From positions 372,001 to 436,000 of the forward strand of contig NZ_JANIBO010000001.1 of assembly GCF_024506395.1 (NCBI RefSeq): a stretch of DNA of 64,000 nucleotides, written 5' to 3'. Below are positions 1 through 64,000 of this stretch, one piece after another. The stretch is from Cetobacterium sp. NK01 (GTDB lineage Bacteria; Fusobacteriota; Fusobacteriia; Fusobacteriales; Fusobacteriaceae). The translations under genes were made by a program, and so were the position numbers. The notes below the pieces were generated by a model, which searched no databases, was not told the origin of the DNA, and worked only from the letters and a program-made list of their open reading frames with translations. Each line of letters starts with the position of its first letter. Within the stretch, counting starts at the first letter, position 1.

Positions 1-843
1 CTCTTTTAAAGCTATTAGTGCTCCTTTTTGAGAAATTATACTCGCTGATGTTACTGCATATTGATGTACCTTTACCAAATACTCTCTCATTTTTTTACTT
101 GCTATTATATATCCTATTCTCCAACCAGTTAAAGAATGTGATTTTGAAAAACCATTAATTAAAATAACATTTTCTCTATATCCATCTTGTAAAAAGCTAT
201 TATGTTCACCCTCAAATATAATTTCACTATAAACCTCATCGCTTATTATATACAAATGATTCTCTTTAACAAATTTTAATATCTCATCTCTATTTTTTCT
301 AGATATAGTTATACCTGATGGATTTGATGGATAATTTAAAATGATAGCTTTCGTCTGAGGAGTCACATATTTTTTTAAAACATCAACAGTCAATTCAAAA
401 TTGTCACTTGATGTATCCATTTTTATTAACTTAGCTCCAGCTAATGTTATTAATGGCTCATACCCTGGATAAACAGGTAAAGGAGTTAAAACCTCATCTC
501 CTGGCATAATTATAGTCTTTATTGCTGTTGATAATCCTTCTGTACTACCAACAGTTATAATTATTTCATCTGGCTCTATATTTAAACTATATCTTTCTTT
601 ATAATATCTTCCAATCTCTTCTCTTAACTCAACCATACCACCTAACTGTGGATAACCTAATTTAGCATCTTTCATGTACCCAATAGTTTCATCTATTATT
701 ATTTTAGGTTGTGGTAAATCTGGTTCTCCTATTGTTAGATTAATCAGTGGCTTTTCACCCCCTTCATATTCCCTACAAGCTTCTGCTATCTTTCTTATAA
801 CAGATATCTCAATTTTATCTAAATTTGGATTTACTTTTAGCAT
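1..843 (-). CDS. Class I/II PLP-dependent aminotransferase (C-terminus cut by window edge)
   Basis: Minus-strand gene starting at the ATG at 841-843; its 3' end lies before base 1. The 281 visible residues show a fold-type I aminotransferase: LTIGEPDLPQP near residue 35, the NYPSNPSG substrate/cofactor segment near 160, SDEVYSEI near 190, and the PLP-lysine motif NGFSKSHSLTGWRIGY near 225. It follows asd by 14 bases, so it is the third gene of a lysC-asd-aminotransferase transcript controlled by the lysine riboswitch. That position suggests a step of the lysine/diaminopimelate branch or aspartate formation, but the exact substrate (aspartate, N-succinyl-LL-DAP or other) cannot be told from sequence. 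Confidence 0.9.
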   Translation of the reverse strand, partial: MLKVNPNLDKIEISVIRKIAEACREYEGGEKPLINLTIGEPDLPQPKIIIDETIGYMKDAKLGYPQLGGMVELREEIGRYYKERYSLNIEPDEIIITVGSTEGLSTAIKTIIMPGDEVLTPLPVYPGYEPLITLAGAKLIKMDTSSDNFELTVDVLKKYVTPQTKAIILNYPSNPSGITISRKNRDEILKFVKENHLYIISDEVYSEIIFEGEHNSFLQDGYRENVILINGFSKSHSLTGWRIGYIIASKKMREYLVKVHQYAVTSASIISQKGALIALKE

Positions 844-857
844 ATTTTCTCCTCTAG

Positions 858-1841
858 TTATTTTTTCATTAAAATTTCTGCAATTTGCACTGCATTTGTT
901 GCTGCTCCTTTTCTAATATTATCAGCTACAACCCATAAATTTAATCCTTTTTCTATGCTAAAATCTTTTCTTAAACGCCCCACATAAACTTCATCCGTTC
1001 CATTAGCTTGAGTAGCTAATGGGTATCTATTATTTTTCACATCATCTTCAAGCACAATGCCTTTTGTTTCTCTAAATTTTGCTTTTAGTTCTTCTAAGTT
1101 CGCTTCTCTTTCTAACTCAACATTTATTGATATAGAATGTCCATTTAAAACTGGTACTCTAACACATGTTGCAGTTATTGGAAGATTTTTTTTATTTAAA
1201 ATTTTACGAGTTTCATTTATCATTTTTTCTTCCTCTTTAGTATATCCATTCTCTAAAAAAGAATCTATATGTGGTAAACAATTATTAACTATTGGATGAG
1301 GATATGTTTTTGGTTCTTCTCCTTTTAATCCTCTTTGTAAATCCTCTATTCCTTTTATTCCACTTCCCGATACAGCTTGGTATGTTGAATACACAACTCT
1401 TTTTATACCATATAGCTCATCTATTATTTTTAATGGAACAACTGATTGAATCGTTGAACAATTTGGGTTAGCTATTATACCATTATTTTTAAATATATCC
1501 TCTGGATTTACTTCTGGTACTACTAGTGGAACATTTTCGTCCATTCTCCAAGCACTACTATTATCAACTACTATTACACCTTTTTCACTTGCAATTGGAG
1601 CAAATTTCTTACTAATATCTCCTCCTGCTGAAAATAGTGCTATATCTATCTCTCTATCAAAACTATTTTCTGTAAGCTCCTCTATCACTAAAGTTTTCCC
1701 TTTAAAAATAACCTCTTTTCCAGCTGAACGAGCCGAAGCAAAAAGATATAAATTTTTTATTGGCAAATCTCTCTCCTCTAGAACTTTTAAAAAAGTTCCA
1801 CCTACCAATCCGCTTGCTCCTACTATTGCTATATTATACAT
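858..1841 (-). CDS. asd: Aspartate-semialdehyde dehydrogenase
   Basis: Reduces aspartyl-4-phosphate to aspartate semialdehyde with NADPH, the second step of the aspartate family pathway (Lys, Thr, Met, DAP). The 327 residues are a normal length. Visible are the N-terminal dinucleotide motif VGASGLVGG, the active-site Cys in NPNCSTIQ (near residue 128), and the GSGIKG and HSISINVE segments of the C-terminal dimerisation domain. ATG start preceded by GGAGGG. It lies 13 bases after lysC and is cotranscribed with it. An oppositely oriented reading frame inside it is a shadow. Confidence 0.97.
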   Translation of the reverse strand: MYNIAIVGASGLVGGTFLKVLEERDLPIKNLYLFASARSAGKEVIFKGKTLVIEELTENSFDREIDIALFSAGGDISKKFAPIASEKGVIVVDNSSAWRMDENVPLVVPEVNPEDIFKNNGIIANPNCSTIQSVVPLKIIDELYGIKRVVYSTYQAVSGSGIKGIEDLQRGLKGEEPKTYPHPIVNNCLPHIDSFLENGYTKEEEKMINETRKILNKKNLPITATCVRVPVLNGHSISINVELEREANLEELKAKFRETKGIVLEDDVKNNRYPLATQANGTDEVYVGRLRKDFSIEKGLNLWVVADNIRKGAATNAVQIAEILMKK

Positions 1842-1854
1842 TTTAGTCCCTCCA

Positions 1855-3057
1855 TTATATTGAAAATACTTCTGCTAATTTTTCTACTACTTTTATTGTA
1901 TCAGATTCTTTTATAATTAACGAGATTGAAATTTCTGATGTAGTACATTGATAAAATGATGAATCAATCTCTGCTAATACTTCAAAAACTTTTGCTGCTA
2001 CGCCAAAATTACTTATCATTCCTATTCCTACTAAAGATATTTTTACAACTCCTGTTCTTTTTGTAACCTCTATATCTGGAATCTCCTTAGCAATCTCCTC
2101 TAATGATCTATTTAAAAAGTGCTCATCTGTCAAAGGACAAGTAAATCCTATACTTCCCTTAACGTTTTCAACTTCATTTTGTGATATCATATCAACATTA
2201 ACACTATGCTTAGCTAAATTATTAAAAATGATTGCTACATTTTTAGGAATTGCTAAAAAGTTTTCTAAATTTACCATTATAACATTTTTATTTATAGATA
2301 TTCCTGTTACAGCTTTTTTTTCAATTATTTCACTATTATCACATATATATGTTCCTGTTTCAACTCCTAAAGTTTGTCCAACGTAAATCTTAACACCATA
2401 TTTTTTCCCTATTTCAACTGCTCTAGTCTCCATTACTCCTGCACCTAAATTTGCCATCTCCATCATCTCCTCGTATGAAATTTTTTCAAGTTTTTTAGCA
2501 TTTTTATAAACTCTAGGGTCTACACCATATATTCCTGTAACATCTGTATATATCTCGCAATCGCACTTTAATGCTGCAGCTAAGGCAACAGCACTCGTAT
2601 CAGATCCACCTCTTCCTAATGTTGTTATATCGCCATCTTCATTTACCCCTTGAAATCCAGCAACAATTACAATTTTTCCATCTTTTAAATGCTTTTCTAT
2701 TCTATCAATTTTTATGCTTTCGATTTTATTTTTAGTATGTGTTCCACCTGTTCTTATCCCTGCTTGAGCACCAGTTAAAGAGATAGCCTTACATCCAATT
2801 TCTTTTAATGCCATACTTAAAAGAGAGATTGATTTTTGCTCTCCTGTTGATAATAATGAATCAAGTTCTCTTACATCTGGAGTTTCTGAAATCTCTTTAG
2901 CTAATTTTATCAACTCATCTGTTGTTTTTCCCATAGCTGAAACTACAATTACAATTTCATCACCATATTTATAGTTTTTAGATATATCTTTAGCTATATC
3001 TTTTATTTTTTCTATTGTTGCAACTGAGCTTCCCCCAAATTTTTTTACTACTCTCAT
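1855..3057 (-). CDS. lysC: Aspartokinase (lysine-regulated type)
   Basis: Phosphorylates aspartate, the entry step to lysine, threonine and methionine. The 400 residues contain the kinase motif KKFGGSSVA at the N-terminus, the LGRGGSDTSAVALAAAL segment near 150-165 and two C-terminal ACT-type regions (SINKNVIMVNL and VVKISLVGIGM) that usually bind the feedback amino acid. The length matches monofunctional aspartokinases. It is the first gene after the lysine riboswitch and its terminator, so it should be shut off when lysine is plentiful. The RBS TAAGGAGGAAC precedes the ATG. Confidence 0.97.
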   Translation of the reverse strand: MRVVKKFGGSSVATIEKIKDIAKDISKNYKYGDEIVIVVSAMGKTTDELIKLAKEISETPDVRELDSLLSTGEQKSISLLSMALKEIGCKAISLTGAQAGIRTGGTHTKNKIESIKIDRIEKHLKDGKIVIVAGFQGVNEDGDITTLGRGGSDTSAVALAAALKCDCEIYTDVTGIYGVDPRVYKNAKKLEKISYEEMMEMANLGAGVMETRAVEIGKKYGVKIYVGQTLGVETGTYICDNSEIIEKKAVTGISINKNVIMVNLENFLAIPKNVAIIFNNLAKHSVNVDMISQNEVENVKGSIGFTCPLTDEHFLNRSLEEIAKEIPDIEVTKRTGVVKISLVGIGMISNFGVAAKVFEVLAEIDSSFYQCTTSEISISLIIKESDTIKVVEKLAEVFSI

Positions 3058-3083
3058 TAGTTCCTCCTTAGATGATTTTAATA

Positions 3084-3120
3084 ATAAAAAAAGCGATAGT
3101 CAAAAAAATAACCATCGCTT
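3084..3120 (-). terminator. Riboswitch-controlled terminator before lysC
   Basis: On the minus strand AAGCGATGGT and ACTATCGCTT form a 10-bp stem (one G.U pair) around a 10-nt U-rich loop, followed by a U run ending near 3084. The 5' arm can alternatively pair with the 3' strand of aptamer helix P1 (CUAUCG with CGAUGG), giving a readable antiterminator. Confidence 0.9.
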
Positions 3121-3154
3121 AAAACTCTCATTTCAACTATGTTAGCTTAAAATA

Positions 3155-3328
3155 ATCCACGATAGCACAACACCAATTTGGTGACAGTTACATAAATATT
3201 CTTTATGTACCCAGCTTAAATTTTTTAGTAGAAAAACTTAAACTTCGGCAAATTTTCCTTTTAACAAACATCTTTGATCTACTAATCTCAGTTTATTTAC
3301 TAATAAAATTTGCAACCTCTATCAAAAT
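3155..3328 (-). ncRNA. Lysine riboswitch (L box) aptamer
   Basis: The minus-strand transcript matches the lysine riboswitch in order: P1 GAUAG (3319-3323) paired with CUAUC (3161-3165); the AGAGGUUGC core; P2 GCAAAUUUU with AAAAUUUGC; GCCGAAG; a P3 stem ending GCUGGGU; P4 UACAUAAA with UUUAUGUA; and CUGUCACCAAAUUGGUG with its small P5 hairpin, followed by CUAUCGUGG. This parallels the known Bacillus lysC leader segment by segment. It lies between a consensus promoter and the lysC terminator, so bound lysine should favour termination. Confidence 0.93.
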
Positions 3329-3341
3329 ATTAATTTAAGGC

Positions 3342-3370
3342 AGAATATCATATTTTTTTTCAAATGTCAA
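3342..3370 (-). promoter_or_regulatory. Promoter of the lysC-asd-aminotransferase operon
   Basis: Minus strand TTGACA (3365-3370), a 17-nt spacer, TATTCT (3342-3347). The -35 box overlaps the argG stop codon, so the lysC operon has its own start although argG lies just upstream on the same strand. Transcription should begin near 3335, immediately before the aptamer. Confidence 0.8.
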
Positions 3371-4569
3371 AAGTTTTTTCTTAAAAGTGCTTCTATTTTA
3401 ATCGGTAATCCAAAAAGATTTATAAATCCTTCTGCATCTTTTTGATTATAAACACTATCTTTTTCAAAAGTTGAATATTCCTCTGAATATAGTGTAAATG
3501 GAGATGTCGTTCCTGCTAAAATAATATTTCCTTTATATAATTTTAGCTTTACTTCCCCCGTCACGAACTCTTGAGTTATGTCTACAAAAGCTGTTATAGC
3601 TTTTCTTAAAGTTGTAAACCATTGCCCATTATAGACTAATTTTGAAAAATCATGTGATAGTTTTATTTTTTCTTGATACGTATCTTTATCTAAGCACAAT
3701 CTTTCTAACTCTTCATGAGCAAAAAATAAAATCGTTCCTCCTGGAGTTTCATAAACTCCTCTTGATTTCATTCCAACCAATCTATTTTCAACCATATCTA
3801 AAACACCAATTCCATGATTTCCACCAATTTTATTTAATTGTTTTATAATTTCTACTCCACTCATTTTTTCTCCATTTATTGCAACAGGAACTCCCTTTAT
3901 AAATTCAATGCTTATGTACTCAGATTTTTCATTTGCTGCTTCTAGAGTCTTAACCCATTGTAAAACATTCTCATAGTTAGGCTCTTTTGAAGGACATTCT
4001 AAGTCAAACCCCTCATGACTTACATGAAATAAATTCTCATCTCTACTATAAGGAGATTTTTTATGAAACGGAAGTGTAATTCCATTTTTCTCTAGATATT
4101 CAATCTCTTCCTCTCTTGATTTAATATCCCAAATTCTCCAAGGAGCTATTATTTTCAAAGATGGATCCAAAGCTTTTATAGCTAATTCAAATCTTACTTG
4201 ATCATTTCCCTTACCCGTTGCTCCATGAGCTATATATTTCGTCCCTTCTATATGGGCCACCTCAACTAAAGCTTTTCCAATAACTGGTCTTGCCATTGAT
4301 GTTCCTAGCAAATATTTATTTTCATAAATAGCACCTGCTTTTAATGTTGGAAATATATATTCTTCTACAAATTCATGAACTTTATCTACCAAATAAAATT
4401 TACTTGCACCTGTTAAATATGCTTTTTCTTCAATTGCTTTAAAATCCTCTGTTTGTCCTACGTTTACTGCCACTGCAATAACTTCATAGTCATAATTCTC
4501 CTTCAACCATGGAATTATAACTGATGTATCTAATCCTCCTGAATATGCTAAAATAACCTTTTCCTTCAT
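3367..4569 (-). CDS. argG: Argininosuccinate synthase
   Basis: Joins citrulline and aspartate with ATP to make argininosuccinate, the penultimate step of arginine synthesis. The 400 residues are the normal length. The N-terminal ATP pyrophosphatase P-loop [10 protein letters not shown] is intact, with [13 protein letters not shown] near residue 117 and [16 protein letters not shown] near 190. It follows the solute-binding protein gene by 10 bases, under the Arg-rich leader. No argH lies in the window, so the next step is encoded elsewhere. High confidence. Confidence 0.97.
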
Positions 4570-4579
4570 CTCTCTCCTC

Positions 4580-5293
4580 CTAATTAAAATGTTTTATTAT
4601 TAATTCATCATAAATACCCTCTGCTTTTATCTCTTCCAAAGCTTTATTTACTTTTTTAATAAGATTTTCATTATTTTTTTCTGCTGCTATTGCATATTTT
4701 TCAACTTCACTATCTATTTCTATTATTTTTAAACCTTTATTTTTTGCCACATAACTTTGAGCTGGAGCTGAATCTAATATCATTGCATCAATATTTCCAC
4801 CTTTTAAAGCCATAATAGAAGATGGTGCTGAATTGTACTGAACTTTGTTAACTCCTTGAATTTTAGATACTATTAAGTCCCCTGTGTATCCAAGTACCAC
4901 TCCTACTTTTTTATTTTTTAATGAATCCATATTGATTATAGTACCTTCATTTTCTGGAACTATAATAACTTGATTAGCTACAAAGTAATCATTTGAAAAA
5001 TTTACAAACTTCTCTCTTTCTTTTGTTACTGTCATTCCTGCAATTATTAAATCTATTTTATTTGTTTGAAGTGCTGGCAATAATCCATCAAAAGCTATAT
5101 TCTTTATTTTTATCTCTTTTCCAATTTTTTCACCAATTTTATTTATTAAATCAATATCAAATCCTATAATCTCCCCATTTTCCATATACTCAAAAGGTGC
5201 AAACTCAGCATTTGTTCCAACATATAATACTTCTTTTGATAATACAATTGCTCCCATTAAAATAAATAATAAAATTCCTAATATTTTTTTCAT
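4580..5293 (-). CDS. Periplasmic amino-acid-binding protein of an ABC importer
   Basis: 237 residues with a signal peptide ([19 protein letters not shown]) followed by the family 3 solute-binding pattern: [20 protein letters not shown] near residues 26-46, [21 protein letters not shown] near 67-88, and [13 protein letters not shown] near 128. Such proteins capture polar amino acids for an ABC importer. No permease or ATPase gene is adjacent, so it must work with components encoded elsewhere. Being cotranscribed with argG behind an Arg-codon leader, arginine or citrulline is the likely ligand (inference from context). Confidence 0.88.
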
Positions 5294-5320
5294 AATATCC
5301 TCCTAAATATTTTTTTGTAT

Positions 5321-5349
5321 AAAAAAAGCCAGTGCTTTAAAACACTGAC
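5321..5349 (-). terminator. Attenuator terminator before the arginine-linked operon
   Basis: Minus strand AGTCAGTG and CACTGGCT form an 8-bp stem with one G.U pair, followed by a run of seven T. It lies between the Arg-rich leader ORF and the binding protein gene, so it must be read through for operon expression. Confidence 0.82.
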
Positions 5350-5383
5350 TCAAATAATATAAATCTATAGAATAATAAAAAAA

Positions 5384-5485
5384 TTAAACTATAATAAAAT
5401 ACCTGAGATTGCTTTCTTGGCACACAAAAATTCTATTCTTTTTGTTATAGTTATTATGTGTCCTTAAAACTCTTCTCATAGTCAT
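5384..5485 (-). CDS. Arg-rich leader peptide (33 aa), candidate attenuation leader
   Basis: Small ORF starting at ATG 5485 with a perfect AGGAGG (5493-5498) and ending TAA at 5384. The peptide begins MTMRRVLRTHNNYNKKNR and carries five Arg codons (positions 4, 5, 8, 18, 28; AGA or AGG). It sits about 25 nt after the predicted transcription start and is followed by a terminator and then the binding protein-argG operon. Placement, strong RBS and Arg content fit a translational attenuator that senses arginyl-tRNA. A long untranslated leader with a chance ORF remains possible. Confidence 0.65.
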   Translation of the reverse strand: MTMRRVLRTHNNYNKKNRIFVCQESNLRYFIIV

Positions 5486-5516
5486 TTTATTTCCTCCTAT
5501 TTTTTTATTTGAAATG

Positions 5517-5546
5517 ATAATAGCAAATTTAATCCCTTATTGTCAA
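5517..5546 (-). promoter_or_regulatory. Promoter of the Arg-leader/argG operon
   Basis: Minus strand TTGACA (5541-5546), 18-nt spacer, TATTAT (5517-5522). The predicted start near 5510 leaves a very short 5' UTR before the leader peptide RBS, as in classical attenuators. Confidence 0.75.
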
Positions 5547-5634
5547 ACTTTTTTTCAAATTTTATAAAATAAATTGCTGAATTTTTTTAAAAATACTATA
5601 ATAATACTAAAATAAAAGAAAATAGAGGTATTTT

Positions 5635-6753
5635 ATGAACTTAAACAAATTTTTACTCATTAATCTTTTTAGTAAATTAAAATCAGAATCTCTTTTTTTA
5701 ATAGCAACTTTTTTTGCTATTATCACAAGTTTTATTATTCTTCCTAAGTTTTCATATATTGATACACATGTATTAATGATTCTTTTTAACCTAATGGTTG
5801 TAGTAGAACTTTATAAAAAAGAAAATGTTTTGGATTTTATAGCTATTAACTTTTTAAAAAAATATAATAGTCAAAGAATTATATGTGCTGCATTAATTAT
5901 TTTAGTTTTTTTCTTTAGCATGTTTCTAACTAATGATGTTGCTCTTATAACTTTTATTCCATTAACTATTATAATTGGAAAGAAATCTAATTTTTCAACT
6001 TTAAAAATAATTATTTTAGAAACTATTGCAGCCAACTTAGGAAGTGCACTAACTCCTATGGGGAGTCCTCAAAATATCTATTTATATTCTAAATTTGCTC
6101 CAACTCCAATTGAATTTTTTAAAATTACTTTTGGTATATCTACCATTGGCCTTGTTATTTTATTACTTGTTAATTTTTTTACCTCTAAAGAGGAGTTAAT
6201 TTTTGAACTTGAAACTCCTATATTCAAAAAAAATATCAATGTTTTTGTTTCAACAGCTATATTTTTCTCGGTTTTGTTAAGTATATTCTTTAAACTTCCA
6301 ATTATTTATATCACAATTTTTAATATTGGGTATTTAACTTATAAAAAAGAAAATATTTTTCAAAAAATAGATTGGATTCTTTTAGCTACTTTTATTAGCT
6401 TTTTCATTTTTGTTGGAAACTTATCAAATATTGAATTAATAAGATCCTGGATGTTTAATTTATTATCTGAATCAACACAAGTTTATTTCACAGGAATTAT
6501 TCTAAGTCAATTTATAAGTAATGTTCCTGCTGCAATTTTAATATCTGAATTTACAACTAAATGGAAACCTCTTTTACTAGGAGTTAATATCGGTGGTCTT
6601 GGAACTTTGATTGCTTCTTTAGCTAGTTTAATCTCATATAAACTTTATATTAGTGAATTTCCAGAAGAAAAAAGAAAGTTTTTCATTCTTTTTTCCATTT
6701 TAAATTTTTCTATTTTAATTCTTATGGGAAGCTTATTTGCATTCTTTATTTAA
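5635..6753 (+). CDS. ArsB/NhaD or SLC13-type anion permease
   Basis: 372-residue integral membrane protein with about ten hydrophobic segments and few charged residues. The segment FLTNDVALITFIPLTII near residue 97 and NLGSALTPMGSPQNIYLY near 138 match the ion transporter superfamily (ArsB, NhaD, citrate/dicarboxylate carriers), where T-P-x-G-x-P-Q-N lies in the transport core. It stands alone, starts at ATG after AGAGGTATTTT, and ends at a strong shared terminator. The substrate (dicarboxylate, citrate, arsenite or sodium/proton exchange) cannot be assigned. Confidence 0.8.
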   Translation: MNLNKFLLINLFSKLKSESLFLIATFFAIITSFIILPKFSYIDTHVLMILFNLMVVVELYKKENVLDFIAINFLKKYNSQRIICAALIILVFFFSMFLTNDVALITFIPLTIIIGKKSNFSTLKIIILETIAANLGSALTPMGSPQNIYLYSKFAPTPIEFFKITFGISTIGLVILLLVNFFTSKEELIFELETPIFKKNINVFVSTAIFFSVLLSIFFKLPIIYITIFNIGYLTYKKENIFQKIDWILLATFISFFIFVGNLSNIELIRSWMFNLLSESTQVYFTGIILSQFISNVPAAILISEFTTKWKPLLLGVNIGGLGTLIASLASLISYKLYISEFPEEKRKFFILFSILNFSILILMGSLFAFFI

Positions 6754-6756
6754 ATA

Positions 6757-6786
6757 AAAAAACTAGCCTTAAGGCTAGTTTTTTTT
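6757..6786. terminator. Bidirectional terminator
   Basis: Near-perfect palindrome AACTAGCCTTAAGGCTAGTT (6761-6780) with A and T tracts on either side, placed between two convergent genes. It overlaps the stop codon of the minus-strand phosphodiesterase gene. Confidence 0.9.
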
Positions 6787-7762
6787 AAAATTCTAATGAT
6801 TCTCCTTGAGTTGGAAAATAATACTTTATACCATGTATATTATTCTTTAATAGTTCTTTTTTTATATTCTCTCTCGTATTTTCACTCTTTTTTAAACTAG
6901 GTTTTATATGAGTTATAACCACATTTAATCCCTTTAATGTTCCCTTACCTGAATATTTTTCTAAAACCTTAAACTCTTCATTTATCCATCTTGGTGATAG
7001 ATGCCCAAATAGACCTTTATCATCTTTAGAGTTATCAAAGGATGATTCTATCATTATCGCTTTCAGTTTTTTATCTTTTATCAAAGGCCCTAAAACTTTA
7101 AAACTCTCCTCTAACCTATTACTTTTTTCCACTTTATCTGGTCCTACATCTCCATAATATACTATAAATTCACCGTTATTTTCCAATAAAAACATTGTTG
7201 ATTCATAATTGCTATGACTTAACGGAAATGCAGCAACCTTTAAATTTGTACCATTTAGATCTTTAATTTTATTTGGTTCTAATACCTGATATTTATACTG
7301 ATTTAATTTAAATCCCTCACCTTCATTTGAAAAATTTGGCCAAAGTTTCCAATTAAATACATTGTTTTTTAAAGTTTCAATTGTACTATTCAATCCATAA
7401 ATATCCTTTGTAGTGTCTTCTGTTGATGATATTACTAATCCTGATATATGATCTAAATGTCCATGAGATATCAGATATCCTTTTATTTTCTCTCTAAAAA
7501 TATATCCAATATCACTCCACTCTGTATCTTGAGGTATAGTTATATTCTTAAAACTCTCTTTTTCTAATCCTCTTTTTATTCCAGGAAGTACTGTTCCTGC
7601 ATCTAAAGCTATAAAATTTTCATCATTTTTATCTCTTATAAGATATCCAGAAATATTTCCATCCATTACTCCACCGTCACTTCCCAAAGTAATAATTTGA
7701 AACCCTTCAGCATAAGATACTAATGATGAAATAAAAAAAATTGTTGATAATAATTTTTTCAC
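6785..7762 (-). CDS. Exported class II 3',5'-cyclic-nucleotide phosphodiesterase
   Basis: 325 residues with an N-terminal signal peptide (MKKLLSTIFFISSLVSYA). The metallo-beta-lactamase-like core carries the class II cyclic nucleotide phosphodiesterase signature HGHLDHISGLVISS near residue 100, with YYGDVGPD, IESSFDN, GHLSPRW and the late metal ligand VITHIKPS near 285. Members hydrolyse cAMP or cGMP; a signal peptide places this one in the periplasm, so it would act on extracellular nucleotide, perhaps as a purine and phosphate source. The start is GTG at 7760-7762 after GGAGGG. Monocistronic, ending at the shared terminator. Confidence 0.88.
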   Translation of the reverse strand: MKKLLSTIFFISSLVSYAEGFQIITLGSDGGVMDGNISGYLIRDKNDENFIALDAGTVLPGIKRGLEKESFKNITIPQDTEWSDIGYIFREKIKGYLISHGHLDHISGLVISSTEDTTKDIYGLNSTIETLKNNVFNWKLWPNFSNEGEGFKLNQYKYQVLEPNKIKDLNGTNLKVAAFPLSHSNYESTMFLLENNGEFIVYYGDVGPDKVEKSNRLEESFKVLGPLIKDKKLKAIMIESSFDNSKDDKGLFGHLSPRWINEEFKVLEKYSGKGTLKGLNVVITHIKPSLKKSENTRENIKKELLKNNIHGIKYYFPTQGESLEF

Positions 7763-7877
7763 TAAATCCCTCCAAAATATTATTAATAAAAATAGTATAA
7801 ATTTATTTTAACATTATTAAAGGAAATTTTAAACCTAATAAGAAGAATATATCAAAGAAATTAAAGAGGTGATTTTT

Positions 7878-8033
7878 ATGTCAAAATGTTGTAATAAATC
7901 TAAAGTTGAACTTCCTAAAACATGTGTGTGTTCTACTGAAAAAAAAGAAACTCCTCCTGCTCCAGATATATTAGATCCAAATGTTGAAGCTGAAGCAAGT
8001 GAAGTTAGAAATGAAGATGATAAGGAAAAATAA
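7878..8033 (+). CDS. Small cysteine-containing protein of unknown function (51 aa)
   Basis: ORF with RBS AGAGGTGAT seven bases before ATG 7878, stop TAA 8031-8033 and a terminator directly after it. The 51 residues start MSKCCNKSKVELPKTCVC: four Cys in two close pairs (CC at 4-5, CxC at 16 and 18), followed by a hydrophilic, acidic and proline-containing tail ending DDKEK. No signal peptide or membrane segment. The Cys pairs could bind a metal or undergo redox change, but no family is recognised. The overlapping minus-strand frame at 7835-8044 lacks a ribosome site and is judged a shadow. Confidence 0.65.
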   Translation: MSKCCNKSKVELPKTCVCSTEKKETPPAPDILDPNVEAEASEVRNEDDKEK

Positions 8034-8049
8034 TAATCAAACAATATAA

Positions 8050-8076
8050 AAAAGGAGCTTGAAAGCTCCCTTTTTT
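8050..8076. terminator. Bidirectional terminator
   Basis: AAAGGAGCTT and AAGCTCCCTTT arms around a short GA loop with flanking A and T tracts, between the small Cys protein gene (+) and the flavoprotein gene (-). Confidence 0.87.
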
Positions 8077-9010
8077 ATATTGTTTTTAAATAGTTAGATG
8101 CATTTATTCCCGCTATTGTTCCATCTGAAACAGCTGTTGCTACCTGTCTTATATCTTTACTACAAATATCTCCAGCTGCAAATACTCCTTCAATATTAGT
8201 TTTCATTTTACTATCTGTTTTTATATATCCATTTTCTAAATCTATATTTTTATAATTTTCTGTATTAGGAATTGCACCTGCATATACAAATATTCCTGCC
8301 CCTTTACATTCAATCTCTTTTTTATTTTTTGTTTTTTCATCTGTTATTTCTATGCTTTCAATTTCATCTTTTCCATTTATTTTTGTTAATCTAGAGTGCA
8401 AATATAATTTTACATTCTCTAACTTTTCTAATTTATTTTTAAATTCTGCTATTGTTCCTAATACCTCTTCAAAGTGTATTATTGATAACTCTTTTGCAAA
8501 TTGTGCCAGATAAATTGCTTCTTTTATAGCACCATCAGCACCTCCAACTACAAATATATTTTTTCCCACATAGTTTTTTCCTTCTTTCCAAGGATTCGAA
8601 CATATGCCTTTCCCAACTAATTCATTCTCTCCTAAAGCTCCCAATTTTCTTGGTGTTGTTCCATTTGCTAAAACTATTACTCTCGTAAAATATACCTCAC
8701 CTGATTTTGTTATCACTTTTTTCAATAAATTTTCTGTATCTAAGTTTAAAACTTCTTGTTTTAAAACCTCTATATTATATACTTTTAATTGCTTTTCTAG
8801 TTTTTCTTTAAATGATTCACCAGTTTCATAATTATCTACAGATAAATAGTGTGTCACTGAAGAAACTTTTCCAATTGTCCCTCCAATTTCATTTTTTTCT
8901 AAAATTATAGGATTGTATCCACGACTTGCAATATATACTGCTGCACTAACTCCTGCAGGTCCACCTCCAATTACTATTGCATCATAGATTTTTTTTGTTT
9001 CATTTACCAT
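8075..9010 (-). CDS. Thioredoxin-reductase-like flavoprotein lacking the redox CxxC
   Basis: About 311 residues with the two-domain FAD/NAD(P)H reductase architecture: FAD motif VIGGGPAGVSAAVY at the N-terminus, the pyridine nucleotide motif VVGGADGAIKEA near residue 155, and the C-terminal FAD motif GVFAAGDICS near 283. Length and layout match TrxB, but where TrxB has CATC just before the nucleotide domain this protein has CSNPW, with one Cys only. It therefore should not reduce thioredoxin by the usual dithiol route; a ferredoxin/flavodoxin NADP reductase-like or other role is possible. ATG 9010 is chosen because AAGGA lies about ten bases upstream; a GTG at 9019 is in frame but too close to the RBS. 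Confidence 0.85.
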   Translation of the reverse strand: MVNETKKIYDAIVIGGGPAGVSAAVYIASRGYNPIILEKNEIGGTIGKVSSVTHYLSVDNYETGESFKEKLEKQLKVYNIEVLKQEVLNLDTENLLKKVITKSGEVYFTRVIVLANGTTPRKLGALGENELVGKGICSNPWKEGKNYVGKNIFVVGGADGAIKEAIYLAQFAKELSIIHFEEVLGTIAEFKNKLEKLENVKLYLHSRLTKINGKDEIESIEITDEKTKNKKEIECKGAGIFVYAGAIPNTENYKNIDLENGYIKTDSKMKTNIEGVFAAGDICSKDIRQVATAVSDGTIAGINASNYLKTI

Positions 9011-9112
9011 TTTCAACACTTCCTTATTAGCTGTTTTATAAAAATTTATAATATCTATAATTATTTATATCACTTTTTGAACTTGTAGTCAACTTTTTGT
9101 TGTTATAACTTT

Positions 9113-10084
9113 TTAATAATATAGATCGATTATGTTTATTTCACTAGTACTGTTTACTCTATATGGTATTAACCATGAACTAAAACCTGCGCTTACTATT
9201 GTATGAGTTATTCCAAATTTTTTATACCCATGATAATTTTTATACATTTTTTTTACTATTAAATTATAAGGAAAAAATTGTCCCCTATGTGTATGCCCAC
9301 ACAATTCTAAGTCAATCCTATTAACAATAGCTTCCGATATTGAATTTGGGTTATGATCTAATAAAATTATTGGTAAATCAGTATTTACCTTTTTTTTCAA
9401 GTATGCTATTTTTTTTCTTTTCTTATTTGTAATATCATCTCTTCCTATAATATTTATTCCCTCAATTTTTAAAATATCATCCCTTAATATTTTTATTCCT
9501 AACGATTCTATATATTTTATATTCTCATCTATTCCACCATGATATTCATGATTCCCTAAAATAGCATACATACCATATTTCGGCTCTATTTCTCTAAAGC
9601 TAGAAGAAAAATCGGCTTTTATATCTTTACAACTAAAATCTACTAAATCTCCTCCTATTAAAAGAATATCTGGCTCTTCTTCTGCCATTCTTTTTAGTGA
9701 GATTTCTATATTATCTTTATTTGTAAGCGCAGATAAATGTACATCTGATATAAATGCTATTCTTATTTTTTTCCCAGTTTTATATTTTTCTAGTTGGATA
9801 TCATTTTTTATAACTCTCGCTATGGAAAAATTATAATATGCATATATAAAAAATACTGGCAATACTATAAAAGCTATCGTCATTATATTTAAATTACTTA
9901 ATCTATAAAAATAGTTCACCACACCTAATATAATTAATAAAAAAAATATATAATGAGTTATAAATATATAATTACCTATAAATCTACCTAAAAATATATT
10001 TCTTCTAAAAAAAGTTCTTCTAATATAAAATATTGGTAAAATTGCTATTAAAAATATAAAATTTATTAAAAGTAAGTGTTCCAT
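9113..10084 (-). CDS. Membrane-anchored metallophosphoesterase (YkuE-like)
   Basis: 323 residues. The first 95 contain about three hydrophobic segments; the rest is a calcineurin-like phosphoesterase domain with the metal motifs in order: FISDVHLS near residue 113, GGDLVDF near 144, GNHEYHGG near 177, LLDHNPNS near 242 and CGHTHRGQFFP near 263. Family members cleave phosphate esters such as lipid A-linked pyrophosphates or unknown membrane substrates. It is 9 bases downstream of mntP on the same strand. The exact substrate is unknown. Confidence 0.88.
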   Translation of the reverse strand: MEHLLLINFIFLIAILPIFYIRRTFFRRNIFLGRFIGNYIFITHYIFFLLIILGVVNYFYRLSNLNIMTIAFIVLPVFFIYAYYNFSIARVIKNDIQLEKYKTGKKIRIAFISDVHLSALTNKDNIEISLKRMAEEEPDILLIGGDLVDFSCKDIKADFSSSFREIEPKYGMYAILGNHEYHGGIDENIKYIESLGIKILRDDILKIEGINIIGRDDITNKKRKKIAYLKKKVNTDLPIILLDHNPNSISEAIVNRIDLELCGHTHRGQFFPYNLIVKKMYKNYHGYKKFGITHTIVSAGFSSWLIPYRVNSTSEINIIDLYY

Positions 10085-10093
10085 AATTTCTCC

Positions 10094-10654
10094 TTATAGA
10101 AAATGACTAACAAAAGCTTTAAGTCCCATTAAAACTAATATTCCTCCTCCTAAATACTCTGTTTTATAACTTATTAAGTGTCCTATTTTATGACCTAAAT
10201 ATACTCCTATAGAAGCTATTAAAAAAGTTATTATTCCTATTATTTCTATGGAATAATATATATTTAAGTTTGGAACTAAAGAAAATGAAAATCCCACAGC
10301 TAAGGCATCGATACTTGTTGCAAATCCCAATAGAAATAGATTTGAAGCCATATCACATTTTCCTTCTACTTCACACTCTTGTTCTTTCCAGCCATCATAA
10401 ATCATTTTCCCACCAACAAACAATAGTAATATTGTTGTTATTATATAATCATATTGTGATATTTTTTCAGAAAAAACACCACCTATTCTCCATCCTATAT
10501 ACGGCATTAAAGCTTGAAATCCTCCAAATATAAATGCAATTTTAAAGATATTCCTTTTTTTTAGTTTTTTCATTGCTAGTCCCTCTGTTAAAGATACTGC
10601 AAAGGCATCCATAGCTAGTCCTATCGATATTAATACTAATGATAATATATCCAT
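10094..10654 (-). CDS. mntP: Manganese efflux pump
   Basis: 186 residues with six hydrophobic segments and two similar halves, each with the metal-site pattern: GLAMDAFAVSL near residues 11-21 and GFATSIDALAVGFSF near 105-120. This matches the MntP family that exports Mn2+. ATG 10654 is chosen because GGAGG lies just upstream; a longer frame starts at 10681 but runs through the RBS. No yybP-ykoY manganese riboswitch is visible in the short upstream gap. Probably cotranscribed with the phosphoesterase. Confidence 0.93.
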   Translation of the reverse strand: MDILSLVLISIGLAMDAFAVSLTEGLAMKKLKKRNIFKIAFIFGGFQALMPYIGWRIGGVFSEKISQYDYIITTILLLFVGGKMIYDGWKEQECEVEGKCDMASNLFLLGFATSIDALAVGFSFSLVPNLNIYYSIEIIGIITFLIASIGVYLGHKIGHLISYKTEYLGGGILVLMGLKAFVSHFL

Positions 10655-10723
10655 TATTTTCCTCCAATAAAATTTTTTCAATTTTTATATTATACATTTT
10701 CTTTTATTTTTTCTCAATTCCTT

Positions 10724-10756
10724 TAATAAAAAAGAAGAGAACTTTTTCTCTTCTTA
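10724..10756 (-). terminator. Terminator of the purine permease operon
   Basis: Arms AAGAAGAGA (10732-10740) and TCTCTTCTT (10747-10755) around a 6-nt loop, followed on the minus strand by a T run. Sits directly after the permease gene. Confidence 0.85.
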
Positions 10757-10762
10757 ATTAAT

Positions 10763-12088
10763 TTAAACTATTAAATTTAAAATAGATAACCCACCAATTA
10801 TCCACAAAGTTAAATTTATTTTTTTTAGTTCTCCTGCCGCTATATGAGTTATAATATATGAGACAAATCCAAAACTTAATCCAATACTAATGCTATAAGT
10901 TAACGGCATCATAACTATTGTTATAAAAGCTGGGATAGCTAATTTCATATCTGAAAAGTCTATATTTCCTATAGATTTAAACATAAATACTCCTACTAAT
11001 ACTAGAGCAGGAGCAGATGCATATCCTGGTACTACTCCAACTAAAGGCGTAAATAATAAAGCTAATAAAAATAGTACACTTGTAACAATAGAAGCTAATC
11101 CAGTCCTAGCTCCAGCTGAAATCCCTGCAGCTGATTCTGCAAAAGATGTCACTGTACTTGTTCCTAACATTGCTCCTATTAACGTTGACGAAACATCAAC
11201 TTGAAGCATTCTTTTTAATCCTTTAGCTCCTTCATCACCTTGAACTAGCCCCATATTCTTATAGCAAGCCATCATAAATCCTAATGAATCAAAAAGATCT
11301 ATAAACATAAATGAAAATATCGAACCTATTAATGAAATTTTTAATGCACCCAATATATTTACTTTCATAAAAATTGGATTTATTGATGGAGGCATAGATA
11401 TAAAAGATTTTGGAACTTCAACAATCCCTAAAACCATTCCAATAATTGTTGTTATTGCTATGCTTACTAAAATACCCCCTCTTATTTTTTTTATTTCACA
11501 TATAGCCATTATTGCTAAACCTAAAATACCTAAGACTGTAGGAATTGAAAAGTCTCCCAAGCCAACAAATGTAGCATCATTTGCAACAATTATTCCCATA
11601 TTTTTTAAACCTATAAATGCTATAAATAATCCTATTCCAGAAGTAGCTGCTGTTGAAACTACACTAGGTATAGCATTAGCTATTTTTTCTCTAATTCCAC
11701 CTAATGTCATAATTAGAAAAAATAACCCTGATATAAAAACAACACCTAATGCATCTTCCCAAGAAACTCCTTGCCCTAAAACTAAAGTATAAGTAAAAAA
11801 CGCATTTAATCCCATACCAGGAGCTAGAGCAAATGGTGCATTTGCCCAAAATGCTGCTATTCCAGTTCCAATTGCAGTAGCTAAACATGTAACTGTTATT
11901 AGTGCTCCTTTATCCATTCCAGTTGCAGATAAAATTGCAGGATTTACAAATACTATATAAGCCATTGTTAAAAATGTTGTAAGCCCACCTAAAACTTCTG
12001 TTTTTATTGAACTCCCTCTTTCCTCAACTTTAAAAATTTTCTCTAATATATCCAATGAACTATTTCTTTTTATTACTATTTTTTCCAC
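10763..12088 (-). CDS. NCS2 purine permease (AzgA/PbuG type)
   Basis: About 441 residues with 12-14 hydrophobic segments. The motifs ALAPGMGLNAFFTYTLV near residue 73, the central FMFIDLFDSLGFMMA near 260 and GTSTVTSFAESAAGISAGARTG near 308 are characteristic of proton-coupled guanine/hypoxanthine/adenine permeases. GTG 12088 is chosen as start (GGAGGG eight bases upstream); the longer frame from a TTG would include the RBS. Second gene, 15 bases after the deaminase, under the guanine-type riboswitch, which supports guanine or hypoxanthine import. Confidence 0.92.
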   Translation of the reverse strand: MEKIVIKRNSSLDILEKIFKVEERGSSIKTEVLGGLTTFLTMAYIVFVNPAILSATGMDKGALITVTCLATAIGTGIAAFWANAPFALAPGMGLNAFFTYTLVLGQGVSWEDALGVVFISGLFFLIMTLGGIREKIANAIPSVVSTAATSGIGLFIAFIGLKNMGIIVANDATFVGLGDFSIPTVLGILGLAIMAICEIKKIRGGILVSIAITTIIGMVLGIVEVPKSFISMPPSINPIFMKVNILGALKISLIGSIFSFMFIDLFDSLGFMMACYKNMGLVQGDEGAKGLKRMLQVDVSSTLIGAMLGTSTVTSFAESAAGISAGARTGLASIVTSVLFLLALLFTPLVGVVPGYASAPALVLVGVFMFKSIGNIDFSDMKLAIPAFITIVMMPLTYSISIGLSFGFVSYIITHIAAGELKKINLTLWIIGGLSILNLIV

Positions 12089-12103
12089 TTTGTAACCCTC
12101 CAA

Positions 12104-13474
12104 TTATATTATATCTATTACAGGAAATCTATTTGGTAAAATTATATTTGCTTTATTTTTAATCTCTTTAGATTTTCTATTTATCTCTTCAATTAATTTT
12201 TTTTCATTTAAAACTAAAATCTCTCTCTCCCTCATTAACCATTTTCCATTACACATTGTGGATTCAACATTTTCACTAGACATTGTATAAACAATATTGG
12301 CTATTGGATCATGAAGTGGTAAAGAATGAATTGTATTTGGATTTAAAATTATTAAGTCAGCTTTCTTTCCGGCTTCTAAACTTCCTATTTCATTTTCTAA
12401 CAATGCACATTTAGCACCATTTATAGTTGCCATTTCCAACACTTGTTCTGCTGGTACAACCTTTGGATCTAATGTTCTACCTTTATGAATCAAGGAAGTT
12501 AAATACATCTCTCTCATCATATCCATTCTATTATTTGATGGTGCACCATCTGTTCCAATAGATACACTTAATCCTTTTTCAAGCATCTCTGGTATTCTTG
12601 CAAAACCCAGTACAACTTTCATTGCAGCTGCTGGATTATGAGATACCTTTACATCATATAATCTAAATAAATCTATCTCTCTATCTGTTAACCACACTGT
12701 ATGTACCGCTAATAAATTTGATCCTAATGCTCCTAATTTATGAAGATGTTCAACAGTTGAGTTTCCTCTACTTGATTTTACATAATCATTTTCTGCTGCT
12801 ATTTCTGCTATATGCATATGAATACCTGTTTTTAACTCATCAGCCATTTTTTTAGTTTTTATTATCAAATCATCTGAATTATTAAAAATAGTTCTCAATC
12901 CAAACCATATTTTAATTCTCCCATCTGCTGAATTATTATATTTGTCAAACAATTCTTTTTGTTCTTGAATCTCTTCATCTGCTGTTTTTATCCAATTTGT
13001 TGGTAATCCAACTCCCTCATCCATAACTGATTTTGATAAAGCTGCTCTTATTCCTGTATTTTTTACTGCTTCTACCATAGCCTCAACATATTGTCCTCCT
13101 GATTCTAAAAAAGTAGTAACTCCTGATTTTATCATTTCTACACAACAAGCAGTTGAAGAAATCAATGAACTTTCATAATCAAAACTACTTTCATATGGCC
13201 AAACTCTTTCTCTTAACCAAGTTAATAAATCTACATCATCGGCTATTCCTCTTCCTAATTGTTGGGATAAGTGAACGTGTGTATTAATTAATCCTGGTAA
13301 TATAATTTTCCCTTTAGCATCTATTACTTCCACACTTTCTAGAATTAACTTTTTGTCAATTTTTCCAATTGCTTTTATTGTATCCCCTTCAATCAAAATT
13401 GAACCGTTATTATAAATCTCTCTTCTAGTATTCATAGATACTATATAAGCATTTTTTATTAAAATTTGTTTCAC
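12104..13474 (-). CDS. Amidohydrolase-family purine or adenosyl deaminase
   Basis: 456 residues of the metal-dependent amidohydrolase superfamily. Metal and catalytic motifs are intact: GLINTHVHLSQQLGRG near residue 62 (HxH), GIHMHIAEIAAEND near 220, AVHTVWL near 253 and SIGTDGAPSNNRMDMM near 303. The GIADDVDLLTWL stretch resembles SAH/MTA deaminases and 8-oxoguanine or guanine-type deaminases. First gene after a guanine-type riboswitch and cotranscribed with a purine permease, so deamination of an imported purine base or nucleoside is the likely role. GTG start at 13474 after GGAGG. Confidence 0.87.
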   Translation of the reverse strand: MKQILIKNAYIVSMNTRREIYNNGSILIEGDTIKAIGKIDKKLILESVEVIDAKGKIILPGLINTHVHLSQQLGRGIADDVDLLTWLRERVWPYESSFDYESSLISSTACCVEMIKSGVTTFLESGGQYVEAMVEAVKNTGIRAALSKSVMDEGVGLPTNWIKTADEEIQEQKELFDKYNNSADGRIKIWFGLRTIFNNSDDLIIKTKKMADELKTGIHMHIAEIAAENDYVKSSRGNSTVEHLHKLGALGSNLLAVHTVWLTDREIDLFRLYDVKVSHNPAAAMKVVLGFARIPEMLEKGLSVSIGTDGAPSNNRMDMMREMYLTSLIHKGRTLDPKVVPAEQVLEMATINGAKCALLENEIGSLEAGKKADLIILNPNTIHSLPLHDPIANIVYTMSSENVESTMCNGKWLMREREILVLNEKKLIEEINRKSKEIKNKANIILPNRFPVIDII

Positions 13475-13494
13475 AAAAACCCTCCATTTTTTTA

Positions 13495-13537
13495 ATAAAA
13501 AAAGTGTAAACTCTATCTGGGATAGAATTTACACTTA
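13495..13537 (-). terminator. Riboswitch-controlled terminator before the purine deaminase
   Basis: Minus-strand arms 13536-13521 and 13517-13502 form a 16-bp stem (one U.G pair) with a CCA loop followed by a T run. It lies between the aptamer and the deaminase start. Confidence 0.9.
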
Positions 13538-13587
13538 AAACACACTCAAAATAAATTATATTATTTTAAGAAAATTTAGAGTATAAG

Positions 13588-13662
13588 CTCTCCCCATAGC
13601 GTCCATATTTAAGGTTAGGACGTAGAAACTTTTGATCCATATTATCAAAATATATGAGTAAA
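13588..13662 (-). ncRNA. Purine riboswitch, guanine type
   Basis: The minus-strand RNA shows the purine aptamer: P1 with UUUACUCAUA and UAUGGGGAGA; P2 UUUUGAU/AUCAAAA closing loop L2 AAUAUGG; the conserved junction GUUUCUAC; P3 beginning GUCC and ending GGAC with loop CCUUAAA; then GCUAUG. The two Gs of L2 and two Cs of L3 can form the usual loop-loop contact. The specificity base in J3/1 is C, which indicates guanine/hypoxanthine. P3 carries a bulged U and the base before the specificity C is G rather than A, both mild departures. Confidence 0.88.
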
Positions 13663-13675
13663 CTTTTTTATTTTT

Positions 13676-13704
13676 ATAATAGCATATTTGTGTTAAAACT
13701 TCAA
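13676..13704 (-). promoter_or_regulatory. Promoter of the purine deaminase-permease operon
   Basis: Minus strand TTGAAG (13699-13704), 17-nt spacer, TATTAT (13676-13681), about ten bases before the aptamer begins. Confidence 0.72.
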
Positions 13705-13789
13705 TATTCTTGTGAAAAATATATGTTATTTATTTTTTTGATTATATGCTATAATTAAGAACCATATTGATTTTTAAAAGGAGAAACAC

Positions 13790-14809
13790 ATGAAAAAATT
13801 AAAGTATTTTATTATTAGTTTTGCTCTTTTATTTTTTTTAGGATGCAGTGCTATAATGACATCTATTGGTAATAATAAAATTAATAATTCTATAAATATA
13901 TACAATTCTCGTGGCATAACTACTGACGGAACATTAGAGCTAATATCTGGATTAGATTATGCTCCTGATTCTCAAATAGGAATATCCCAGTATAAAAAAC
14001 AATATTCAGATATTACAACTACTAAAAATAATATTTTAAAAAATAAATATTTTTCTCAAAGAGATATAAATGCTCTTAATTTATATATTTTAACCATAGA
14101 AGAATTTAAAAAAATAAGCCCTAAAATCCCAGAAATAAAAATAGATTATAACGATTTTAATAAATCTAAAATTAAAATTAAGCAAATTTTTGAAGAGTTT
14201 GTTTTAAAGGATGAAAAACTTTATATAAGCCGTAATCAAAAAATACAAAATATAAATTACTATAAAAAAATAAATAAATATATTAATAGTTATGTTATTA
14301 ACAGTATTATTTTAAATTTAGAGAATGACGTTACTATAAACTTATACATAGGTTCATCTTTTCAAAGTTTTTCTAAATTAGATTATCTTGTCACAAACTC
14401 TTTAGCCCATGCTGCTGATATAAATAGAAATAGAAATTTAGGAAATTACATTTTTTTTAAAGGATTTACTTCTTTTAAAGCTGATAAATCAAAAAATTAT
14501 TATATTGATTTTAACTTTTCAAATATTTATATTCGAACTTTAGAGACTAAAGAGGAAGTTAAAGAGAATAATAAATTATTTATTGCTCGAAAAAAAATTA
14601 CTATAAGTGGTTATTATAAAATTTATTCACAAAATTCTACTTCTTATAATAAATATTTTGAATTTAATGAAAATTACTCTATTAAGATGAAAGAGAATAA
14701 CGGAACGACTTTATTTGATGATGAGTACGATATAGTTAAAAATATTTTAGAAAATAAGTTTTCAAATATAATTAAGTTTGATTTAAATAATCTAATAAAT
14801 AAAAAATAA
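13790..14809 (+). CDS. Lipoprotein of unknown function
   Basis: 339 residues. The N-terminus has a charged start, a hydrophobic core and the lipobox FFLGC at about residue 19, so it is an acylated envelope protein. The rest is hydrophilic, rich in Lys, Asn and Ile, with no motif I recognise. ATG start after AAGGAGAAACAC; ends in a strong terminator, so monocistronic. The upstream gap holds the divergent purine riboswitch promoter. Confidence 0.82.
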   Translation: MKKLKYFIISFALLFFLGCSAIMTSIGNNKINNSINIYNSRGITTDGTLELISGLDYAPDSQIGISQYKKQYSDITTTKNNILKNKYFSQRDINALNLYILTIEEFKKISPKIPEIKIDYNDFNKSKIKIKQIFEEFVLKDEKLYISRNQKIQNINYYKKINKYINSYVINSIILNLENDVTINLYIGSSFQSFSKLDYLVTNSLAHAADINRNRNLGNYIFFKGFTSFKADKSKNYYIDFNFSNIYIRTLETKEEVKENNKLFIARKKITISGYYKIYSQNSTSYNKYFEFNENYSIKMKENNGTTLFDDEYDIVKNILENKFSNIIKFDLNNLINKK

Positions 14810-14838
14810 GAACCAGATTAAATCTGGTTCTTATTTTT
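14803..14838. terminator. Bidirectional terminator
   Basis: Perfect 15-bp arms 14805-14819 and 14821-14835 with A/T tracts, between the convergent lipoprotein and DUF309 genes. Confidence 0.9.
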
Positions 14839-15194
14839 TAGTATCTCGGAAGATATACATCTTGGTATTCTTTTCCATTTCTTAATTCACTAAGTTTCAA
14901 TTGTATTATTTTCTTTAATTCTTTTGAATCAATATTTAATTTCTCCAACTCTAATGAAACATTATCATAATTATTTAAGGAATTTTCTAATACTTGAATA
15001 GCTCCTTTTATATTTTTATTTTTCCAGTGATATAATCCAACTGCTATTAACAATAGGTTTATTGATACATGGTTTCTAGTTTTGCACCTAGTTTCCTCTA
15101 TCCACACCTCTTCTAAAATCTCATGACATTTGAAAAAATCTCTTTGATTTTGAAAAACATCTATAAATTCATAATATCTTTCTTTATTTCTCAT
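14838..15194 (-). CDS. DUF309 family protein
   Basis: 118 residues, all-helical in appearance. The DUF309 hallmark CHEILEEVWIEE near residue 23 (H-E-x-x-E-x-x-W) is clear, followed by NLLLIAVGLYHWKNKN near 46-60. The biochemical role of the family is not known to me. Its start overlaps the end of the flavodoxin gene by 11 bases, indicating translational coupling. Confidence 0.88.
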   Translation of the reverse strand: MRNKERYYEFIDVFQNQRDFFKCHEILEEVWIEETRCKTRNHVSINLLLIAVGLYHWKNKNIKGAIQVLENSLNNYDNVSLELEKLNIDSKELKKIIQLKLSELRNGKEYQDVYLPRY

Positions 15195-15696
15195 TTAATA
15201 TCTCACCGAAATTACTATATATCCAAGTTTTTAATTTTTCTTTTACTTCTTGTAACATAAACATTTCGTCTAAAGCTAATCCTATAAATTTATCATTAAT
15301 AACAGCTGTGCTTTTTACAAAATCATAACCTATAATATCTGTAAAGCCTACAATATTAACTTCTTTATCTATTAAAATATCATATACTGGTTTTAAACCA
15401 TTTATAAAAGTAGCTGCATAAAATCCTTGATTTCCTCTTCCTATAAGACCCACTGTTTTATTTTTTAAATTAACTCTAGAAATAATTTCAATTCCTTTTT
15501 TCCAATCTTCATGAGGCTCTCCATAACCATAAGTTGGAATTAAAAAAATAAAAGTGTTATATTTTTTTAAATTCTCTTCAAGTGTTTCTTCTTCTATTTT
15601 ATATACATCGCAATTCTCATGTAATAAATCTTTTATTAATTTAGCTGTAAATTCAGTTTTTCCTCTAACACTACTATAAAATATTCCTATTTTCAA
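15184..15696 (-). CDS. Flavodoxin-like protein
   Basis: 170 residues with the flavodoxin FMN phosphate loop near the N-terminus (FYSSVRGKTEFTAKLI, residues 6-21), a tyrosine-rich second loop PTYGYGEPHEDW near 54-65 and the third segment GRGNQGFYAATF near 87. It likely carries electrons as an FMN protein in the cytoplasm. The length fits short-chain flavodoxins with an extended C-terminus. TTG start at 15694-15696 after GGAGGTG. Cotranscribed with DUF309. Confidence 0.87.
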   Translation of the reverse strand: MKIGIFYSSVRGKTEFTAKLIKDLLHENCDVYKIEEETLEENLKKYNTFIFLIPTYGYGEPHEDWKKGIEIISRVNLKNKTVGLIGRGNQGFYAATFINGLKPVYDILIDKEVNIVGFTDIIGYDFVKSTAVINDKFIGLALDEMFMLQEVKEKLKTWIYSNFGEILNEK

Positions 15697-15761
15697 TTAT
15701 TACACCTCCATCTACACAATACAAGTATAGTATTTTAGTTGTAATTTTTCAATAATTTTAT

Positions 15762-16937
15762 TTAAATTTTTTCACTTTTTTCTTTATTTGTTTTAAATTC
15801 ACTTAAAACTTCTTTAAAAAGTTCTGAATTATTGATTAAATCATAAGCAGTCCCTGCTAAAATCTTTGCACCCAATACTATAGCTTGATGAGCCTCTATA
15901 CTTTTTCCTGCACATAAAAATTCATCTGAATGCGATGAGGTTCCTTGAGGTACAAAAGCTATTCTTATACACGAACCTGGAACATGATACATAACATTTC
16001 CAAAATCTGTAGATCCTGTTTTTTCTCTAGGAGGAGATAATCTAGGAGCTTTAATCAATTCAGCATTATTCATAAGGATTTGATTAAGTTTTAAAACAGG
16101 AATCTTATTATTTAATCTCTTAGTTTCTATAATTTCATAATCTGTCTCTGTCATAAGAGAAGCTCCTTGTACTACTTTTTTAAATCTCTCGATAACATGA
16201 TCTAAATAAGCTCTATCGTAAGATCTTATACTAAACTTAGCTTCAGCATATTTAGGAACAACATTTGCAGGCCCTCCTGCATTTGTTATCGTATAATGCA
16301 TCTTTACATCCTCTCTAACATGCTCTCTTAAAAATTCAATTCCTTGAAACAATAATATTAAACCATCTAAAGCACTTCTTCCTTTTTCAGGAGCCAAAGC
16401 TGCATGTGCTCTTACTCCATGAAATTTAACAGTAAAATTTGAAAGTGCTAAAGATTTCACATCTGTTGTTGTATCTGGAGCACCATGCATCATTAAAGCT
16501 ATATCTATATCATTAAAACATCCGTTCTCTAACATTTTTACTTTTGCACCTATTGTTTCTTCTGCTGGTGTACCATATACAACTATTTTATAATTTCTAT
16601 TTTTTAACTTATTTTTTAAGCTTAGTGCCGCTCCTACTATACTTGGTCCTTGTAAATGATGTGCGCATGCATGTCCCATCCCTTCTAAAGCATCATATTC
16701 ACATAACAATCCAATAGAAGGTCCATTTTCACCTACTTCATAAATTGCCTTAAATGCTGTTTTAAATCCACCTATTCCAACTTCTACTTTAAAACCATTT
16801 TTCTCTAAAATCTCTATTAATTTTTTAGAACTTTTAAATTCCTCTAATCCTATCTCAGGGTTATCAAAAATAAAATCTCCTAAATTTATTAAACTATCTT
16901 TTAATTCATCAACATTTTGTAAAACCTCTTGCTTCAT
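15762..16937 (-). CDS. M20-family amidohydrolase (AbgB/peptidase-like)
   Basis: 391 residues with M20 metallopeptidase features: NPEIGLEEFKSSK near residue 25, LCEYDALEGMGHACAHH near 78-93 (metal ligands), TPAEETIGAK near 123, the dimerisation domain start VKFHGVRAHAALAPEKGRSALDG near 168, and STDFGNVMYHVPG near 310. Relatives hydrolyse N-acyl amino acids or p-aminobenzoyl-glutamate. The gene is 15 bases downstream of the YfcC-type carrier, so the carrier probably imports its substrate. Confidence 0.9.
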   Translation of the reverse strand: MKQEVLQNVDELKDSLINLGDFIFDNPEIGLEEFKSSKKLIEILEKNGFKVEVGIGGFKTAFKAIYEVGENGPSIGLLCEYDALEGMGHACAHHLQGPSIVGAALSLKNKLKNRNYKIVVYGTPAEETIGAKVKMLENGCFNDIDIALMMHGAPDTTTDVKSLALSNFTVKFHGVRAHAALAPEKGRSALDGLILLFQGIEFLREHVREDVKMHYTITNAGGPANVVPKYAEAKFSIRSYDRAYLDHVIERFKKVVQGASLMTETDYEIIETKRLNNKIPVLKLNQILMNNAELIKAPRLSPPREKTGSTDFGNVMYHVPGSCIRIAFVPQGTSSHSDEFLCAGKSIEAHQAIVLGAKILAGTAYDLINNSELFKEVLSEFKTNKEKSEKI

Positions 16938-16952
16938 AATTTTCTCCTTTAA

Positions 16953-18362
16953 TTAAAACGGACCATACCCAATCCAATTTGCTATTATTATAAGTATTGA
17001 TCCCGTTACTATCCATATTAAAAATAATTTACCCATATACTTCATCCAATCCTCATAAGAAACATTTGCTATTGCTAAGAATCCCATCAAAGCTGACGAT
17101 GTTGGAAGAACATAGTTACTAAATCCGTCACCAAAATTAAATGCTAAAACTGCAGTTTGTCTAGTCATTCCAATCATATCTGCTACTGGTAACATTATTG
17201 GCATTGTTACTGCTGCTTGCCCACTTCCTGATGTTACTAATCCATTAATAAATAATTGCATTAAAAACATCCCAATAGATTGAAATACGTGTGGTAATGA
17301 TGCTAACATGTTACCTAAATAATAAACAGCTGTATCTAAAATTTTTCCATCATCTAATATTATAGAAATTGTTCTTGCTATCCCTATTATTAAAGCTCCA
17401 AATACCAGTGCTTTAGCTCCACTTACAAACTCTTTTGCTATAGTACTTGGAGAAAATCCATACGCTAACCCTCCTAAAATTGCCATCCATATAAATAAGG
17501 CAGCACTTTGATTTAATCCCCAATGCCAAGCTGCTCCTCCATATATTAACAATCCAAATAATCCTACTACAATTGCCAAAACTAAGTAGTGCTTTTTCTC
17601 TATTTCTGGCATTGAATTTTCTCCATTTTCAAGATTATTTTCTAATTTTTCTAAATCCCTAACTACACTCAACTCTGGATTTGCTTTTATTTTTTTAGCA
17701 TAACTCAATATATAAATATTTGTTACAATTAAAAATACAATTAAACAGAATATTCTATATCCCAATCCTGAAAACATTGGCAATCCTGCTAAAGCTTGTG
17801 CAACTCCTGTTGTAAATGGATTAAATGTTCCTGTACTAAATCCTATAGCTCCACCTAATGCTACCATAGAAATTCCTACTATAGCATCATATCCCATCGA
17901 TCTAGCTAAAATTATTGCTACTGGTGCAAATCCTATAAACGTGTTAACTCCCATACTCATACAAGCTATTGCAAATATTGTTGTAAAAGCCGGAATTAAA
18001 AGTCCATCTTTATTTGAGAAAACTTTAGTTACTTTACCCGTTAAAGCCTGAAACATTCCTGTTTTTATAATTACATGAAACGCTCCTCCAACTATTAGTA
18101 CTAAAAATATTATACTACTAGACTTATTTAAAGCATCTACTATTTTAAATGGAATATCTAAAAAACTAACAGGTGTATTTTTTATAAAAGTAAATTGATC
18201 TGCCACAATAATTGTTTTTCCTGTTGCAGCATCTTTAATTCTTGGAAAATGCCCCGCTGGAACAACCCAAGTTAATAGTGCAGCAAAAATAATTAATCCA
18301 AAAATAATTACATACGTATGAGGAAAACTCATTTTACTTCTACTTTTTTCTTTTTTACTCAT
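16953..18362 (-). CDS. YfcC/DcuC-superfamily carrier
   Basis: About 469 residues with some 12 hydrophobic segments, including FSTGTFNPFTTGVAQALAGLP near residue 180 and the late SGSGQAAVTMPIMLPVADMIGMTRQ near 395, both typical of the YfcC (PF03606) carriers for peptides, basic amino acids or carboxylates. ATG 18362 is chosen because GGAGGG lies just upstream; the longer frame from a TTG would translate the RBS. Forms an operon with the M20 enzyme and is divergent from an RpiR regulator. Confidence 0.9.
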   Translation of the reverse strand: MSKKEKSRSKMSFPHTYVIIFGLIIFAALLTWVVPAGHFPRIKDAATGKTIIVADQFTFIKNTPVSFLDIPFKIVDALNKSSSIIFLVLIVGGAFHVIIKTGMFQALTGKVTKVFSNKDGLLIPAFTTIFAIACMSMGVNTFIGFAPVAIILARSMGYDAIVGISMVALGGAIGFSTGTFNPFTTGVAQALAGLPMFSGLGYRIFCLIVFLIVTNIYILSYAKKIKANPELSVVRDLEKLENNLENGENSMPEIEKKHYLVLAIVVGLFGLLIYGGAAWHWGLNQSAALFIWMAILGGLAYGFSPSTIAKEFVSGAKALVFGALIIGIARTISIILDDGKILDTAVYYLGNMLASLPHVFQSIGMFLMQLFINGLVTSGSGQAAVTMPIMLPVADMIGMTRQTAVLAFNFGDGFSNYVLPTSSALMGFLAIANVSYEDWMKYMGKLFLIWIVTGSILIIIANWIGYGPF

Positions 18363-18405
18363 TTTACCCTCCAAAAATGTTTTTAAAAAATTATTTTAAA
18401 TATAA

Positions 18406-18421
18406 AATGTTTATTAACATT
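18406..18421. promoter_or_regulatory. Inverted repeat at the YfcC operon start, candidate RpiR operator
   Basis: AATGTT-TATT-AACATT, 6-bp perfect arms, lying at the predicted start site of the carrier operon promoter (TTGACT 18449-18454, 17-nt spacer, TATATT 18426-18431, minus strand). The neighbouring divergent gene encodes an RpiR-type repressor, the obvious candidate to bind it. Confidence 0.5.
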
Positions 18422-18568
18422 CATAAATATACTATTTTATTTTTTTATAGTCAAGTTTTTTTTGAACCATTTGTACTATTTTTTATTGTTTTTTTCTACA
18501 TTTTATCTATTTATATATTTTTAAAAATATGTTAAGCTATAAATATAAATATTTTTAAGGAGATTACT

Positions 18569-19405
18569 ATGATTGATTCTTTACAAAAAAGAATTGCTAA
18601 TAAAAGCTTAACTAAAACTGAAACTATTATTGCAGATTTCTTTTTTAATAATGAAAATAGAATATATTTTTTAACTTCTAGTGATATAGCAAATGAACTA
18701 CAAATAAGTGATACTTCTGTTATTAGATTTGTAAAATCTTTAGGTTTTAATAATTTTAAGGAATTTAAAGACAGCTTAAAAGAACAAGTAAGTAATAAAA
18801 TTCTTACTCCATCTGAAAAATTAAGTTTAAATGAAGAAATTTTAAAAACAACTAATTTAATCGAAACTTTTACTAATTCAATTTTTAAAAACATCCAAGA
18901 AACAATTAATATTAATTCTTATAAAAAAATTGAAAAAATAATTAATATTCTTTACAAAGCTCATAAAAAATATATTGTTGGTTTTAAAAGTGTTTCTGGA
19001 GCAACATCATTTTTTGGATTACGTTTGGGATTTATTTTAAAAAATGTCATTACACATAATTCAAATAATTCTGAACTAATAAAAAATATTGTTGATATTC
19101 AAAAAGATGATTGTTTATTTTTAATAGCCCATCCAAAATATTCTAAAACTTATCCTCTTCTAATTGAAATAGCTAAAAAAGCTGGGGCTAAAGTTATTAT
19201 TGTTACAGATAAATCTACCTCACCTGTTGCTAATAGTGGTGATATAACCATATTTACAGATATAAGAGGAATTAGTTATTTTAATTCAATTATTTCTACT
19301 CAAGCGCTACTAGAATTTATTTTAACTTCTATGAGTAAAAATTTAGATGAAGAATCTAAAAAACGTTTAATTTATATTAATGAACTTTTAAATGAAAATA
19401 AATAA
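18569..19405 (+). CDS. RpiR/MurR-family transcriptional regulator
   Basis: 278 residues: N-terminal helix-turn-helix domain (LTKTETIIADFFFN, then LQISDTSVIRFVKSLGFNNFKEFKD near 45-70) and a C-terminal SIS sugar-phosphate/ligand domain (KKYIVGFKSVSGATSFFGLRL near 133 and KKAGAKVIIVTDKSTSPVANSGD near 207). Divergent from the YfcC-M20 operon, so it probably controls that operon. ATG preceded by AAGGAGATTACT. Confidence 0.92.
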   Translation: MIDSLQKRIANKSLTKTETIIADFFFNNENRIYFLTSSDIANELQISDTSVIRFVKSLGFNNFKEFKDSLKEQVSNKILTPSEKLSLNEEILKTTNLIETFTNSIFKNIQETININSYKKIEKIINILYKAHKKYIVGFKSVSGATSFFGLRLGFILKNVITHNSNNSELIKNIVDIQKDDCLFLIAHPKYSKTYPLLIEIAKKAGAKVIIVTDKSTSPVANSGDITIFTDIRGISYFNSIISTQALLEFILTSMSKNLDEESKKRLIYINELLNENK

Positions 19406-19469
19406 AAGGATTTTCTTTTTTTTTGAGTAATTTTATTAAATAACTCAAATAATTTTAAGAGGTGATTTT

Positions 19470-20027
19470 ATGTGGAAAAATTTAGGACCACTTGTAGCTT
19501 TATATCCTACTCCTGTTGTTGTTGTTGGTATGTTAGATGAATATGAAAAAGTTAACTGGATCAACATCGCACATGTTGGTATTATAGGAAATGACTCTTT
19601 AATGCTAAGTATACACAAAAATCATTTTAGTAACGAAATCATAAAAGACAAATATGCAGTTTCTATTAATATGGTTACTGAAAATATGATTGAAGCTAGT
19701 GATTTTGTTGGAATTGTTAGTGGACGAAAAGTTGATAAATCAAATGTTTTTGAATACACTATTGGAATAAAAAATGTTCCTATGATAAATTTATCTCCTA
19801 TTGTTATGGAATGTGAGCTAATTGACAACTACGAAACAAAAGAACACAATCAATATATTTTAAAAGTTCGTCATACTCATATAAAATCTGAAATTCTTGA
19901 TATCAATGGAAATATTGATTATAATATTTTTAAACCTATTCTTTTTGAAATGTCTACAAAATCTTATTATAAATTAGGAGAGAAAGTTGGAAATTGTTGG
20001 AAAATTGGTGAAAACTTTTCAAAATAG
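19470..20027 (+). CDS. Flavin reductase-like FMN-binding protein
   Basis: 185 residues matching the flavin reductase-like split-barrel domain: the N-terminal PVVVVGMLDE and NINIAHVGI-type segment (VNWINIAHVGIIGNDSLMLSI near residues 28-48), then KYAVSINMVTENM near 63-76. Such proteins bind FMN and serve as NAD(P)H:flavin reductases or flavoredoxin-type carriers. It follows the RpiR gene on the same strand with its own RBS AGAGGTGAT and ends at a terminator. Confidence 0.85.
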   Translation: MWKNLGPLVALYPTPVVVVGMLDEYEKVNWINIAHVGIIGNDSLMLSIHKNHFSNEIIKDKYAVSINMVTENMIEASDFVGIVSGRKVDKSNVFEYTIGIKNVPMINLSPIVMECELIDNYETKEHNQYILKVRHTHIKSEILDINGNIDYNIFKPILFEMSTKSYYKLGEKVGNCWKIGENFSK

Positions 20028-20052
20028 AAAAAGCCCAAATGGGCTTTTTTTT
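20028..20052. terminator. Bidirectional terminator
   Basis: AAAAAGCCC-AAAT-GGGCTTTTTT between convergent flavin reductase and FMN-binding protein genes. Confidence 0.9.
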
Positions 20053-20053
20053 A

Positions 20054-20563
20054 TTATTTCTTAAATGTATCTTTTTTTGATTCAAAAGCTTTTAGCATAT
20101 TTCTAAGTTCTCCATTTACACTATTTGCATGAAATGTTGATCCTGCTAATGAATCAACAGGTAATTCTTCGGCATTTTTTCCAGTATATTTTTTTATCCA
20201 TTCTTTATCATGTACATTTTGATGTTTATCATTTGCATCAGGTAAATAAAAACCTAATAATTTTCCTTCTGGAGATATAATAGTAATTAATGCTTCATGC
20301 TTGTTATATGATTTAACATGAGTTAATCCTGCATAAGCAATTACTTTTCCATTTTTTTCAATTGTTGTAAAATTATAATACCCTAAATTTGGAGCCTCAT
20401 ATATATCCCCTAATTTATCATAAGATATTCCCGTTTTCTCTATCGCTTTTTGAATTTGCGGATTATAATTTTCTATCGAATATTTTGATAAATCTTCTGA
20501 TTTTGCTTTATAAGCAAAAGTTAATTGTGATAAACAAAAAACAAAAAATAATATTTTTTTCAT
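20054..20563 (-). CDS. Exported FMN_bind-like protein
   Basis: 169 residues with a signal peptide (MKKILFFVFCLSQLTFA). The C-terminal part has EALITIISPEGKLLGFYLPDA near residue 92 and VDSLAGSTFHANSVNGEL near 135, which resembles the FMN-binding domain of RnfG/NqrC-type proteins where a Thr in an S/A-G-x-T motif is flavinylated. It would be a periplasmic flavin electron carrier. Monocistronic. The assignment rests on this motif only, so it is moderate. Confidence 0.65.
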   Translation of the reverse strand: MKKILFFVFCLSQLTFAYKAKSEDLSKYSIENYNPQIQKAIEKTGISYDKLGDIYEAPNLGYYNFTTIEKNGKVIAYAGLTHVKSYNKHEALITIISPEGKLLGFYLPDANDKHQNVHDKEWIKKYTGKNAEELPVDSLAGSTFHANSVNGELRNMLKAFESKKDTFKK

Positions 20564-20675
20564 TTTAACCCTCCCAAGTTTAGTTTAATATGACCTATTA
20601 TAGCAGATTAAAACCGTATTTGAAATCTATATTTCTAATTATTTTTTTATTAAATTAAAGCTTCTTACAAAACAG

Positions 20676-20704
20676 TTGAATTATTATTCAAAAAGTTGTA
20701 AAAT
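20676..20704 (+). promoter_or_regulatory. Promoter of the siroheme reductase gene with overlapping inverted repeat
   Basis: TTGAAT (20676-20681), 17-nt spacer, TAAAAT (20699-20704). The -35 box is itself the left arm of TTGAAT-TATT-ATTCAA (20676-20691), so a dimeric regulator bound there would block or replace sigma contacts. Confidence 0.6.
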
Positions 20705-20711
20705 ACTAAAA

Positions 20712-20725
20712 TCGAATATGTTCGA
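20712..20725. promoter_or_regulatory. Second inverted repeat at the siroheme reductase start site
   Basis: TCGAA-TATG-TTCGA, perfect 5-bp arms, at the predicted transcription start between the -10 box and the RBS. Candidate operator; the regulator is not identifiable from the window. Confidence 0.45.
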
Positions 20726-20740
20726 ATAAAGGAGACAAAA

Positions 20741-22363
20741 ATGGAAAGAATCACAGAAAAATTACATGAAATTGAAAATCAATACTTAGAACTTGAAAAT
20801 GGTATTATTGATTATAACAATAATGTTATCAAATCACCAGATTTAAAGAAAAAAGGTTCTAAATTTGGAATCTATGAACAAAAAGGAAAAAAAATGATGC
20901 TTAGATTAAAAGCTGTTGGTGGAGAGCTTTCTAAAGAAAATTTTAAAGATTTAATTAATATTATGTTTATGCAAAATATTCCTTTTTTACATCTTTCAAC
21001 TAGACAAAACTATCAACTTCATGAAGTTGATTTTGATAAAGTTAAATCTACTATTGATCTTTGTAATAACAAAGAAATGTATTTTAGAGGTGGAGGTGGA
21101 AATACTTTCAGAAGTATCTTAGTTTCTACGTATACCGGAGTTGACAAGAAAAGCAATTTTGATGTTATCCCATATGCTAAAATGATTGAAAATGAAGTTT
21201 TCTTTATGGATAAAGCTTTTGATTTTGGTAGAAAATTAAAAATAGGCTTTTCTAATAGTTTGGAAGATGAATTTGTTATGGCTGTCCAAGATATGGGATT
21301 TGTTGCTAAAGAGATTAATGGAAAAAAGGGATTTAAAGTTTTTGCCGGTGGAGGAATGGGAAGAGGTAGTAAAATCGGTCATATTTTAATTGAATTTCTT
21401 CCTGAAGAAGATTTACTAAAAGCTGTCAAAGCGATGATTGAACTTTTCTATGATCGTGGTGACAGAGCTAACAGAATGCAAGCTAGACTTAGATTTTTAG
21501 TTGAAAAAATTGGAATTGATGGATTTAGAAAGCTTTTCTTAGAGTATTTTAATAAAGAATCTGTTGAAAACGGTATTATTGATTTTGTTGATTATTCTAA
21601 CTTTATTTCAAACTTAACTAAATTTGATTTAGAAAATAATGATAACAACTATAGACAATGGCTTGATTTATGTACTAAAGAAACTAAATTTAAAGATATT
21701 GTTTCGTTAGTTCTTTATGTAAAAAATGGAGATTTATCAAAAGAACATGCTCAAAAATTAGTAAATCTTTTAGATAAAATTAATGCTCCTCTTATTAGAG
21801 CAACTATAAATCAAAATTTAGTTATACCTATGGTTCATAAGTCTGCTTTACCATATATTTATGATTTTTTAAATAGAGAAATTCCAGAAGTTGTTAGTGA
21901 AACATTTTCTATTAGAGGACAAATTAGAGCTTGTGTTGGAGCTAAGGTTTGTATGATTGGAGTTCAAGACTCTGTTGCTGTCGCTGATGCTATCGGAATA
22001 GAATTAGACAATCTAGCAAATAAATATCCTCAATATAGAAAAATTATTTTTAAAGAGGCTAAGAATGTTAGAATTTCTGGATGTCCTAGTTCATGTGCTG
22101 GAATTCCTGTAGCACCTTTAGGATTTATAGGTTTAAAGAAGAGAATTAATGATGTTTTAACTGATTGCATGCAAGTTTATATGGGTGGAATTTTAACAGA
22201 ATCTATTCAATCTTTAGCTTTTGAAATTCCAAATCTAATTATACCTATTGATGAAGTTCCTGTTCTTGTTAAAAGACTTTTTGAAGATTATTTAGAAATG
22301 CTCCAAGTATACGATCTAACTTTTGCTCAATATATGTACGAAAGAAGATTAGAAGAGTTTTAA
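20741..22363 (+). CDS. Siroheme-[4Fe-4S] sulfite/nitrite reductase
   Basis: 540 residues with the duplicated ferrite-type domains and repeats of assimilatory nitrite/sulfite reductases. The cluster/siroheme ligands are intact: ACVGAKVCMIG near residue 405 (C-x5-C) and SGCPSSCAG near 447 (C-x3-C). The siroheme-binding Arg-rich segments HLSTRQNYQLHEV near 86 and ARLRFLVEKIG near 247 are present. It would reduce sulfite to sulfide or nitrite to ammonia in the cytoplasm with electrons from ferredoxin or another donor. No siroheme genes or electron partner are adjacent. The choice of substrate is open. Confidence 0.92.
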   Translation: MERITEKLHEIENQYLELENGIIDYNNNVIKSPDLKKKGSKFGIYEQKGKKMMLRLKAVGGELSKENFKDLINIMFMQNIPFLHLSTRQNYQLHEVDFDKVKSTIDLCNNKEMYFRGGGGNTFRSILVSTYTGVDKKSNFDVIPYAKMIENEVFFMDKAFDFGRKLKIGFSNSLEDEFVMAVQDMGFVAKEINGKKGFKVFAGGGMGRGSKIGHILIEFLPEEDLLKAVKAMIELFYDRGDRANRMQARLRFLVEKIGIDGFRKLFLEYFNKESVENGIIDFVDYSNFISNLTKFDLENNDNNYRQWLDLCTKETKFKDIVSLVLYVKNGDLSKEHAQKLVNLLDKINAPLIRATINQNLVIPMVHKSALPYIYDFLNREIPEVVSETFSIRGQIRACVGAKVCMIGVQDSVAVADAIGIELDNLANKYPQYRKIIFKEAKNVRISGCPSSCAGIPVAPLGFIGLKKRINDVLTDCMQVYMGGILTESIQSLAFEIPNLIIPIDEVPVLVKRLFEDYLEMLQVYDLTFAQYMYERRLEEF

Positions 22364-22365
22364 GA

Positions 22366-22398
22366 TTAAAAGAAGAGATTCCCTCTTCTTTTAATTTC
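22366..22398 (+). terminator. Terminator after the siroheme reductase gene
   Basis: 12-bp arms 22366-22377 and 22383-22394 with a T-rich tail just after the stop codon. Confidence 0.87.
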
Positions 22399-22438
22399 AT
22401 TTTTCATAAAAATATTTTTTTATTTATATTTTTAATTG

Positions 22439-22486
22439 AAATATTTTTTTATTTTTCTTGACTTATATTTTTTTTTATTTTAAAAT
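22439..22486 (+). promoter_or_regulatory. Promoter with AT-rich upstream element shared with the gene at 27635
   Basis: TTGACT (22458-22463), 17-nt spacer, TAAAAT (22481-22486). The 26 bases 22439-22464 match 27556-27581 at 25 of 26 positions, including the -35 box; a further partial copy of the AT-rich part lies about 30 bases upstream (22409-22424). Confidence 0.68.
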
Positions 22487-22519
22487 TACATCAAAAGAAA
22501 AAATTATGAGGTGATTATT

Positions 22520-23749
22520 ATGTTAGCAGAGCAATCCAAAAGTAAAAAAATATTTGACAACGGTTTCCAAATTGCCAAAAATGCTGATTTAGCTTCTAAA
22601 GTACATGGTAAAGAAAATGTTGTCAATGCAACTTTAGGAATTTTTTATAATGATGATGAAGAAATGCATACTTTAGATATTGTAAATAATGAATATAAAA
22701 ATTTATCTGTTAAAGAACTTTTTAACTACTCTTCTAGCATAAATGGTGAGGAGTTATTTATTGAAGCTGTAAAACAATATATATTTGGAAAAAACTATTC
22801 CCCTGTATTAGATGATAATTTTACTGAAGTTATTGCAACTCCAGGAGGTAGTGGAGCTATTTATAATACTTTTAAAAATTATATTAATCCTGGAGAGATT
22901 GTTCTTCTACCCAATTATATGTGGAGCTCATATAAACTTATGAGTAAGGAAGTTGGTGGAGGGTATCAAACATACTCTCTTTTTAATAAGAAGGGAAAGT
23001 TTGATCTTGTTAATTTTAAAAATTCAGTAATGGAATTAGGAAAAATACAAAAAAATTTAGTTATAGTTCTAAATAATCCTTGCCATAATCCAACTGGTTA
23101 TACCTTATCATCTTACGAAATAAAAAACTTAATGGCTATAATTAGAGAAGCTTGTAAAATTTGTAATATCATTTTAATTAATGATATTGCTTATATGGAC
23201 TTCAATATTAAAAAAAATAATTTTACTGAATTTTATAAAGATTTACCTGAAAACCTTCTTTTAATGATTACTTTTAGTATGTCAAAATCTTTTTGTTGTT
23301 ATGGTCTTAGAGTTGGAGCTCAAATCGCAATTTCTTCTTCTAAAGAAACAATTAATAATTTTTTAGATGCTAGTTTATACACTTGTAGAAGTGTTTGGTC
23401 TAATATTCCCAAAGGAGGAATGACCCTATTTAGCAATATTGTTCTAAATAAAAAGAAATATAAACAGCTTTTATTTGAACAAAATTGTATGAAGAACATT
23501 CTAAAAGAAAGAGCTGATATTTTTTTAAGTGAAGCTTCTGCTGTTGGTCTTCTTACACTACCTTATAAAAGTGGTTTTTTTATAACAATTCCCTTTAAGA
23601 ACGGATTAGAAAAAGAGATTGAAAATAAATTAAAATTTGATAATATTTTTGCCATAATTATTCCTGGAGGAATTAGAATTGCAATTTGCAGTGTTCCAAA
23701 GTATAAGATTTATAATCTTGCTCAAAGAATAAAAAAAGCACTCTCTTAA
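22520..23749 (+). CDS. Class I/II PLP-dependent aminotransferase
   Basis: About 409 residues. Fold-type I features: ATPGGSGAIYNTFKNYINPGEIVLLPNYMW region near residues 108-140, NNPCHNPTGYTLS near 190, NDIAYMDF near 222 and the PLP-lysine motif SMSKSFCCYGLRVGAQ near 250. Length and motifs match aspartate/aromatic aminotransferases. ATG 22520 is chosen because GAGGTGAT sits eight bases upstream; an in-frame GTG at 22511 lies inside the RBS. Monocistronic, with its own promoter and terminator. Its promoter upstream element is shared with the PEPCK-like gene at 27635. Confidence 0.9.
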   Translation: MLAEQSKSKKIFDNGFQIAKNADLASKVHGKENVVNATLGIFYNDDEEMHTLDIVNNEYKNLSVKELFNYSSSINGEELFIEAVKQYIFGKNYSPVLDDNFTEVIATPGGSGAIYNTFKNYINPGEIVLLPNYMWSSYKLMSKEVGGGYQTYSLFNKKGKFDLVNFKNSVMELGKIQKNLVIVLNNPCHNPTGYTLSSYEIKNLMAIIREACKICNIILINDIAYMDFNIKKNNFTEFYKDLPENLLLMITFSMSKSFCCYGLRVGAQIAISSSKETINNFLDASLYTCRSVWSNIPKGGMTLFSNIVLNKKKYKQLLFEQNCMKNILKERADIFLSEASAVGLLTLPYKSGFFITIPFKNGLEKEIENKLKFDNIFAIIIPGGIRIAICSVPKYKIYNLAQRIKKALS

Positions 23750-23767
23750 AATTTAATATGAAAATAT

Positions 23768-23796
23768 AAAAAGGGATTTTAAAATCCCTTTTTTAA
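23768..23796. terminator. Bidirectional terminator
   Basis: AAAAAGGGATTTT and AAAATCCCTTTTTT are complementary with almost no loop, between the convergent aminotransferase and cstA-like genes. Confidence 0.88.
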
Positions 23797-25202
23797 ATGT
23801 TTAATTTCTCGATTTTTTTAGTTACTTTAGCTCCTTTTATTCCTATAACAATCAAAGTCAAAATAAAAACTACCACTCCTAAACTATAAATAAAATAGGT
23901 ATTTTCCACCTTTAACCCCTCTGGAGCCACTAAAAAATAACAAGCTACCATCCCTGTCATAAAAGCTGCAGGTATTCCTGTAATCCAATAATTTTTTCTA
24001 TTTTCTATAAAGTAGTAAGTACAAGTCCATAGACCTAAAGTTGCCAATAATTGATTTGTCGACGCTACATATTTCCACAAAGTATTAAAACCAAATTGTG
24101 ATAAAAATCCAGCTAATAAAAATAGTGGAATTGCTACTAATAATCTATTTTTTAAAGATATTTGCTTATAGTTTAAAACTTCTGCAATTGTTACCCTTGC
24201 ACTTCTAAATGCTGTATCTCCTGTTGTAATTGGTAAGGCTATTAAACCAAATAATGTAAATATTAGTCCATATTTTCCTAAAAGTCCTGTTATCATTTTA
24301 CTAACTGCTATCATTCCACCACCACTAGCTGCTAAACCTTCAACTCCATTAAAAAAGCCTAAAGATATTGCTGCCCACGTTAAAGCTACAAATCCCTCTA
24401 AATACATTGCTGCCATAAATGTTTTTTTACCATCTTTTTCACTTTTCAAACATCTAGCTACTAACACTGATTGTGTTGAATGAAACCCTGATATAGCTCC
24501 ACAAGATATGACTACAAACATATATGGAAATATAGGTAATTTTCTAGGATGTAAATTCTCTAATGTTACTTCTGGGATTTTAATTCCTTTTATCAACATA
24601 GCACCTATTAATAAAAACATCATCAATACCAATGCCCCTCCAAATAATGGATAAATTTTACCAATAATTTTATCAATTGGTAAAAGAGTGGCTATTATAT
24701 AATAGCCAACTATTAAAATTAACCATATTTTTTTATCTACTCCTGTAAAGGATTGCAATATCTCTGCAGGTCCAGTTATAAAAGCCACACCAACTATAAT
24801 TAATAAGATAACCAAAAAGTATTTAGTAAATATTTTTGCTCTTTTTCCTAAATATTTACCTATCAATTCTTGCATATTTTCCCCGTCATTTCTCATAGAA
24901 ATCATTCCTGTATAGTAATCATGAACTGCTCCTGCAAAGATAGTTCCAAATACAATCCATATAAATGAAGAGCTTCCCCACATAGCTCCTGCTACTGCCC
25001 CTGTAATAGGACCTAAACCAGCGATATTTAAAAATTGAACCAAAAAGCTTTTTATATAATTCATCTGAACAAAGTCAACTCCATCTGCTTTTGAAAAAGC
25101 TGGCGTTTCTCTTTCGTCTATCTCAAAATTTTTCTCTAAATATTTGCCATAACTACAGTATGCAACTATTAAAATAAATACTCCTAAGAAATAACTTTTC
25201 AT
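23793..25202 (-). CDS. CstA-family transporter, short form
   Basis: 469 residues with about 14 hydrophobic segments. CstA hallmarks: FVQMNYIKSFLVQFLNIAGLGPITGAVAGAMWG region near residues 44-75, DYYTGMISMRNDGENMQELIGKYLG near 98-122, HSTQSVLVARCLKSEKDGK near 242 and PITTGDTAFRSARV near 323. E. coli CstA/BtsT are about 700 residues, so this is the shorter form common in anaerobes. Known members carry peptides or pyruvate. It is 12 bases downstream of ilvE under an Ile/Leu leader peptide, which suggests a link with branched-chain amino acids (inference). Confidence 0.88.
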   Translation of the reverse strand: MKSYFLGVFILIVAYCSYGKYLEKNFEIDERETPAFSKADGVDFVQMNYIKSFLVQFLNIAGLGPITGAVAGAMWGSSSFIWIVFGTIFAGAVHDYYTGMISMRNDGENMQELIGKYLGKRAKIFTKYFLVILLIIVGVAFITGPAEILQSFTGVDKKIWLILIVGYYIIATLLPIDKIIGKIYPLFGGALVLMMFLLIGAMLIKGIKIPEVTLENLHPRKLPIFPYMFVVISCGAISGFHSTQSVLVARCLKSEKDGKKTFMAAMYLEGFVALTWAAISLGFFNGVEGLAASGGGMIAVSKMITGLLGKYGLIFTLFGLIALPITTGDTAFRSARVTIAEVLNYKQISLKNRLLVAIPLFLLAGFLSQFGFNTLWKYVASTNQLLATLGLWTCTYYFIENRKNYWITGIPAAFMTGMVACYFLVAPEGLKVENTYFIYSLGVVVFILTLIVIGIKGAKVTKKIEKLNI

Positions 25203-25214
25203 ATTTTCCTCCTT

Positions 25215-26135
25215 TTATTCAACTACTGTTAACCACTTTTCATATTTTTCATTTTGTCCCTCTACTATTCTAAAAAATTCTTCTTGAATTTTTTTTGTAA
25301 CTTTACCTCTACTGCCAGATCCAATTTTTATATTATCTACTGAATTAACTGGAGTTATTTCTGCTGCAGTTCCAGTTAAAAAAATTTCATCAGCTATATA
25401 TAAAAACTCTCTCGGTAAAGTTTCATGTTTTACTACCAAACCTAAATCTTTAGCTATTTTTAATACTACATCTCTTGTTATACCTGCCAAAGATGATGAT
25501 CCCATAGGAGGTGTGAGTAACTCGCCATTTTTTACAATAAATATATTTTCTCCACTTCCTTCACTTATATTTCCTAAATAATCTAATGCTAATCCCTCTT
25601 CAAATCCCATCTCTAAAGCTTCCATTTTTATAAGTTGTGAACTTAGATAATTTCCTGAAGCTTTAGCTAGTGAAGGTAATGTATTAGGTGCTGGTCTTCT
25701 CCAAGATGAAACGCAAACTTTTATTCCATTATTCAATCCTTCTTCACCTAAATAAGCCCCCCACTCCCAAGCAGCAATAATAGCTTCTACAGGATTAGAA
25801 AGAGGATTCACTCCCAGCTGATTATACCCTCTAAAAACCAGAGGTCTTATATAACCACTTTGCAATTTATTTGCTTTTATTGTCTTTAAAATTCCTTTTA
25901 GAAATTCCTCTTTTGTGTAAGGAATTTCCATTTTATAGATTTTACAAGAATCAAAAAGTCTATCAATATGTTCTTCCAATCTAAATATAGCTGACTTCCC
26001 ATTTTGTAATTTATATAATCTTATTCCTTCAAAACATCCTGAACCGTAGTGTAATACATGGGCTAATACATGAACTTTAGCTTCATCATGCTCCTTTAAT
26101 TCTCCATTAAACCAAATTTTTCCAGTGTTTATCAT
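25215..26135 (-). CDS. ilvE: Branched-chain amino acid aminotransferase
   Basis: Transfers amino groups between glutamate and the 2-oxoacids of Leu, Ile and Val. The 306 residues match fold-type IV Ilv[17 protein letters not shown] near residue 30-45, [17 protein letters not shown] near 100, [27 protein letters not shown] near 158-185 (with the PLP lysine region), [15 protein letters not shown] near 200 and [13 protein letters not shown] near 252. ATG 26135 is chosen because GGGAGGAATTATT lies directly upstream; a longer frame would translate the RBS. First gene after the Ile/Leu leader and attenuator. Confidence 0.95.
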
Positions 26136-26161
26136 AATAATTCCTCCCAAAATTTTTATAA

Positions 26162-26200
26162 ATAATAAAAAAAGCTTGAATCAATATAGACTCAAGCTTT
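26162..26200 (-). terminator. Attenuator terminator before ilvE
   Basis: Minus-strand arms AAAGCTTGAGTC (26200-26189) and GATTCAAGCTTT (26182-26171) form a 12-bp stem with a 6-nt loop and a T run to about 26162. Confidence 0.9.
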
Positions 26201-26218
26201 AAAATACTTCTTTATTGC

Positions 26219-26253
26219 TCAAGCCTTAAAATTTATACTAAAATAAGGCTTGA
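26219..26253 (-). promoter_or_regulatory. Upstream hairpin of the ilvE leader, alternative to the terminator
   Basis: Minus-strand TCAAGCCTTA (26253-26244) pairs with TAAGGCTTGA (26228-26219). Both arms share a GCTTGA/TCAAGC core with the terminator arms, so arm 2 of this hairpin can pair with the terminator 3' arm instead, giving a possible antiterminator. Confidence 0.6.
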
Positions 26254-26280
26254 AATGTTAGAGAAAATTTTCTACTAAAT

Positions 26281-26346
26281 TCAAACCATAGAGCTTAATA
26301 TTATTATCAGTATTAATAAAAATCTATTCTTAAATTTAGTGTTCAT
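26281..26346 (-). CDS. Ile/Leu-rich leader peptide (21 aa), attenuation leader of ilvE-cstA
   Basis: Small ORF with ATG 26346, RBS AGGAGG seven bases upstream and TGA at 26281. Residues 9-17 read FLLILIIIL: four Leu (TTA, TTA, CTG, TTA) and four Ile (all ATA) in nine codons, followed by SSMV. It begins about 28 nt after the predicted transcription start and precedes two hairpins, the second a terminator, then ilvE. This is the classical arrangement of a branched-chain amino acid attenuator: scarcity of charged Leu or Ile tRNA stalls the ribosome and changes folding of the leader RNA. Confidence 0.82.
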   Translation of the reverse strand: MNTKFKNRFLLILIIILSSMV

Positions 26347-26380
26347 TTTTTTCCTCCTTTTGTTTTTTTTATTAAGACAA

Positions 26381-26409
26381 ATATTAAACTATTTTTATTT
26401 AGTTGTCAA
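26381..26409 (-). promoter_or_regulatory. Promoter of the ilvE leader-ilvE-cstA operon
   Basis: Minus strand TTGACA (26404-26409), exactly 17 nt, TAATAT (26381-26386): near consensus. Confidence 0.82.
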
Positions 26410-26479
26410 TATTTTTTTGAAAATTTTTTTTCATTTTTTTTATCTTTATGATTTTTTCGTTACTTTTTTAACAAATTTC

Positions 26480-26508
26480 TTGCTAAAATTTTCTTTCCTT
26501 GATACTAT
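26480..26508 (+). promoter_or_regulatory. Promoter of the exported nucleosidase gene
   Basis: TTGCTA (26480-26485), 17-nt spacer ending in TGA, then TACTAT (26503-26508): an extended -10 type. It ends a few bases before the purine aptamer. Confidence 0.65.
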
Positions 26509-26512
26509 TTAT

Positions 26513-26582
26513 TTAGCTCATATATACCTCAAATATGGTGAGGAGTCTCTACAATCAACCTTAAATTGATTACTATGACTTA
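26513..26582 (+). ncRNA. Purine riboswitch, guanine type, upstream of an exported nucleosidase
   Basis: Plus-strand RNA with every aptamer element: P1 AGCUCAUA/UAUGACUU (one mismatch); P2 CCUCA (26527-26531) and UGAGG (26539-26543) closing L2 AAUAUGG; J2/3 AGUCUCUAC; P3 AAUCAA (26553-26558) and UUGAUU (26566-26571) closing L3 CCUUAAA; J3/1 ACUAUG. L2 GG and L3 CC allow the usual kissing contact. The specificity base is C, indicating guanine/hypoxanthine. J2/3 has C in place of the second U of UUUCUAC, a position known to tolerate change. No intrinsic terminator follows before the gene; AGUUUUG (from 26611) can pair with CAAAACU just before the ATG and enclose the AGGAGG, so translational control is plausible. 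Confidence 0.87.
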
Positions 26583-26649
26583 TTAATTATTTTAATAACT
26601 AGTTGTGTAGAGTTTTGGGTATACTTTATTTAGGAGGCAACACAAAACT

Positions 26650-27435
26650 ATGAAAAAAATTATTACAAGTTTTTTATTACTATCTTCTCTTTCATTTTCT
26701 AAAGAAATTATTTTAGTACAAGGTGCTATGGATATGGAAGTAGATTACTTAGTTAAAAATTTAAAAAATCCTACGAAAGAACATGTTGGTTCTTGGACAT
26801 TTTGGAAAGGAACTTTTGAAAATCATAAAGTTATTGTTTCTAGGACAGAAGTAGGTTTAGTCAATGCTGCTGCTGCAACTACAATTGGTATTGAAAGATA
26901 TTCTCCTACCATCATAATAAATCAAGGAACATCTGGTGGACACGATATATCTCTTCATACTGGAGATATAGTACTTGGTTCTGAAATTATAAACATTGGA
27001 GCTATGAGAACTGATAGAAAAGAAGAAGGAGTACCTGAAAATATACGTGATTCTATTTTTTTTGATGTTGTTCAAAGATTAAGAGATAATAATGATAACT
27101 TAACTACATATAAAACTTTTATAAGTGACCCTTCTTTAATTGAAACTGCTAAAAATACAAGCTATTCTCAAGGAAAACTTTCTTTAGGAACTATTGGATC
27201 AGCAGATCAATGGAATCGAGAAATCGAAAGAATTAAATATCTAAATACTACTTTTAAAACAAAAACTGAAGAAATGGAATCAATTGCAGTAGCTCAAACA
27301 GCTAAAGCTTACAATATTCCATTTTTAGCAATAAGAATTCTTTCAAATACAGAGATTCATAATGAAGAATTTAATCCTAAAACAGCTCTTTGGTGTCAAG
27401 AATTTACTATGAATGTTATAAAAAATATAAAATAA
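26650..27435 (+). CDS. Exported purine nucleoside hydrolase/phosphorylase (MTA/SAH nucleosidase-like)
   Basis: 261 residues: signal peptide (MKKIITSFLLLSSLSFS) followed by a phosphorylase-superfamily (PF01048) fold: ILVQGAMDMEVDYL near residue 21, GLVNAAAATTIGIERYSPTIIINQGTSGGH near 73-100, the loop LHTGDIVLGSEIINIGAM near 104, TEEMESIAVAQTAKAYNIPFLAIRILSNTEIHNE near 215-245. The EMES segment matches the MTAN ribose-binding Glu, and the Asn/Asp near SNTE the base-side acid position. It would cleave purine nucleosides or MTA/SAH in the periplasm. A guanine-type riboswitch directly upstream supports a purine-scavenging role. Confidence 0.88.
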   Translation: MKKIITSFLLLSSLSFSKEIILVQGAMDMEVDYLVKNLKNPTKEHVGSWTFWKGTFENHKVIVSRTEVGLVNAAAATTIGIERYSPTIIINQGTSGGHDISLHTGDIVLGSEIINIGAMRTDRKEEGVPENIRDSIFFDVVQRLRDNNDNLTTYKTFISDPSLIETAKNTSYSQGKLSLGTIGSADQWNREIERIKYLNTTFKTKTEEMESIAVAQTAKAYNIPFLAIRILSNTEIHNEEFNPKTALWCQEFTMNVIKNIK

Positions 27436-27457
27436 AAGTCGCTTTGCGACTTTTTTT
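27435..27457 (+). terminator. Terminator after the nucleosidase gene
   Basis: AAAGTCGC-TTT-GCGACTTTTTTT directly after the stop codon. Confidence 0.9.
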
Positions 27458-27555
27458 AATTCAATATTATTTAACTTATTTTTTTTGGAATTATTTAAAA
27501 TTTTTACTTTCTAAATTTTTAAAACTAAATTAAAATTCAACTTCCATATATTTAA

Positions 27556-27603
27556 AAATATTTTTTTATTTTTATTGACTTTTAAATTTATTTTTCATAA
27601 AAT
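27556..27603 (+). promoter_or_regulatory. Promoter of the PEPCK-like gene with shared upstream element
   Basis: TTGACT (27575-27580), 17-nt spacer, TAAAAT (27598-27603). The segment 27556-27581 matches 22439-22464 at 25 of 26 positions. Confidence 0.68.
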
Positions 27604-27634
27604 AGAGTAAAGAATTTAAATTTAGGAGGAGTTT

Positions 27635-29353
27635 ATGAATCAAGAAATTTTTATTGGTAGAAATAGTGCTATTTTAAATTTTTCAACAAAATATTGTGAT
27701 ACTTCAGAGAGTCTTTTATCTAGTTTAGCTTTTAAAAAAGTTTTATCAAAATATATTAATTTAATTTCTAATAAGAATACTTCTGTTTTTTTATTTTTAA
27801 AATCCAATTGTACAGATGATATAAACGAAACTATGATTAAACTTTTTAAACTATTAATTGTTTTAGATAAAAATGAAATTAAAAAATTAGATCCAAATTT
27901 AACTCCATTACTTTCTAAAGAAGAATTAATGTTTGAATTTATTGAAGGGCTTTACTCTTACTGGAGAAAATTTGAAAGATATGCAATTATACGTAATAAA
28001 AATACTAGTTTAGGTCTCCAGAATATCAATTTCATTGACTCTTTGAATAGTTTTACAAATTTAGTTTTAAAAACTTATAGGTTAGTAGAAGAGAATGTTT
28101 TAGGTGAACATCATAGAGTTTACAGACAATTGCATGCTGGTGTTAATGCAGGACTTATTTTAAATAATATCACCTGGAAATGCCCAAAAGAATATTCTTT
28201 TTTAGAAAAAATACCCTTTGTAGAATCTATCGTCTTGCAACCTCCGTTTATTACCTATCCTAGAAAAAACACTAGAAAAGGAATATTTTGTGAAAATAAA
28301 GAAAACCCTATTGAAAATTTAACTTTAAACTTAGACAATTGGATTTGTTATCCTGCTAAAGTTGGAGAGTTATTAGCATTCGTATACTTTGATATTAATT
28401 TCATGGCTCAAGGAGTAACTCTTTGTAATCTATTTGAATTAGCTAAAAAAGAGGAATATATAGATAAAAAACCCGATATTATATATATGTATGGTGTTAA
28501 AGATTTTCATAATGATATGAGAACTGAATTTTTTAAAGATATCCATAATGAAATTATGATTGGATATGTAAATTTTAATGAAGGTATTGATTATTTTGGA
28601 TATATGAAAAAAATGATTTTAACTCTTCATAATTTAAAAATGATTGATAATGGGTATCTTCCTATACACGGAGCTATGGTTAATTTAACTTTTAAAAATG
28701 GTTTAGAAAAAAATATTATTATCATGGGAGATAGCGGTGCTGGAAAATCTGAAAGTTTAGAAGCTTTTCGAAAATTGAGTGAAAACTATGTTAAAGATAT
28801 GAAAATAATTTTTGATGATATGGGGGTTTTAAAACTTGATAATAATGTACTTTCTGCTTCCGGTACTGAAATTGGTGCCTTTATTAGACTCGATGATTTA
28901 GATATTGGTTATCCATACAAAGAAATTGATCGAAGTATTTTCATGAATCCTGATAAAATAAACTCTCGTATTATTATTCCTGTTTCAACTCATGCAGATA
29001 TTATAAAAAAATATCCAATTGATATATTTTTATATGCTAATAACTACGAAGAAGGTGATGAATTAGAATTTTTCAAAAATTCTGCTCAAGCTAAACCTAT
29101 TTTTATTCAAGGAGCACGTAATGCTAAAGGAACAACTAGTGAAATTGGCCTTGTTACATCATATTTTGCTAATCCTTTTGGTCCTATGCAAAGAAAAAAT
29201 GAGACCGATATTCTTATAGAAAAATATTTTGATAAAATGTTTAAAGATAATATTTTAGTTGGACAAATACGTACTTGTTTAGGTGTTGAAGGTTTTGAAA
29301 AAGAGGGTCCTGAAAAAGCTGCAAAAAAGTTATTTGATCTTATTGTAAAATAA
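27635..29353 (+). CDS. PEP carboxykinase/HPr-kinase-like P-loop protein of unknown function
   Basis: 572 residues. The C-terminal half carries a P-loop IIIMGDSGAGKSES near residue 364, the metal/catalytic-like HGAMVNL just before it, KIIFDDMGVL near 390 and GTEIGAFIRLDDLD near 412, then TSEIGLVTSYFANPFGPM near 505 and QIRTCLGVEGFEKEGPE near 545. This order resembles ATP-dependent PEP carboxykinase and HPr kinase (S-G-x-G-K-S/T P-loop followed by Asp-Asp), but the N-terminal 350 residues match nothing I recognise and the usual PEPCK substrate Arg/Lys motifs are not evident. It could be a divergent PEPCK or a small-molecule or protein kinase. Monocistronic. Confidence 0.7.
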   Translation: MNQEIFIGRNSAILNFSTKYCDTSESLLSSLAFKKVLSKYINLISNKNTSVFLFLKSNCTDDINETMIKLFKLLIVLDKNEIKKLDPNLTPLLSKEELMFEFIEGLYSYWRKFERYAIIRNKNTSLGLQNINFIDSLNSFTNLVLKTYRLVEENVLGEHHRVYRQLHAGVNAGLILNNITWKCPKEYSFLEKIPFVESIVLQPPFITYPRKNTRKGIFCENKENPIENLTLNLDNWICYPAKVGELLAFVYFDINFMAQGVTLCNLFELAKKEEYIDKKPDIIYMYGVKDFHNDMRTEFFKDIHNEIMIGYVNFNEGIDYFGYMKKMILTLHNLKMIDNGYLPIHGAMVNLTFKNGLEKNIIIMGDSGAGKSESLEAFRKLSENYVKDMKIIFDDMGVLKLDNNVLSASGTEIGAFIRLDDLDIGYPYKEIDRSIFMNPDKINSRIIIPVSTHADIIKKYPIDIFLYANNYEEGDELEFFKNSAQAKPIFIQGARNAKGTTSEIGLVTSYFANPFGPMQRKNETDILIEKYFDKMFKDNILVGQIRTCLGVEGFEKEGPEKAAKKLFDLIVK

Positions 29354-29443
29354 AACTTGCATTTTTGTAATTTTTGAACTATAATTCAAATAAGTTGAGT
29401 TTCAATTCATTTTTCTCTGAAATTCACATTGTTCATTGTTTTG

Positions 29444-29469
29444 GGAGTTATTGCTGGTAACTCCTTTTT
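29444..29469 (+). terminator. Terminator after the PEPCK-like gene
   Basis: GGAGTTA (29444-29450) and TAACTCC (29458-29464) arms followed by TTTTT. Confidence 0.85.
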
Positions 29470-29474
29470 ATTTC

Positions 29475-29510
29475 AAAAAAAGGTAGATGATTTTTCATCT
29501 ACCTTTTTTA
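29475..29510. terminator. Terminator of the DAACS symporter gene (bidirectional)
   Basis: AGGTAGATGA (29481-29490) and TCATCTACCT (29495-29504) with A and T tracts on both sides. Confidence 0.88.
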
Positions 29511-30872
29511 TATTTTTATCACTTCATCTTTGTCTTCAACCAAATGATAAAGATCGTGATTTAATTTTCCTTCACTTTTTGATACATATACTGCTACAGC
29601 ACTATCTCCTACAACATTTAATGCTGTTAGGAGCATTTCTAAAGGTCTATTTATTCCTAAAATTATTGCATATGCAGATACTGCAATTTCATTACTATAA
29701 CCCATTCCTGTTAAAATAGTAAATAAAATTATTGCTCCACTTCCAGGAGCTGCTGGTGTTCCTATCGAAGCTAACAGGGCTAATAATGATATCGTTATTA
29801 AATTAAATACCGTTATTTCATAACCTGCAACTCCTGCTATAAAAAGCGTTGCTAAAACTTGCATTATAGCTGTACCATTCATATTAACTGTCATACCCAT
29901 AGGAAGCACAAATGATGTTGTCACTTCGTCTACTCCCAACTTTTCAATTGTTGTTTTCGTATTTAGTGGTAACGAGGCTGCAGACGATGATGTAGAAAAA
30001 GCAAACATTGCTACATTTGAAACCTTTTTCATAAAATGAATTGGATTTAGTCCAGTTGATACCCAAACTATAAAAGAATAACCAAAAACAAGAAATACTA
30101 ATAAAGTTACTGCAGTTAAAATAAAGTAGATACTTGCAATTTGTAAATAGCTTATTCCATATATTGCAAAAGTTCTCATTAATAAAGAAAATATAGCTAT
30201 TGGGGCAAACTTATTTATTATAAATGTTAAGAAAATTTGAGACATCTTATTTATTTCTTCTATACCTTTTTTTATTACTGAATTTTTATCATTCATTACA
30301 TTTAAAATTAATCCTGTAGATATCCCTAAAAATACTGCTACTAAAACATTTCCGTTATTTGATAAGCCTGCTATAATATTTTGTGGTATAGCTTTTATTA
30401 TAATTAACAATGGATTTGAAGATGTTGCTCCTCCTCCTCCTGTTACTTGATTTATTGTAACCGAAAATAAATCAGCTTTATATGCTATCATACCTACTAC
30501 TGAAGCATATAAAAGAGCTAAAATTGAACTTAAACCAAACCCTAAAAAAGTTTTCCCTGATATTCTTTTTAAACTTTTTGAATCTTGAATATTTGTTACT
30601 GCTATAATTATTGAAGTAAATACCATTGGTATTATTACTATCTGTAATGCATTTATAAATAATTGTCCCACTATAAAAAATATTCCTAAAGATTTATTTC
30701 CCTCTGGTCTTGTAATATCTTGAAATAGTATAGAGTTTATTGTGTTCCAAAGTTCTATATTACCACTAGCAACTAACTTTTCTCTTAAAAAAAGAGCTAC
30801 AATTCCCATAGTAACTCCTAAAATTAAAGCACAGAATATTTTTTTTGTTAAATTATTTTTTTTCATCTTCAC
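29508..30872 (-). CDS. DAACS-family amino acid/dicarboxylate:cation symporter
   Basis: 454 residues with eight or more hydrophobic segments and the family core: serine-rich AFSTSSSAASLPLN near residue 290, MGMTVNMNGTAIMQVL near 325 and the hairpin LALLASIGTPAAPGSGAIIL near 360-380. These are the substrate and Na+ sites of GltP/SstT/TcyP-type symporters. The substrate may be glutamate, aspartate, serine/threonine, cystine or a dicarboxylate. A Phe-rich leader ORF with a terminator precedes it. Confidence 0.92.
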   Translation of the reverse strand: MKMKKNNLTKKIFCALILGVTMGIVALFLREKLVASGNIELWNTINSILFQDITRPEGNKSLGIFFIVGQLFINALQIVIIPMVFTSIIIAVTNIQDSKSLKRISGKTFLGFGLSSILALLYASVVGMIAYKADLFSVTINQVTGGGGATSSNPLLIIIKAIPQNIIAGLSNNGNVLVAVFLGISTGLILNVMNDKNSVIKKGIEEINKMSQIFLTFIINKFAPIAIFSLLMRTFAIYGISYLQIASIYFILTAVTLLVFLVFGYSFIVWVSTGLNPIHFMKKVSNVAMFAFSTSSSAASLPLNTKTTIEKLGVDEVTTSFVLPMGMTVNMNGTAIMQVLATLFIAGVAGYEITVFNLITISLLALLASIGTPAAPGSGAIILFTILTGMGYSNEIAVSAYAIILGINRPLEMLLTALNVVGDSAVAVYVSKSEGKLNHDLYHLVEDKDEVIKI

Positions 30873-30885
30873 ACTCCTATTTTTT

Positions 30886-30935
30886 CTAAAAAAAATAGGA
30901 ATAGAAACTATAAAATATAGCTACCATTCCTATTT
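30886..30935 (-). terminator. Terminator stem overlapping the Phe-rich leader ORF
   Basis: Minus strand AAATAGGAAT (30935-30926) pairs with ATTCCTATTT (30902-30893), extended by CTATA/TATAG inside, followed by T run to 30888. The 5' arm and the loop are part of the leader ORF, whose TAG (30908-30910) lies in the inner stem. Confidence 0.78.
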
Positions 30936-31042
30936 ATAAATATATAATAATTAAAAGAAAAGAACATAAAATTAAAAAATGAAAATAATGAAAATATTTT
31001 TGATATTAACTTTTTTTTCTTTCTTAACCTTTTTTTAAACAT
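30908..31042 (-). CDS. Phe-rich leader ORF (44 aa) before the DAACS symporter
   Basis: ORF with ATG 31042, RBS AGGAGG a few bases upstream and TAG at 30908. The N-terminus is very basic (MFKKRLRKKKKL), then residues 17-30 read FSLFSFFNFMFFSF. Ten of 44 residues are Phe and five are Ser. It begins about 25 nt after the predicted start site and its last codons form the 5' arm of a terminator placed before the symporter. It is either a regulatory leader peptide or a tiny membrane protein; AT-rich sequence makes Phe codons more likely by chance, so confidence is moderate. Confidence 0.6.
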   Translation of the reverse strand: MFKKRLRKKKKLISKIFSLFSFFNFMFFSFNYYIFINRNGSYIL

Positions 31043-31071
31043 TGTTCCCTCCTATTTTTTACACTTTTGTT

Positions 31072-31100
31072 ATTTTATCACATTTTTTAACTCTTCGCAA
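31072..31100 (-). promoter_or_regulatory. Promoter of the Phe-rich leader/symporter transcript
   Basis: Minus strand TTGCGA (31095-31100), 17-nt spacer ending TGA, TAAAAT (31072-31077): an extended -10 promoter. Confidence 0.65.
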
Positions 31101-31162
31101 TATTTTTTATTTTAAAAGGATTTTTTATTTTTTTAAGAATTAATAATAATAGAGGTGATTTT

Positions 31163-32041
31163 ATGGAAGAACATTATAAAGGATTTCTTTCTCAAGTAAT
31201 AAATAATTTTACAAATGAAGAATTTTTAGTTAACTTAACAAATAGTTTCATTATATTTATTTTTAGGTTTGCCATTGCTTTAATTTTTTTTATGATTGGA
31301 AGAAAAATTTTTAAAAACTTTTTATCTCGTTACTATCAAACTCATGCATTTAAAGCTATCGATTCATCTTTTAGAACTTTTTTATCTTCTATAATTGACA
31401 CTGGTTCTATTGTTATTCTTTTAATAATTTCTTTACTTATTATGGGATTTCAACATACCTCTTTGATTGCATTTTTAGGCAGTATTGGTATAGGTGTTGG
31501 ATTGGCTTTAAAAGATAATTTATCTAATTTTGTAGGTGGATTAATTATTTTGATTTTTAAAACTTACTCTGTTGACGATGAAGTTGAAGTTATTGGTAAC
31601 TACGGCTTAATCTCTTCTATTGATGTTTTTTCTACTACAATAACTACTTTTAGCGGTGATATAGTAACTATTCCAAATGGAAATGTCATAAATAATCAAG
31701 TTATAAACTATTCAAAAACTCCTAACAGAAGAATGAAAATTGTCATTTCAGTAGCTTATGATACTAATATTGATTTAGTTTTTGAAGTTCTAAATAGTTT
31801 AATTAAAAATAATAAAAATATTTTAAAAAATCCTAGTCCATTTATTAATATTGAAAAATATAATAATAGTTCAATTGATATAGCAATAAAAGTTTGGACC
31901 AAAAATGAAGTTTATTGGGATACATATTTTGATATTTTGAAAAATATTAAACCTACCCTTGATTCTGTTAATATTACAATACCATTTCCACAAATGGATA
32001 TACATATTAAACACCAAAACTTATATAATAAAAGCAGTTGA
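31163..32041 (+). CDS. MscS-family mechanosensitive channel
   Basis: 292 residues. Three N-terminal hydrophobic segments, the pore helix LGSIGIGVGLALKDNLSNFVGGLIILIFKTYSVDDEV near residues 107-145 with its Gly/Ala pattern, and the beta domain ending TIPNGNVINNQVINYSKTPNRRM near 170-195. This is the small MscS type that releases solutes on hypo-osmotic shock. Monocistronic with its own RBS (AGAGGTGAT) and terminator. Confidence 0.93.
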   Translation: MEEHYKGFLSQVINNFTNEEFLVNLTNSFIIFIFRFAIALIFFMIGRKIFKNFLSRYYQTHAFKAIDSSFRTFLSSIIDTGSIVILLIISLLIMGFQHTSLIAFLGSIGIGVGLALKDNLSNFVGGLIILIFKTYSVDDEVEVIGNYGLISSIDVFSTTITTFSGDIVTIPNGNVINNQVINYSKTPNRRMKIVISVAYDTNIDLVFEVLNSLIKNNKNILKNPSPFINIEKYNNSSIDIAIKVWTKNEVYWDTYFDILKNIKPTLDSVNITIPFPQMDIHIKHQNLYNKSS

Positions 32042-32064
32042 TTTAAATCAACTGCTTTTATTTT
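32030..32064. terminator. Bidirectional terminator
   Basis: 12-bp arms AAAAGCAGTTGA (32030-32041) and TCAACTGCTTTT (32048-32059) between convergent mscS and L,D-transpeptidase genes. Confidence 0.9.
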
Positions 32065-32757
32065 TTATACGTAGCTACTTTTCTCTAAATAGTTTGAATC
32101 ATTTCCATAAACAAATATTACAGAACCATTTTTTATCATATCAATAGCTTTTTTAGAAATATCTCTTGGTAATGCAGGACATCCTAAACTTCTTCCTAAT
32201 CTTCCTTGAGATTGAGCAAATCTTGGATTTGCGTAATCTGCTCCATGTATTACAATATATCTTTCTTTTGCTTTATCATTTATTCCTTTTTCTAATCCAT
32301 TTAAAACAAGCGAATAACCGTTTCCACCCATATAAGTATTTTCTGTTAGAAAAAATCCTATAGAACTTTTATTAGAACTCATCTTATTTGAAAATGATGT
32401 AGCTATATTTCCACCACTATTTTTTCCATGAGATACATGAGAATGAACAAGTAGTTTTTTTCTTTCCATATCTATTACAAAAAATCTTTTTTCTGTTGAT
32501 GGCTTTGAGTAATCAATAATAGTAAGTAGTTCTTTTTTTCTTCCATCAATTTTATTATAGCCACCTAAAGCTGTTTTAAAAACTTCATAATTTAACTTAT
32601 CTTTTAACCCAATTTCTTCATATAATTTTCTTTCTTTTGTTTCTTTAGATAGTTCAATCACTTTGTCCGTCTTTGTAGAATTCTTTAATGTAAAACCAAA
32701 TGATGTTGTTGAAATTGATCCTAAAATAAGACTTAACATTAAATACTTTTTTACCAA
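32065..32757 (-). CDS. Exported murein L,D-transpeptidase catalytic domain protein (YkuD_2 type)
   Basis: About 230 residues with a signal peptide (VKKYLMLSLILGSISTTSFG). The catalytic domain shows HSHVSHGKNSGGNIATSFSN near residue 105, NTYMGGNGYSLVLNGLEKGIND near 142, YIVIHGADYANP near 168 and the active-site Cys in GRLGRSLGCPALP near 188. This is the PF13645 form of L,D-transpeptidases that remodel peptidoglycan cross-links. The TTG at 32757 is chosen as start because GGAGG lies eight bases upstream; a longer frame from GTG runs through the RBS. It neighbours a second, different L,D-transpeptidase gene. Confidence 0.88.
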   Translation of the reverse strand: MVKKYLMLSLILGSISTTSFGFTLKNSTKTDKVIELSKETKERKLYEEIGLKDKLNYEVFKTALGGYNKIDGRKKELLTIIDYSKPSTEKRFFVIDMERKKLLVHSHVSHGKNSGGNIATSFSNKMSSNKSSIGFFLTENTYMGGNGYSLVLNGLEKGINDKAKERYIVIHGADYANPRFAQSQGRLGRSLGCPALPRDISKKAIDMIKNGSVIFVYGNDSNYLEKSSYV

Positions 32758-32818
32758 TACAAAAACCTCCACCTAACTTTTTTTCCTAATAAAACCCATT
32801 TTATTCTATCATTTAACA

Positions 32819-32850
32819 TAAAAAAAGTCAAGAATTTAGAATTCTTGACT
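32819..32850. terminator. Terminator between the two L,D-transpeptidase genes
   Basis: AGTCAAGAATT (32826-32836) and AATTCTTGACT (32840-32850) with an A tract giving a T run on the minus strand; it ends the downstream-strand transcript of the gene at 32864-33802. Confidence 0.87.
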
Positions 32851-32863
32851 CTTATTACGTCCT

Positions 32864-33802
32864 TTATTCAATTACTATAACGATACCTTTATTAGTTTGT
32901 GCCCATTCATATACATATTTTGCATGAGAAGTTGCATTTCTTACACACATATGTGATCTTGGAGTAGTTCCTAAAGTTGGACTATATTCTATCATCTCTG
33001 TTCTTGGTAAATTTACTGGCACTCCATGAATATATCCTCCTCCCGAAAATCTACTTGCATAAGGAGCATATCCATCTATTTCAGTGTGACTTCCATCTTT
33101 TAAATATTCCATTTTTAATTTTTTTCCCTGAACAACAAAAACTCCTAAAGGTGTTGGTAGCTGATAAGGTGGTCTATCAAGACCTGTTGAAGCTGGATTC
33201 ATACTTCTTATTTTCCAAATATTATCTACTTTTTCTAATGTTGTTATATTTTGATTTTTTCTATCTACTACAACTACTTTAGAAAAATCTTTTGCTTCAA
33301 TTTCTTTAACATATCTAGCAGGAACAATCCATTCTCCATCCATATCCTCAACTTTTATTTTATAATTTTCTAAATCCCTTGATACTATAGAAACTAATGA
33401 TCCATCTGGAGCATATCTTTCTGGTCTATCCATTTGTCCTTCTATATATAATGGAATACCCTGATTTCTTCTATTTCCAAATTTATCTTTTACTGATGGT
33501 CTTGATCCATCACTATATTTTTCCATAGCTATCTGTCTAGCTACTGGAGGCAATCCATTAATATTTTTATAGTTTTTTAAAGTTCCAAATCTTATATTTT
33601 CACCTTGAAAACTATCTAATCTATCTAAATACTTAGATATCTTATTCCATTGAAATTCTCTTGTAATTTTTCCATATTTATAAGTATCATTTAAAGTATG
33701 TTTCTTATAAGTTAAATCTTTTTCCAATGTTGCTGCATTACATACTATGAAACTAATAATTGAAAATATTCCTATAATTAAATACCTAAATTTATTTTTC
33801 AT
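32864..33802 (-). CDS. Exported L,D-transpeptidase (YkuD family)
   Basis: 312 residues with a signal peptide (to about residue 23, IVCNAA). An SH3-like middle part (GSLVSIVSRDLENYKIKVEDMDGEWIVPARYV near 140-165) is followed by the YkuD domain: PTPLGVFVVQGKK near 215, GGYIHGVPVNLPR near 250 and the catalytic segment TPRSHMCVRNATSHAKYVYEW near 278. The usual consensus is S/T-H-G-C; here it is SHMC, with Met for Gly, but Cys and His are kept. Likely a periplasmic peptidoglycan cross-linker. Ends at its own terminator. Confidence 0.88.
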   Translation of the reverse strand: MKNKFRYLIIGIFSIISFIVCNAATLEKDLTYKKHTLNDTYKYGKITREFQWNKISKYLDRLDSFQGENIRFGTLKNYKNINGLPPVARQIAMEKYSDGSRPSVKDKFGNRRNQGIPLYIEGQMDRPERYAPDGSLVSIVSRDLENYKIKVEDMDGEWIVPARYVKEIEAKDFSKVVVVDRKNQNITTLEKVDNIWKIRSMNPASTGLDRPPYQLPTPLGVFVVQGKKLKMEYLKDGSHTEIDGYAPYASRFSGGGYIHGVPVNLPRTEMIEYSPTLGTTPRSHMCVRNATSHAKYVYEWAQTNKGIVIVIE

Positions 33803-33839
33803 ATTATACCCCTCTGATCATTTTTTATGAAACTATATT

Positions 33840-36800
33840 TTAGATATACCTAGAAAATCTCTTTTTTCCTACCTCATAAATATAAAACAATACTGGAATC
33901 AAAACTAATGTTAATAAAGTTGAAAAAACTAAACCAAATATTACTGATATAGCCATCCCTTTATACATTTCACTTCCTTGACCTATACCTAAAGATAGAG
34001 GAATCATTCCAAAAACTGTTGTCATTGTAGTCATAAATATAGGTCTTAATCTTGTTTTACCTGCTTCTAATATAGCTTGATCCAGAGGTAATTCTCTTTC
34101 TAGTAAAATTTTAATATAATCTATCAAAACTATTGCATTATTAACAACTATACCAGCTAGCATAATTATTCCAACAAAAACCATCGTATTCGTCTTTTGA
34201 CCCGTTATTAAAAGCCCACTATATACACCAATTACTGAAAGAGGAACAGTTCCCATCACTATAATAGGAAGTATGTATGATTCAAACTGTGCAGCTAATA
34301 TAAAATATACTAAAAACATTGCAACCATAAACGCAAATTTAAGTTGATTATTTACCTCAGCCATATTTCTTCCGCTTCCGCCAAAAGAATAAGTTATTGT
34401 TTTAGGCAATCCAACCTCATCTAAAATTTCTTTTATATATTTTTGACCTGTTACTAAATCTAATCCATTAGCTGTATTAGCATCTATCGTTATCATTGTT
34501 ATTTTATCCTCTTTATCAATTCCATATGCTCCCTCTCCTATTTCAAAAGAAGCTATATCTTTTAGTTTTACTACTCCTCCATTTTGAGATTTAATTCTCA
34601 TCTCTTTTATTTTTTCTGGTGAATTTCTAAATTCTTCAGCAAGTCTTAAACTTACATCAACTTCCTCATTAGCAGTTTTTATCTTTATAGGAGCTCCTCC
34701 TAATATTTGATAACTTACTGATAATGTCAAATCGTTAACTTTTACTCCATAGTATTCCATTTTTTTCCTATCCAACAATATTCTCACTTCTGGATTACCA
34801 TTAACCATTGAGTTATTTATATCTGTAAATCCTGGATTTTTAGACATTTTTTCTGAAATTAATTTTGAAACATATCCTAATTGATTTAAATCGTCTGATT
34901 TTAAAATTAGAGAAATATCCCTTCCTGTTCCTCTTCCAAAAGCCATTCTAGGAACTAAGTTTAATTTTACATCAGGTATATGGGATACTTTTTTTCTTGT
35001 CTCTCCCATAATCTCTTGTACTTTTTTATTTCTTTCATTTTTTGGTCCTATATCTACTATTATAGATACAGCTTCTTTTCCAACTGAAGAGATATATTTT
35101 CTAGTTTGTGAGTCTTTCCCTACAATTTCTTCTAACTCTTTTGCTACTCTATTAGCTTTTTCAATTTCCATTCCACTTGGAAGCTCAGCTATAATACTGT
35201 AAATTCCATCGTCGGTTGTAGGCATAAATTCTCCTCCAATATTTTTTGAACCATATCCCACAACTCCTATAAATAACAATAGCATTCCTAAAATAACCAT
35301 TGCTTTATGTCTTAAAGATATTGATAAAATTTTTGAATAATAATTTTTTATAAACTTTAAAATTTTTCCCTCTTCATGTACCCTTGTTTTTGATTTTAAA
35401 ATTCTACTTGAAACCATTGGAACAAAAGTTATAGCTATTATTAATGAGGCTAATAAGGAAAATGTTATTGAGTATGCCATATCTTTATATATCTCTTTGG
35501 CTCTTCCCTCTCTTATAACTATTGGTATAAATACAGCTATCGTTGTTGCTGTTGAAGCTATTATAGGAATAATGACTTCTGTTGCTCCATTCTCTGAAGC
35601 TTCCATTCTATCTTGGCCTAATTCTGTTAAATGTCTAAAAATATTATCTAATACAACTATAGAGTTATCAACTAGCATTCCAACCCCTAATGATAATCCC
35701 ATTAAAGATATTATATTCAACGTCATACCTTTAGCTCCAAAAAATCCAAAAGTTGCTATTATTGAAACTGGAATAGCTACAGTTACAACTAGTGTCGCTC
35801 TCCAATCTCTTAAAAAAATAAATAAAATAATACCAGCTAATACAAGTCCAGTTATAGCGTTATTTTCAACAGTATTTATTGATCGAGTTATATCCACTGC
35901 TGAATCTCTATTTATTGTAAAGGAAGCTCCTTTAGGTAAAAGAGGTTCTATTTTTTTTAACTCTTCTTTTGCTACTTTAGAAATTTCAACAGTATTTCCA
36001 ACATCACTTTTTTCAATGTTTATTATTATATTTTCTATGCCATCTGTTCTTCCATAACTACTCCTATCTTTTATTCCTAATTTAACATCTGCTACGTCTG
36101 TTAAATATAAAGTTTCTCCATTTGTATTTTTTAAAACAATTTCTTGTATATCTTCTAATGCTTTAGCTTCTCCTGATACTTTTACTAAATACTCTTTATC
36201 TCCTTCTCTTATGTATCCAGAGGGGAAATTTAAACTTGCACTTTTTAATGTACTATACAAATCAGTTATTGAGAGATTATATGCCTCTAATTTTTCAGGG
36301 TCTATATTTATACTAATCTCTTTTTCCAATCCACCGAAAATACTAACAGTTCCTACTCCATCAATTCTCTCTAATCTTGGGATAACAACATTATCTGCAA
36401 AACTTTTTAAATTTATTAAATCTTCTCCTCTTAGACCTATAAGCATAACTCTATCTCCTGAAGAAGATGTTTTTCTTATTACCGGTTCATCTATATCATC
36501 TGGCAAACTATTTCTTATTCTACTTACTGCTGTTACCAAATCATTTACCTTATTATCTATAATAACTCCGTATTCAAATTCAACTGTCAATGCCGATTTT
36601 CCCATTGTAGATTTAGTTGTAATTCTCTTAATTCCTTCTACACTAGTAAGACCTTTTTCAATCTCTTTAGTTACTAGCTTCTCCATATCATCTGGTGAAG
36701 CTCCTTTCCAACTTACTCGTATAGCTGCCATTGGCATATTATAATTTGGCATAAGTTGTGTTTTCAAATTAACTAATGTTAAAATTCCTAAAATAACCAT

Positions 36801-36860
36801 CGATATTATTATCATCATAGTGACAACAGGACGTTTTATTGAAAATTGTGCTATATTCAT
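33840..36860 (-). CDS. RND-family efflux pump inner-membrane component (AcrB-like)
   Basis: 1006 residues with the RND layout: TM1 near the N-terminus (RPVVTMMIIISMVILGILTL), a large periplasmic loop, TM2-6 with LMGLSLGVGMLVDNSIVVLDNI near 395 (charged TM4 residues), the second half starting near 515 and the matching LAGIVVNNAIVLIDYI near 920. It would export toxic compounds or lipids with proton drive. It follows the membrane fusion lipoprotein gene by 9 bases; no TolC-type outer membrane gene is adjacent. Confidence 0.95.
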   Translation of the reverse strand: MNIAQFSIKRPVVTMMIIISMVILGILTLVNLKTQLMPNYNMPMAAIRVSWKGASPDDMEKLVTKEIEKGLTSVEGIKRITTKSTMGKSALTVEFEYGVIIDNKVNDLVTAVSRIRNSLPDDIDEPVIRKTSSSGDRVMLIGLRGEDLINLKSFADNVVIPRLERIDGVGTVSIFGGLEKEISINIDPEKLEAYNLSITDLYSTLKSASLNFPSGYIREGDKEYLVKVSGEAKALEDIQEIVLKNTNGETLYLTDVADVKLGIKDRSSYGRTDGIENIIINIEKSDVGNTVEISKVAKEELKKIEPLLPKGASFTINRDSAVDITRSINTVENNAITGLVLAGIILFIFLRDWRATLVVTVAIPVSIIATFGFFGAKGMTLNIISLMGLSLGVGMLVDNSIVVLDNIFRHLTELGQDRMEASENGATEVIIPIIASTATTIAVFIPIVIREGRAKEIYKDMAYSITFSLLASLIIAITFVPMVSSRILKSKTRVHEEGKILKFIKNYYSKILSISLRHKAMVILGMLLLFIGVVGYGSKNIGGEFMPTTDDGIYSIIAELPSGMEIEKANRVAKELEEIVGKDSQTRKYISSVGKEAVSIIVDIGPKNERNKKVQEIMGETRKKVSHIPDVKLNLVPRMAFGRGTGRDISLILKSDDLNQLGYVSKLISEKMSKNPGFTDINNSMVNGNPEVRILLDRKKMEYYGVKVNDLTLSVSYQILGGAPIKIKTANEEVDVSLRLAEEFRNSPEKIKEMRIKSQNGGVVKLKDIASFEIGEGAYGIDKEDKITMITIDANTANGLDLVTGQKYIKEILDEVGLPKTITYSFGGSGRNMAEVNNQLKFAFMVAMFLVYFILAAQFESYILPIIVMGTVPLSVIGVYSGLLITGQKTNTMVFVGIIMLAGIVVNNAIVLIDYIKILLERELPLDQAILEAGKTRLRPIFMTTMTTVFGMIPLSLGIGQGSEMYKGMAISVIFGLVFSTLLTLVLIPVLFYIYEVGKKRFSRYI

Positions 36861-36869
36861 CTGTTCCCC

Positions 36870-37934
36870 CTAGTTTAAAATATTTACTTTATCTCTATCT
36901 TCTAATAAAAATTGACCTTCAGTTACAAGATTCATATTAGCGTAAAGTTCATCACTTATTATCTCTTGTTTATCTCCATTAGAATAGCCTCTTTCAACTT
37001 TAATTCTCTTAGCTTCACCATTCTCCACTACAAATATATAAGAGTATAACTCTTTTATAACTATTGAATTTTTAGGAACTAAGTATCCTGTTTTACTTCC
37101 CGTTTCTACCATTACTTTAGAATACATTCCTTTTTTTATTTTACCTTCCAAATTATCTATTTCTATTTTAATTTGATATTTTTTATTATCTTTATTGGCC
37201 ACAGGATTTATTTCGTAGACATTTCCAAAATAATTATTTTCAATACCTTCTAAATCTATTTCTGCTTTATTTCCTACAGATAAATTACTTATTTCATGAA
37301 CTGATACTCCAGTTCTAACAAGAATTTTACTATCATCAACGATTGTTACTAAATCAGTATTTGGCGCTATTTTTTCGTATAATTTTAAATTTAAGTCTGT
37401 TATAACTCCATCTAATTTTGCTTTTATCACCAAATCTTCATAATCTTTTTTAGCTGCTAAATATATTGCTTGTGAAGTTTTTAAGTTTCCTTCTCCTTGA
37501 AGATAATTAGTTCTTTTTAATAAATACTCATCTTCTGATATCAATTGTTTATCGTAAAGCTGCTTAAATTTTTCATAGTTTTTCTTCTTTATTTCAAAAT
37601 CTGCTTTATTAGAAATATATGAAGCTTGAGCTTTTAAATATGTCGATTGAACCTCTTGATCTTGTAAAACTAAAACTATTTGACCTTTTTTTACTTTATC
37701 TCCATTTTTAAAATTAATTTGTTTTACAGTTCCACCTGTTTTAGTTACAGACTTTACCTCATTTAATGGCTCTGTCACTCCGCTTGATATATTTAGCCTC
37801 GTTATTTTTTCTGGTTTTATTTCAGAAATTTTAATATTTTTTCCTAAATTCTCTTTAACTTTTTGTTTTCCCTTATCGCTATTGCACGCTAGTAATATCG
37901 TTGAAATTAATATTACCAATAACTTTTTTATCAC
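36870..37934 (-). CDS. RND efflux membrane fusion lipoprotein
   Basis: 354 residues. Lipobox ILLACN at about residue 17, then a lipoyl-like half (GGTVKQINFKNGDKVKKGQIVLVLQDQEV near 67-95), an alpha-helical hairpin (about 95-165, LKAQASYISNKADFEIKKKNYEKF) and the second lipoyl half YEDLVIKAKLDGVITDLNLKLYEKI near 165-190, followed by beta-barrel regions. It links the RND pump to an outer-membrane channel. GTG start at 37934 after GGAGG. First gene of the pair with the RND pump. Confidence 0.93.
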   Translation of the reverse strand: MIKKLLVILISTILLACNSDKGKQKVKENLGKNIKISEIKPEKITRLNISSGVTEPLNEVKSVTKTGGTVKQINFKNGDKVKKGQIVLVLQDQEVQSTYLKAQASYISNKADFEIKKKNYEKFKQLYDKQLISEDEYLLKRTNYLQGEGNLKTSQAIYLAAKKDYEDLVIKAKLDGVITDLNLKLYEKIAPNTDLVTIVDDSKILVRTGVSVHEISNLSVGNKAEIDLEGIENNYFGNVYEINPVANKDNKKYQIKIEIDNLEGKIKKGMYSKVMVETGSKTGYLVPKNSIVIKELYSYIFVVENGEAKRIKVERGYSNGDKQEIISDELYANMNLVTEGQFLLEDRDKVNILN

Positions 37935-38123
37935 TTTTTTTCCTCCAGTTTATTATTTTGTATATAAAACTATTTTAACATATTTGGTATTTATTTGCAC
38001 TTTTTATATCGTAGGAATATTATACTATATTTTTTATATTTTTATCCACTTTTGCTAATCAAATATAACTTTTTTAATATCAATATGTTATAATAAAGTA
38101 CATATTTTGGGGAGGTAAATTCA

Positions 38124-39221
38124 ATGAATCATATAAATCTTTTAATAAAACCATCATCTAGTCTTTGCAATATAAATTGTGAATATTGTTTTTATAGTGA
38201 TGTGGCATCCAATCGTTCTCATCATAGTTTTGGATTTATGACTTTAGAAACTTTAGAAAAATTAGTAAAAGAAAGTTTTTTAACAGCTAAATCATCTATA
38301 ACATTTTCTTTTCAAGGTGGAGAACCAACTTTAATAGGAATTGAATTTTATAAAAAATTTCATAATTTTATAAAAAAGTATAATGTAAATAATATTAGTG
38401 TTAGTTTTGCTATGCAAACTAACGGTATTCTTTTAAACAAAGAATGGATTAATCTTTTCAAAAAAGAAAATTATTTACTTGGAATTTCTTTAGACGGACA
38501 TAAAGATATCCATAATTTTTTCAGAAGAGATAAAATTGGAAAAGGAACATTTGCTGAAACATTTAAAAATATTAAGCTTCTTCAAAAAAATAACATAAAT
38601 TTTAATATTCTTTGTGTTGTTAATAAAAAAACAGTTGAAAATATAAAAGAAATATATACTTTTTTTAAAAATTCTAAATTTAAATATTTACAATTTATAC
38701 CTTGTTTAGATAAGCTTGATAATTCTACTGGTGATTATTCTTTAACAGAAAAAGAATATGGATTTTTTTTAGACGAACTCTTTAGCTTTTGGTACACTGA
38801 TTTAAAAAATAAAAAATACACAAGTATTCGTTTTTTTGATAATTTACTTTCTGTTATCTTAAATAATCAAGCTGAATCTTGTGATATGAATGGACACTGC
38901 AGTATAAATACAGTGGTTGAAAGTAATGGTAACATATATCCTTGTGATTTTTATGTTCTAGATGAGCTCTTACTAGGAAATATACATAACATTTCTCTAA
39001 AAGAGATTTTAACATGTGATAAAGCGCTTAATTTTGTAAGAAGCTCAATAAAAATCGATGAAAATTGTAAACATTGTAACTATTTTAATCTTTGTAAAAG
39101 CGGATGTAGAAGACATAAAAATTTTCAAGATGGAACTTTTAAAAATAGATTTTGCAACTCTTTTAAATATTTCTATTCTAAAAATATAAATAAACTTTTA
39201 GAAATTAGTCGTTCTTTTTAA
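38124..39221 (+). CDS. Anaerobic sulfatase-maturating enzyme (radical SAM/SPASM)
   Basis: 365 residues. The radical SAM motif CNINCEYCFYSD near residue 17-28 opens the typical LIKPSSSLCN... start of anSMEs; FQGGEPTLIG near 70 and QTNGILLN near 97 follow. The C-terminal SPASM cluster region has CSINTVVESNGNIYPCDFYV near 258 and CKHCNYFNLCKSGCRRHK near 320. These enzymes turn a Cys or Ser of type I sulfatases into formylglycine. No sulfatase gene is in the window; the downstream glycan genes suggest a sulfated polysaccharide. Probably cotranscribed with the AraC regulator 31 bases downstream. Confidence 0.92.
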   Translation: MNHINLLIKPSSSLCNINCEYCFYSDVASNRSHHSFGFMTLETLEKLVKESFLTAKSSITFSFQGGEPTLIGIEFYKKFHNFIKKYNVNNISVSFAMQTNGILLNKEWINLFKKENYLLGISLDGHKDIHNFFRRDKIGKGTFAETFKNIKLLQKNNINFNILCVVNKKTVENIKEIYTFFKNSKFKYLQFIPCLDKLDNSTGDYSLTEKEYGFFLDELFSFWYTDLKNKKYTSIRFFDNLLSVILNNQAESCDMNGHCSINTVVESNGNIYPCDFYVLDELLLGNIHNISLKEILTCDKALNFVRSSIKIDENCKHCNYFNLCKSGCRRHKNFQDGTFKNRFCNSFKYFYSKNINKLLEISRSF

Positions 39222-39252
39222 TTTTCATACTAAAATACCAAGAGGAGCTTAC

Positions 39253-41133
39253 ATGATTAAGTTAAAAAAAATTGAAAAGATTCTATTTTTAGTTTTTATC
39301 TTTAGTAATATTTTATTAATTTGTTTAGTTTACCATAAAGAAAAAGAAAATTATAATCAAGCTTTAACTGCTCAAATTGAGGAAAAAAGAAAACTATTTG
39401 AGTTAAAAACAAATTTATTGTATTCATCAATTTTAGATCTTAAAAATGATAGTACTTTTTTAGATTATGATTTAAATCCTACACCTTATAATCTTTTAAA
39501 AGTTTTTAAAACCCTAAAAATAAAAAATAGTTTTTTTAGCAAATTTGGATATACTATATCTTTTGGAAATAACGATTCAAATACTTTTATAACTCCAGAA
39601 GAAACAACCAGTAAAGAGATTTTTTTCAATAATCTAGGTTTATCTCCAAACTCTCTTTCTAATCTTGAAATTAAAGAGAAAGATTCAATAATATATCTAC
39701 TTAATCTTCCATCTAAGCTTGAACCTTTACAAAAAAGTTTATGGCTAATCAGCATTGATAAAAACATTTTCTTTTCTGATATAAAAACAGATAATATTGA
39801 TAATTGGAAAATTAAAAAAAATACTTTAAAAAATATAGAGCCGTATAGTTTTAAAAATAATAGTTTTGATTTCAATTTAATATTTTACCCTAACGAAAAA
39901 AACATTCTTTCCTTTATCATATTGGACATCCTTAAAATATTATTTTTAAATATTTTTATTTTTATATGTATTTTGAAAATCTTTAAATTTTTTCAAAATC
40001 CAATTATATATATTAATCAAAGAAAAAATTTAAAAGATTATATTTTAGGAACAAAGAGTCTAAAAGAAATTGAAAGTTTTACAAGTAAATTTGAAAACTT
40101 GTCTTTTCCTATTCGGTTAGTTTTAATAGAAGTTTTAGATTCTGATACTTCTGAGTTTTATGCAGATATTTTTCCACCTATAAAAAAATATCTTATTGAT
40201 TCACTTAGTAACTCTAATAATTACGAATATGTTGATATTGATTATAAAAGTATTCTTTTTATAGTTTCTAAAGAGACTTTAATTGATATTGATTATGGAT
40301 TTTCTTTTTTATTAGAAAATATCGAAAAAAAATATAAACTTAAACTCACTGGATCTATATCTAATGAAATTTTAAATATTATCAATATTCCTAGAGAGTA
40401 TATTAAATGTAAGCGAATATTAAATTATAAATTTTTATATAGTAGCTGTTATATCCTTTTAGAGAGCCTTACAAATAAGAGTATTCCTAGCTTTTTCTAT
40501 TCTATTGAAATAGAGAATAAATTTTCAAATAGACTATTAAATGGAAACTTTTTAGGCTGTCAAAAAATAATTGATGAAATTTTTGAAGATATTGATTTCA
40601 ATTTAGATAAAAATAAAGTCAATGAATTTTCATTACTTCTCTCCAATACATTAAATAGAGTTATTTCTCAGCTAAAACATCTTAATCCAAATAATAAGAT
40701 AGATGTTTATTTAAAAGAAACAAATCTTTTTAATCTAAAAAATTCACTTTTAAAAAACTGTAAAAAAATTTGTGATTTAAAAGAAATGGAAGAAAAATCT
40801 AACGAAACTGAAATCAAAAGCAAAATACTCCAATATTTAGAGAATAATTATTCAAAAGATTTTTCTCTTGAGGATTTGTCTGATTACCTAGGCTTCTCTT
40901 TTAGATACACGAGTTTACTTTTCAAAAAAAATATGGGAGATAATTTTAAAAACTATTTAAACCTTTTCAGAGTAAATAAATCTAAAGAGATTATTCAAAA
41001 TGATAAAACTATTAAAATTAAAGAAGTTGCTGAATTAGTTGGCTATAATAGTTCTAATACCTTCATACGAATTTTTAAAAAATACGAAGGTGTCTCTCCT
41101 GCAAAATTTTTTTTGGAAAATTTAAAAGACTAA
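39253..41133 (+). CDS. Membrane-anchored AraC-family regulator (YesN-like one-component sensor)
   Basis: 626 residues. TM1 near residues 9-27 and TM2 near 217-240 (ILSFIILDILKILFLNIFIFICIL) enclose an extracytoplasmic sensor region of about 190 residues. A cytoplasmic linker is followed by an AraC DNA-binding domain (about 525-620) with two helix-turn-helix units: DFSLEDLSDYLGFSFRYTSLLFKK and IKIKEVAELVGYNSSNTFIRIFKKYEGVSPAKFF. Regulators of this layout activate polysaccharide-use genes in response to an outside sugar. The adjacent binding protein and lyase genes are probable targets; direct repeats upstream of the lyase gene fit an AraC site. Confidence 0.9.
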   Translation: MIKLKKIEKILFLVFIFSNILLICLVYHKEKENYNQALTAQIEEKRKLFELKTNLLYSSILDLKNDSTFLDYDLNPTPYNLLKVFKTLKIKNSFFSKFGYTISFGNNDSNTFITPEETTSKEIFFNNLGLSPNSLSNLEIKEKDSIIYLLNLPSKLEPLQKSLWLISIDKNIFFSDIKTDNIDNWKIKKNTLKNIEPYSFKNNSFDFNLIFYPNEKNILSFIILDILKILFLNIFIFICILKIFKFFQNPIIYINQRKNLKDYILGTKSLKEIESFTSKFENLSFPIRLVLIEVLDSDTSEFYADIFPPIKKYLIDSLSNSNNYEYVDIDYKSILFIVSKETLIDIDYGFSFLLENIEKKYKLKLTGSISNEILNIINIPREYIKCKRILNYKFLYSSCYILLESLTNKSIPSFFYSIEIENKFSNRLLNGNFLGCQKIIDEIFEDIDFNLDKNKVNEFSLLLSNTLNRVISQLKHLNPNNKIDVYLKETNLFNLKNSLLKNCKKICDLKEMEEKSNETEIKSKILQYLENNYSKDFSLEDLSDYLGFSFRYTSLLFKKNMGDNFKNYLNLFRVNKSKEIIQNDKTIKIKEVAELVGYNSSNTFIRIFKKYEGVSPAKFFLENLKD

Positions 41134-41143
41134 TTCTTTTCAT

Positions 41144-41177
41144 AAAAAAAGAGAGAGATAAACTCCCTCTTTTTTTA
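41144..41177. terminator. Terminator between the AraC gene and the binding protein gene
   Basis: AGAGAGAG and CTCCCTCT arms (one mismatch) with A and T tracts on both sides, between convergent genes. Confidence 0.7.
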
Positions 41178-42710
41178 TGATTGAACTCTATCATACGCTC
41201 TCTGGTTTATTTCAATAAGCTCTTTTAATCCAAGTTTATTAACTCTTTCAACAAATTGATTATATGACTTATCAAAATCCTCAGCTCCTAAGACCCACTT
41301 TTGACTCATCTCATCTAACGCCATTGATATTTGAGAACTTATCTTTTGGACTTTTTTTGCTTCTTCTGGTGTATATTTAAATAATGGAACCTGATCCATT
41401 ATATAACCATTTGCCATATACATTTCTGACCATTCTGTAGCCTTTTTATCTCCCCAAGCCTTTTCATACTCATAATCTTGACGTGCCCCTATTTTAAATT
41501 GTAATCCATTATCTCTTAAAACTTGAAGTGCATTTTTTCCTGGAGCTTTCATTACTTTATCAGTATACTGTTTTTTCCCATCTTGATCTCTTACGAAAGT
41601 ATCTCCTTCAACTCCCCAGTTATAAAGTTCATACCCTTTATCCGAGAACCAATAGTCCATATATTTTATAGCTGTTATAGGATCTTTAGCACTTGCTGAT
41701 ATTCCCCAACCACCTAGAGATGTTGTTCTCGCATCTGGTGCATAACTTTGTCCTTTATATTCAGGTGGTGCTATTGCTATAAACTCAAATTTTTCATTCT
41801 GCTTTTTTAATTCTTCATCATTATTATATCCAGTAGTACTTGCAAACCAGTCAAATGTTACTCCTCCAACGTCATTACGAAGCATATAATCTCTTCCACT
41901 AAAACCTCTTGTATAAATTTCAGGATCGATCAATCCCTCTTTATACCACTTTATTACTTCTGGCATAGCTTCTTTAAACCTTTCTTGAGTTGGTCCATAT
42001 TTTACTATTCCATTATCTAAATAAAACCCATACTGAGCTCCAAATAATCCTACTAACTCTTTTGTTGCAAATTCAATAGTTCTATCAAAATATGGTATTT
42101 CATCTGCTTTTCCATTTCCATTTGGATCCTGTTCTTTAAAAGCTTTTAAAACTTTGTAAAAATCATCCATAGTTTTTGGTACATCTAATCCTAGTTTATC
42201 TAACCAATCTTTTCTTATAAACAATCCTTGAGATGCCTTCATTGCATACCAATCATAATAGCATGGGATATAATATATTTTTCCATCTGCTGCAACTGCA
42301 TCCATTTTATATCTTGGATATTTTTCAAAAAAAGCCTTTATGTTTGGAGCATGCTTATCTATTAATTCATTTAAAGGAACCATCCCTCCAGACATCCCTA
42401 AATTTTCTATTTTTTCTGGGTATGCATAAGAAATTATATCAGGTAAATTTCCAGATGATACAGCTAGATTAAAAGCTTGTACTTCGTCTGTTAAATTTTT
42501 TGATGTTGCACTTTGTAATTTTACATTTGTATCTTTAAATGCTTCTCTAAAAATTAACCAATTTTCGTCAAATACTTTTCCATTTTGAATTGCTAATATT
42601 GATAATGTTACAGGTTTTTCTACTATTTTATAATTATTAGTTTCATCAGAAAAACTTTTCATTCCTAATAAAGTTAAAGATAAAATTAACATCATTTTTC
42701 TTTTATACAT
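41175..42710 (-). CDS. Extracellular sugar-binding protein of an ABC importer (family 1, LplA-like)
   Basis: About 511 residues with a signal peptide (MYKRKMMLILSLTLLGMKSFS). The body shows ISYAYPEKIENLGMSGGMVPLNELIDKHAPNI near 98-130, YYIPCYYDWYAMKASQGLFIRKDWLDKLGL near 150-180, DPNGNGKADEIPYF near 200 and YAPDARTTSLGGWGIS near 330, typical of the large oligosaccharide-binding proteins found with YesN-type regulators. No permease or ATPase gene is near, so partners must be elsewhere. ATG 42710 is chosen (AGGAGG nearby); the longer frame runs through the RBS. Promoter candidate on the minus strand: TTGAAA, 18 nt, TATACT. Confidence 0.88.
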   Translation of the reverse strand: MYKRKMMLILSLTLLGMKSFSDETNNYKIVEKPVTLSILAIQNGKVFDENWLIFREAFKDTNVKLQSATSKNLTDEVQAFNLAVSSGNLPDIISYAYPEKIENLGMSGGMVPLNELIDKHAPNIKAFFEKYPRYKMDAVAADGKIYYIPCYYDWYAMKASQGLFIRKDWLDKLGLDVPKTMDDFYKVLKAFKEQDPNGNGKADEIPYFDRTIEFATKELVGLFGAQYGFYLDNGIVKYGPTQERFKEAMPEVIKWYKEGLIDPEIYTRGFSGRDYMLRNDVGGVTFDWFASTTGYNNDEELKKQNEKFEFIAIAPPEYKGQSYAPDARTTSLGGWGISASAKDPITAIKYMDYWFSDKGYELYNWGVEGDTFVRDQDGKKQYTDKVMKAPGKNALQVLRDNGLQFKIGARQDYEYEKAWGDKKATEWSEMYMANGYIMDQVPLFKYTPEEAKKVQKISSQISMALDEMSQKWVLGAEDFDKSYNQFVERVNKLGLKELIEINQRAYDRVQS

Positions 42711-42903
42711 GTCTAATTCCTCCTGTAAATAATTCTTATTTTGAGTATACCTTTTTACAAAATATTTTTTCAATGGTTTTTTTTCTAACTATATGCTTTT
42801 TTCCTGTTTTGAATATACGATTTTTTTATATTGAAAATAGAATATTTACTTATAGTACAACTAAATGTATTATAAAATAAAAATAGCTAATCATTTTAAA
42901 ACT

Positions 42904-42960
42904 AGTCTTTATTTTTCTATGAAACGAGTCTATTTTTCCTTGTAATACTATATTTATAAT
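42904..42960 (+). promoter_or_regulatory. Lyase gene promoter with direct repeats, candidate AraC activator site
   Basis: Repeats AGTCTTTATTTTTC (42904-42917) and AGTCTATTTTTC (42927-42938); their ATTTTTC blocks are exactly 21 bp apart, two helical turns. The second repeat overlaps where the -35 box should be for the TATAAT at 42955-42960, which has no good -35 of its own. This is typical of AraC-activated promoters. Confidence 0.5.
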
Positions 42961-42990
42961 ACTTTTAATAATAACTATATGGAGGCATCA

Positions 42991-44919
42991 ATGAATTACT
43001 CTTTTGAAAAAACAAATAAAAAAATAATTGAAACTTGTGACTTGCTTTGCAAAAATACTTTTATTTTTAATCACAAATGGGATATGGAAGTTTGTAAAAC
43101 TCCTTTCACTTTTTCTAAGAATATTATTTGGAACAAAATACCTTTTGGTGATCCTGAATGGACTTTTATGCTAAATCGTCATAAATTTTGGATTTATTTA
43201 GCTAAAGCTCATATTTTAACTTCTGATGAAAAATATTTAGAGACTTTTAAATTTCAAGTTAACTCTTGGATTGATAGTGTTGATATTTTTAATGAGGAAT
43301 ATAAAAATTGTGCAAGAACGATTGAAATAGGAATTAGATGCTTAAACTGGATAAAATCATTAAACATTTTAAAACAATCATCTGTCGATATAGAATCTAT
43401 TGAAACAAAAATGGTTAATTCTCTTATTTCTCAAAGTAAAGTTTTAATTGATATTTATGATGATTTTAGAACTCTTAGTAACTGGGGAGTTATGCAAAAT
43501 TGCGGTTTAATTTCTTTAGCTCTTAATTATAAAGAAAAATACCCTATATTAAATGAATACTTGGATATTGCTCTTAAAAGATTAGAACATCAGTGTAAAA
43601 TACAAATTTTACCTGATGGCATCCACTGGGAACAATCTCCTATGTATCAAAACGAAGTCTTAAATTGTCTTTTAGATATTTCATTTGATTATAAAAATTT
43701 AAACTTAAATATACCTAATTTTATTTTAAATAGTATTAAAAAAATGGCTTATAGCAATGCTTATATGAAAAAACCTACTCATTGTCAACCTATGCAAGGT
43801 GATAGTGATGAAACAGATTTAAGAGATATTATTACAAAATCGGCCTATATATTAAACGATGGTTATCTTAAATATTTTGGTTATGAAAATGTTGATTCTG
43901 AGTCTATATGGGATATTAAAAAAGATAATATTTCAAAGTATCAAAATATTATAACTAAAATTCCTGATTCTTATTCTAGTGCCCTTAAAGAAAGCGGTAA
44001 TTTCTATTTACGAGATTCTTTTGAGGAAGATAGTAACTACCTTTGGTTTAGGTGTGGGTCTTTAGGAAGTGGACATGGTCACGGAGAGCATTTACATTTT
44101 GATTTAGTTTGTAAAGGTGAAAACTTTATTAGTGATCCTGGTAGATTTACTTATGTTGAAAATAATATAGATCGTGAATTTTTAAGAAGTTGTTTTGCTC
44201 ACAATACAACTATTGTTGATAATAAACCTTTTAGTGAATTTTATGGAGCTTGGGGAATAACTAAATCTGCTTTAACTCTCAATACTTATCACTCTTTTAA
44301 TGAAACATTTGATTATATTGAAGGAGGTCATTTAGGATATCTCTCTCTAGAAAATCCTGTTATTGTAAATAGAAAAATTCTTTATTTAAAAAATAATCTA
44401 TGGATTATTATTGATGAATTTTTAACTGAAGGTTCCCATGAATACTCTCAACTTTTTAATTTCGAGCCTGACAAACATCCAATTGTAAAAAATAATGAAG
44501 TATTTATTCCAGGGATTTCTACTAATTTATTTATGTATTGGTCTGATAAAAATTTAAGTTTAAATCTTAAAGAAAGTATTTTTTCTACTGAATACAATAA
44601 AAAATCAAGTAATTACCAACTTATATCTAATATAAAAGGCAATGGAAACAAAACTATTTTCACTGTTTTATCTTGTGATAATATTGAAGTTGAGAACATT
44701 CAAGTTTTAAGAGGTGATTCTAGCTATGTAGCATCTTGTGAAGCTGCAGCTATTAAAATAACTTTAGATAGTAAAACTTCTTTTACAATTTTTAATGGAA
44801 TGATAGATATTAACAATCAGAAAAAAAGTTATTTAATTGATAATATATTATTTTATGGAAAAACTGGCTTTATAAAAAAATCTGGCAATGATGAAGTGAT
44901 TGAAATTATTAAATATTAA
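42991..44919 (+). CDS. Heparinase II/III-family polysaccharide lyase, cytoplasmic
   Basis: About 642 residues without a signal peptide. An N-terminal alpha-helical toroid (to about 330; YKNCARTIEIGIRCLNWIKSL near 105, LSNWGVMQNCGLISLALNY near 165, GIHWEQSPMYQNEVL near 212) is followed by the heparinase II/III-like beta domain with GSLGSGHGHGEHLHFDLVCKG near 355 and FLRSCFAHNTTIVD near 400. Families with this fold cleave uronic-acid polysaccharides such as heparin, chondroitin or alginate. Lacking a secretion signal, it would act on imported oligosaccharides. ATG 42991 is chosen because GGAGG lies just upstream; a frame four codons longer contains the RBS. Confidence 0.87.
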   Translation: MNYSFEKTNKKIIETCDLLCKNTFIFNHKWDMEVCKTPFTFSKNIIWNKIPFGDPEWTFMLNRHKFWIYLAKAHILTSDEKYLETFKFQVNSWIDSVDIFNEEYKNCARTIEIGIRCLNWIKSLNILKQSSVDIESIETKMVNSLISQSKVLIDIYDDFRTLSNWGVMQNCGLISLALNYKEKYPILNEYLDIALKRLEHQCKIQILPDGIHWEQSPMYQNEVLNCLLDISFDYKNLNLNIPNFILNSIKKMAYSNAYMKKPTHCQPMQGDSDETDLRDIITKSAYILNDGYLKYFGYENVDSESIWDIKKDNISKYQNIITKIPDSYSSALKESGNFYLRDSFEEDSNYLWFRCGSLGSGHGHGEHLHFDLVCKGENFISDPGRFTYVENNIDREFLRSCFAHNTTIVDNKPFSEFYGAWGITKSALTLNTYHSFNETFDYIEGGHLGYLSLENPVIVNRKILYLKNNLWIIIDEFLTEGSHEYSQLFNFEPDKHPIVKNNEVFIPGISTNLFMYWSDKNLSLNLKESIFSTEYNKKSSNYQLISNIKGNGNKTIFTVLSCDNIEVENIQVLRGDSSYVASCEAAAIKITLDSKTSFTIFNGMIDINNQKKSYLIDNILFYGKTGFIKKSGNDEVIEIIKY

Positions 44920-44922
44920 CTT

Positions 44923-44962
44923 AAATACCCTCTCTTAGAAATTTCTAAGAGAGGGTATTTTT
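44923..44962. terminator. Bidirectional terminator
   Basis: Perfect 38-bp palindrome 44923-44960 (arms of 19) with A/T tails between the convergent lyase and sugar kinase genes. Confidence 0.92.
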
Positions 44963-45879
44963 TAAATCTTTTCTATTGTTATTTTCTCTAATAAATCTTT
45001 TACAGTATCTAAATCTATAATTCCTGTCCCTTCTATCATAGCGTTAGAAATTCCACAAGCCATTGATAATTTTAAAGTTTCATTCATCGATTTTCCATTA
45101 TTTAATCCATACGCAAAACCTGCTATACTAGAATCTCCACTTCCTACAGGATTTTTAACCTTAATTTTAGGTATATTTATTTTAAAAACTTCATCATTTT
45201 CATTTATAAATATAGCACCATCTTTTCCTAGAGAAAGCAATAAATTTTTACATCCCTTATTTTTTATTTCCTTAGCACCTTTTAATAACTCATCAAAACT
45301 TAATAATTCTCTTCCTAAAAGATTTTCTAACTCTTCTCTATTAGGTTTTATTAAATAAGGTTGCCCTTTAATACCGTTAATTAAAAATTTACCACTTGTA
45401 TCTAGAAGAACCTTCTTATCTTTTGCTAATTCACAAATTACTTCATATATATCTTCTTGAACTCCTTCAGGCACGCTTCCACTTATACAAATAGTTTCAG
45501 ATTTATTTATATTTTCTCTAAAAAATTCTAAAAATTTATTTACATCTTCTTGTGATACTTTTTGCCCAGGCTCCAATATTTCTGTTTGAGTATTATTACC
45601 TAATATAGCAATACAAGTTCTTGTTTCTGAATTTGTCTTTATAAAACTATCTACAATTCCATCCTCTTGTATTTTCGAACTTATCCATTCTCCACTATTT
45701 CCACCTAAAAATCCACTAGCTTCTACTTTTTCACCTAGTAATTGTAACACTCTAGATACATTCAAACCTTTTCCACCAGCTGTTTTATGTGAATTGCCTC
45801 TAAATACATTATTAATTTCAAAATTATCAATTTTATATCGTACATCAATTGCAGGATTCAAAGTTATTGTCAATATCAT
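44962..45879 (-). CDS. PfkB-family tagatose-6-phosphate/1-phosphofructo-kinase
   Basis: 305 residues with the two PfkB signatures: TAGGKGLNVSRVLQLLG near residues 33-48 and NPVGSGDSSIAGFAYG near 245 (catalytic Asp in GSGDS). LNPAIDVRYKID at the N-terminus and KPNREELENLLGREL near 178 match the LacC/FruK group. Next to a tagatose-bisphosphate-type aldolase, AgaS and an amino-sugar kinase, tagatose-6-phosphate kinase is the favoured role; 1-phosphofructokinase is the alternative. Last gene of a four-gene operon, 3 bases after the aldolase. Confidence 0.85.
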   Translation of the reverse strand: MILTITLNPAIDVRYKIDNFEINNVFRGNSHKTAGGKGLNVSRVLQLLGEKVEASGFLGGNSGEWISSKIQEDGIVDSFIKTNSETRTCIAILGNNTQTEILEPGQKVSQEDVNKFLEFFRENINKSETICISGSVPEGVQEDIYEVICELAKDKKVLLDTSGKFLINGIKGQPYLIKPNREELENLLGRELLSFDELLKGAKEIKNKGCKNLLLSLGKDGAIFINENDEVFKINIPKIKVKNPVGSGDSSIAGFAYGLNNGKSMNETLKLSMACGISNAMIEGTGIIDLDTVKDLLEKITIEKI

Positions 45880-45882
45880 ATC

Positions 45883-47855
<1,973 letters not shown>

Positions 47856-48791
47856 CTATCTATTCTCCCCCCATAATTTTAATGCATATAGTGCTGATCC
47901 ATAAACTGGTGTATATTTAGGTTCAATTATTTCTACATTAATGCCATTTACTTTTAAATAATTTTTTAAATCTTTAAATATATATTTAGAAGCTTTAAAT
48001 ACTCCACCAACATAAGAAACTTTTATAGGTTTCTCTAAAAAATCTATTTTTCCTATTATTGATCTTATCATAAGTCCGATTTCTATTGCTGCCTCTTCAA
48101 ATATTTCTAAACAATATGAATCATTTGCTTCTGCTCCTTTATAAACAATTGTTGAAAGTTGAGCTATTTTTCCTCTATCTAGAGAGTAGTGGTTGTAAAT
48201 TAAATCAATTAGTTCAAAATCTTCTTTTATATTAAGTTCTTTTTTCATAATTTCATATAATGCTGTTTTAGGATATCTTCCATCTGATTGCTTTGTAAAT
48301 ATTTCTATTCCTTTTTTAGCAATCCAATATGCAGAACCTTCGTCTCCACAAGCATGACCCCAACCACTAGTTCTAGCTTCTTCTCCTAACTCATTTATTC
48401 CGTACCCTATTGCTCCTGTTCCTGCAATTATATTTATACCAGGTAAACATCCTAAAGAACCTGCCCAACCAGCTTTCATGTCATTCCCCAATTGAAATTT
48501 TATTCTAGACCATGCCTTTTTAGCAACTTCTTCTATTTTTTTTTGATCCTCTTTTATTTCTCCATATCCAGGAATACCTGCAAATATGTATCCTATGTTT
48601 TCTTTATCTATATCTAATTTTTCTAATACCTCTTCTACTATTGATACTAATAATTTTTCTAATCCATTAAATCCTATTTGTAAATAATGACCTGTCCCTC
48701 TTTGAAAACTTAAAACTTCTTTTTTATTTTCATCTACTACAGAAACTGCTGTTTTTGTGCCTCCGCTATCAATTCCTATAAAAAATACCAT
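47856..48791 (-). CDS. BadF/NagK-type amino-sugar kinase
   Basis: 311 residues. ASKHA-fold ATP motifs: FIGIDSGGTKTAVSVVD at the N-terminus, GNDMKAGWAGSLGCLPGINIIAGTGAIGYG near 103-130, SGWGHACGDEGSAYWIA near 142 and VSYVGGVFKASKYIF near 265. Resembles N-acetylglucosamine kinases. In this operon it probably phosphorylates N-acetylgalactosamine, galactosamine or a related sugar brought in by the nearby porter. ATG 48791 is chosen (GGGGTGG upstream); the longer frame would read across the operator and RBS. No deacetylase gene is in the operon. Confidence 0.87.
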   Translation of the reverse strand: MVFFIGIDSGGTKTAVSVVDENKKEVLSFQRGTGHYLQIGFNGLEKLLVSIVEEVLEKLDIDKENIGYIFAGIPGYGEIKEDQKKIEEVAKKAWSRIKFQLGNDMKAGWAGSLGCLPGINIIAGTGAIGYGINELGEEARTSGWGHACGDEGSAYWIAKKGIEIFTKQSDGRYPKTALYEIMKKELNIKEDFELIDLIYNHYSLDRGKIAQLSTIVYKGAEANDSYCLEIFEEAAIEIGLMIRSIIGKIDFLEKPIKVSYVGGVFKASKYIFKDLKNYLKVNGINVEIIEPKYTPVYGSALYALKLWGENR

Positions 48792-48816
48792 ACTATACCA
48801 CCCCGTACTTTTTACT

Positions 48817-48832
48817 ACTGGTATGTACCAGT
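48817..48832. promoter_or_regulatory. Operator palindrome for the amino-sugar operon (GntR/HutC type)
   Basis: ACTGGTA-TG-TACCAGT, 7-bp perfect arms, just downstream of the operon's predicted start site. It resembles the TGGT...ACCA sites of NagR/DasR-type GntR repressors. The divergent neighbour encodes such a repressor. Confidence 0.75.
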
Positions 48833-48839
48833 TAAAGAG

Positions 48840-48868
48840 ATTATAATTCTTTTTCATTATTTTGTCAA
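48840..48868 (-). promoter_or_regulatory. Promoter of the amino-sugar operon
   Basis: Minus strand TTGACA (48863-48868), 17-nt spacer, TATAAT (48840-48845): a full consensus promoter, sensibly controlled by repression. Confidence 0.88.
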
Positions 48869-48992
48869 TTCTTTTTTTAGTTCTCTTTATAATATTATTA
48901 TTTAAATTTTATAATTAAATATAATTTTTTCAAGACAAATTTACATAACTTTGATATAATTTGAAAAGTTAAATATTTAAGGAGGTATTATA

Positions 48993-49721
48993 GTGATTGA
49001 TAAATCTTCTACAACACCCTTATATTTACAATTAGTAAATATAATTCTAGAACAAATTAAAAATGGTACGTACAACGAAGGTGCTAAAATTCCTTCGGAA
49101 AGAGAACTATCAGAAACTTTTAATATTAGCAGAGCTACTGTTCGTCAAGCTCTATCAGAACTTGAAAAGCAAAAGGACATCTATAAAATACATGGTAAAG
49201 GAAACTTTGTTTCAACTAATAAAATTAATCAAGAATTAAATGGATTTTACTCTTTTAGTGACGAAATGATTAAAATTGGTAAAATACCTGGAAATAAAAT
49301 TTTAAACTTAATTCTTAAAGAAGCTGGAAATATTATTGCTGCTAAATTAAATATAAAATCAAACGAAAAAATATTTATTCTTAATAGAGTACGTTTAGCT
49401 GACGGCGAAGCACTAATGTATGAAACTACATATCTTCCTCATTGGAGATTTAAAGAACTCTATGAAAAAGATATTGAAGAAAATGGATTATATAATCTTA
49501 TGAAGAATAAATATAATGTTTCTATATCGTATGCTGAAGAATCTTTTTCTCCTTGTATTTTAAGTGAAAGTGATAGTCTATTCTTAAATGCAATTTCAGG
49601 AGATTGTGGAATGTTATTAGAACGATATACTTTTGAAAAGAATAATGTTATAGAATATACAAAATCCATTGTAAAAGGAAATAGTTTTAAATATAAAGTT
49701 CGTTTAAATAATTTTAATTAA
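48993..49721 (+). CDS. GntR/HutC-family transcriptional repressor with UTRA domain
   Basis: 242 residues. Winged HTH: LYLQLVNIILEQIKNGTYNEGAKIPSERELSETFNISRATVRQALSELEKQ at residues 10-60, then a UTRA ligand domain (IFILNRVRLADGEALMYETTYLP near 128-150; ERYTFEKNNVIEYTKSIVKGN near 210). UTRA regulators usually sense sugar phosphates. It faces the amino-sugar operon, whose promoter carries a matching palindrome. GTG start after GGAGG. Promoter candidate has an extended -10 (TGATATAAT). Confidence 0.92.
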   Translation: MIDKSSTTPLYLQLVNIILEQIKNGTYNEGAKIPSERELSETFNISRATVRQALSELEKQKDIYKIHGKGNFVSTNKINQELNGFYSFSDEMIKIGKIPGNKILNLILKEAGNIIAAKLNIKSNEKIFILNRVRLADGEALMYETTYLPHWRFKELYEKDIEENGLYNLMKNKYNVSISYAEESFSPCILSESDSLFLNAISGDCGMLLERYTFEKNNVIEYTKSIVKGNSFKYKVRLNNFN

Positions 49722-49820
49722 TTTTTTGTTTTTAATATTTATTCAAGGATTTATTAGTTTTTATTTGTAAAATTATTTTAATTTAATATTTAAAACTATA
49801 AAATTTAAGGAGGATATTAA

Positions 49821-51194
49821 ATGAAAAGTAAGAATATCTATCTAGTTGCTTCTATTGTTGGAATGGCTGGATTTATTTTCGTATATGATTCCGCTAATTT
49901 AGGAGGATCTGTTAAATACATCCAGCCACATTTCAATTTACTTTCTAACCAAATTGGAATTCTTGTTGCTATATCTCTTATAGGAAATTTTTTCGGAAGT
50001 TTATCAGCAGGTTATTTTGCTGATAAGATTGGACGAAAACTTACAATGATTTACGGTGTAATTATAGGAATTATTGGCCTTTTATTTGCCTCATTAGCTC
50101 CTGTTGTAAATATTTTTTATATAGGTCGAATTATCTTTGGTTTTTCAATTGGTCTTATTTTTGTTGCAGCTCCAATGTATATAACTGAAGTAGCTCCAGC
50201 TTCTAAAAGAGGACGAGCCGGATCTATAAGACAATTATTGCTAGCATTTGGTCTTATTTTAGGATATAGTATCGGCTTCTTTTTTAATTACTACTTCTCC
50301 TTGGAATGGAATATTCGTATAGGATGGCGAATATTAATTTTTATTGAAATAGCTTTATTAATAATTATGCTCATTTCTATGTTAACTTTAGTCGAAAGTC
50401 CTCGTTGGTTAATAATTAAAGGTCGTGTTCAAGAAGCTAAAAATAGTCTAGAAGATTTTATCGAATCTAAAGAAAGAGTTGATTTAGTTTTTTCAGAAAT
50501 GCTCACAAATAATTCTCCAGAAATCCAAGGTAAAAAAATAAAAATTCAAGGTGGTCTTATTTTTGCTTTAGCTCTTTGTGTTATATTCCCTATTTTTAGA
50601 CAACTTTCAGGAGTTAATGCAATAACTTATTATGCTCAAAAAATATTTACAGAAATTTCAAGTGACACCCCTAATTTAGCTTATTTTCAAAGTATTTTTA
50701 TAGGTGTTTCGGAGTTATTAGGAGCAATTTTTGTTGTTGCTTTTGCTGACAAAATGGGAAGAAAAGTTCTACTATTGATTGGAGCAGCTGGAATGTTTTT
50801 TTCAGAAGCTTTTATTGCCTACTCTCTTTATAAAACTCAAGTAGGAGTAGACCTATCTTATTTTATATATATTTATAATTTTTTCTTTACTATTTCAGCT
50901 GGAGCTATGCTAACAGTTTATATTTCAGAAGTTCTTCCTACTGTTATAAGATCAAAAGGAAGTTCTCTTACTGGAATGATTAACTGGATTGCTGATGCCA
51001 GTGTTATTTATACATTTCCATTATTAAATGCCAATATATATCTTACTGAAAAATTTCATGGTTCTATACCTTTTATAATTTTCTCTTTGTCTATGCTTTT
51101 ATTTTTTATAGTGATTCTTTTCTTACCTGAAACAAAAAATAAAACACTTGAAGAGATTGCGGATTATTGGAAAACAAAAGGAGATTGGGAATAA
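49821..51194 (+). CDS. MFS sugar porter
   Basis: 457 residues, 12 hydrophobic segments. Sugar porter signatures: GYFADKIGRKLTM near 63, GRIIFGFSIGLIFVAAPMYITEVAPASKRGRAGS near 103-135, the PESPRW-type VESPRWLIIKGR near 192, QLSGVNAITYYAQKIF near 263 (sugar-contact QLSG/N), DKMGRK near 313 and LPETKNKTLEEI near 440. Proton-coupled hexose uptake is likely. It follows gntR on the same strand and probably feeds the opposite amino-sugar operon, although amino sugars usually enter by PTS; the true substrate is uncertain. Confidence 0.9.
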   Translation: MKSKNIYLVASIVGMAGFIFVYDSANLGGSVKYIQPHFNLLSNQIGILVAISLIGNFFGSLSAGYFADKIGRKLTMIYGVIIGIIGLLFASLAPVVNIFYIGRIIFGFSIGLIFVAAPMYITEVAPASKRGRAGSIRQLLLAFGLILGYSIGFFFNYYFSLEWNIRIGWRILIFIEIALLIIMLISMLTLVESPRWLIIKGRVQEAKNSLEDFIESKERVDLVFSEMLTNNSPEIQGKKIKIQGGLIFALALCVIFPIFRQLSGVNAITYYAQKIFTEISSDTPNLAYFQSIFIGVSELLGAIFVVAFADKMGRKVLLLIGAAGMFFSEAFIAYSLYKTQVGVDLSYFIYIYNFFFTISAGAMLTVYISEVLPTVIRSKGSSLTGMINWIADASVIYTFPLLNANIYLTEKFHGSIPFIIFSLSMLLFFIVILFLPETKNKTLEEIADYWKTKGDWE

Positions 51195-51197
51195 TTT

Positions 51198-51221
51198 AGG
51201 GTCTCAAAAGGCCCTTTTTTA
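51198..51221 (+). terminator. Terminator after the sugar porter gene
   Basis: AGGGTC (51198-51203) and GGCCCT (51210-51215), 6-bp stem with one T.G pair, then TTTTT. Confidence 0.75.
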
Positions 51222-51303
51222 ATTATACTTTATTTTAATTTTGAAATTTAATTCACAATTATAGTATATGCAACTATTTTTATTTTTTTAAAGGATTTAT
51301 ATA

Positions 51304-51319
51304 ACTATTACGTAATAGT
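51304..51319. promoter_or_regulatory. 16-bp perfect palindrome upstream of the DsbA-like gene
   Basis: ACTATTACGTAATAGT reads the same on both strands. It lies about 45 bases before the start codon, within the probable promoter spacer, as expected for a dimeric repressor. The regulator is not encoded nearby. Confidence 0.6.
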
Positions 51320-51364
51320 ATGGTGTAATAACAGTATATTTTTCAATCTTTTAAGGAGGTTTTT

Positions 51365-51943
51365 ATGAAAATATCAATAATTTTAGATTTTGTATGCCCA
51401 TATTGTTTTGTTGGAGAAAAGATTTTAGAAAAAGCTTTAAAAGAAAAAAATTTAAATCCTGAGTTTAGATTTTTACCATATGAACTTTCTCCAGAACCAA
51501 AGCCTCAACCTATAGTTAATGAAGCTAGTAAAGAATACTTTCAAAAAAATATAGTTAATTGGGCAAAAGATGAAAACATTAATATTAATTTCCCAACTAT
51601 AAGCCCAAAACCTAGAACAGCATTAGCTTTTGAAGGAATATATGTAGCGGAAAAATATAATAAAGGTATTGAATATGTTAGAGCTGTCTTAGAAGCTTAT
51701 TGGTTACATAATAAAGATATTGGTAATGTTGAAATATTAATTGAAATTGCTGATAATTTACTTATTCCAAAATTTGAGTTTGCAGACGCTTTATTATCTG
51801 GTAAATTTAAAGCAGTTCATAAAAAACTAAATGATGAAGTTTCTGATTTAGATTTTGATGTTGTTCCAACTTTTTATATCAATGAAAAACAATTAGCAAA
51901 TTTTCCAAGAACTACAAAAGAGTGGCTAGAGATATTAAAATAA
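51365..51943 (+). CDS. DsbA-family thiol oxidoreductase (FrnE-like)
   Basis: 192 residues, no signal peptide, so cytoplasmic. Thioredoxin-fold start ISIILDFVCPYCFVGEKIL with CPYC at residues 12-15, helical insert with RTALAFEGIYVAEKYNKGIEYVRAVLEAYW near 80-112, and the cis-Pro segment FDVVPTFYINEKQLANFP near 160. This matches the FrnE/2-hydroxychromene isomerase-like group, often linked to oxidative stress. Monocistronic with a palindromic operator and its own terminator. Confidence 0.9.
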   Translation: MKISIILDFVCPYCFVGEKILEKALKEKNLNPEFRFLPYELSPEPKPQPIVNEASKEYFQKNIVNWAKDENININFPTISPKPRTALAFEGIYVAEKYNKGIEYVRAVLEAYWLHNKDIGNVEILIEIADNLLIPKFEFADALLSGKFKAVHKKLNDEVSDLDFDVVPTFYINEKQLANFPRTTKEWLEILK

Positions 51944-51979
51944 AAAAAAGCTATCTTCAATAATGAAGATAGCTTTTTT
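51944..51979. terminator. Bidirectional terminator
   Basis: AAAAGCTATCTTCA and TGAAGATAGCTTTT arms around ATAA, between the convergent DsbA-like and threonine ammonia-lyase genes. Confidence 0.9.
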
Positions 51980-53187
51980 TAATACATTCTATATCCCATA
52001 GATGTTAATTTTTCTCTAATTTTTTCTTGATGATTTTTATCAAAACATTCTAAAACAAAACTTGCCTCTTGTGAAGTTATGCCTAAATTTGGACTATACA
52101 TAGTTTGATTTATACTTAAAATATTTGCATTCATTTCACATATCGCTGCAACTACTTTTGCCATTTCACCAACTTTATCTGAAAGTTCTATTGAAAAAGC
52201 AAATCTTCTTCCCTCTAGTATAAGTGCTTTATTTAATACTCTTTCTACTAGATTTATATCTATATTTCCACCAGATATTACAGCACAAACTTTTTTATTT
52301 TCAGCTTTAATTTTTCCTGCTAAAATTGCAGCTACAGTTGTTGCACCAGCTCCTTCAGCAACAACCTTACTTTTTTCCATAAGAAAAAGAATTGCCTTTG
52401 CTATTTCATCTTCTGTCACAGTCACAATTTCATCTACACATTCTTGAACTATTTTAAATGGTTCACATCCTGCTTTTCTAACTGCAATTCCATCAGCAAT
52501 TGTAGGTTTTGTAGATATTTCACAAATTTGTTTCATTGTTACAGCTTCTGCCATAGATGCTGCATGTGCTGCTTCTATTCCAATTACTTTTGCTTCTGGT
52601 CTTAATGATTTTATAGCTTTTGCTATTCCACCAATAATTCCTCCTCCACCGATTGGAACTAACACTACATCTACATCAGGTATATCTTCTAAAATCTCTA
52701 ATCCTATTGTTCCTTGTCCTGCCATTACAAATTTATCATCAAAAGGGTGTAAAAAAGTGGCTCCTGTTTCTTTTTGAATTTCACAAGCTTTTCTATAAGC
52801 ATCATCATATACTTCACCTTCTAAAATTACTTCAGCACCATATGATTTAGTTGCTGCTATCTTTGCTAAAGGAGCTGTTGCAGGCATTACTATAGTTGCT
52901 TTAATTCCTTGAGCAGCAGCTCCTAAAGCTACTCCTTGAGCATGATTTCCTGCTGAAGAAGCTATTACTCCTGCTGCTCTTTCTTCTGGTGAAAGACTTG
53001 CGATCTTATTTAAAGCTCCTCTTAATTTAAACGATCCTGTTTTTTGAAGATTTTCTAATTTGAAAAAAACTGAATTTCCAGTCATTTCTTTAAGAGTTGG
53101 ACACTCAACTACAGGTGTTCTTTTTAATGAGTCTTTTATTGTTTCATTAGCTTTTAATATATCTTCTAATGTAAAATTACAATCCAC
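51979..53187 (-). CDS. Threonine ammonia-lyase with C-terminal ACT domain
   Basis: Deaminates threonine to 2-oxobutyrate with PLP, feeding isoleucine synthesis or energy metabolism. 402 residues: PLP-lysine motif KTGSFKLRGALNKI near 48-60, SSAGNHAQGVALGA near 78-92, the glycine loop IGGGGIIGGIAKAI near 177-190, and an ACT domain over the last 75 residues (FSIELSDKVGEMAKVVAAICEMNANILSI). One ACT domain and this length fit the catabolic or TdcB-like group rather than the longer E. coli IlvA. GTG start after GGAGGGG. Promoter on the minus strand: TTGAAA, 17 nt, TATAAT. Confidence 0.93.
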   Translation of the reverse strand: MDCNFTLEDILKANETIKDSLKRTPVVECPTLKEMTGNSVFFKLENLQKTGSFKLRGALNKIASLSPEERAAGVIASSAGNHAQGVALGAAAQGIKATIVMPATAPLAKIAATKSYGAEVILEGEVYDDAYRKACEIQKETGATFLHPFDDKFVMAGQGTIGLEILEDIPDVDVVLVPIGGGGIIGGIAKAIKSLRPEAKVIGIEAAHAASMAEAVTMKQICEISTKPTIADGIAVRKAGCEPFKIVQECVDEIVTVTEDEIAKAILFLMEKSKVVAEGAGATTVAAILAGKIKAENKKVCAVISGGNIDINLVERVLNKALILEGRRFAFSIELSDKVGEMAKVVAAICEMNANILSINQTMYSPNLGITSQEASFVLECFDKNHQEKIREKLTSMGYRMY

Positions 53188-53269
53188 GGTTTACCCCTCC
53201 AAATTTCATTATTATATAACTTTTTACAGCTTTATTATATATTTTTAGAACATTTTTTTCAAGATTTTT

Positions 53270-54184
53270 TTAATTTTTTTGATTTTTTGTGATTTTGTAT
53301 ATTGTAAATAACAATATTCCTGCACTCATGAATTGAACTGAGGATAGTAGTTTCCCATTAAAAATATAATCAAAGACAATCGACGACACTGGAAAACATA
53401 ACTCACACATAGTGGCAACATTTGCTTTAATATACCTAAGACCTATATAATATAATAATACTGCTCCACTTCCAGTTGTCAATCCAATTATTATAAAAAT
53501 CATCCATTGATGAGGTGTTGTTTTTAAAAACCAATTTAAATTTCCATTTACGATAACTATTAATCCCGTTATTATTGAAGTAAAAAGATATCTTGTATAT
53601 AAAGCGGTTCTAAAAGTAGAATGAGCTAGAATTTTCTTTCCAAATACAGTAGAACTTCCAAAAGAAAAAGCCGCTAAAATAGCATATAAACTTGCTAAGC
53701 CCATATTATCCCCAGCCTCAAAGTGAGGCAGTGTAAACTGAAATGTTAATAAATATCCACTCATAATTGCCGCTATTGCCCAAAAGATAAAATTCTTTCC
53801 AACTCTTTCACCTAATAAAAGTCTTGCTAATAATATGGCAAATACTGGTTGTAGTTTTTGTAATAAAGTTACTACAGTTAAATGATTAAAATTAACTAAA
53901 AATAAAGCTTTAACTATAGATAAAGTTCCTAAAGTTCCTCCAAATAAAGCTATTAAAAAATAAAAGAATAAGTCCTCTTTACTTAAATTTCTTATATTTT
54001 TAATTTCTGCTTTTCCAAATAAAATACTCATTCCTATTAGAGGAAGAAGATGTAGTACAAAAACTACATACGCTACATTCAATTGATATAGCCTAGGAGT
54101 TAATACTATTCCATCAAATCCCCACATTGTTGCGGCTAAACAAACTAATCCTGCACCTAAATGCTGTTTTTTTATATTAAACAC
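53270..54184 (-). CDS. EamA/DMT-superfamily transporter
   Basis: 304 residues with ten hydrophobic segments in two EamA repeats (about 10-150 and 165-300; LVCLAATMWGFDGIVLTPRLYQ, later YAILAAFSFGSSTVFGKKIL). Such proteins export amino acids or other metabolites. It starts at GTG 54184 with a GGAGG site, 8 bases after polC, so it is read from the polC transcript. Substrate unknown. Confidence 0.88.
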   Translation of the reverse strand: MFNIKKQHLGAGLVCLAATMWGFDGIVLTPRLYQLNVAYVVFVLHLLPLIGMSILFGKAEIKNIRNLSKEDLFFYFLIALFGGTLGTLSIVKALFLVNFNHLTVVTLLQKLQPVFAILLARLLLGERVGKNFIFWAIAAIMSGYLLTFQFTLPHFEAGDNMGLASLYAILAAFSFGSSTVFGKKILAHSTFRTALYTRYLFTSIITGLIVIVNGNLNWFLKTTPHQWMIFIIIGLTTGSGAVLLYYIGLRYIKANVATMCELCFPVSSIVFDYIFNGKLLSSVQFMSAGILLFTIYKITKNQKN

Positions 54185-54192
54185 TTTGCCTC

Positions 54193-57100
54193 CTAGAAAA
54201 ATAAAGTTGTCTGATTTGTTTCACTTAAAGATTCTATACAATTAAACTCTTTTAATTTATCAACTGTAGTCTGAGATGTTTTTGTTCTTCTTTTAAAATC
54301 TTCATAAGATATAAATCTCCCTATTTCTCTTTCTCTGACTATATTTTCCATTACAGATGTTCCTAATCCATTCATTCCCATTAGAGGTATTCTTATTTTT
54401 CCATCTTCTATTGTAAATCTATAACCATGAGATTTATATACATCTAAATTTAAAAACTCAAATCCTCTTGCATGCATTTCAATTATTATTTCACAAACTG
54501 CTAATTGTGCTTTTTTCTTAACATCTAATTTTGGCTCTTTATTTAACTCTTGTATTTTTTCTCTAACCTTACTTAAATCATTCATTAACTCAAAATCAAA
54601 ATCCTCAACTTTTCTACTTAAATATGCTGCATAGAAAGCTAATGGATAATGAACTTTAAAGTATGCTATTCTCATAGCCATCATAACATAAGCTACAGCA
54701 TGGCCTTTAGGAAACATATATTTTATTCTTCTACATGATTCTATATACCATTCTGGAACTCCATGATTTTTCATTAAATCTGAATATTCTTTCCATTGAG
54801 CTACATTTTTACTTGGTTGTCCTTTTCTTACAAACTCCATAATTTTAAAAGCAGTACCTTTTTCAATTCCCTGATCTATCAAAAAGTTCATAATGTCATC
54901 TCTAACTGAAATTACTTGAGAAAGTGTTGCTTTTCCTTCTCTAACAAATTCTTGGGCATTGTTAAGCCAAACATCTGTTCCATGAGAAAGTCCAGATATT
55001 CTAACTAATTCTGCAAATGTTGTTGGCATTGTATCAACCAACATCTGTCTTACAAAACCTGTTCCAAATTCTGGAACTCCATAAGTTCCTACAATAGATC
55101 CTATTTCCTCTTGTGTTACCCCAAGAGACTCTGTTCCAGAAAATATTTTTAAAGTTTCTAAATCACCTAAAGGAATATCATAAACATCTACTCCAGTATA
55201 TTCTTGCAACATTTTTATTGTTGTAGGATCATCATGACCTAATATATCTAACTTTACTAATTGCTCATCCATAACGTGATAGTCATAATGAGTTGTTGTA
55301 GAGTCACTATTTTGATCATTTGCAGGTCTTTGAACTGGACAAAATTCGTATATAGAATTTCCTTGAGGAACTACAATCATTCCACCTGGATGCTGGCCTG
55401 TTGTTTTTTTGGCTCCTTCACATTTTTGAGCCATTCTCATCACTTCAGCTCTTCCTGACATTATACTATGATCTTCAAAAAACTTTCTAACATAACCTTC
55501 CGCATTTTTTTCTGCCAAAGTTGATATTGTTCCAGCTTTAAATACATTTGTTTTACCAAAGAGTTCCTCACAATATCTATGAATTTCAGATTGATACTCT
55601 CCTGAGAAATTTAAATCTATATCTGGAACTTTGTCTCCATTAAATCCCATAAATACTTCAAAAGGAATTGAATGTCCATCTTTTTTCATTATTTTTCCAC
55701 ACTTTGGACAATTTTTATCTGGTAAGTCTACTCCTGCCCCTTCTCTTTCTATGAACTCTGAATGTTTACAATTAGAATCTGTACATAAATAATGTGGATA
55801 TAGAGCATTAACTTCAGTTATACCCATCATATATGCCACTATAGATGATCCTACTGATCCTCTAGATCCTACTAAATATCCATTATCCAAAGATTTTTTT
55901 ACCAATTTTTGAGCAGATAAATATAAAACTGAGAATCCATTTCCTATAATAGCTTTTAATTCTCTTTCTATTCTAGCCTCTACATTTTCAGGTAACGGAT
56001 TCCCATATAATTCATATGCTTTCTCATAGGTCATCTCTCTCACAATATTTTCTGCATTGTCTATTTTTGGTGGGTAAAATCCACTAGGAATAGGTTGAAC
56101 TTTCTCTATCATATTATTTATTAAATTTGTTGCATCTACAACAACTTCTTTAGAAACATCTTCTCCTAAATAACTAAATTCGTTTAATAACTCTTCAGTT
56201 GTTCTAAAGTAGAATCCATTATCTACTCTATATTGATTTTCTCTAAATACACTTCCACTTCCATAAAGAAGTATTGATCTAATTTTATGATCCTCTTTTT
56301 CTAAATAGTGAACATTAGAAGAGGCTGTAATTATCTTCCCTCTATCTTTTCCTAGTTCATAAAGATATTTATTCATTTTTTCAACATCTTTAAAAGATGA
56401 TATTGCTCCAGTTTCATCAGTATCTAAAAACTCTGAAAAACCAATTCTTGGTTGAAGCTCAATATAGTCGTAAAAATCTATCAGTCTTTCAATTTTTGGC
56501 AAATCATTTCTAAAGTATGCCTCAGATAATTCTCCACTATTAGCAAAATGTATTGAAGTTGGTGCTCCAATAATTAATCCTTCTCTACTTTCGCTTAATA
56601 CACTCTTTAAAATTCTAGGTTTTTTACTTCCAAAATAATCAATGTGCGCTTGAGAAACTAATTTATATAAATTTTTTAATCCAACTAAATCCTTTACTAA
56701 AACCATTACATTTCTTATATCTTGCTTTCTATAATTTAAAGGAAATGCCCCTGTCATATTCAATTGGTTAGTTACTCCAATTTCTAAATATTTTTCTAAA
56801 AATATAGCAAACATTGCAGCTGTAGCTTGTGAGTCATCAACAGCTCTATGATGATTTTCTAAGGCTACTTTTAAAAATTTTGTCATAGGCTTTAATCCAT
56901 ATCCTTTTTGATTTGGATATAAATCTCTTGCCATTTGTAATGTATCTATTACCGCTGGATTATAATCAATCCCTAGATATTTTTTAACATCTCTTTTCAA
57001 AAATCCCATATCAAAAGGAGCATTATGAGCTACTAAAGTCGCATCTCCTAGGAACTCCATAAATCCTGGTAAAATTTCATCTATTTTTGGCATATTTTCT

Positions 57101-58521
57101 ACTAAAGCATCATTAATGCCTGTAATCTCTTGAATTTTTTTAGGAATTTTTTTACCAGGATTTATAAGTTGTGAGTATCTATCTACAATTCTTCTTCCTT
57201 GAAGCTTTACAGCTCCTATTTCAATAATTTCATTTTTATGTGAATTTAGTCCTAGTGTTTCTAAGTCAAATACCACGTATGTTTCTTCATCTATTGAAAC
57301 ATCTTTAGCATTTTGGACCATCGGTTGAGTATCATCTACCATATACATCTCACAACCAAATATTATCTTTATATCTTTCCCTTTTGCAGCTTTATAAGCA
57401 AAAGGAAACGCATGAACTACACCATAGTCTGTTATAGCTATAGCTTTATGTCCATATTCTAAAGCTCTTCCTACAATTCCTTTTACATCCTCTACACCGC
57501 ACATCTCACTCATCTTTGTATGTGTATGTAGTTCTATCATTTTTTCGTCAGCTCTATCTTGTTTTTTAGATTTTGCTTTATCTAACTTATTTAATATGTT
57601 TACTAAAATTATTTCCTCATTATTTTCAAAACTATCAATTTGTTTCTTACCACTAATTTTTATAAAATCTCCAACTTTTACATCAAAATCTTCTGGACTA
57701 TTTAAAAATATTTTAGCTGTTATAGAATCTTCACCATCTGTTATTCTTAAAACTTGAAGAATTTTTCCAGTTCTTAACTCTCTTCCCTCAGTAGCAAAAA
57801 GTTCTCCTTCTATTACTGCTATCTCATTTTCTATTAACTCTTTAAATTCAGATATTGGCATACTTGGACTTTTTATATCTTTTTTCTTACTAAAACCACC
57901 TCTACCTGTAGGTACTGCTGATTTAATTTCAACTGGTGGATTAGTTGTCTTTTGAATATTTTCATTTTCAATAGTTTTTGAACTTAAAGTTATTATTTTA
58001 TTTTCTATCTCATTTTCTATTGTTTTTATTTCATTATTAAAATCTCCAGAAATAAAATTAACTTTAAAACCATTAATTCCATAATTTTCTAAAAGTGTTT
58101 GCATTTTAATATCTAAATTTGAACTATATAAAGTCTCTACAGCCATCTCATTTTTTAATTCAATATCAACGTTGTCATCTTTTATTGAAATTCTATACAA
58201 ATATAAAAAAGATTTTGATATAGCATTAGTTCTTTTTAATCTATCTATAACTCTTTCAATTATTTCTAAAAATTGTTCTTTACTAATCTCTTTTTTTTCA
58301 TATTCTACTTTAAACTCAATATCTAATTCATTTCCAAACTTTTTTTTCAAATTTTCATAAGCCTTATCTAATCCTTTTAAATCTTGAGGTGTAGAAACAA
58401 CACATATCAAATCCATCTTTTTATTTCTTTCACTGAAAATAATCTCTGTAATCTCTATATTTTCAATCCCCATCTCTTTAAAAATATTCCTCTGAGGTCT
58501 TATTCTAATTTCTCTTTTCAA
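54193..58521 (-). CDS. polC: DNA polymerase III alpha subunit, PolC type
   Basis: 1442 residues, the replicative polymerase of low-GC lineages. Order of domains: N-terminal and OB-fold region (GKILQVLRITDGEDSITAKIFLNS near 250-275), PHP start HTHTKMSEMCGVEDV near 333, inserted 3'-5' exonuclease (VVFDLETLGLNSHKNEIIEIGAV near 416, later HNAPFDMGFLKRD and HRAVDDSQATAAMF), zinc-like CTDSNCKHSEF...CPKCGK near 910-945, and polymerase core VGSRGSVGSSIVAYMMG near 885 with DIDLNFSGEYQSE near 970. TTG start after AGGAG. The exonuclease insertion in PHP identifies PolC, not DnaE. Confidence 0.97.
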   Translation of the reverse strand: MKREIRIRPQRNIFKEMGIENIEITEIIFSERNKKMDLICVVSTPQDLKGLDKAYENLKKKFGNELDIEFKVEYEKKEISKEQFLEIIERVIDRLKRTNAISKSFLYLYRISIKDDNVDIELKNEMAVETLYSSNLDIKMQTLLENYGINGFKVNFISGDFNNEIKTIENEIENKIITLSSKTIENENIQKTTNPPVEIKSAVPTGRGGFSKKKDIKSPSMPISEFKELIENEIAVIEGELFATEGRELRTGKILQVLRITDGEDSITAKIFLNSPEDFDVKVGDFIKISGKKQIDSFENNEEIILVNILNKLDKAKSKKQDRADEKMIELHTHTKMSEMCGVEDVKGIVGRALEYGHKAIAITDYGVVHAFPFAYKAAKGKDIKIIFGCEMYMVDDTQPMVQNAKDVSIDEETYVVFDLETLGLNSHKNEIIEIGAVKLQGRRIVDRYSQLINPGKKIPKKIQEITGINDALVENMPKIDEILPGFMEFLGDATLVAHNAPFDMGFLKRDVKKYLGIDYNPAVIDTLQMARDLYPNQKGYGLKPMTKFLKVALENHHRAVDDSQATAAMFAIFLEKYLEIGVTNQLNMTGAFPLNYRKQDIRNVMVLVKDLVGLKNLYKLVSQAHIDYFGSKKPRILKSVLSESREGLIIGAPTSIHFANSGELSEAYFRNDLPKIERLIDFYDYIELQPRIGFSEFLDTDETGAISSFKDVEKMNKYLYELGKDRGKIITASSNVHYLEKEDHKIRSILLYGSGSVFRENQYRVDNGFYFRTTEELLNEFSYLGEDVSKEVVVDATNLINNMIEKVQPIPSGFYPPKIDNAENIVREMTYEKAYELYGNPLPENVEARIERELKAIIGNGFSVLYLSAQKLVKKSLDNGYLVGSRGSVGSSIVAYMMGITEVNALYPHYLCTDSNCKHSEFIEREGAGVDLPDKNCPKCGKIMKKDGHSIPFEVFMGFNGDKVPDIDLNFSGEYQSEIHRYCEELFGKTNVFKAGTISTLAEKNAEGYVRKFFEDHSIMSGRAEVMRMAQKCEGAKKTTGQHPGGMIVVPQGNSIYEFCPVQRPANDQNSDSTTTHYDYHVMDEQLVKLDILGHDDPTTIKMLQEYTGVDVYDIPLGDLETLKIFSGTESLGVTQEEIGSIVGTYGVPEFGTGFVRQMLVDTMPTTFAELVRISGLSHGTDVWLNNAQEFVREGKATLSQVISVRDDIMNFLIDQGIEKGTAFKIMEFVRKGQPSKNVAQWKEYSDLMKNHGVPEWYIESCRRIKYMFPKGHAVAYVMMAMRIAYFKVHYPLAFYAAYLSRKVEDFDFELMNDLSKVREKIQELNKEPKLDVKKKAQLAVCEIIIEMHARGFEFLNLDVYKSHGYRFTIEDGKIRIPLMGMNGLGTSVMENIVREREIGRFISYEDFKRRTKTSQTTVDKLKEFNCIESLSETNQTTLFF

Positions 58522-59085
58522 TTAATTTTCTCCTAATAATCTATCTAAAATGATTGAAACTGCTGATCTAACAGATAAATGATTATAGTCTGATTTTCCT
58601 CTAATTGGTTCTAATATATAATCTGACATATCCATTACTTCATCTATTAATCCCCATCCTGTACCAAATAATATCAAATAAGGTTGATCATCATTTAGCA
58701 TCTTTTCAGATAATGCTTTATATCCTATTGAGTTTGGAAATATTTTTGCTGATGTTGTTATTATTAAAGGTTTTTTTCCTTCTCTCTCCTCTATCTCAGC
58801 TATACTTTTTTCTATTGATTCATATACTCTTGTTCTTCCAAAAGCTTCTTCTCTATCTCTGTTATATCCTGCACCAAAGCCATCTTGCCAATAACCTATT
58901 ATTCTTTCAGTTAATTTTTTTTGTGCATCTACAGAAACTATTATATGATATTGATTTACATCGTATGTTCTACAAGTTCTTGAAATATCATGTATATCAA
59001 AATTAGTTACTGATGTACATACTATATCTCCTCTTTTATTATATACTGGCGAGTGAACTAGTCCTAAATATATTGCTTTTCTCAT
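58522..59085 (-). CDS. SPOUT-type RNA methyltransferase family protein
   Basis: 187 residues. YLGLVHSPVYNKRGDIVCTSVTNFDIHDISRTCRTY at the N-terminus and the knot-like C-terminus LFGTGWGLIDEVMDMSDYILEPIRGKSDYNHLSVRSAVSIILDRLLG match the SAM-dependent RNA methyltransferase family PF09936. The target RNA is not known to me. It lies 1 base before polC and 11 bases after the gamma-carbonic anhydrase gene in the trmD-rimM operon, consistent with an RNA-modification role. Confidence 0.88.
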   Translation of the reverse strand: MRKAIYLGLVHSPVYNKRGDIVCTSVTNFDIHDISRTCRTYDVNQYHIIVSVDAQKKLTERIIGYWQDGFGAGYNRDREEAFGRTRVYESIEKSIAEIEEREGKKPLIITTSAKIFPNSIGYKALSEKMLNDDQPYLILFGTGWGLIDEVMDMSDYILEPIRGKSDYNHLSVRSAVSIILDRLLGEN

Positions 59086-59096
59086 TATAATCTTAC

Positions 59097-59615
59097 CTAC
59101 CCTATTCTCTCTAATTTTTTATATTTTTCAATTTTATCTAAATAAACTTGATTTGCATATTTTAAATAATCTATATTTTTATCAGAAAGTTGTTTTACCA
59201 CTTTTGCAGGAGAACCAATTATTAAATCTCCTTCTTGTGCTTTTAATTTTTCAGTCACTAAGCTTCCTGCTCCTACTATGCAATTCTTAGGAATTTTAGC
59301 TCCATTTAATAAAATTGATCCCATACCTATTATCACATTGTCACCAATTTCACAGCCATGTATAACACAATTATGTCCTATAGTTACATTTTTACCTATA
59401 ATTACTGGATACGGTGTATCTCCATGAACTGTTGTATTATCCTGTATATTTGAATTATTACCTACTGTAATTTTACTCATATCAGCTCTTAAAACAGCTG
59501 AAAACCAGATGCTTACATTCTTTCCTGTTTCCACTTCTCCTATTATAGATGCATTTTCTACTATTAAGTTATTTTCACCAATTTTTGGAACTAATTCTCC
59601 TAGTTTATATATCAT
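59097..59615 (-). CDS. Gamma-carbonic anhydrase-like hexapeptide protein
   Basis: 172 residues of left-handed beta-helix hexapeptide repeats. GENVSIWFSAVLRADMSKITVGNNSNIQDNTTVHGD near 28-65 and IGHNCVIHGCEIGDNVIIGMGSILLNGAKI near 78-108 keep the three histidine metal ligands of the gamma class. Activity of such bacterial members is often unproven. Its start overlaps the end of trmD by 11 bases. Confidence 0.9.
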   Translation of the reverse strand: MIYKLGELVPKIGENNLIVENASIIGEVETGKNVSIWFSAVLRADMSKITVGNNSNIQDNTTVHGDTPYPVIIGKNVTIGHNCVIHGCEIGDNVIIGMGSILLNGAKIPKNCIVGAGSLVTEKLKAQEGDLIIGSPAKVVKQLSDKNIDYLKYANQVYLDKIEKYKKLERIG

Positions 59616-60330
59616 TTTTTTGCTCCTCTTTTATCTCTGTTAAAAGCTTCTTTTCTAATTTTGAAAATTCACGTTTGTTTAAAAGTTCTGGTCTTCTTTT
59701 CAAAGTTCTTTTTAAGCTTTGCTTTAGTCTCCACTCATCTATATTTTTATGGTGACCAGACATTAAAACTTCTGGAACTTTTAATCCTTGAAATTCAGCA
59801 GGTCTCGTATAATGCGGATAATCTAGTAAACCGTTATAAAAAGAATCGTTTTCATAAGATTCTTTTTTTATAACTCCTGGAACTAATCTAATTATTGCAT
59901 CAGATATAACCATTGCTGGTAACTCTCCACCAGTTAAAACAAAATCTCCCAATGATATTTCTAAATCAACTTTATTTTCTATAACTCTTTCATCCACCCC
60001 TTCATAGTGTCCAGCTATAATTGTTATTTCTTGTTCTTTGGCTAGTTCACAAGCTAAGGCCTGAGTCAATTTAACACCTTGAGGAGAAGTATAAATTATT
60101 TTTCCTCTATTTTCTTCTAAAGCTTTCATTATGGGCTCTGGTTTCATAACCATTCCAGCTCCACCACCAAATGGGATATCATCACATTGCTTATGTTTTC
60201 CTTCAGCAAAGTCTCTTATATTAACTATATTTATTTCTACCTGCTCTCTTTCCACAGCTCTTTTTATAATACTATGCTCCTTAAAAGAGTTAAAAAACTC
60301 TGGAAATAGTGTTAATATATTAATTTTCAC
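59605..60330 (-). CDS. trmD: tRNA (guanine37-N1)-methyltransferase
   Basis: Methylates G37 next to the anticodon to prevent frameshifting. 241 residues, normal length. Visible: ILTLFPEFFNSFKEHSIIKRA at the N-terminus, DIPFGGGAGMVMKPEPI near 50-66, IIAGHYEGVDERV near 103, LGDFVLTGGELPAMVISDAI near 122-142 and YTRPAEFQGLKVPEVLMSGHHKNIDEWR near 170-198, all TrmD hallmarks of the SPOUT knot. Ten bases after rimM, as in most bacteria. Confidence 0.97.
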   Translation of the reverse strand: MKINILTLFPEFFNSFKEHSIIKRAVEREQVEINIVNIRDFAEGKHKQCDDIPFGGGAGMVMKPEPIMKALEENRGKIIYTSPQGVKLTQALACELAKEQEITIIAGHYEGVDERVIENKVDLEISLGDFVLTGGELPAMVISDAIIRLVPGVIKKESYENDSFYNGLLDYPHYTRPAEFQGLKVPEVLMSGHHKNIDEWRLKQSLKRTLKRRPELLNKREFSKLEKKLLTEIKEEQKNDI

Positions 60331-60340
60331 AATATTCTCC

Positions 60341-60856
60341 TTAGTCTTTCTTTTTTTCTCTCATTCCATCGATTAATGAAACAATCATTTGATTTTTTTC
60401 AAAATCTATTTTTTTAACAAATATTTCCACGTCTGGAATCATAGTTTCGTATTCTTCATCTTCTATCACATAGATATCATGAGCTGCTGTTTCATAAATA
60501 TCTACAACTTCTCCTATATTTTCTTCATCCTCTGTTATAACCTTCATCCCAATAACATCATTTGCTAAAAATTCATCATCTTCTATTCCTAAAAGATCTC
60601 TTCTTACTTTTATAACTCCATTCTGTATTGAGCTTGCATCTGTTTTATTTGTTAATTCTTCAAATTCAACTATCCATTTTTTATCTATCATACTAGCTAC
60701 TTTTTTTACAGTTAAAATCTTTATCTCTCCTGATGTCAATTCAACCATAACTTTATTTCCATTTAAAATTTCTAAATCTCCTATATTTGAAGTTACTTTT
60801 ATTGCTCCCTTCAAATGGTGAGTTCCAGAAACTCTTCCAACTGACAATAGTTCCAT
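60341..60856 (-). CDS. rimM: 16S rRNA processing/ribosome maturation factor
   Basis: 171 residues. Starts with VGRVSGTHHLKGAIKV, the RimM N-terminal beta-barrel motif (G-K/x-x-G-x-x-G), and has the PRC-barrel second half DDEFLANDVIGMKVITEDEENIGEVVDIYETAAHDIYVIEDE (about 90-135) with MIPDVEIFVKKID. RimM assists 30S head assembly. Sits between khpA and trmD in the conserved order; rpsP is not present at this locus. Confidence 0.95.
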   Translation of the reverse strand: MELLSVGRVSGTHHLKGAIKVTSNIGDLEILNGNKVMVELTSGEIKILTVKKVASMIDKKWIVEFEELTNKTDASSIQNGVIKVRRDLLGIEDDEFLANDVIGMKVITEDEENIGEVVDIYETAAHDIYVIEDEEYETMIPDVEIFVKKIDFEKNQMIVSLIDGMREKKKD

Positions 60857-60886
60857 TAATTTTCTCCTTTAAATCTATTAGTTAAA

Positions 60887-61126
60887 TTAGTCTACAAACT
60901 CAACATTTACGTTCAGTCTATCTTTTACTCCAGCTGCCTGCATTACTCCTCTAATTGCGTTTGCTGTTAATCCATTTTTTCCAATAACTCTTCCCATTTC
61001 TCCTTGAGCTACACTTACCTTAAATGTTACTGTATCATCTATTAAGTCATATGTTATTCTTATTCCTTCTTTTGTTTCAACTAATTCACCTATAATATAA
61101 TTTATTAACAATTCTAATTTTTCCAT
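60887..61126 (-). CDS. khpA: KH-domain RNA-binding protein
   Basis: 79 residues with a type II KH domain. FKVSVAQGEMGRVIGKNGLTANAIRGVMQAAG near 31-62 contains the G-R-x-I-G-K RNA-binding GxxG loop. KhpA proteins bind RNA and affect division and translation. Position before rimM-trmD is conserved in low-GC bacteria. Confidence 0.95.
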   Translation of the reverse strand: MEKLELLINYIIGELVETKEGIRITYDLIDDTVTFKVSVAQGEMGRVIGKNGLTANAIRGVMQAAGVKDRLNVNVEFVD

Positions 61127-61156
61127 AAATATCTCCTCCTGTTTTTTTATTAAATT

Positions 61157-61396
61157 TTAAAGCTCTCCAGACCAAGGGCCTTCCCAAACAATCTCTGCTT
61201 TTACCCATTTTCTATTTAAATCTTCTACAATCATTCTAACATCCTCTTTAAAATCTGTTGTTGAAACAATTGTTAAATCTCCTGCATCAGCATCTTTAGT
61301 TCTTACAATACCAACACCTTCATAAGCTTCCATTATCTTATTAATAAAATCGATATCTTCACGCTTAGTTTTTATTTTAAATTCATAACTATCCAT
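61157..61396 (-). CDS. DUF4911 family protein
   Basis: 79 residues, mixed alpha/beta: YEFKIKTKREDIDFINKIMEAYEGVGIVRTKDADAGDLTIVSTTDFKEDV. Recognised as the small DUF4911 group found in Fusobacteria and Clostridia; no function known to me. Its RBS AAGGAG is the 3' arm of an 8-bp hairpin, which may limit translation. It is in the khpA-rimM-trmD gene string. Confidence 0.75.
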   Translation of the reverse strand: MDSYEFKIKTKREDIDFINKIMEAYEGVGIVRTKDADAGDLTIVSTTDFKEDVRMIVEDLNRKWVKAEIVWEGPWSGEL

Positions 61397-61401
61397 TTTT
61401 A

Positions 61402-61423
61402 CTCCTTTTTAAGCTAAAAGGAG
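61402..61423 (-). promoter_or_regulatory. Hairpin enclosing the RBS of the DUF4911 gene
   Basis: In the minus-strand mRNA CUCCUUUU (61423-61416) pairs perfectly with AAAAGGAG (61409-61402) around a 6-nt loop. The second arm contains the AAGGAG ribosome site seven bases before the ATG, so the folded form should hide it. Confidence 0.6.
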
Positions 61424-61480
61424 GCTTTCAAAAATTAGGAATTTTCCCTTCTTTTATCCACGCCTCACTTATTAAAAGTT

Positions 61481-62272
61481 TTATTCTTCTTCAAATATCT
61501 CAGCTAACTCTATAAACTGTTCAATCGTTAAGTTTTCTGCTCTTTCCGTTTCTGATATACCTAACTTAGATAACTTTTCTCTTATAAAATCTTTAGAATA
61601 TCCTAAAGTCGTTAAATTATTTATAATATTTTTTCTTTTATTCGAAAAAGCTGCCTTTACATATTTAAAAAATAAATTTTCTGAAATTTTATTTTCGTAT
61701 CTTCTGTCTTCATAGAATTTTATTGACATAAACGCTGAATCTACTTTTGGTGGTGGGGTAAAAAACGCTTTTGGTATAGTAAACAAATACTCTGCTTCTC
61801 CATAATACTCTACAGCTAGTGTTAATACACTTCTTTCTTTCCCTGATTTTGAGCAAACTCTCTCAGCCACTTCTTTTTGCACCATTATAAACATTTCACT
61901 AATTCTATCTCTATTTTCAATAATTTTATTTATAATTGGTGATGTTATATAATAAGGAATATTTGCAACTACTCTTCCTTTTTCTAAAACATTTTTTAAA
62001 TCTACAGTTAAAACATCCTGCATTATTAAATTAAATTTAGGATTTGATGAGTATTTTTTTGTAAGAATTTTTTCCAAGTCCGTATCGATCTCAATACAAG
62101 TAACTTGCTTTGCTCTTTCTAATAACAAAGCTGTCAATGCACCTTCACCTGGTCCAATCTCAATTATATGTTCATCTTCTCTAACTTCTGAAACTTCCAT
62201 AATCTTATTCAAAACATCATTTTGATCTGTTAAGAAGTTTTGTCCAAATTTTTTCTTGTGTTTAAAGGACAT
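61481..62272 (-). CDS. rsmA: 16S rRNA dimethyladenosine transferase (KsgA)
   Basis: Dimethylates two adenines in the 16S 3'-terminal hairpin. 263 residues: KKFGQNFLTDQNDVL at residues 7-21, the SAM motif HIIEIGPGEGALTALLL near 35-51, CIEIDTDLE near 59, and the catalytic NIPYYITSPI near 105 (N-I/L-P-Y), with QKEVAERVCSKSGKE near 133. C-terminal NKRKNIINNL is typical. ATG preceded by GGAGGG. Confidence 0.97.
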   Translation of the reverse strand: MSFKHKKKFGQNFLTDQNDVLNKIMEVSEVREDEHIIEIGPGEGALTALLLERAKQVTCIEIDTDLEKILTKKYSSNPKFNLIMQDVLTVDLKNVLEKGRVVANIPYYITSPIINKIIENRDRISEMFIMVQKEVAERVCSKSGKERSVLTLAVEYYGEAEYLFTIPKAFFTPPPKVDSAFMSIKFYEDRRYENKISENLFFKYVKAAFSNKRKNIINNLTTLGYSKDFIREKLSKLGISETERAENLTIEQFIELAEIFEEE

Positions 62273-62290
62273 TTTCCCTCCTTTTAATTA

Positions 62291-62815
62291 TTACTTTCTA
62301 ACTACTTTTCCAATATAAGGAAGGTTTCTATATAGCTCATCATAATCTAAACCATACCCCACTACAAATTCATCTGGTATTTCAAATCCAATATATTCCC
62401 CAACCATTTCAACTTTTCTTCTACTTGGTTTATCTAATAAAGAACATACTTTTAAAGATTTTGGTTGTTTTGACATCAAGAACTTTTTTACAGACTCTAA
62501 TGTTAAACCTGTATCAATTATATCTTCTATAATTAAAACATCTTTTCCTGTCAAATCTTCATCAACATCTTTTAAAATCTTTACTACACCTGTACTGTCA
62601 GTTCCACCATGGTAACTAGAGACTTTCATGAAATCCATAGCTAAATCTAGCTCAACACTTTTTAATAAATCAGCCATGAACATGATTGATCCCTTTAGTA
62701 AACCTACGCAAATAAGATCTTTTCCTGCATAATCTTTTTCAATCTCTTTTGCAACCTCTTTTATTCTAGCCTGTAAATCTCCTTCAGAAATCATTTTCTC
62801 TATTGTGTAATCCAT
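62291..62815 (-). CDS. hpt: Hypoxanthine-guanine phosphoribosyltransferase
   Basis: 174 residues. VGLLKGSIMFMADLLKSV near 37-54, the PRPP-binding loop VLIIEDIIDTGLTLESVKKF near 93-112 and KVCSLLDKPSRRKVEMVGEYIGFEIPDEFVVGYGLDYDELYRNLPYIG near 122-170 give a textbook HPRT. It salvages hypoxanthine and guanine to IMP and GMP, the fate of purines brought in by the NCS2 permease. No purine riboswitch precedes it; promoter on minus strand TTGATA, 17 nt, TAGAAT. Confidence 0.96.
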   Translation of the reverse strand: MDYTIEKMISEGDLQARIKEVAKEIEKDYAGKDLICVGLLKGSIMFMADLLKSVELDLAMDFMKVSSYHGGTDSTGVVKILKDVDEDLTGKDVLIIEDIIDTGLTLESVKKFLMSKQPKSLKVCSLLDKPSRRKVEMVGEYIGFEIPDEFVVGYGLDYDELYRNLPYIGKVVRK

Positions 62816-62976
62816 TTTACCCTCCTAAATTTCAAATAATAGTTTACAAAATATTCTATCATTTAAGCTACTATTTATCAAGTAATTATTGATATTTTAG
62901 TGCCACTATGATATTATTTTAGGAGTATTTAGAGTATTTTATTATTTAATTTCATAGTACTAATTTAGGAGGAAAA

Positions 62977-63678
62977 ATGAAAAAATATTTAGCATATTTG
63001 CTATCATTCATACTTATTATTTTTATTTGTTTTTTTGCTTTTAATATTTTCTTAAAAACATATTTTAATAAAAGTTTTTATTCACTACCAAATCTTGTTG
63101 GAATGAATTTAGAACAAGTAAATAAAATAGATTCTATTGATAAAATCAATGTAATTGTTGCTGGAAATGATTTTTCTAACCTACCTGCTGGAACTATATT
63201 TAAACAAAATCCAGCTGCTGAAAAAGTTGTTAAAGAAGGAAGAACTGTTAGAGTTTGGTTAAGCAAAGGAAAAGACGATTATACTATGCCTGACTATACT
63301 AATAAAAATTTAATTGAGGTCTCTGCTAGACTACAAGAAGAAGGAATCAAAATAAAAAAAGTTTCTTATACATCTTCAAACTTACCCTACAACACTGTTT
63401 TAGCTACAACTCCATCTGTTGGACAAAGCACTCAAAAAAATAAAGGAGTCTCTCTTTTATTAAGCAACTCTAATTCTATTGCTTCTGTAGAAGTTCCTGA
63501 TACCATCGGATTTACTTTTGAAGAAGCAAATAATGAATTAATTTCAAAGGGACTTATTATAGGTGTGGTTAAAGAAAAGGTTGTCCCTGGATTAGAAAAA
63601 GGAATTGTTATAGAAACTACACATATCGGAGAAGCTGTTCCTGCTGGAACTATCATTGATATCGTTGTAAGTTATTAA
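62977..63678 (+). CDS. Membrane-anchored PASTA-domain protein without kinase domain
   Basis: 233 residues: one N-terminal TM segment (residues 5-27) then three PASTA repeats, starting near LPNLVGMNLEQVNKI (37), MPDYTNKNLIEVSARLQEEG (105) and VPDTIGFTFEEANNELISKG (172), each ending in a G-x-x-V/I-x-V/I-x-L/V-S strand. PASTA repeats bind peptidoglycan fragments. In many Firmicutes the same repeats are on the kinase PrkC just before rsgA; here they stand alone before rsgA. Promoter TTGATA, 17 nt, TATTAT near 62889-62920. Confidence 0.9.
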   Translation: MKKYLAYLLSFILIIFICFFAFNIFLKTYFNKSFYSLPNLVGMNLEQVNKIDSIDKINVIVAGNDFSNLPAGTIFKQNPAAEKVVKEGRTVRVWLSKGKDDYTMPDYTNKNLIEVSARLQEEGIKIKKVSYTSSNLPYNTVLATTPSVGQSTQKNKGVSLLLSNSNSIASVEVPDTIGFTFEEANNELISKGLIIGVVKEKVVPGLEKGIVIETTHIGEAVPAGTIIDIVVSY

Positions 63679-63692
63679 TTTAAGGAGCGTGA

Positions 63693-64000
63693 ATTACTAT
63701 CGAAGGAATTGTTATTAATAAAATTCAAGGTTTTTATAATATTGAAAGTAATGGAAAAGAGTATCTTTGTAAATTAAGAGGAATCTTAAAAAGATCTGAC
63801 AAAAGAGAAAATTGCACTGTAGGAGATTATGTTGTTTTTGATGCAGACGGCTTTATAACAGAGGTAAAGCCTCGAAAAAATCTTTTAAGAAGACCTTTAG
63901 TTGCTAACATAGATTACGGTGTTATACAATTTGCTGCTAAAGATCCAGCTATTGACTATGAAAAAATAAACATTTTAATTTTAAATAGTCTGTATAATAA
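63693..64000 (+). CDS. rsgA: Ribosome small subunit-dependent GTPase A (N-terminal part, cut by window edge)
   Basis: Visible 103 residues cover the OB-fold of RsgA: GIVINKIQGFYNIESNGKEYLCKLRGILKR (typical I-x-G-F/x-Y-x-V...Y-x-C-x-x-R-G), VGDYVVFD near 43, and KNLLRRPLVANIDYGVIQFAAKDPAIDYEKIN (R-P-x-V-A-N-x-D) near 65. There is no ATG, GTG or TTG in frame between the in-frame TGA at 63690-63692 and the conserved start, so initiation must be at ATT 63693 or ATC 63699, with AAGGAG just upstream. 15 bases after the PASTA gene. The GTPase domain lies outside the window. Confidence 0.88.
   Translation, partial: MTIEGIVINKIQGFYNIESNGKEYLCKLRGILKRSDKRENCTVGDYVVFDADGFITEVKPRKNLLRRPLVANIDYGVIQFAAKDPAIDYEKINILILNSLYN

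Follow-up and report, generated by a model that had tools for sequence, protein, structure and literature searches.

Purine riboswitches have been described mostly in front of genes for purine synthesis, salvage and transport. Among exported nucleosidases, the closest solved example to the present locus is the Aeromonas hydrophila MTA/SAH nucleosidase of structure 5b7g, presumably described by Xu et al. 2017. The title of that paper, as referenced in PMC6371041, calls the A. hydrophila enzyme periplasmic. Guanine riboswitches in C. difficile regulate four units, namely guaA, xpt and two permeases (PMC11477304).

Here we analyzed a 64,000-nucleotide stretch of the Cetobacterium sp. NK01 genome (the window), in which these two kinds of element stand together. 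We regard the conserved guanine-class riboswitch on the gene of an exported nucleosidase, set within a regulon of further exported purine enzymes, as genuine. The parts themselves are of known kinds; new are their combination and a specificity prediction for the Asn-type enzymes. It is quite probable, in our judgment, that an OFF riboswitch sensing cytoplasmic guanine or hypoxanthine controls an exported enzyme that acts beyond the inner membrane to hydrolyse purine nucleosides, as one unit of this regulon. An earlier note on this DNA had proposed that such cytoplasmic sensing governs an exported base-freeing enzyme. This reasoning gains weight from what we found elsewhere in the genome and in relatives, including a wider regulon with two exported deaminases that the note had overlooked.

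The exported nucleosidase and its regulon

The gene at 26650-27435 (+ strand) encodes a 261-aa protein with the N-terminus MKKIITSFLLLSSLSFSKEI. Pfam PF01048 (PNP_UDP_1) matches it at 1.5e-33, with 116.6 bits against a cut-off of 25.1, and the nearest solved structure is 5b7g (1.1e-73); homology to solved structures at 1e-73 settles the fold. Compared with cytoplasmic homologues in the alignment, the protein has about 17 extra N-terminal residues (MKKIITSFLLLSSLSFS followed by KEI) that resemble a type-I signal peptide. Export is thereby predicted, and the enzyme is probably periplasmic. As it has this signal peptide and groups with A. hydrophila 5b7g, it belongs to an exported clade of the superfamily, here called N-type. 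At the water/ribose site of nucleosidases, the window protein retains the glutamates (motifs GAMDxE and EEME), for which reason we rejected a phosphorylase reading of the enzyme. These columns correspond to E. coli Glu12 and Glu174, the nucleosidase glutamates. The nucleosidase/phosphorylase-fold gene with a signal peptide that the earlier note described is thus confirmed. Its designation as an exported purine nucleosidase stands as far as an exported enzyme of the nucleosidase family, but the database models name an MTA/SAH nucleosidase and mostly score below their cut-offs: TIGR01704 lies just above (80 vs 73.8 bits), while NF004079 (111.8 vs 169 bits) and the other MTA/SAH nucleosidase models of NCBIfam lie below.

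An Rfam scan of the whole window returned three riboswitches: a purine riboswitch before the nucleosidase gene (26498-26595, +), a second purine riboswitch (13577-13677, -) and a lysine riboswitch (3155-3329, -; 105.8 bits), which precedes a gene at 1855-3057 (-). The second purine riboswitch, a member of the same regulon, matches RF00167 with 70.3 bits and has a terminator in its leader. It precedes a cytoplasmic amidohydrolase gene (12104-13474, -) whose family matches resemble 5'-deoxyadenosine/MTA/SAH deaminases, and a nucleobase permease gene (Xan_ur_permease; 10763-12103, -) whose ORF abuts the deaminase ORF and which is probably in the same operon. The riboswitch-controlled permease and deaminase listed in the earlier note are therefore borne out. 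The note had also drawn a window-wide scavenging route, and its other components, an exported class-II cyclic nucleotide phosphodiesterase (6785-7762, -) and an hpt-like phosphoribosyltransferase gene (about 62291-62815, -), are indeed present. Since none of the three Rfam matches in the window lies near either gene, both are linked by pathway only and, on this evidence, stand outside the regulon.

Across the genome we counted 11 purine riboswitches. Their targets, some named by eye from sequence, include purE-purK, guaA, adenosine deaminase, NCS2/nucleobase permeases, the nucleosidase and deaminase-permease operon of the window, and a xanthine permease followed by genes resembling a molybdenum hydroxylase. 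Two further targets encode amidohydrolase-family lipoproteins with a lipobox cysteine at their N-termini, which we read as deaminases of the MTA/SAH/adenosine type; the one that was compared with solved structures best matches the MTA/SAH deaminase 4f0r (8e-75). A purine riboswitch also precedes the lipoprotein deaminases of other Cetobacterium, of genome G003 and of the Fusobacterium-type genome G023, and at 100 more riboswitch sites in the family the kinds of target are alike. Taken together, the regulon looks like one for extracytoplasmic purine release that is gated by its end product.

Several other loci deserve mention. The G023 lipoprotein deaminase (L161, G023:C23:5416-6807) is 84% identical and has the riboswitch, which suggests that gene and switch were transferred together. 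In the NK01 genome, a purine riboswitch of 74 bits (C2:28767-28864) precedes a Crp-like regulator and a GPH-type symporter, with no evident purine gene (L012:1768-2790), and this regulator recurs behind a purine riboswitch in G008 (L063). An exported-looking 292-aa protein lies behind a purine riboswitch in G053 (L100, G053:C1:75373). In G005, G009 and G011 (L023-L025), the convergent neighbour of the nucleosidase resembles, by its N-terminal sequence, a BMP-family nucleoside-binding protein; in L024 (2309-3349, -) and L025 this neighbour has its own purine riboswitch (68.8 bits), and G053 has a similar lipoprotein behind a purine riboswitch (L102). A BMP-family gene with one in-frame TAG is found in the NK01 genome itself (L150, G000:C2:491809-492693).

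Substrate of the nucleosidase

MTA/SAH nucleosidases have an Asp at the position of E. coli MtnN Asp197, and the window protein lacks it. In the alignment, each of the 13 members of its clade (from Cetobacterium, Fusobacterium-type genomes, Acinetobacter, Photobacterium, Pantoea, Metabacillus and A. hydrophila) has Asn in this column, a replacement at the catalytic site that the earlier note had missed. The same column is Asp in DeoD and in every MTA/SAH nucleosidase compared, whether cytoplasmic or exported. A branch with support values of 93/82 separates the Asn clade from the other sequences, and the tree implies one change. In trimeric PNPs, the equivalent Asn makes the enzyme specific for 6-oxopurines and inactive on adenosine (PMC5074518), and its change to Asp lets adenosine in (PMC5074518; PMC6274182). 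If the analogy holds, nucleosides of the inosine or guanosine type may be preferred by the window enzyme, a prediction that loses some force through the name given to its relative in A. hydrophila.

Two accounts of the substrate fit inside our preferred explanation. The first, to which we give somewhat less than an even chance, is that the protein is a periplasmic MTA/SAH/5'-deoxyadenosine nucleosidase like that of A. hydrophila. It would free adenine from 5'-modified nucleosides, either excreted or of host origin, and the switch would gate it since adenine feeds the hypoxanthine/guanine pool. Both the MTA/SAH nucleosidase name of the closest solved protein and the above-cut-off TIGR01704 score favour this account. 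So does the presence of purine riboswitches on exported Asp-type MTA/SAH nucleosidases of the same genus: an enzyme of this kind, different from the N-type, follows a purine riboswitch and terminator in G006, G007 and a C. somerae plasmid. The resemblance of the two lipoprotein deaminases and the cytoplasmic deaminase of the window to MTA/SAH deaminases points the same way. It has to contend, however, with the Asn that replaces the catalytic Asp throughout the clade and with what that residue does in trimeric PNPs.

That Asn is the starting point of the second account, which we hold more tentatively, namely that the N-type enzymes are 6-oxopurine nucleosidases. The lipoprotein deaminases would convert MTA or adenosine to methylthioinosine or inosine outside the cytoplasm, and subsequent hydrolysis would yield hypoxanthine, which belongs to the ligand class of the riboswitch. 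Consistent with this, Asn is invariant in the clade while Asp is invariant in all paralogues compared, the Asn/Asp rule of PNPs predicts it, and nucleosidase and deaminases share one regulon. The rule is nevertheless transferred from phosphorylases to a nucleosidase, and the N-type A. hydrophila protein has been described as an MTA/SAH nucleosidase. Moreover, at a threshold of 1e-80 the exported deaminase is absent from one of the five N-type Cetobacterium genomes (G011) and from all N-type Fusobacterium-type genomes. The fullest form of this account is a shade more speculative again: the Asn-type exported enzymes would be 6-oxopurine nucleosidases, paired in Cetobacterium with the lipoprotein deaminases, and guanine-class riboswitches reading the internal end product would shut off the whole extracytoplasmic pathway.

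Aptamer, promoter and leader

Returning to the switch common to both accounts, the RF00167 match at 26498-26595 (+) has a canonical core and covers the full model (1-102). It scores 61.0 bits, where the gathering threshold is 37, and its E value of 4.1e-8 refers to both strands of the 64-kb window. The aptamer carries the sequence ..GUCUCUACAAUCAACCUUAAAUUGAUUACUAUGA.., in which -AC- precedes the 3' strand of P1 and puts the specificity C (position 74) at 26573; by this residue the aptamer is assigned to the guanine class. P1 spans approximately 26515-26522/26574-26581 with one mismatch, and J2/3 reads GUCUCUAC, which departs from the consensus by one U-to-C difference. Directly upstream, a promoter at 26480-26508 (+) combines a -35 element TTGCTA (26480-26485), a 17-nt spacer and TGA plus a -10 element TACTAT (26503-26508), with the TG at 26500-26501 (TGATACTAT). 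It matches the consensus at only 8 of 12 positions and hence was absent from a simple consensus-scan list. The motif TTGC, the 17-nt spacing and TGATA(C/T)(T/G)AT are nonetheless common to all five Cetobacterium leaders, that of NK01 and four others. Transcription is expected to start near 26515, that is, at P1.

The small purine model is prone to AU-rich false positives (Barrick & Breaker; PMC2258182), and the leader is low in G+C. Against this concern, the aptamer reaches the Rfam threshold in every Cetobacterium orthologue leader and its sequence is almost invariant there. A chance AU-rich match, or a decayed element (as the P1 mismatch might hint) that does not control the nucleosidase gene, is consequently very improbable given 61 bits over the full model length, a core and promoter register kept in all orthologues, and 10 more purine riboswitches in the same genome.

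The expression platform (26579-26649, +) has no intrinsic terminator. A terminator scan of the region found no such site between aptamer and gene and only one in all, 3' of the gene at 27434-27454 (+). The earlier note had thus correctly read a full purine aptamer with C at the specificity position, a promoter ending just before it and no terminator after it, and the covariance-model scan that it had proposed gave a clear match. Terminators are likewise absent from all four distinct N-type Cetobacterium leaders and present in most of about 100 other purine-riboswitch leaders that we looked at. Shuffled leaders often held some passing hairpin but seldom one as stable as those of real leaders. 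This lack of terminators in the N-type leaders argues for translational control.

Within the platform, TTATTAA/TTAATAA forms a hairpin (26580-26598), and the conserved AGTTTTG at 26611-26617 can pair with CAAAACT at 26643-26649, adjoining the start codon. A Shine-Dalgarno-like AGGAGG (26632-26637, +) lies 12 nt from the start, a long spacing. In modelled folds, enforcing the aptamer left the Shine-Dalgarno mostly paired, and without constraint P1 was not kept intact. The best reading points to a translational OFF switch, with platform pairing as modelled. The conserved TGTAGAG at 26606-26612 could also pair with CTCTACA of the aptamer (26547-26553). We rejected this anti-aptamer pairing as proof of a switch because an aptamer complement of at least 7 nt arises in about 31% of shuffled platforms, within chance, and the pairing rests on its conservation.

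Under the mechanism that we propose, low cytoplasmic guanine or hypoxanthine would leave the start region of the leader open, and the nucleosidase would be made and exported. The bases it frees would be taken up via riboswitch-controlled permeases and salvaged by phosphoribosyltransferases. When base is plentiful, the ligand-bound aptamer would shift the platform towards a fold in which the ribosome-binding and start region is inaccessible. The nucleosidase would thereby act as one unit of a Cetobacterium purine regulon together with the two exported lipoprotein deaminases, permeases, adenosine deaminase, guaA and purE.

Distribution and comparison with described systems

Wherever an orthologue was found in Cetobacterium (five genomes: NK01, G005, G006, G009 and G011), the aptamer lies directly upstream of the nucleosidase gene. 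By contrast, no riboswitch was found at the more distantly related Fusobacterium-type orthologues (G024, G029 and G025-G028), G024 being covered for 220 bases upstream, so nucleosidase and switch are separable. The pairing recurs in another phylum: a homologue on a Metabacillus plasmid is 42% identical, also exported, and has a purine riboswitch 170 bases before its start. This riboswitch has a terminator in its leader and is the only purine riboswitch of the 362-kb plasmid record, which suggests that the Metabacillus wiring arose independently. A scan of the genome contigs returned only one further locus. Among 389 mixed relatives, which together with plasmid and phage records were our sample of Bacillota and Gammaproteobacteria, the N-type clade occurs in only two genera. 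A literature search, confined largely to papers that need no subscription, returned none that links an exported nucleosidase to a purine riboswitch.

Two other arrangements were seen in these genomes. A decayed N-type nucleosidase retains only its C-terminal half, in which a stop codon interrupts the matched frame (L033, G035:C3:40269-40667). In the Fusobacterium-type genomes G024, G027, G029 and G026 (L036-L039), an exported Asp-type MTA/SAH nucleosidase lies directly 3' of metK, which is preceded by a SAM riboswitch, making this another exported nucleosidase tied to a riboswitch.

Our findings indicate that the reach of purine riboswitches extends to exported enzymes which generate the base to be transported; this is so in Cetobacterium and, by what seems a separate origin, on a Bacillota plasmid. 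The findings also offer a cheap and direct test of specificity, as a single residue (Asn vs Asp) and the regulon both predict the role of an exported enzyme that carries an MTA/SAH nucleosidase annotation.

Compared with the xpt-type guanine riboswitch of B. subtilis (RF00167), the window element is alike in its full-length aptamer, specificity C, place between promoter and gene, and regulon of purine synthesis, salvage and transport genes. It differs in that its target is an exported enzyme and that its leader has no terminator, unlike most of the regulon. Sensing class and overall regulon logic are also shared with the guanine riboswitches of C. difficile, whose four listed units include no exported nucleosidase or deaminase (PMC11477304). 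The cytoplasmic MtnN/Pfs, represented by the copy in the NK01 genome (L018), has the fold, the nucleosidase glutamates and the Arg of the RxxS motif in common with the window protein, but has Asp at the catalytic site and no signal peptide. Although from a different phylum, the A. hydrophila MTA/SAH nucleosidase (5b7g, 5b7n, 5b7p, 5b7q) belongs to the same clade as the window protein, is exported, has Asn at the Asp197 site and shares the motifs NQGT(A/S)GGHD, WNR and EEME.
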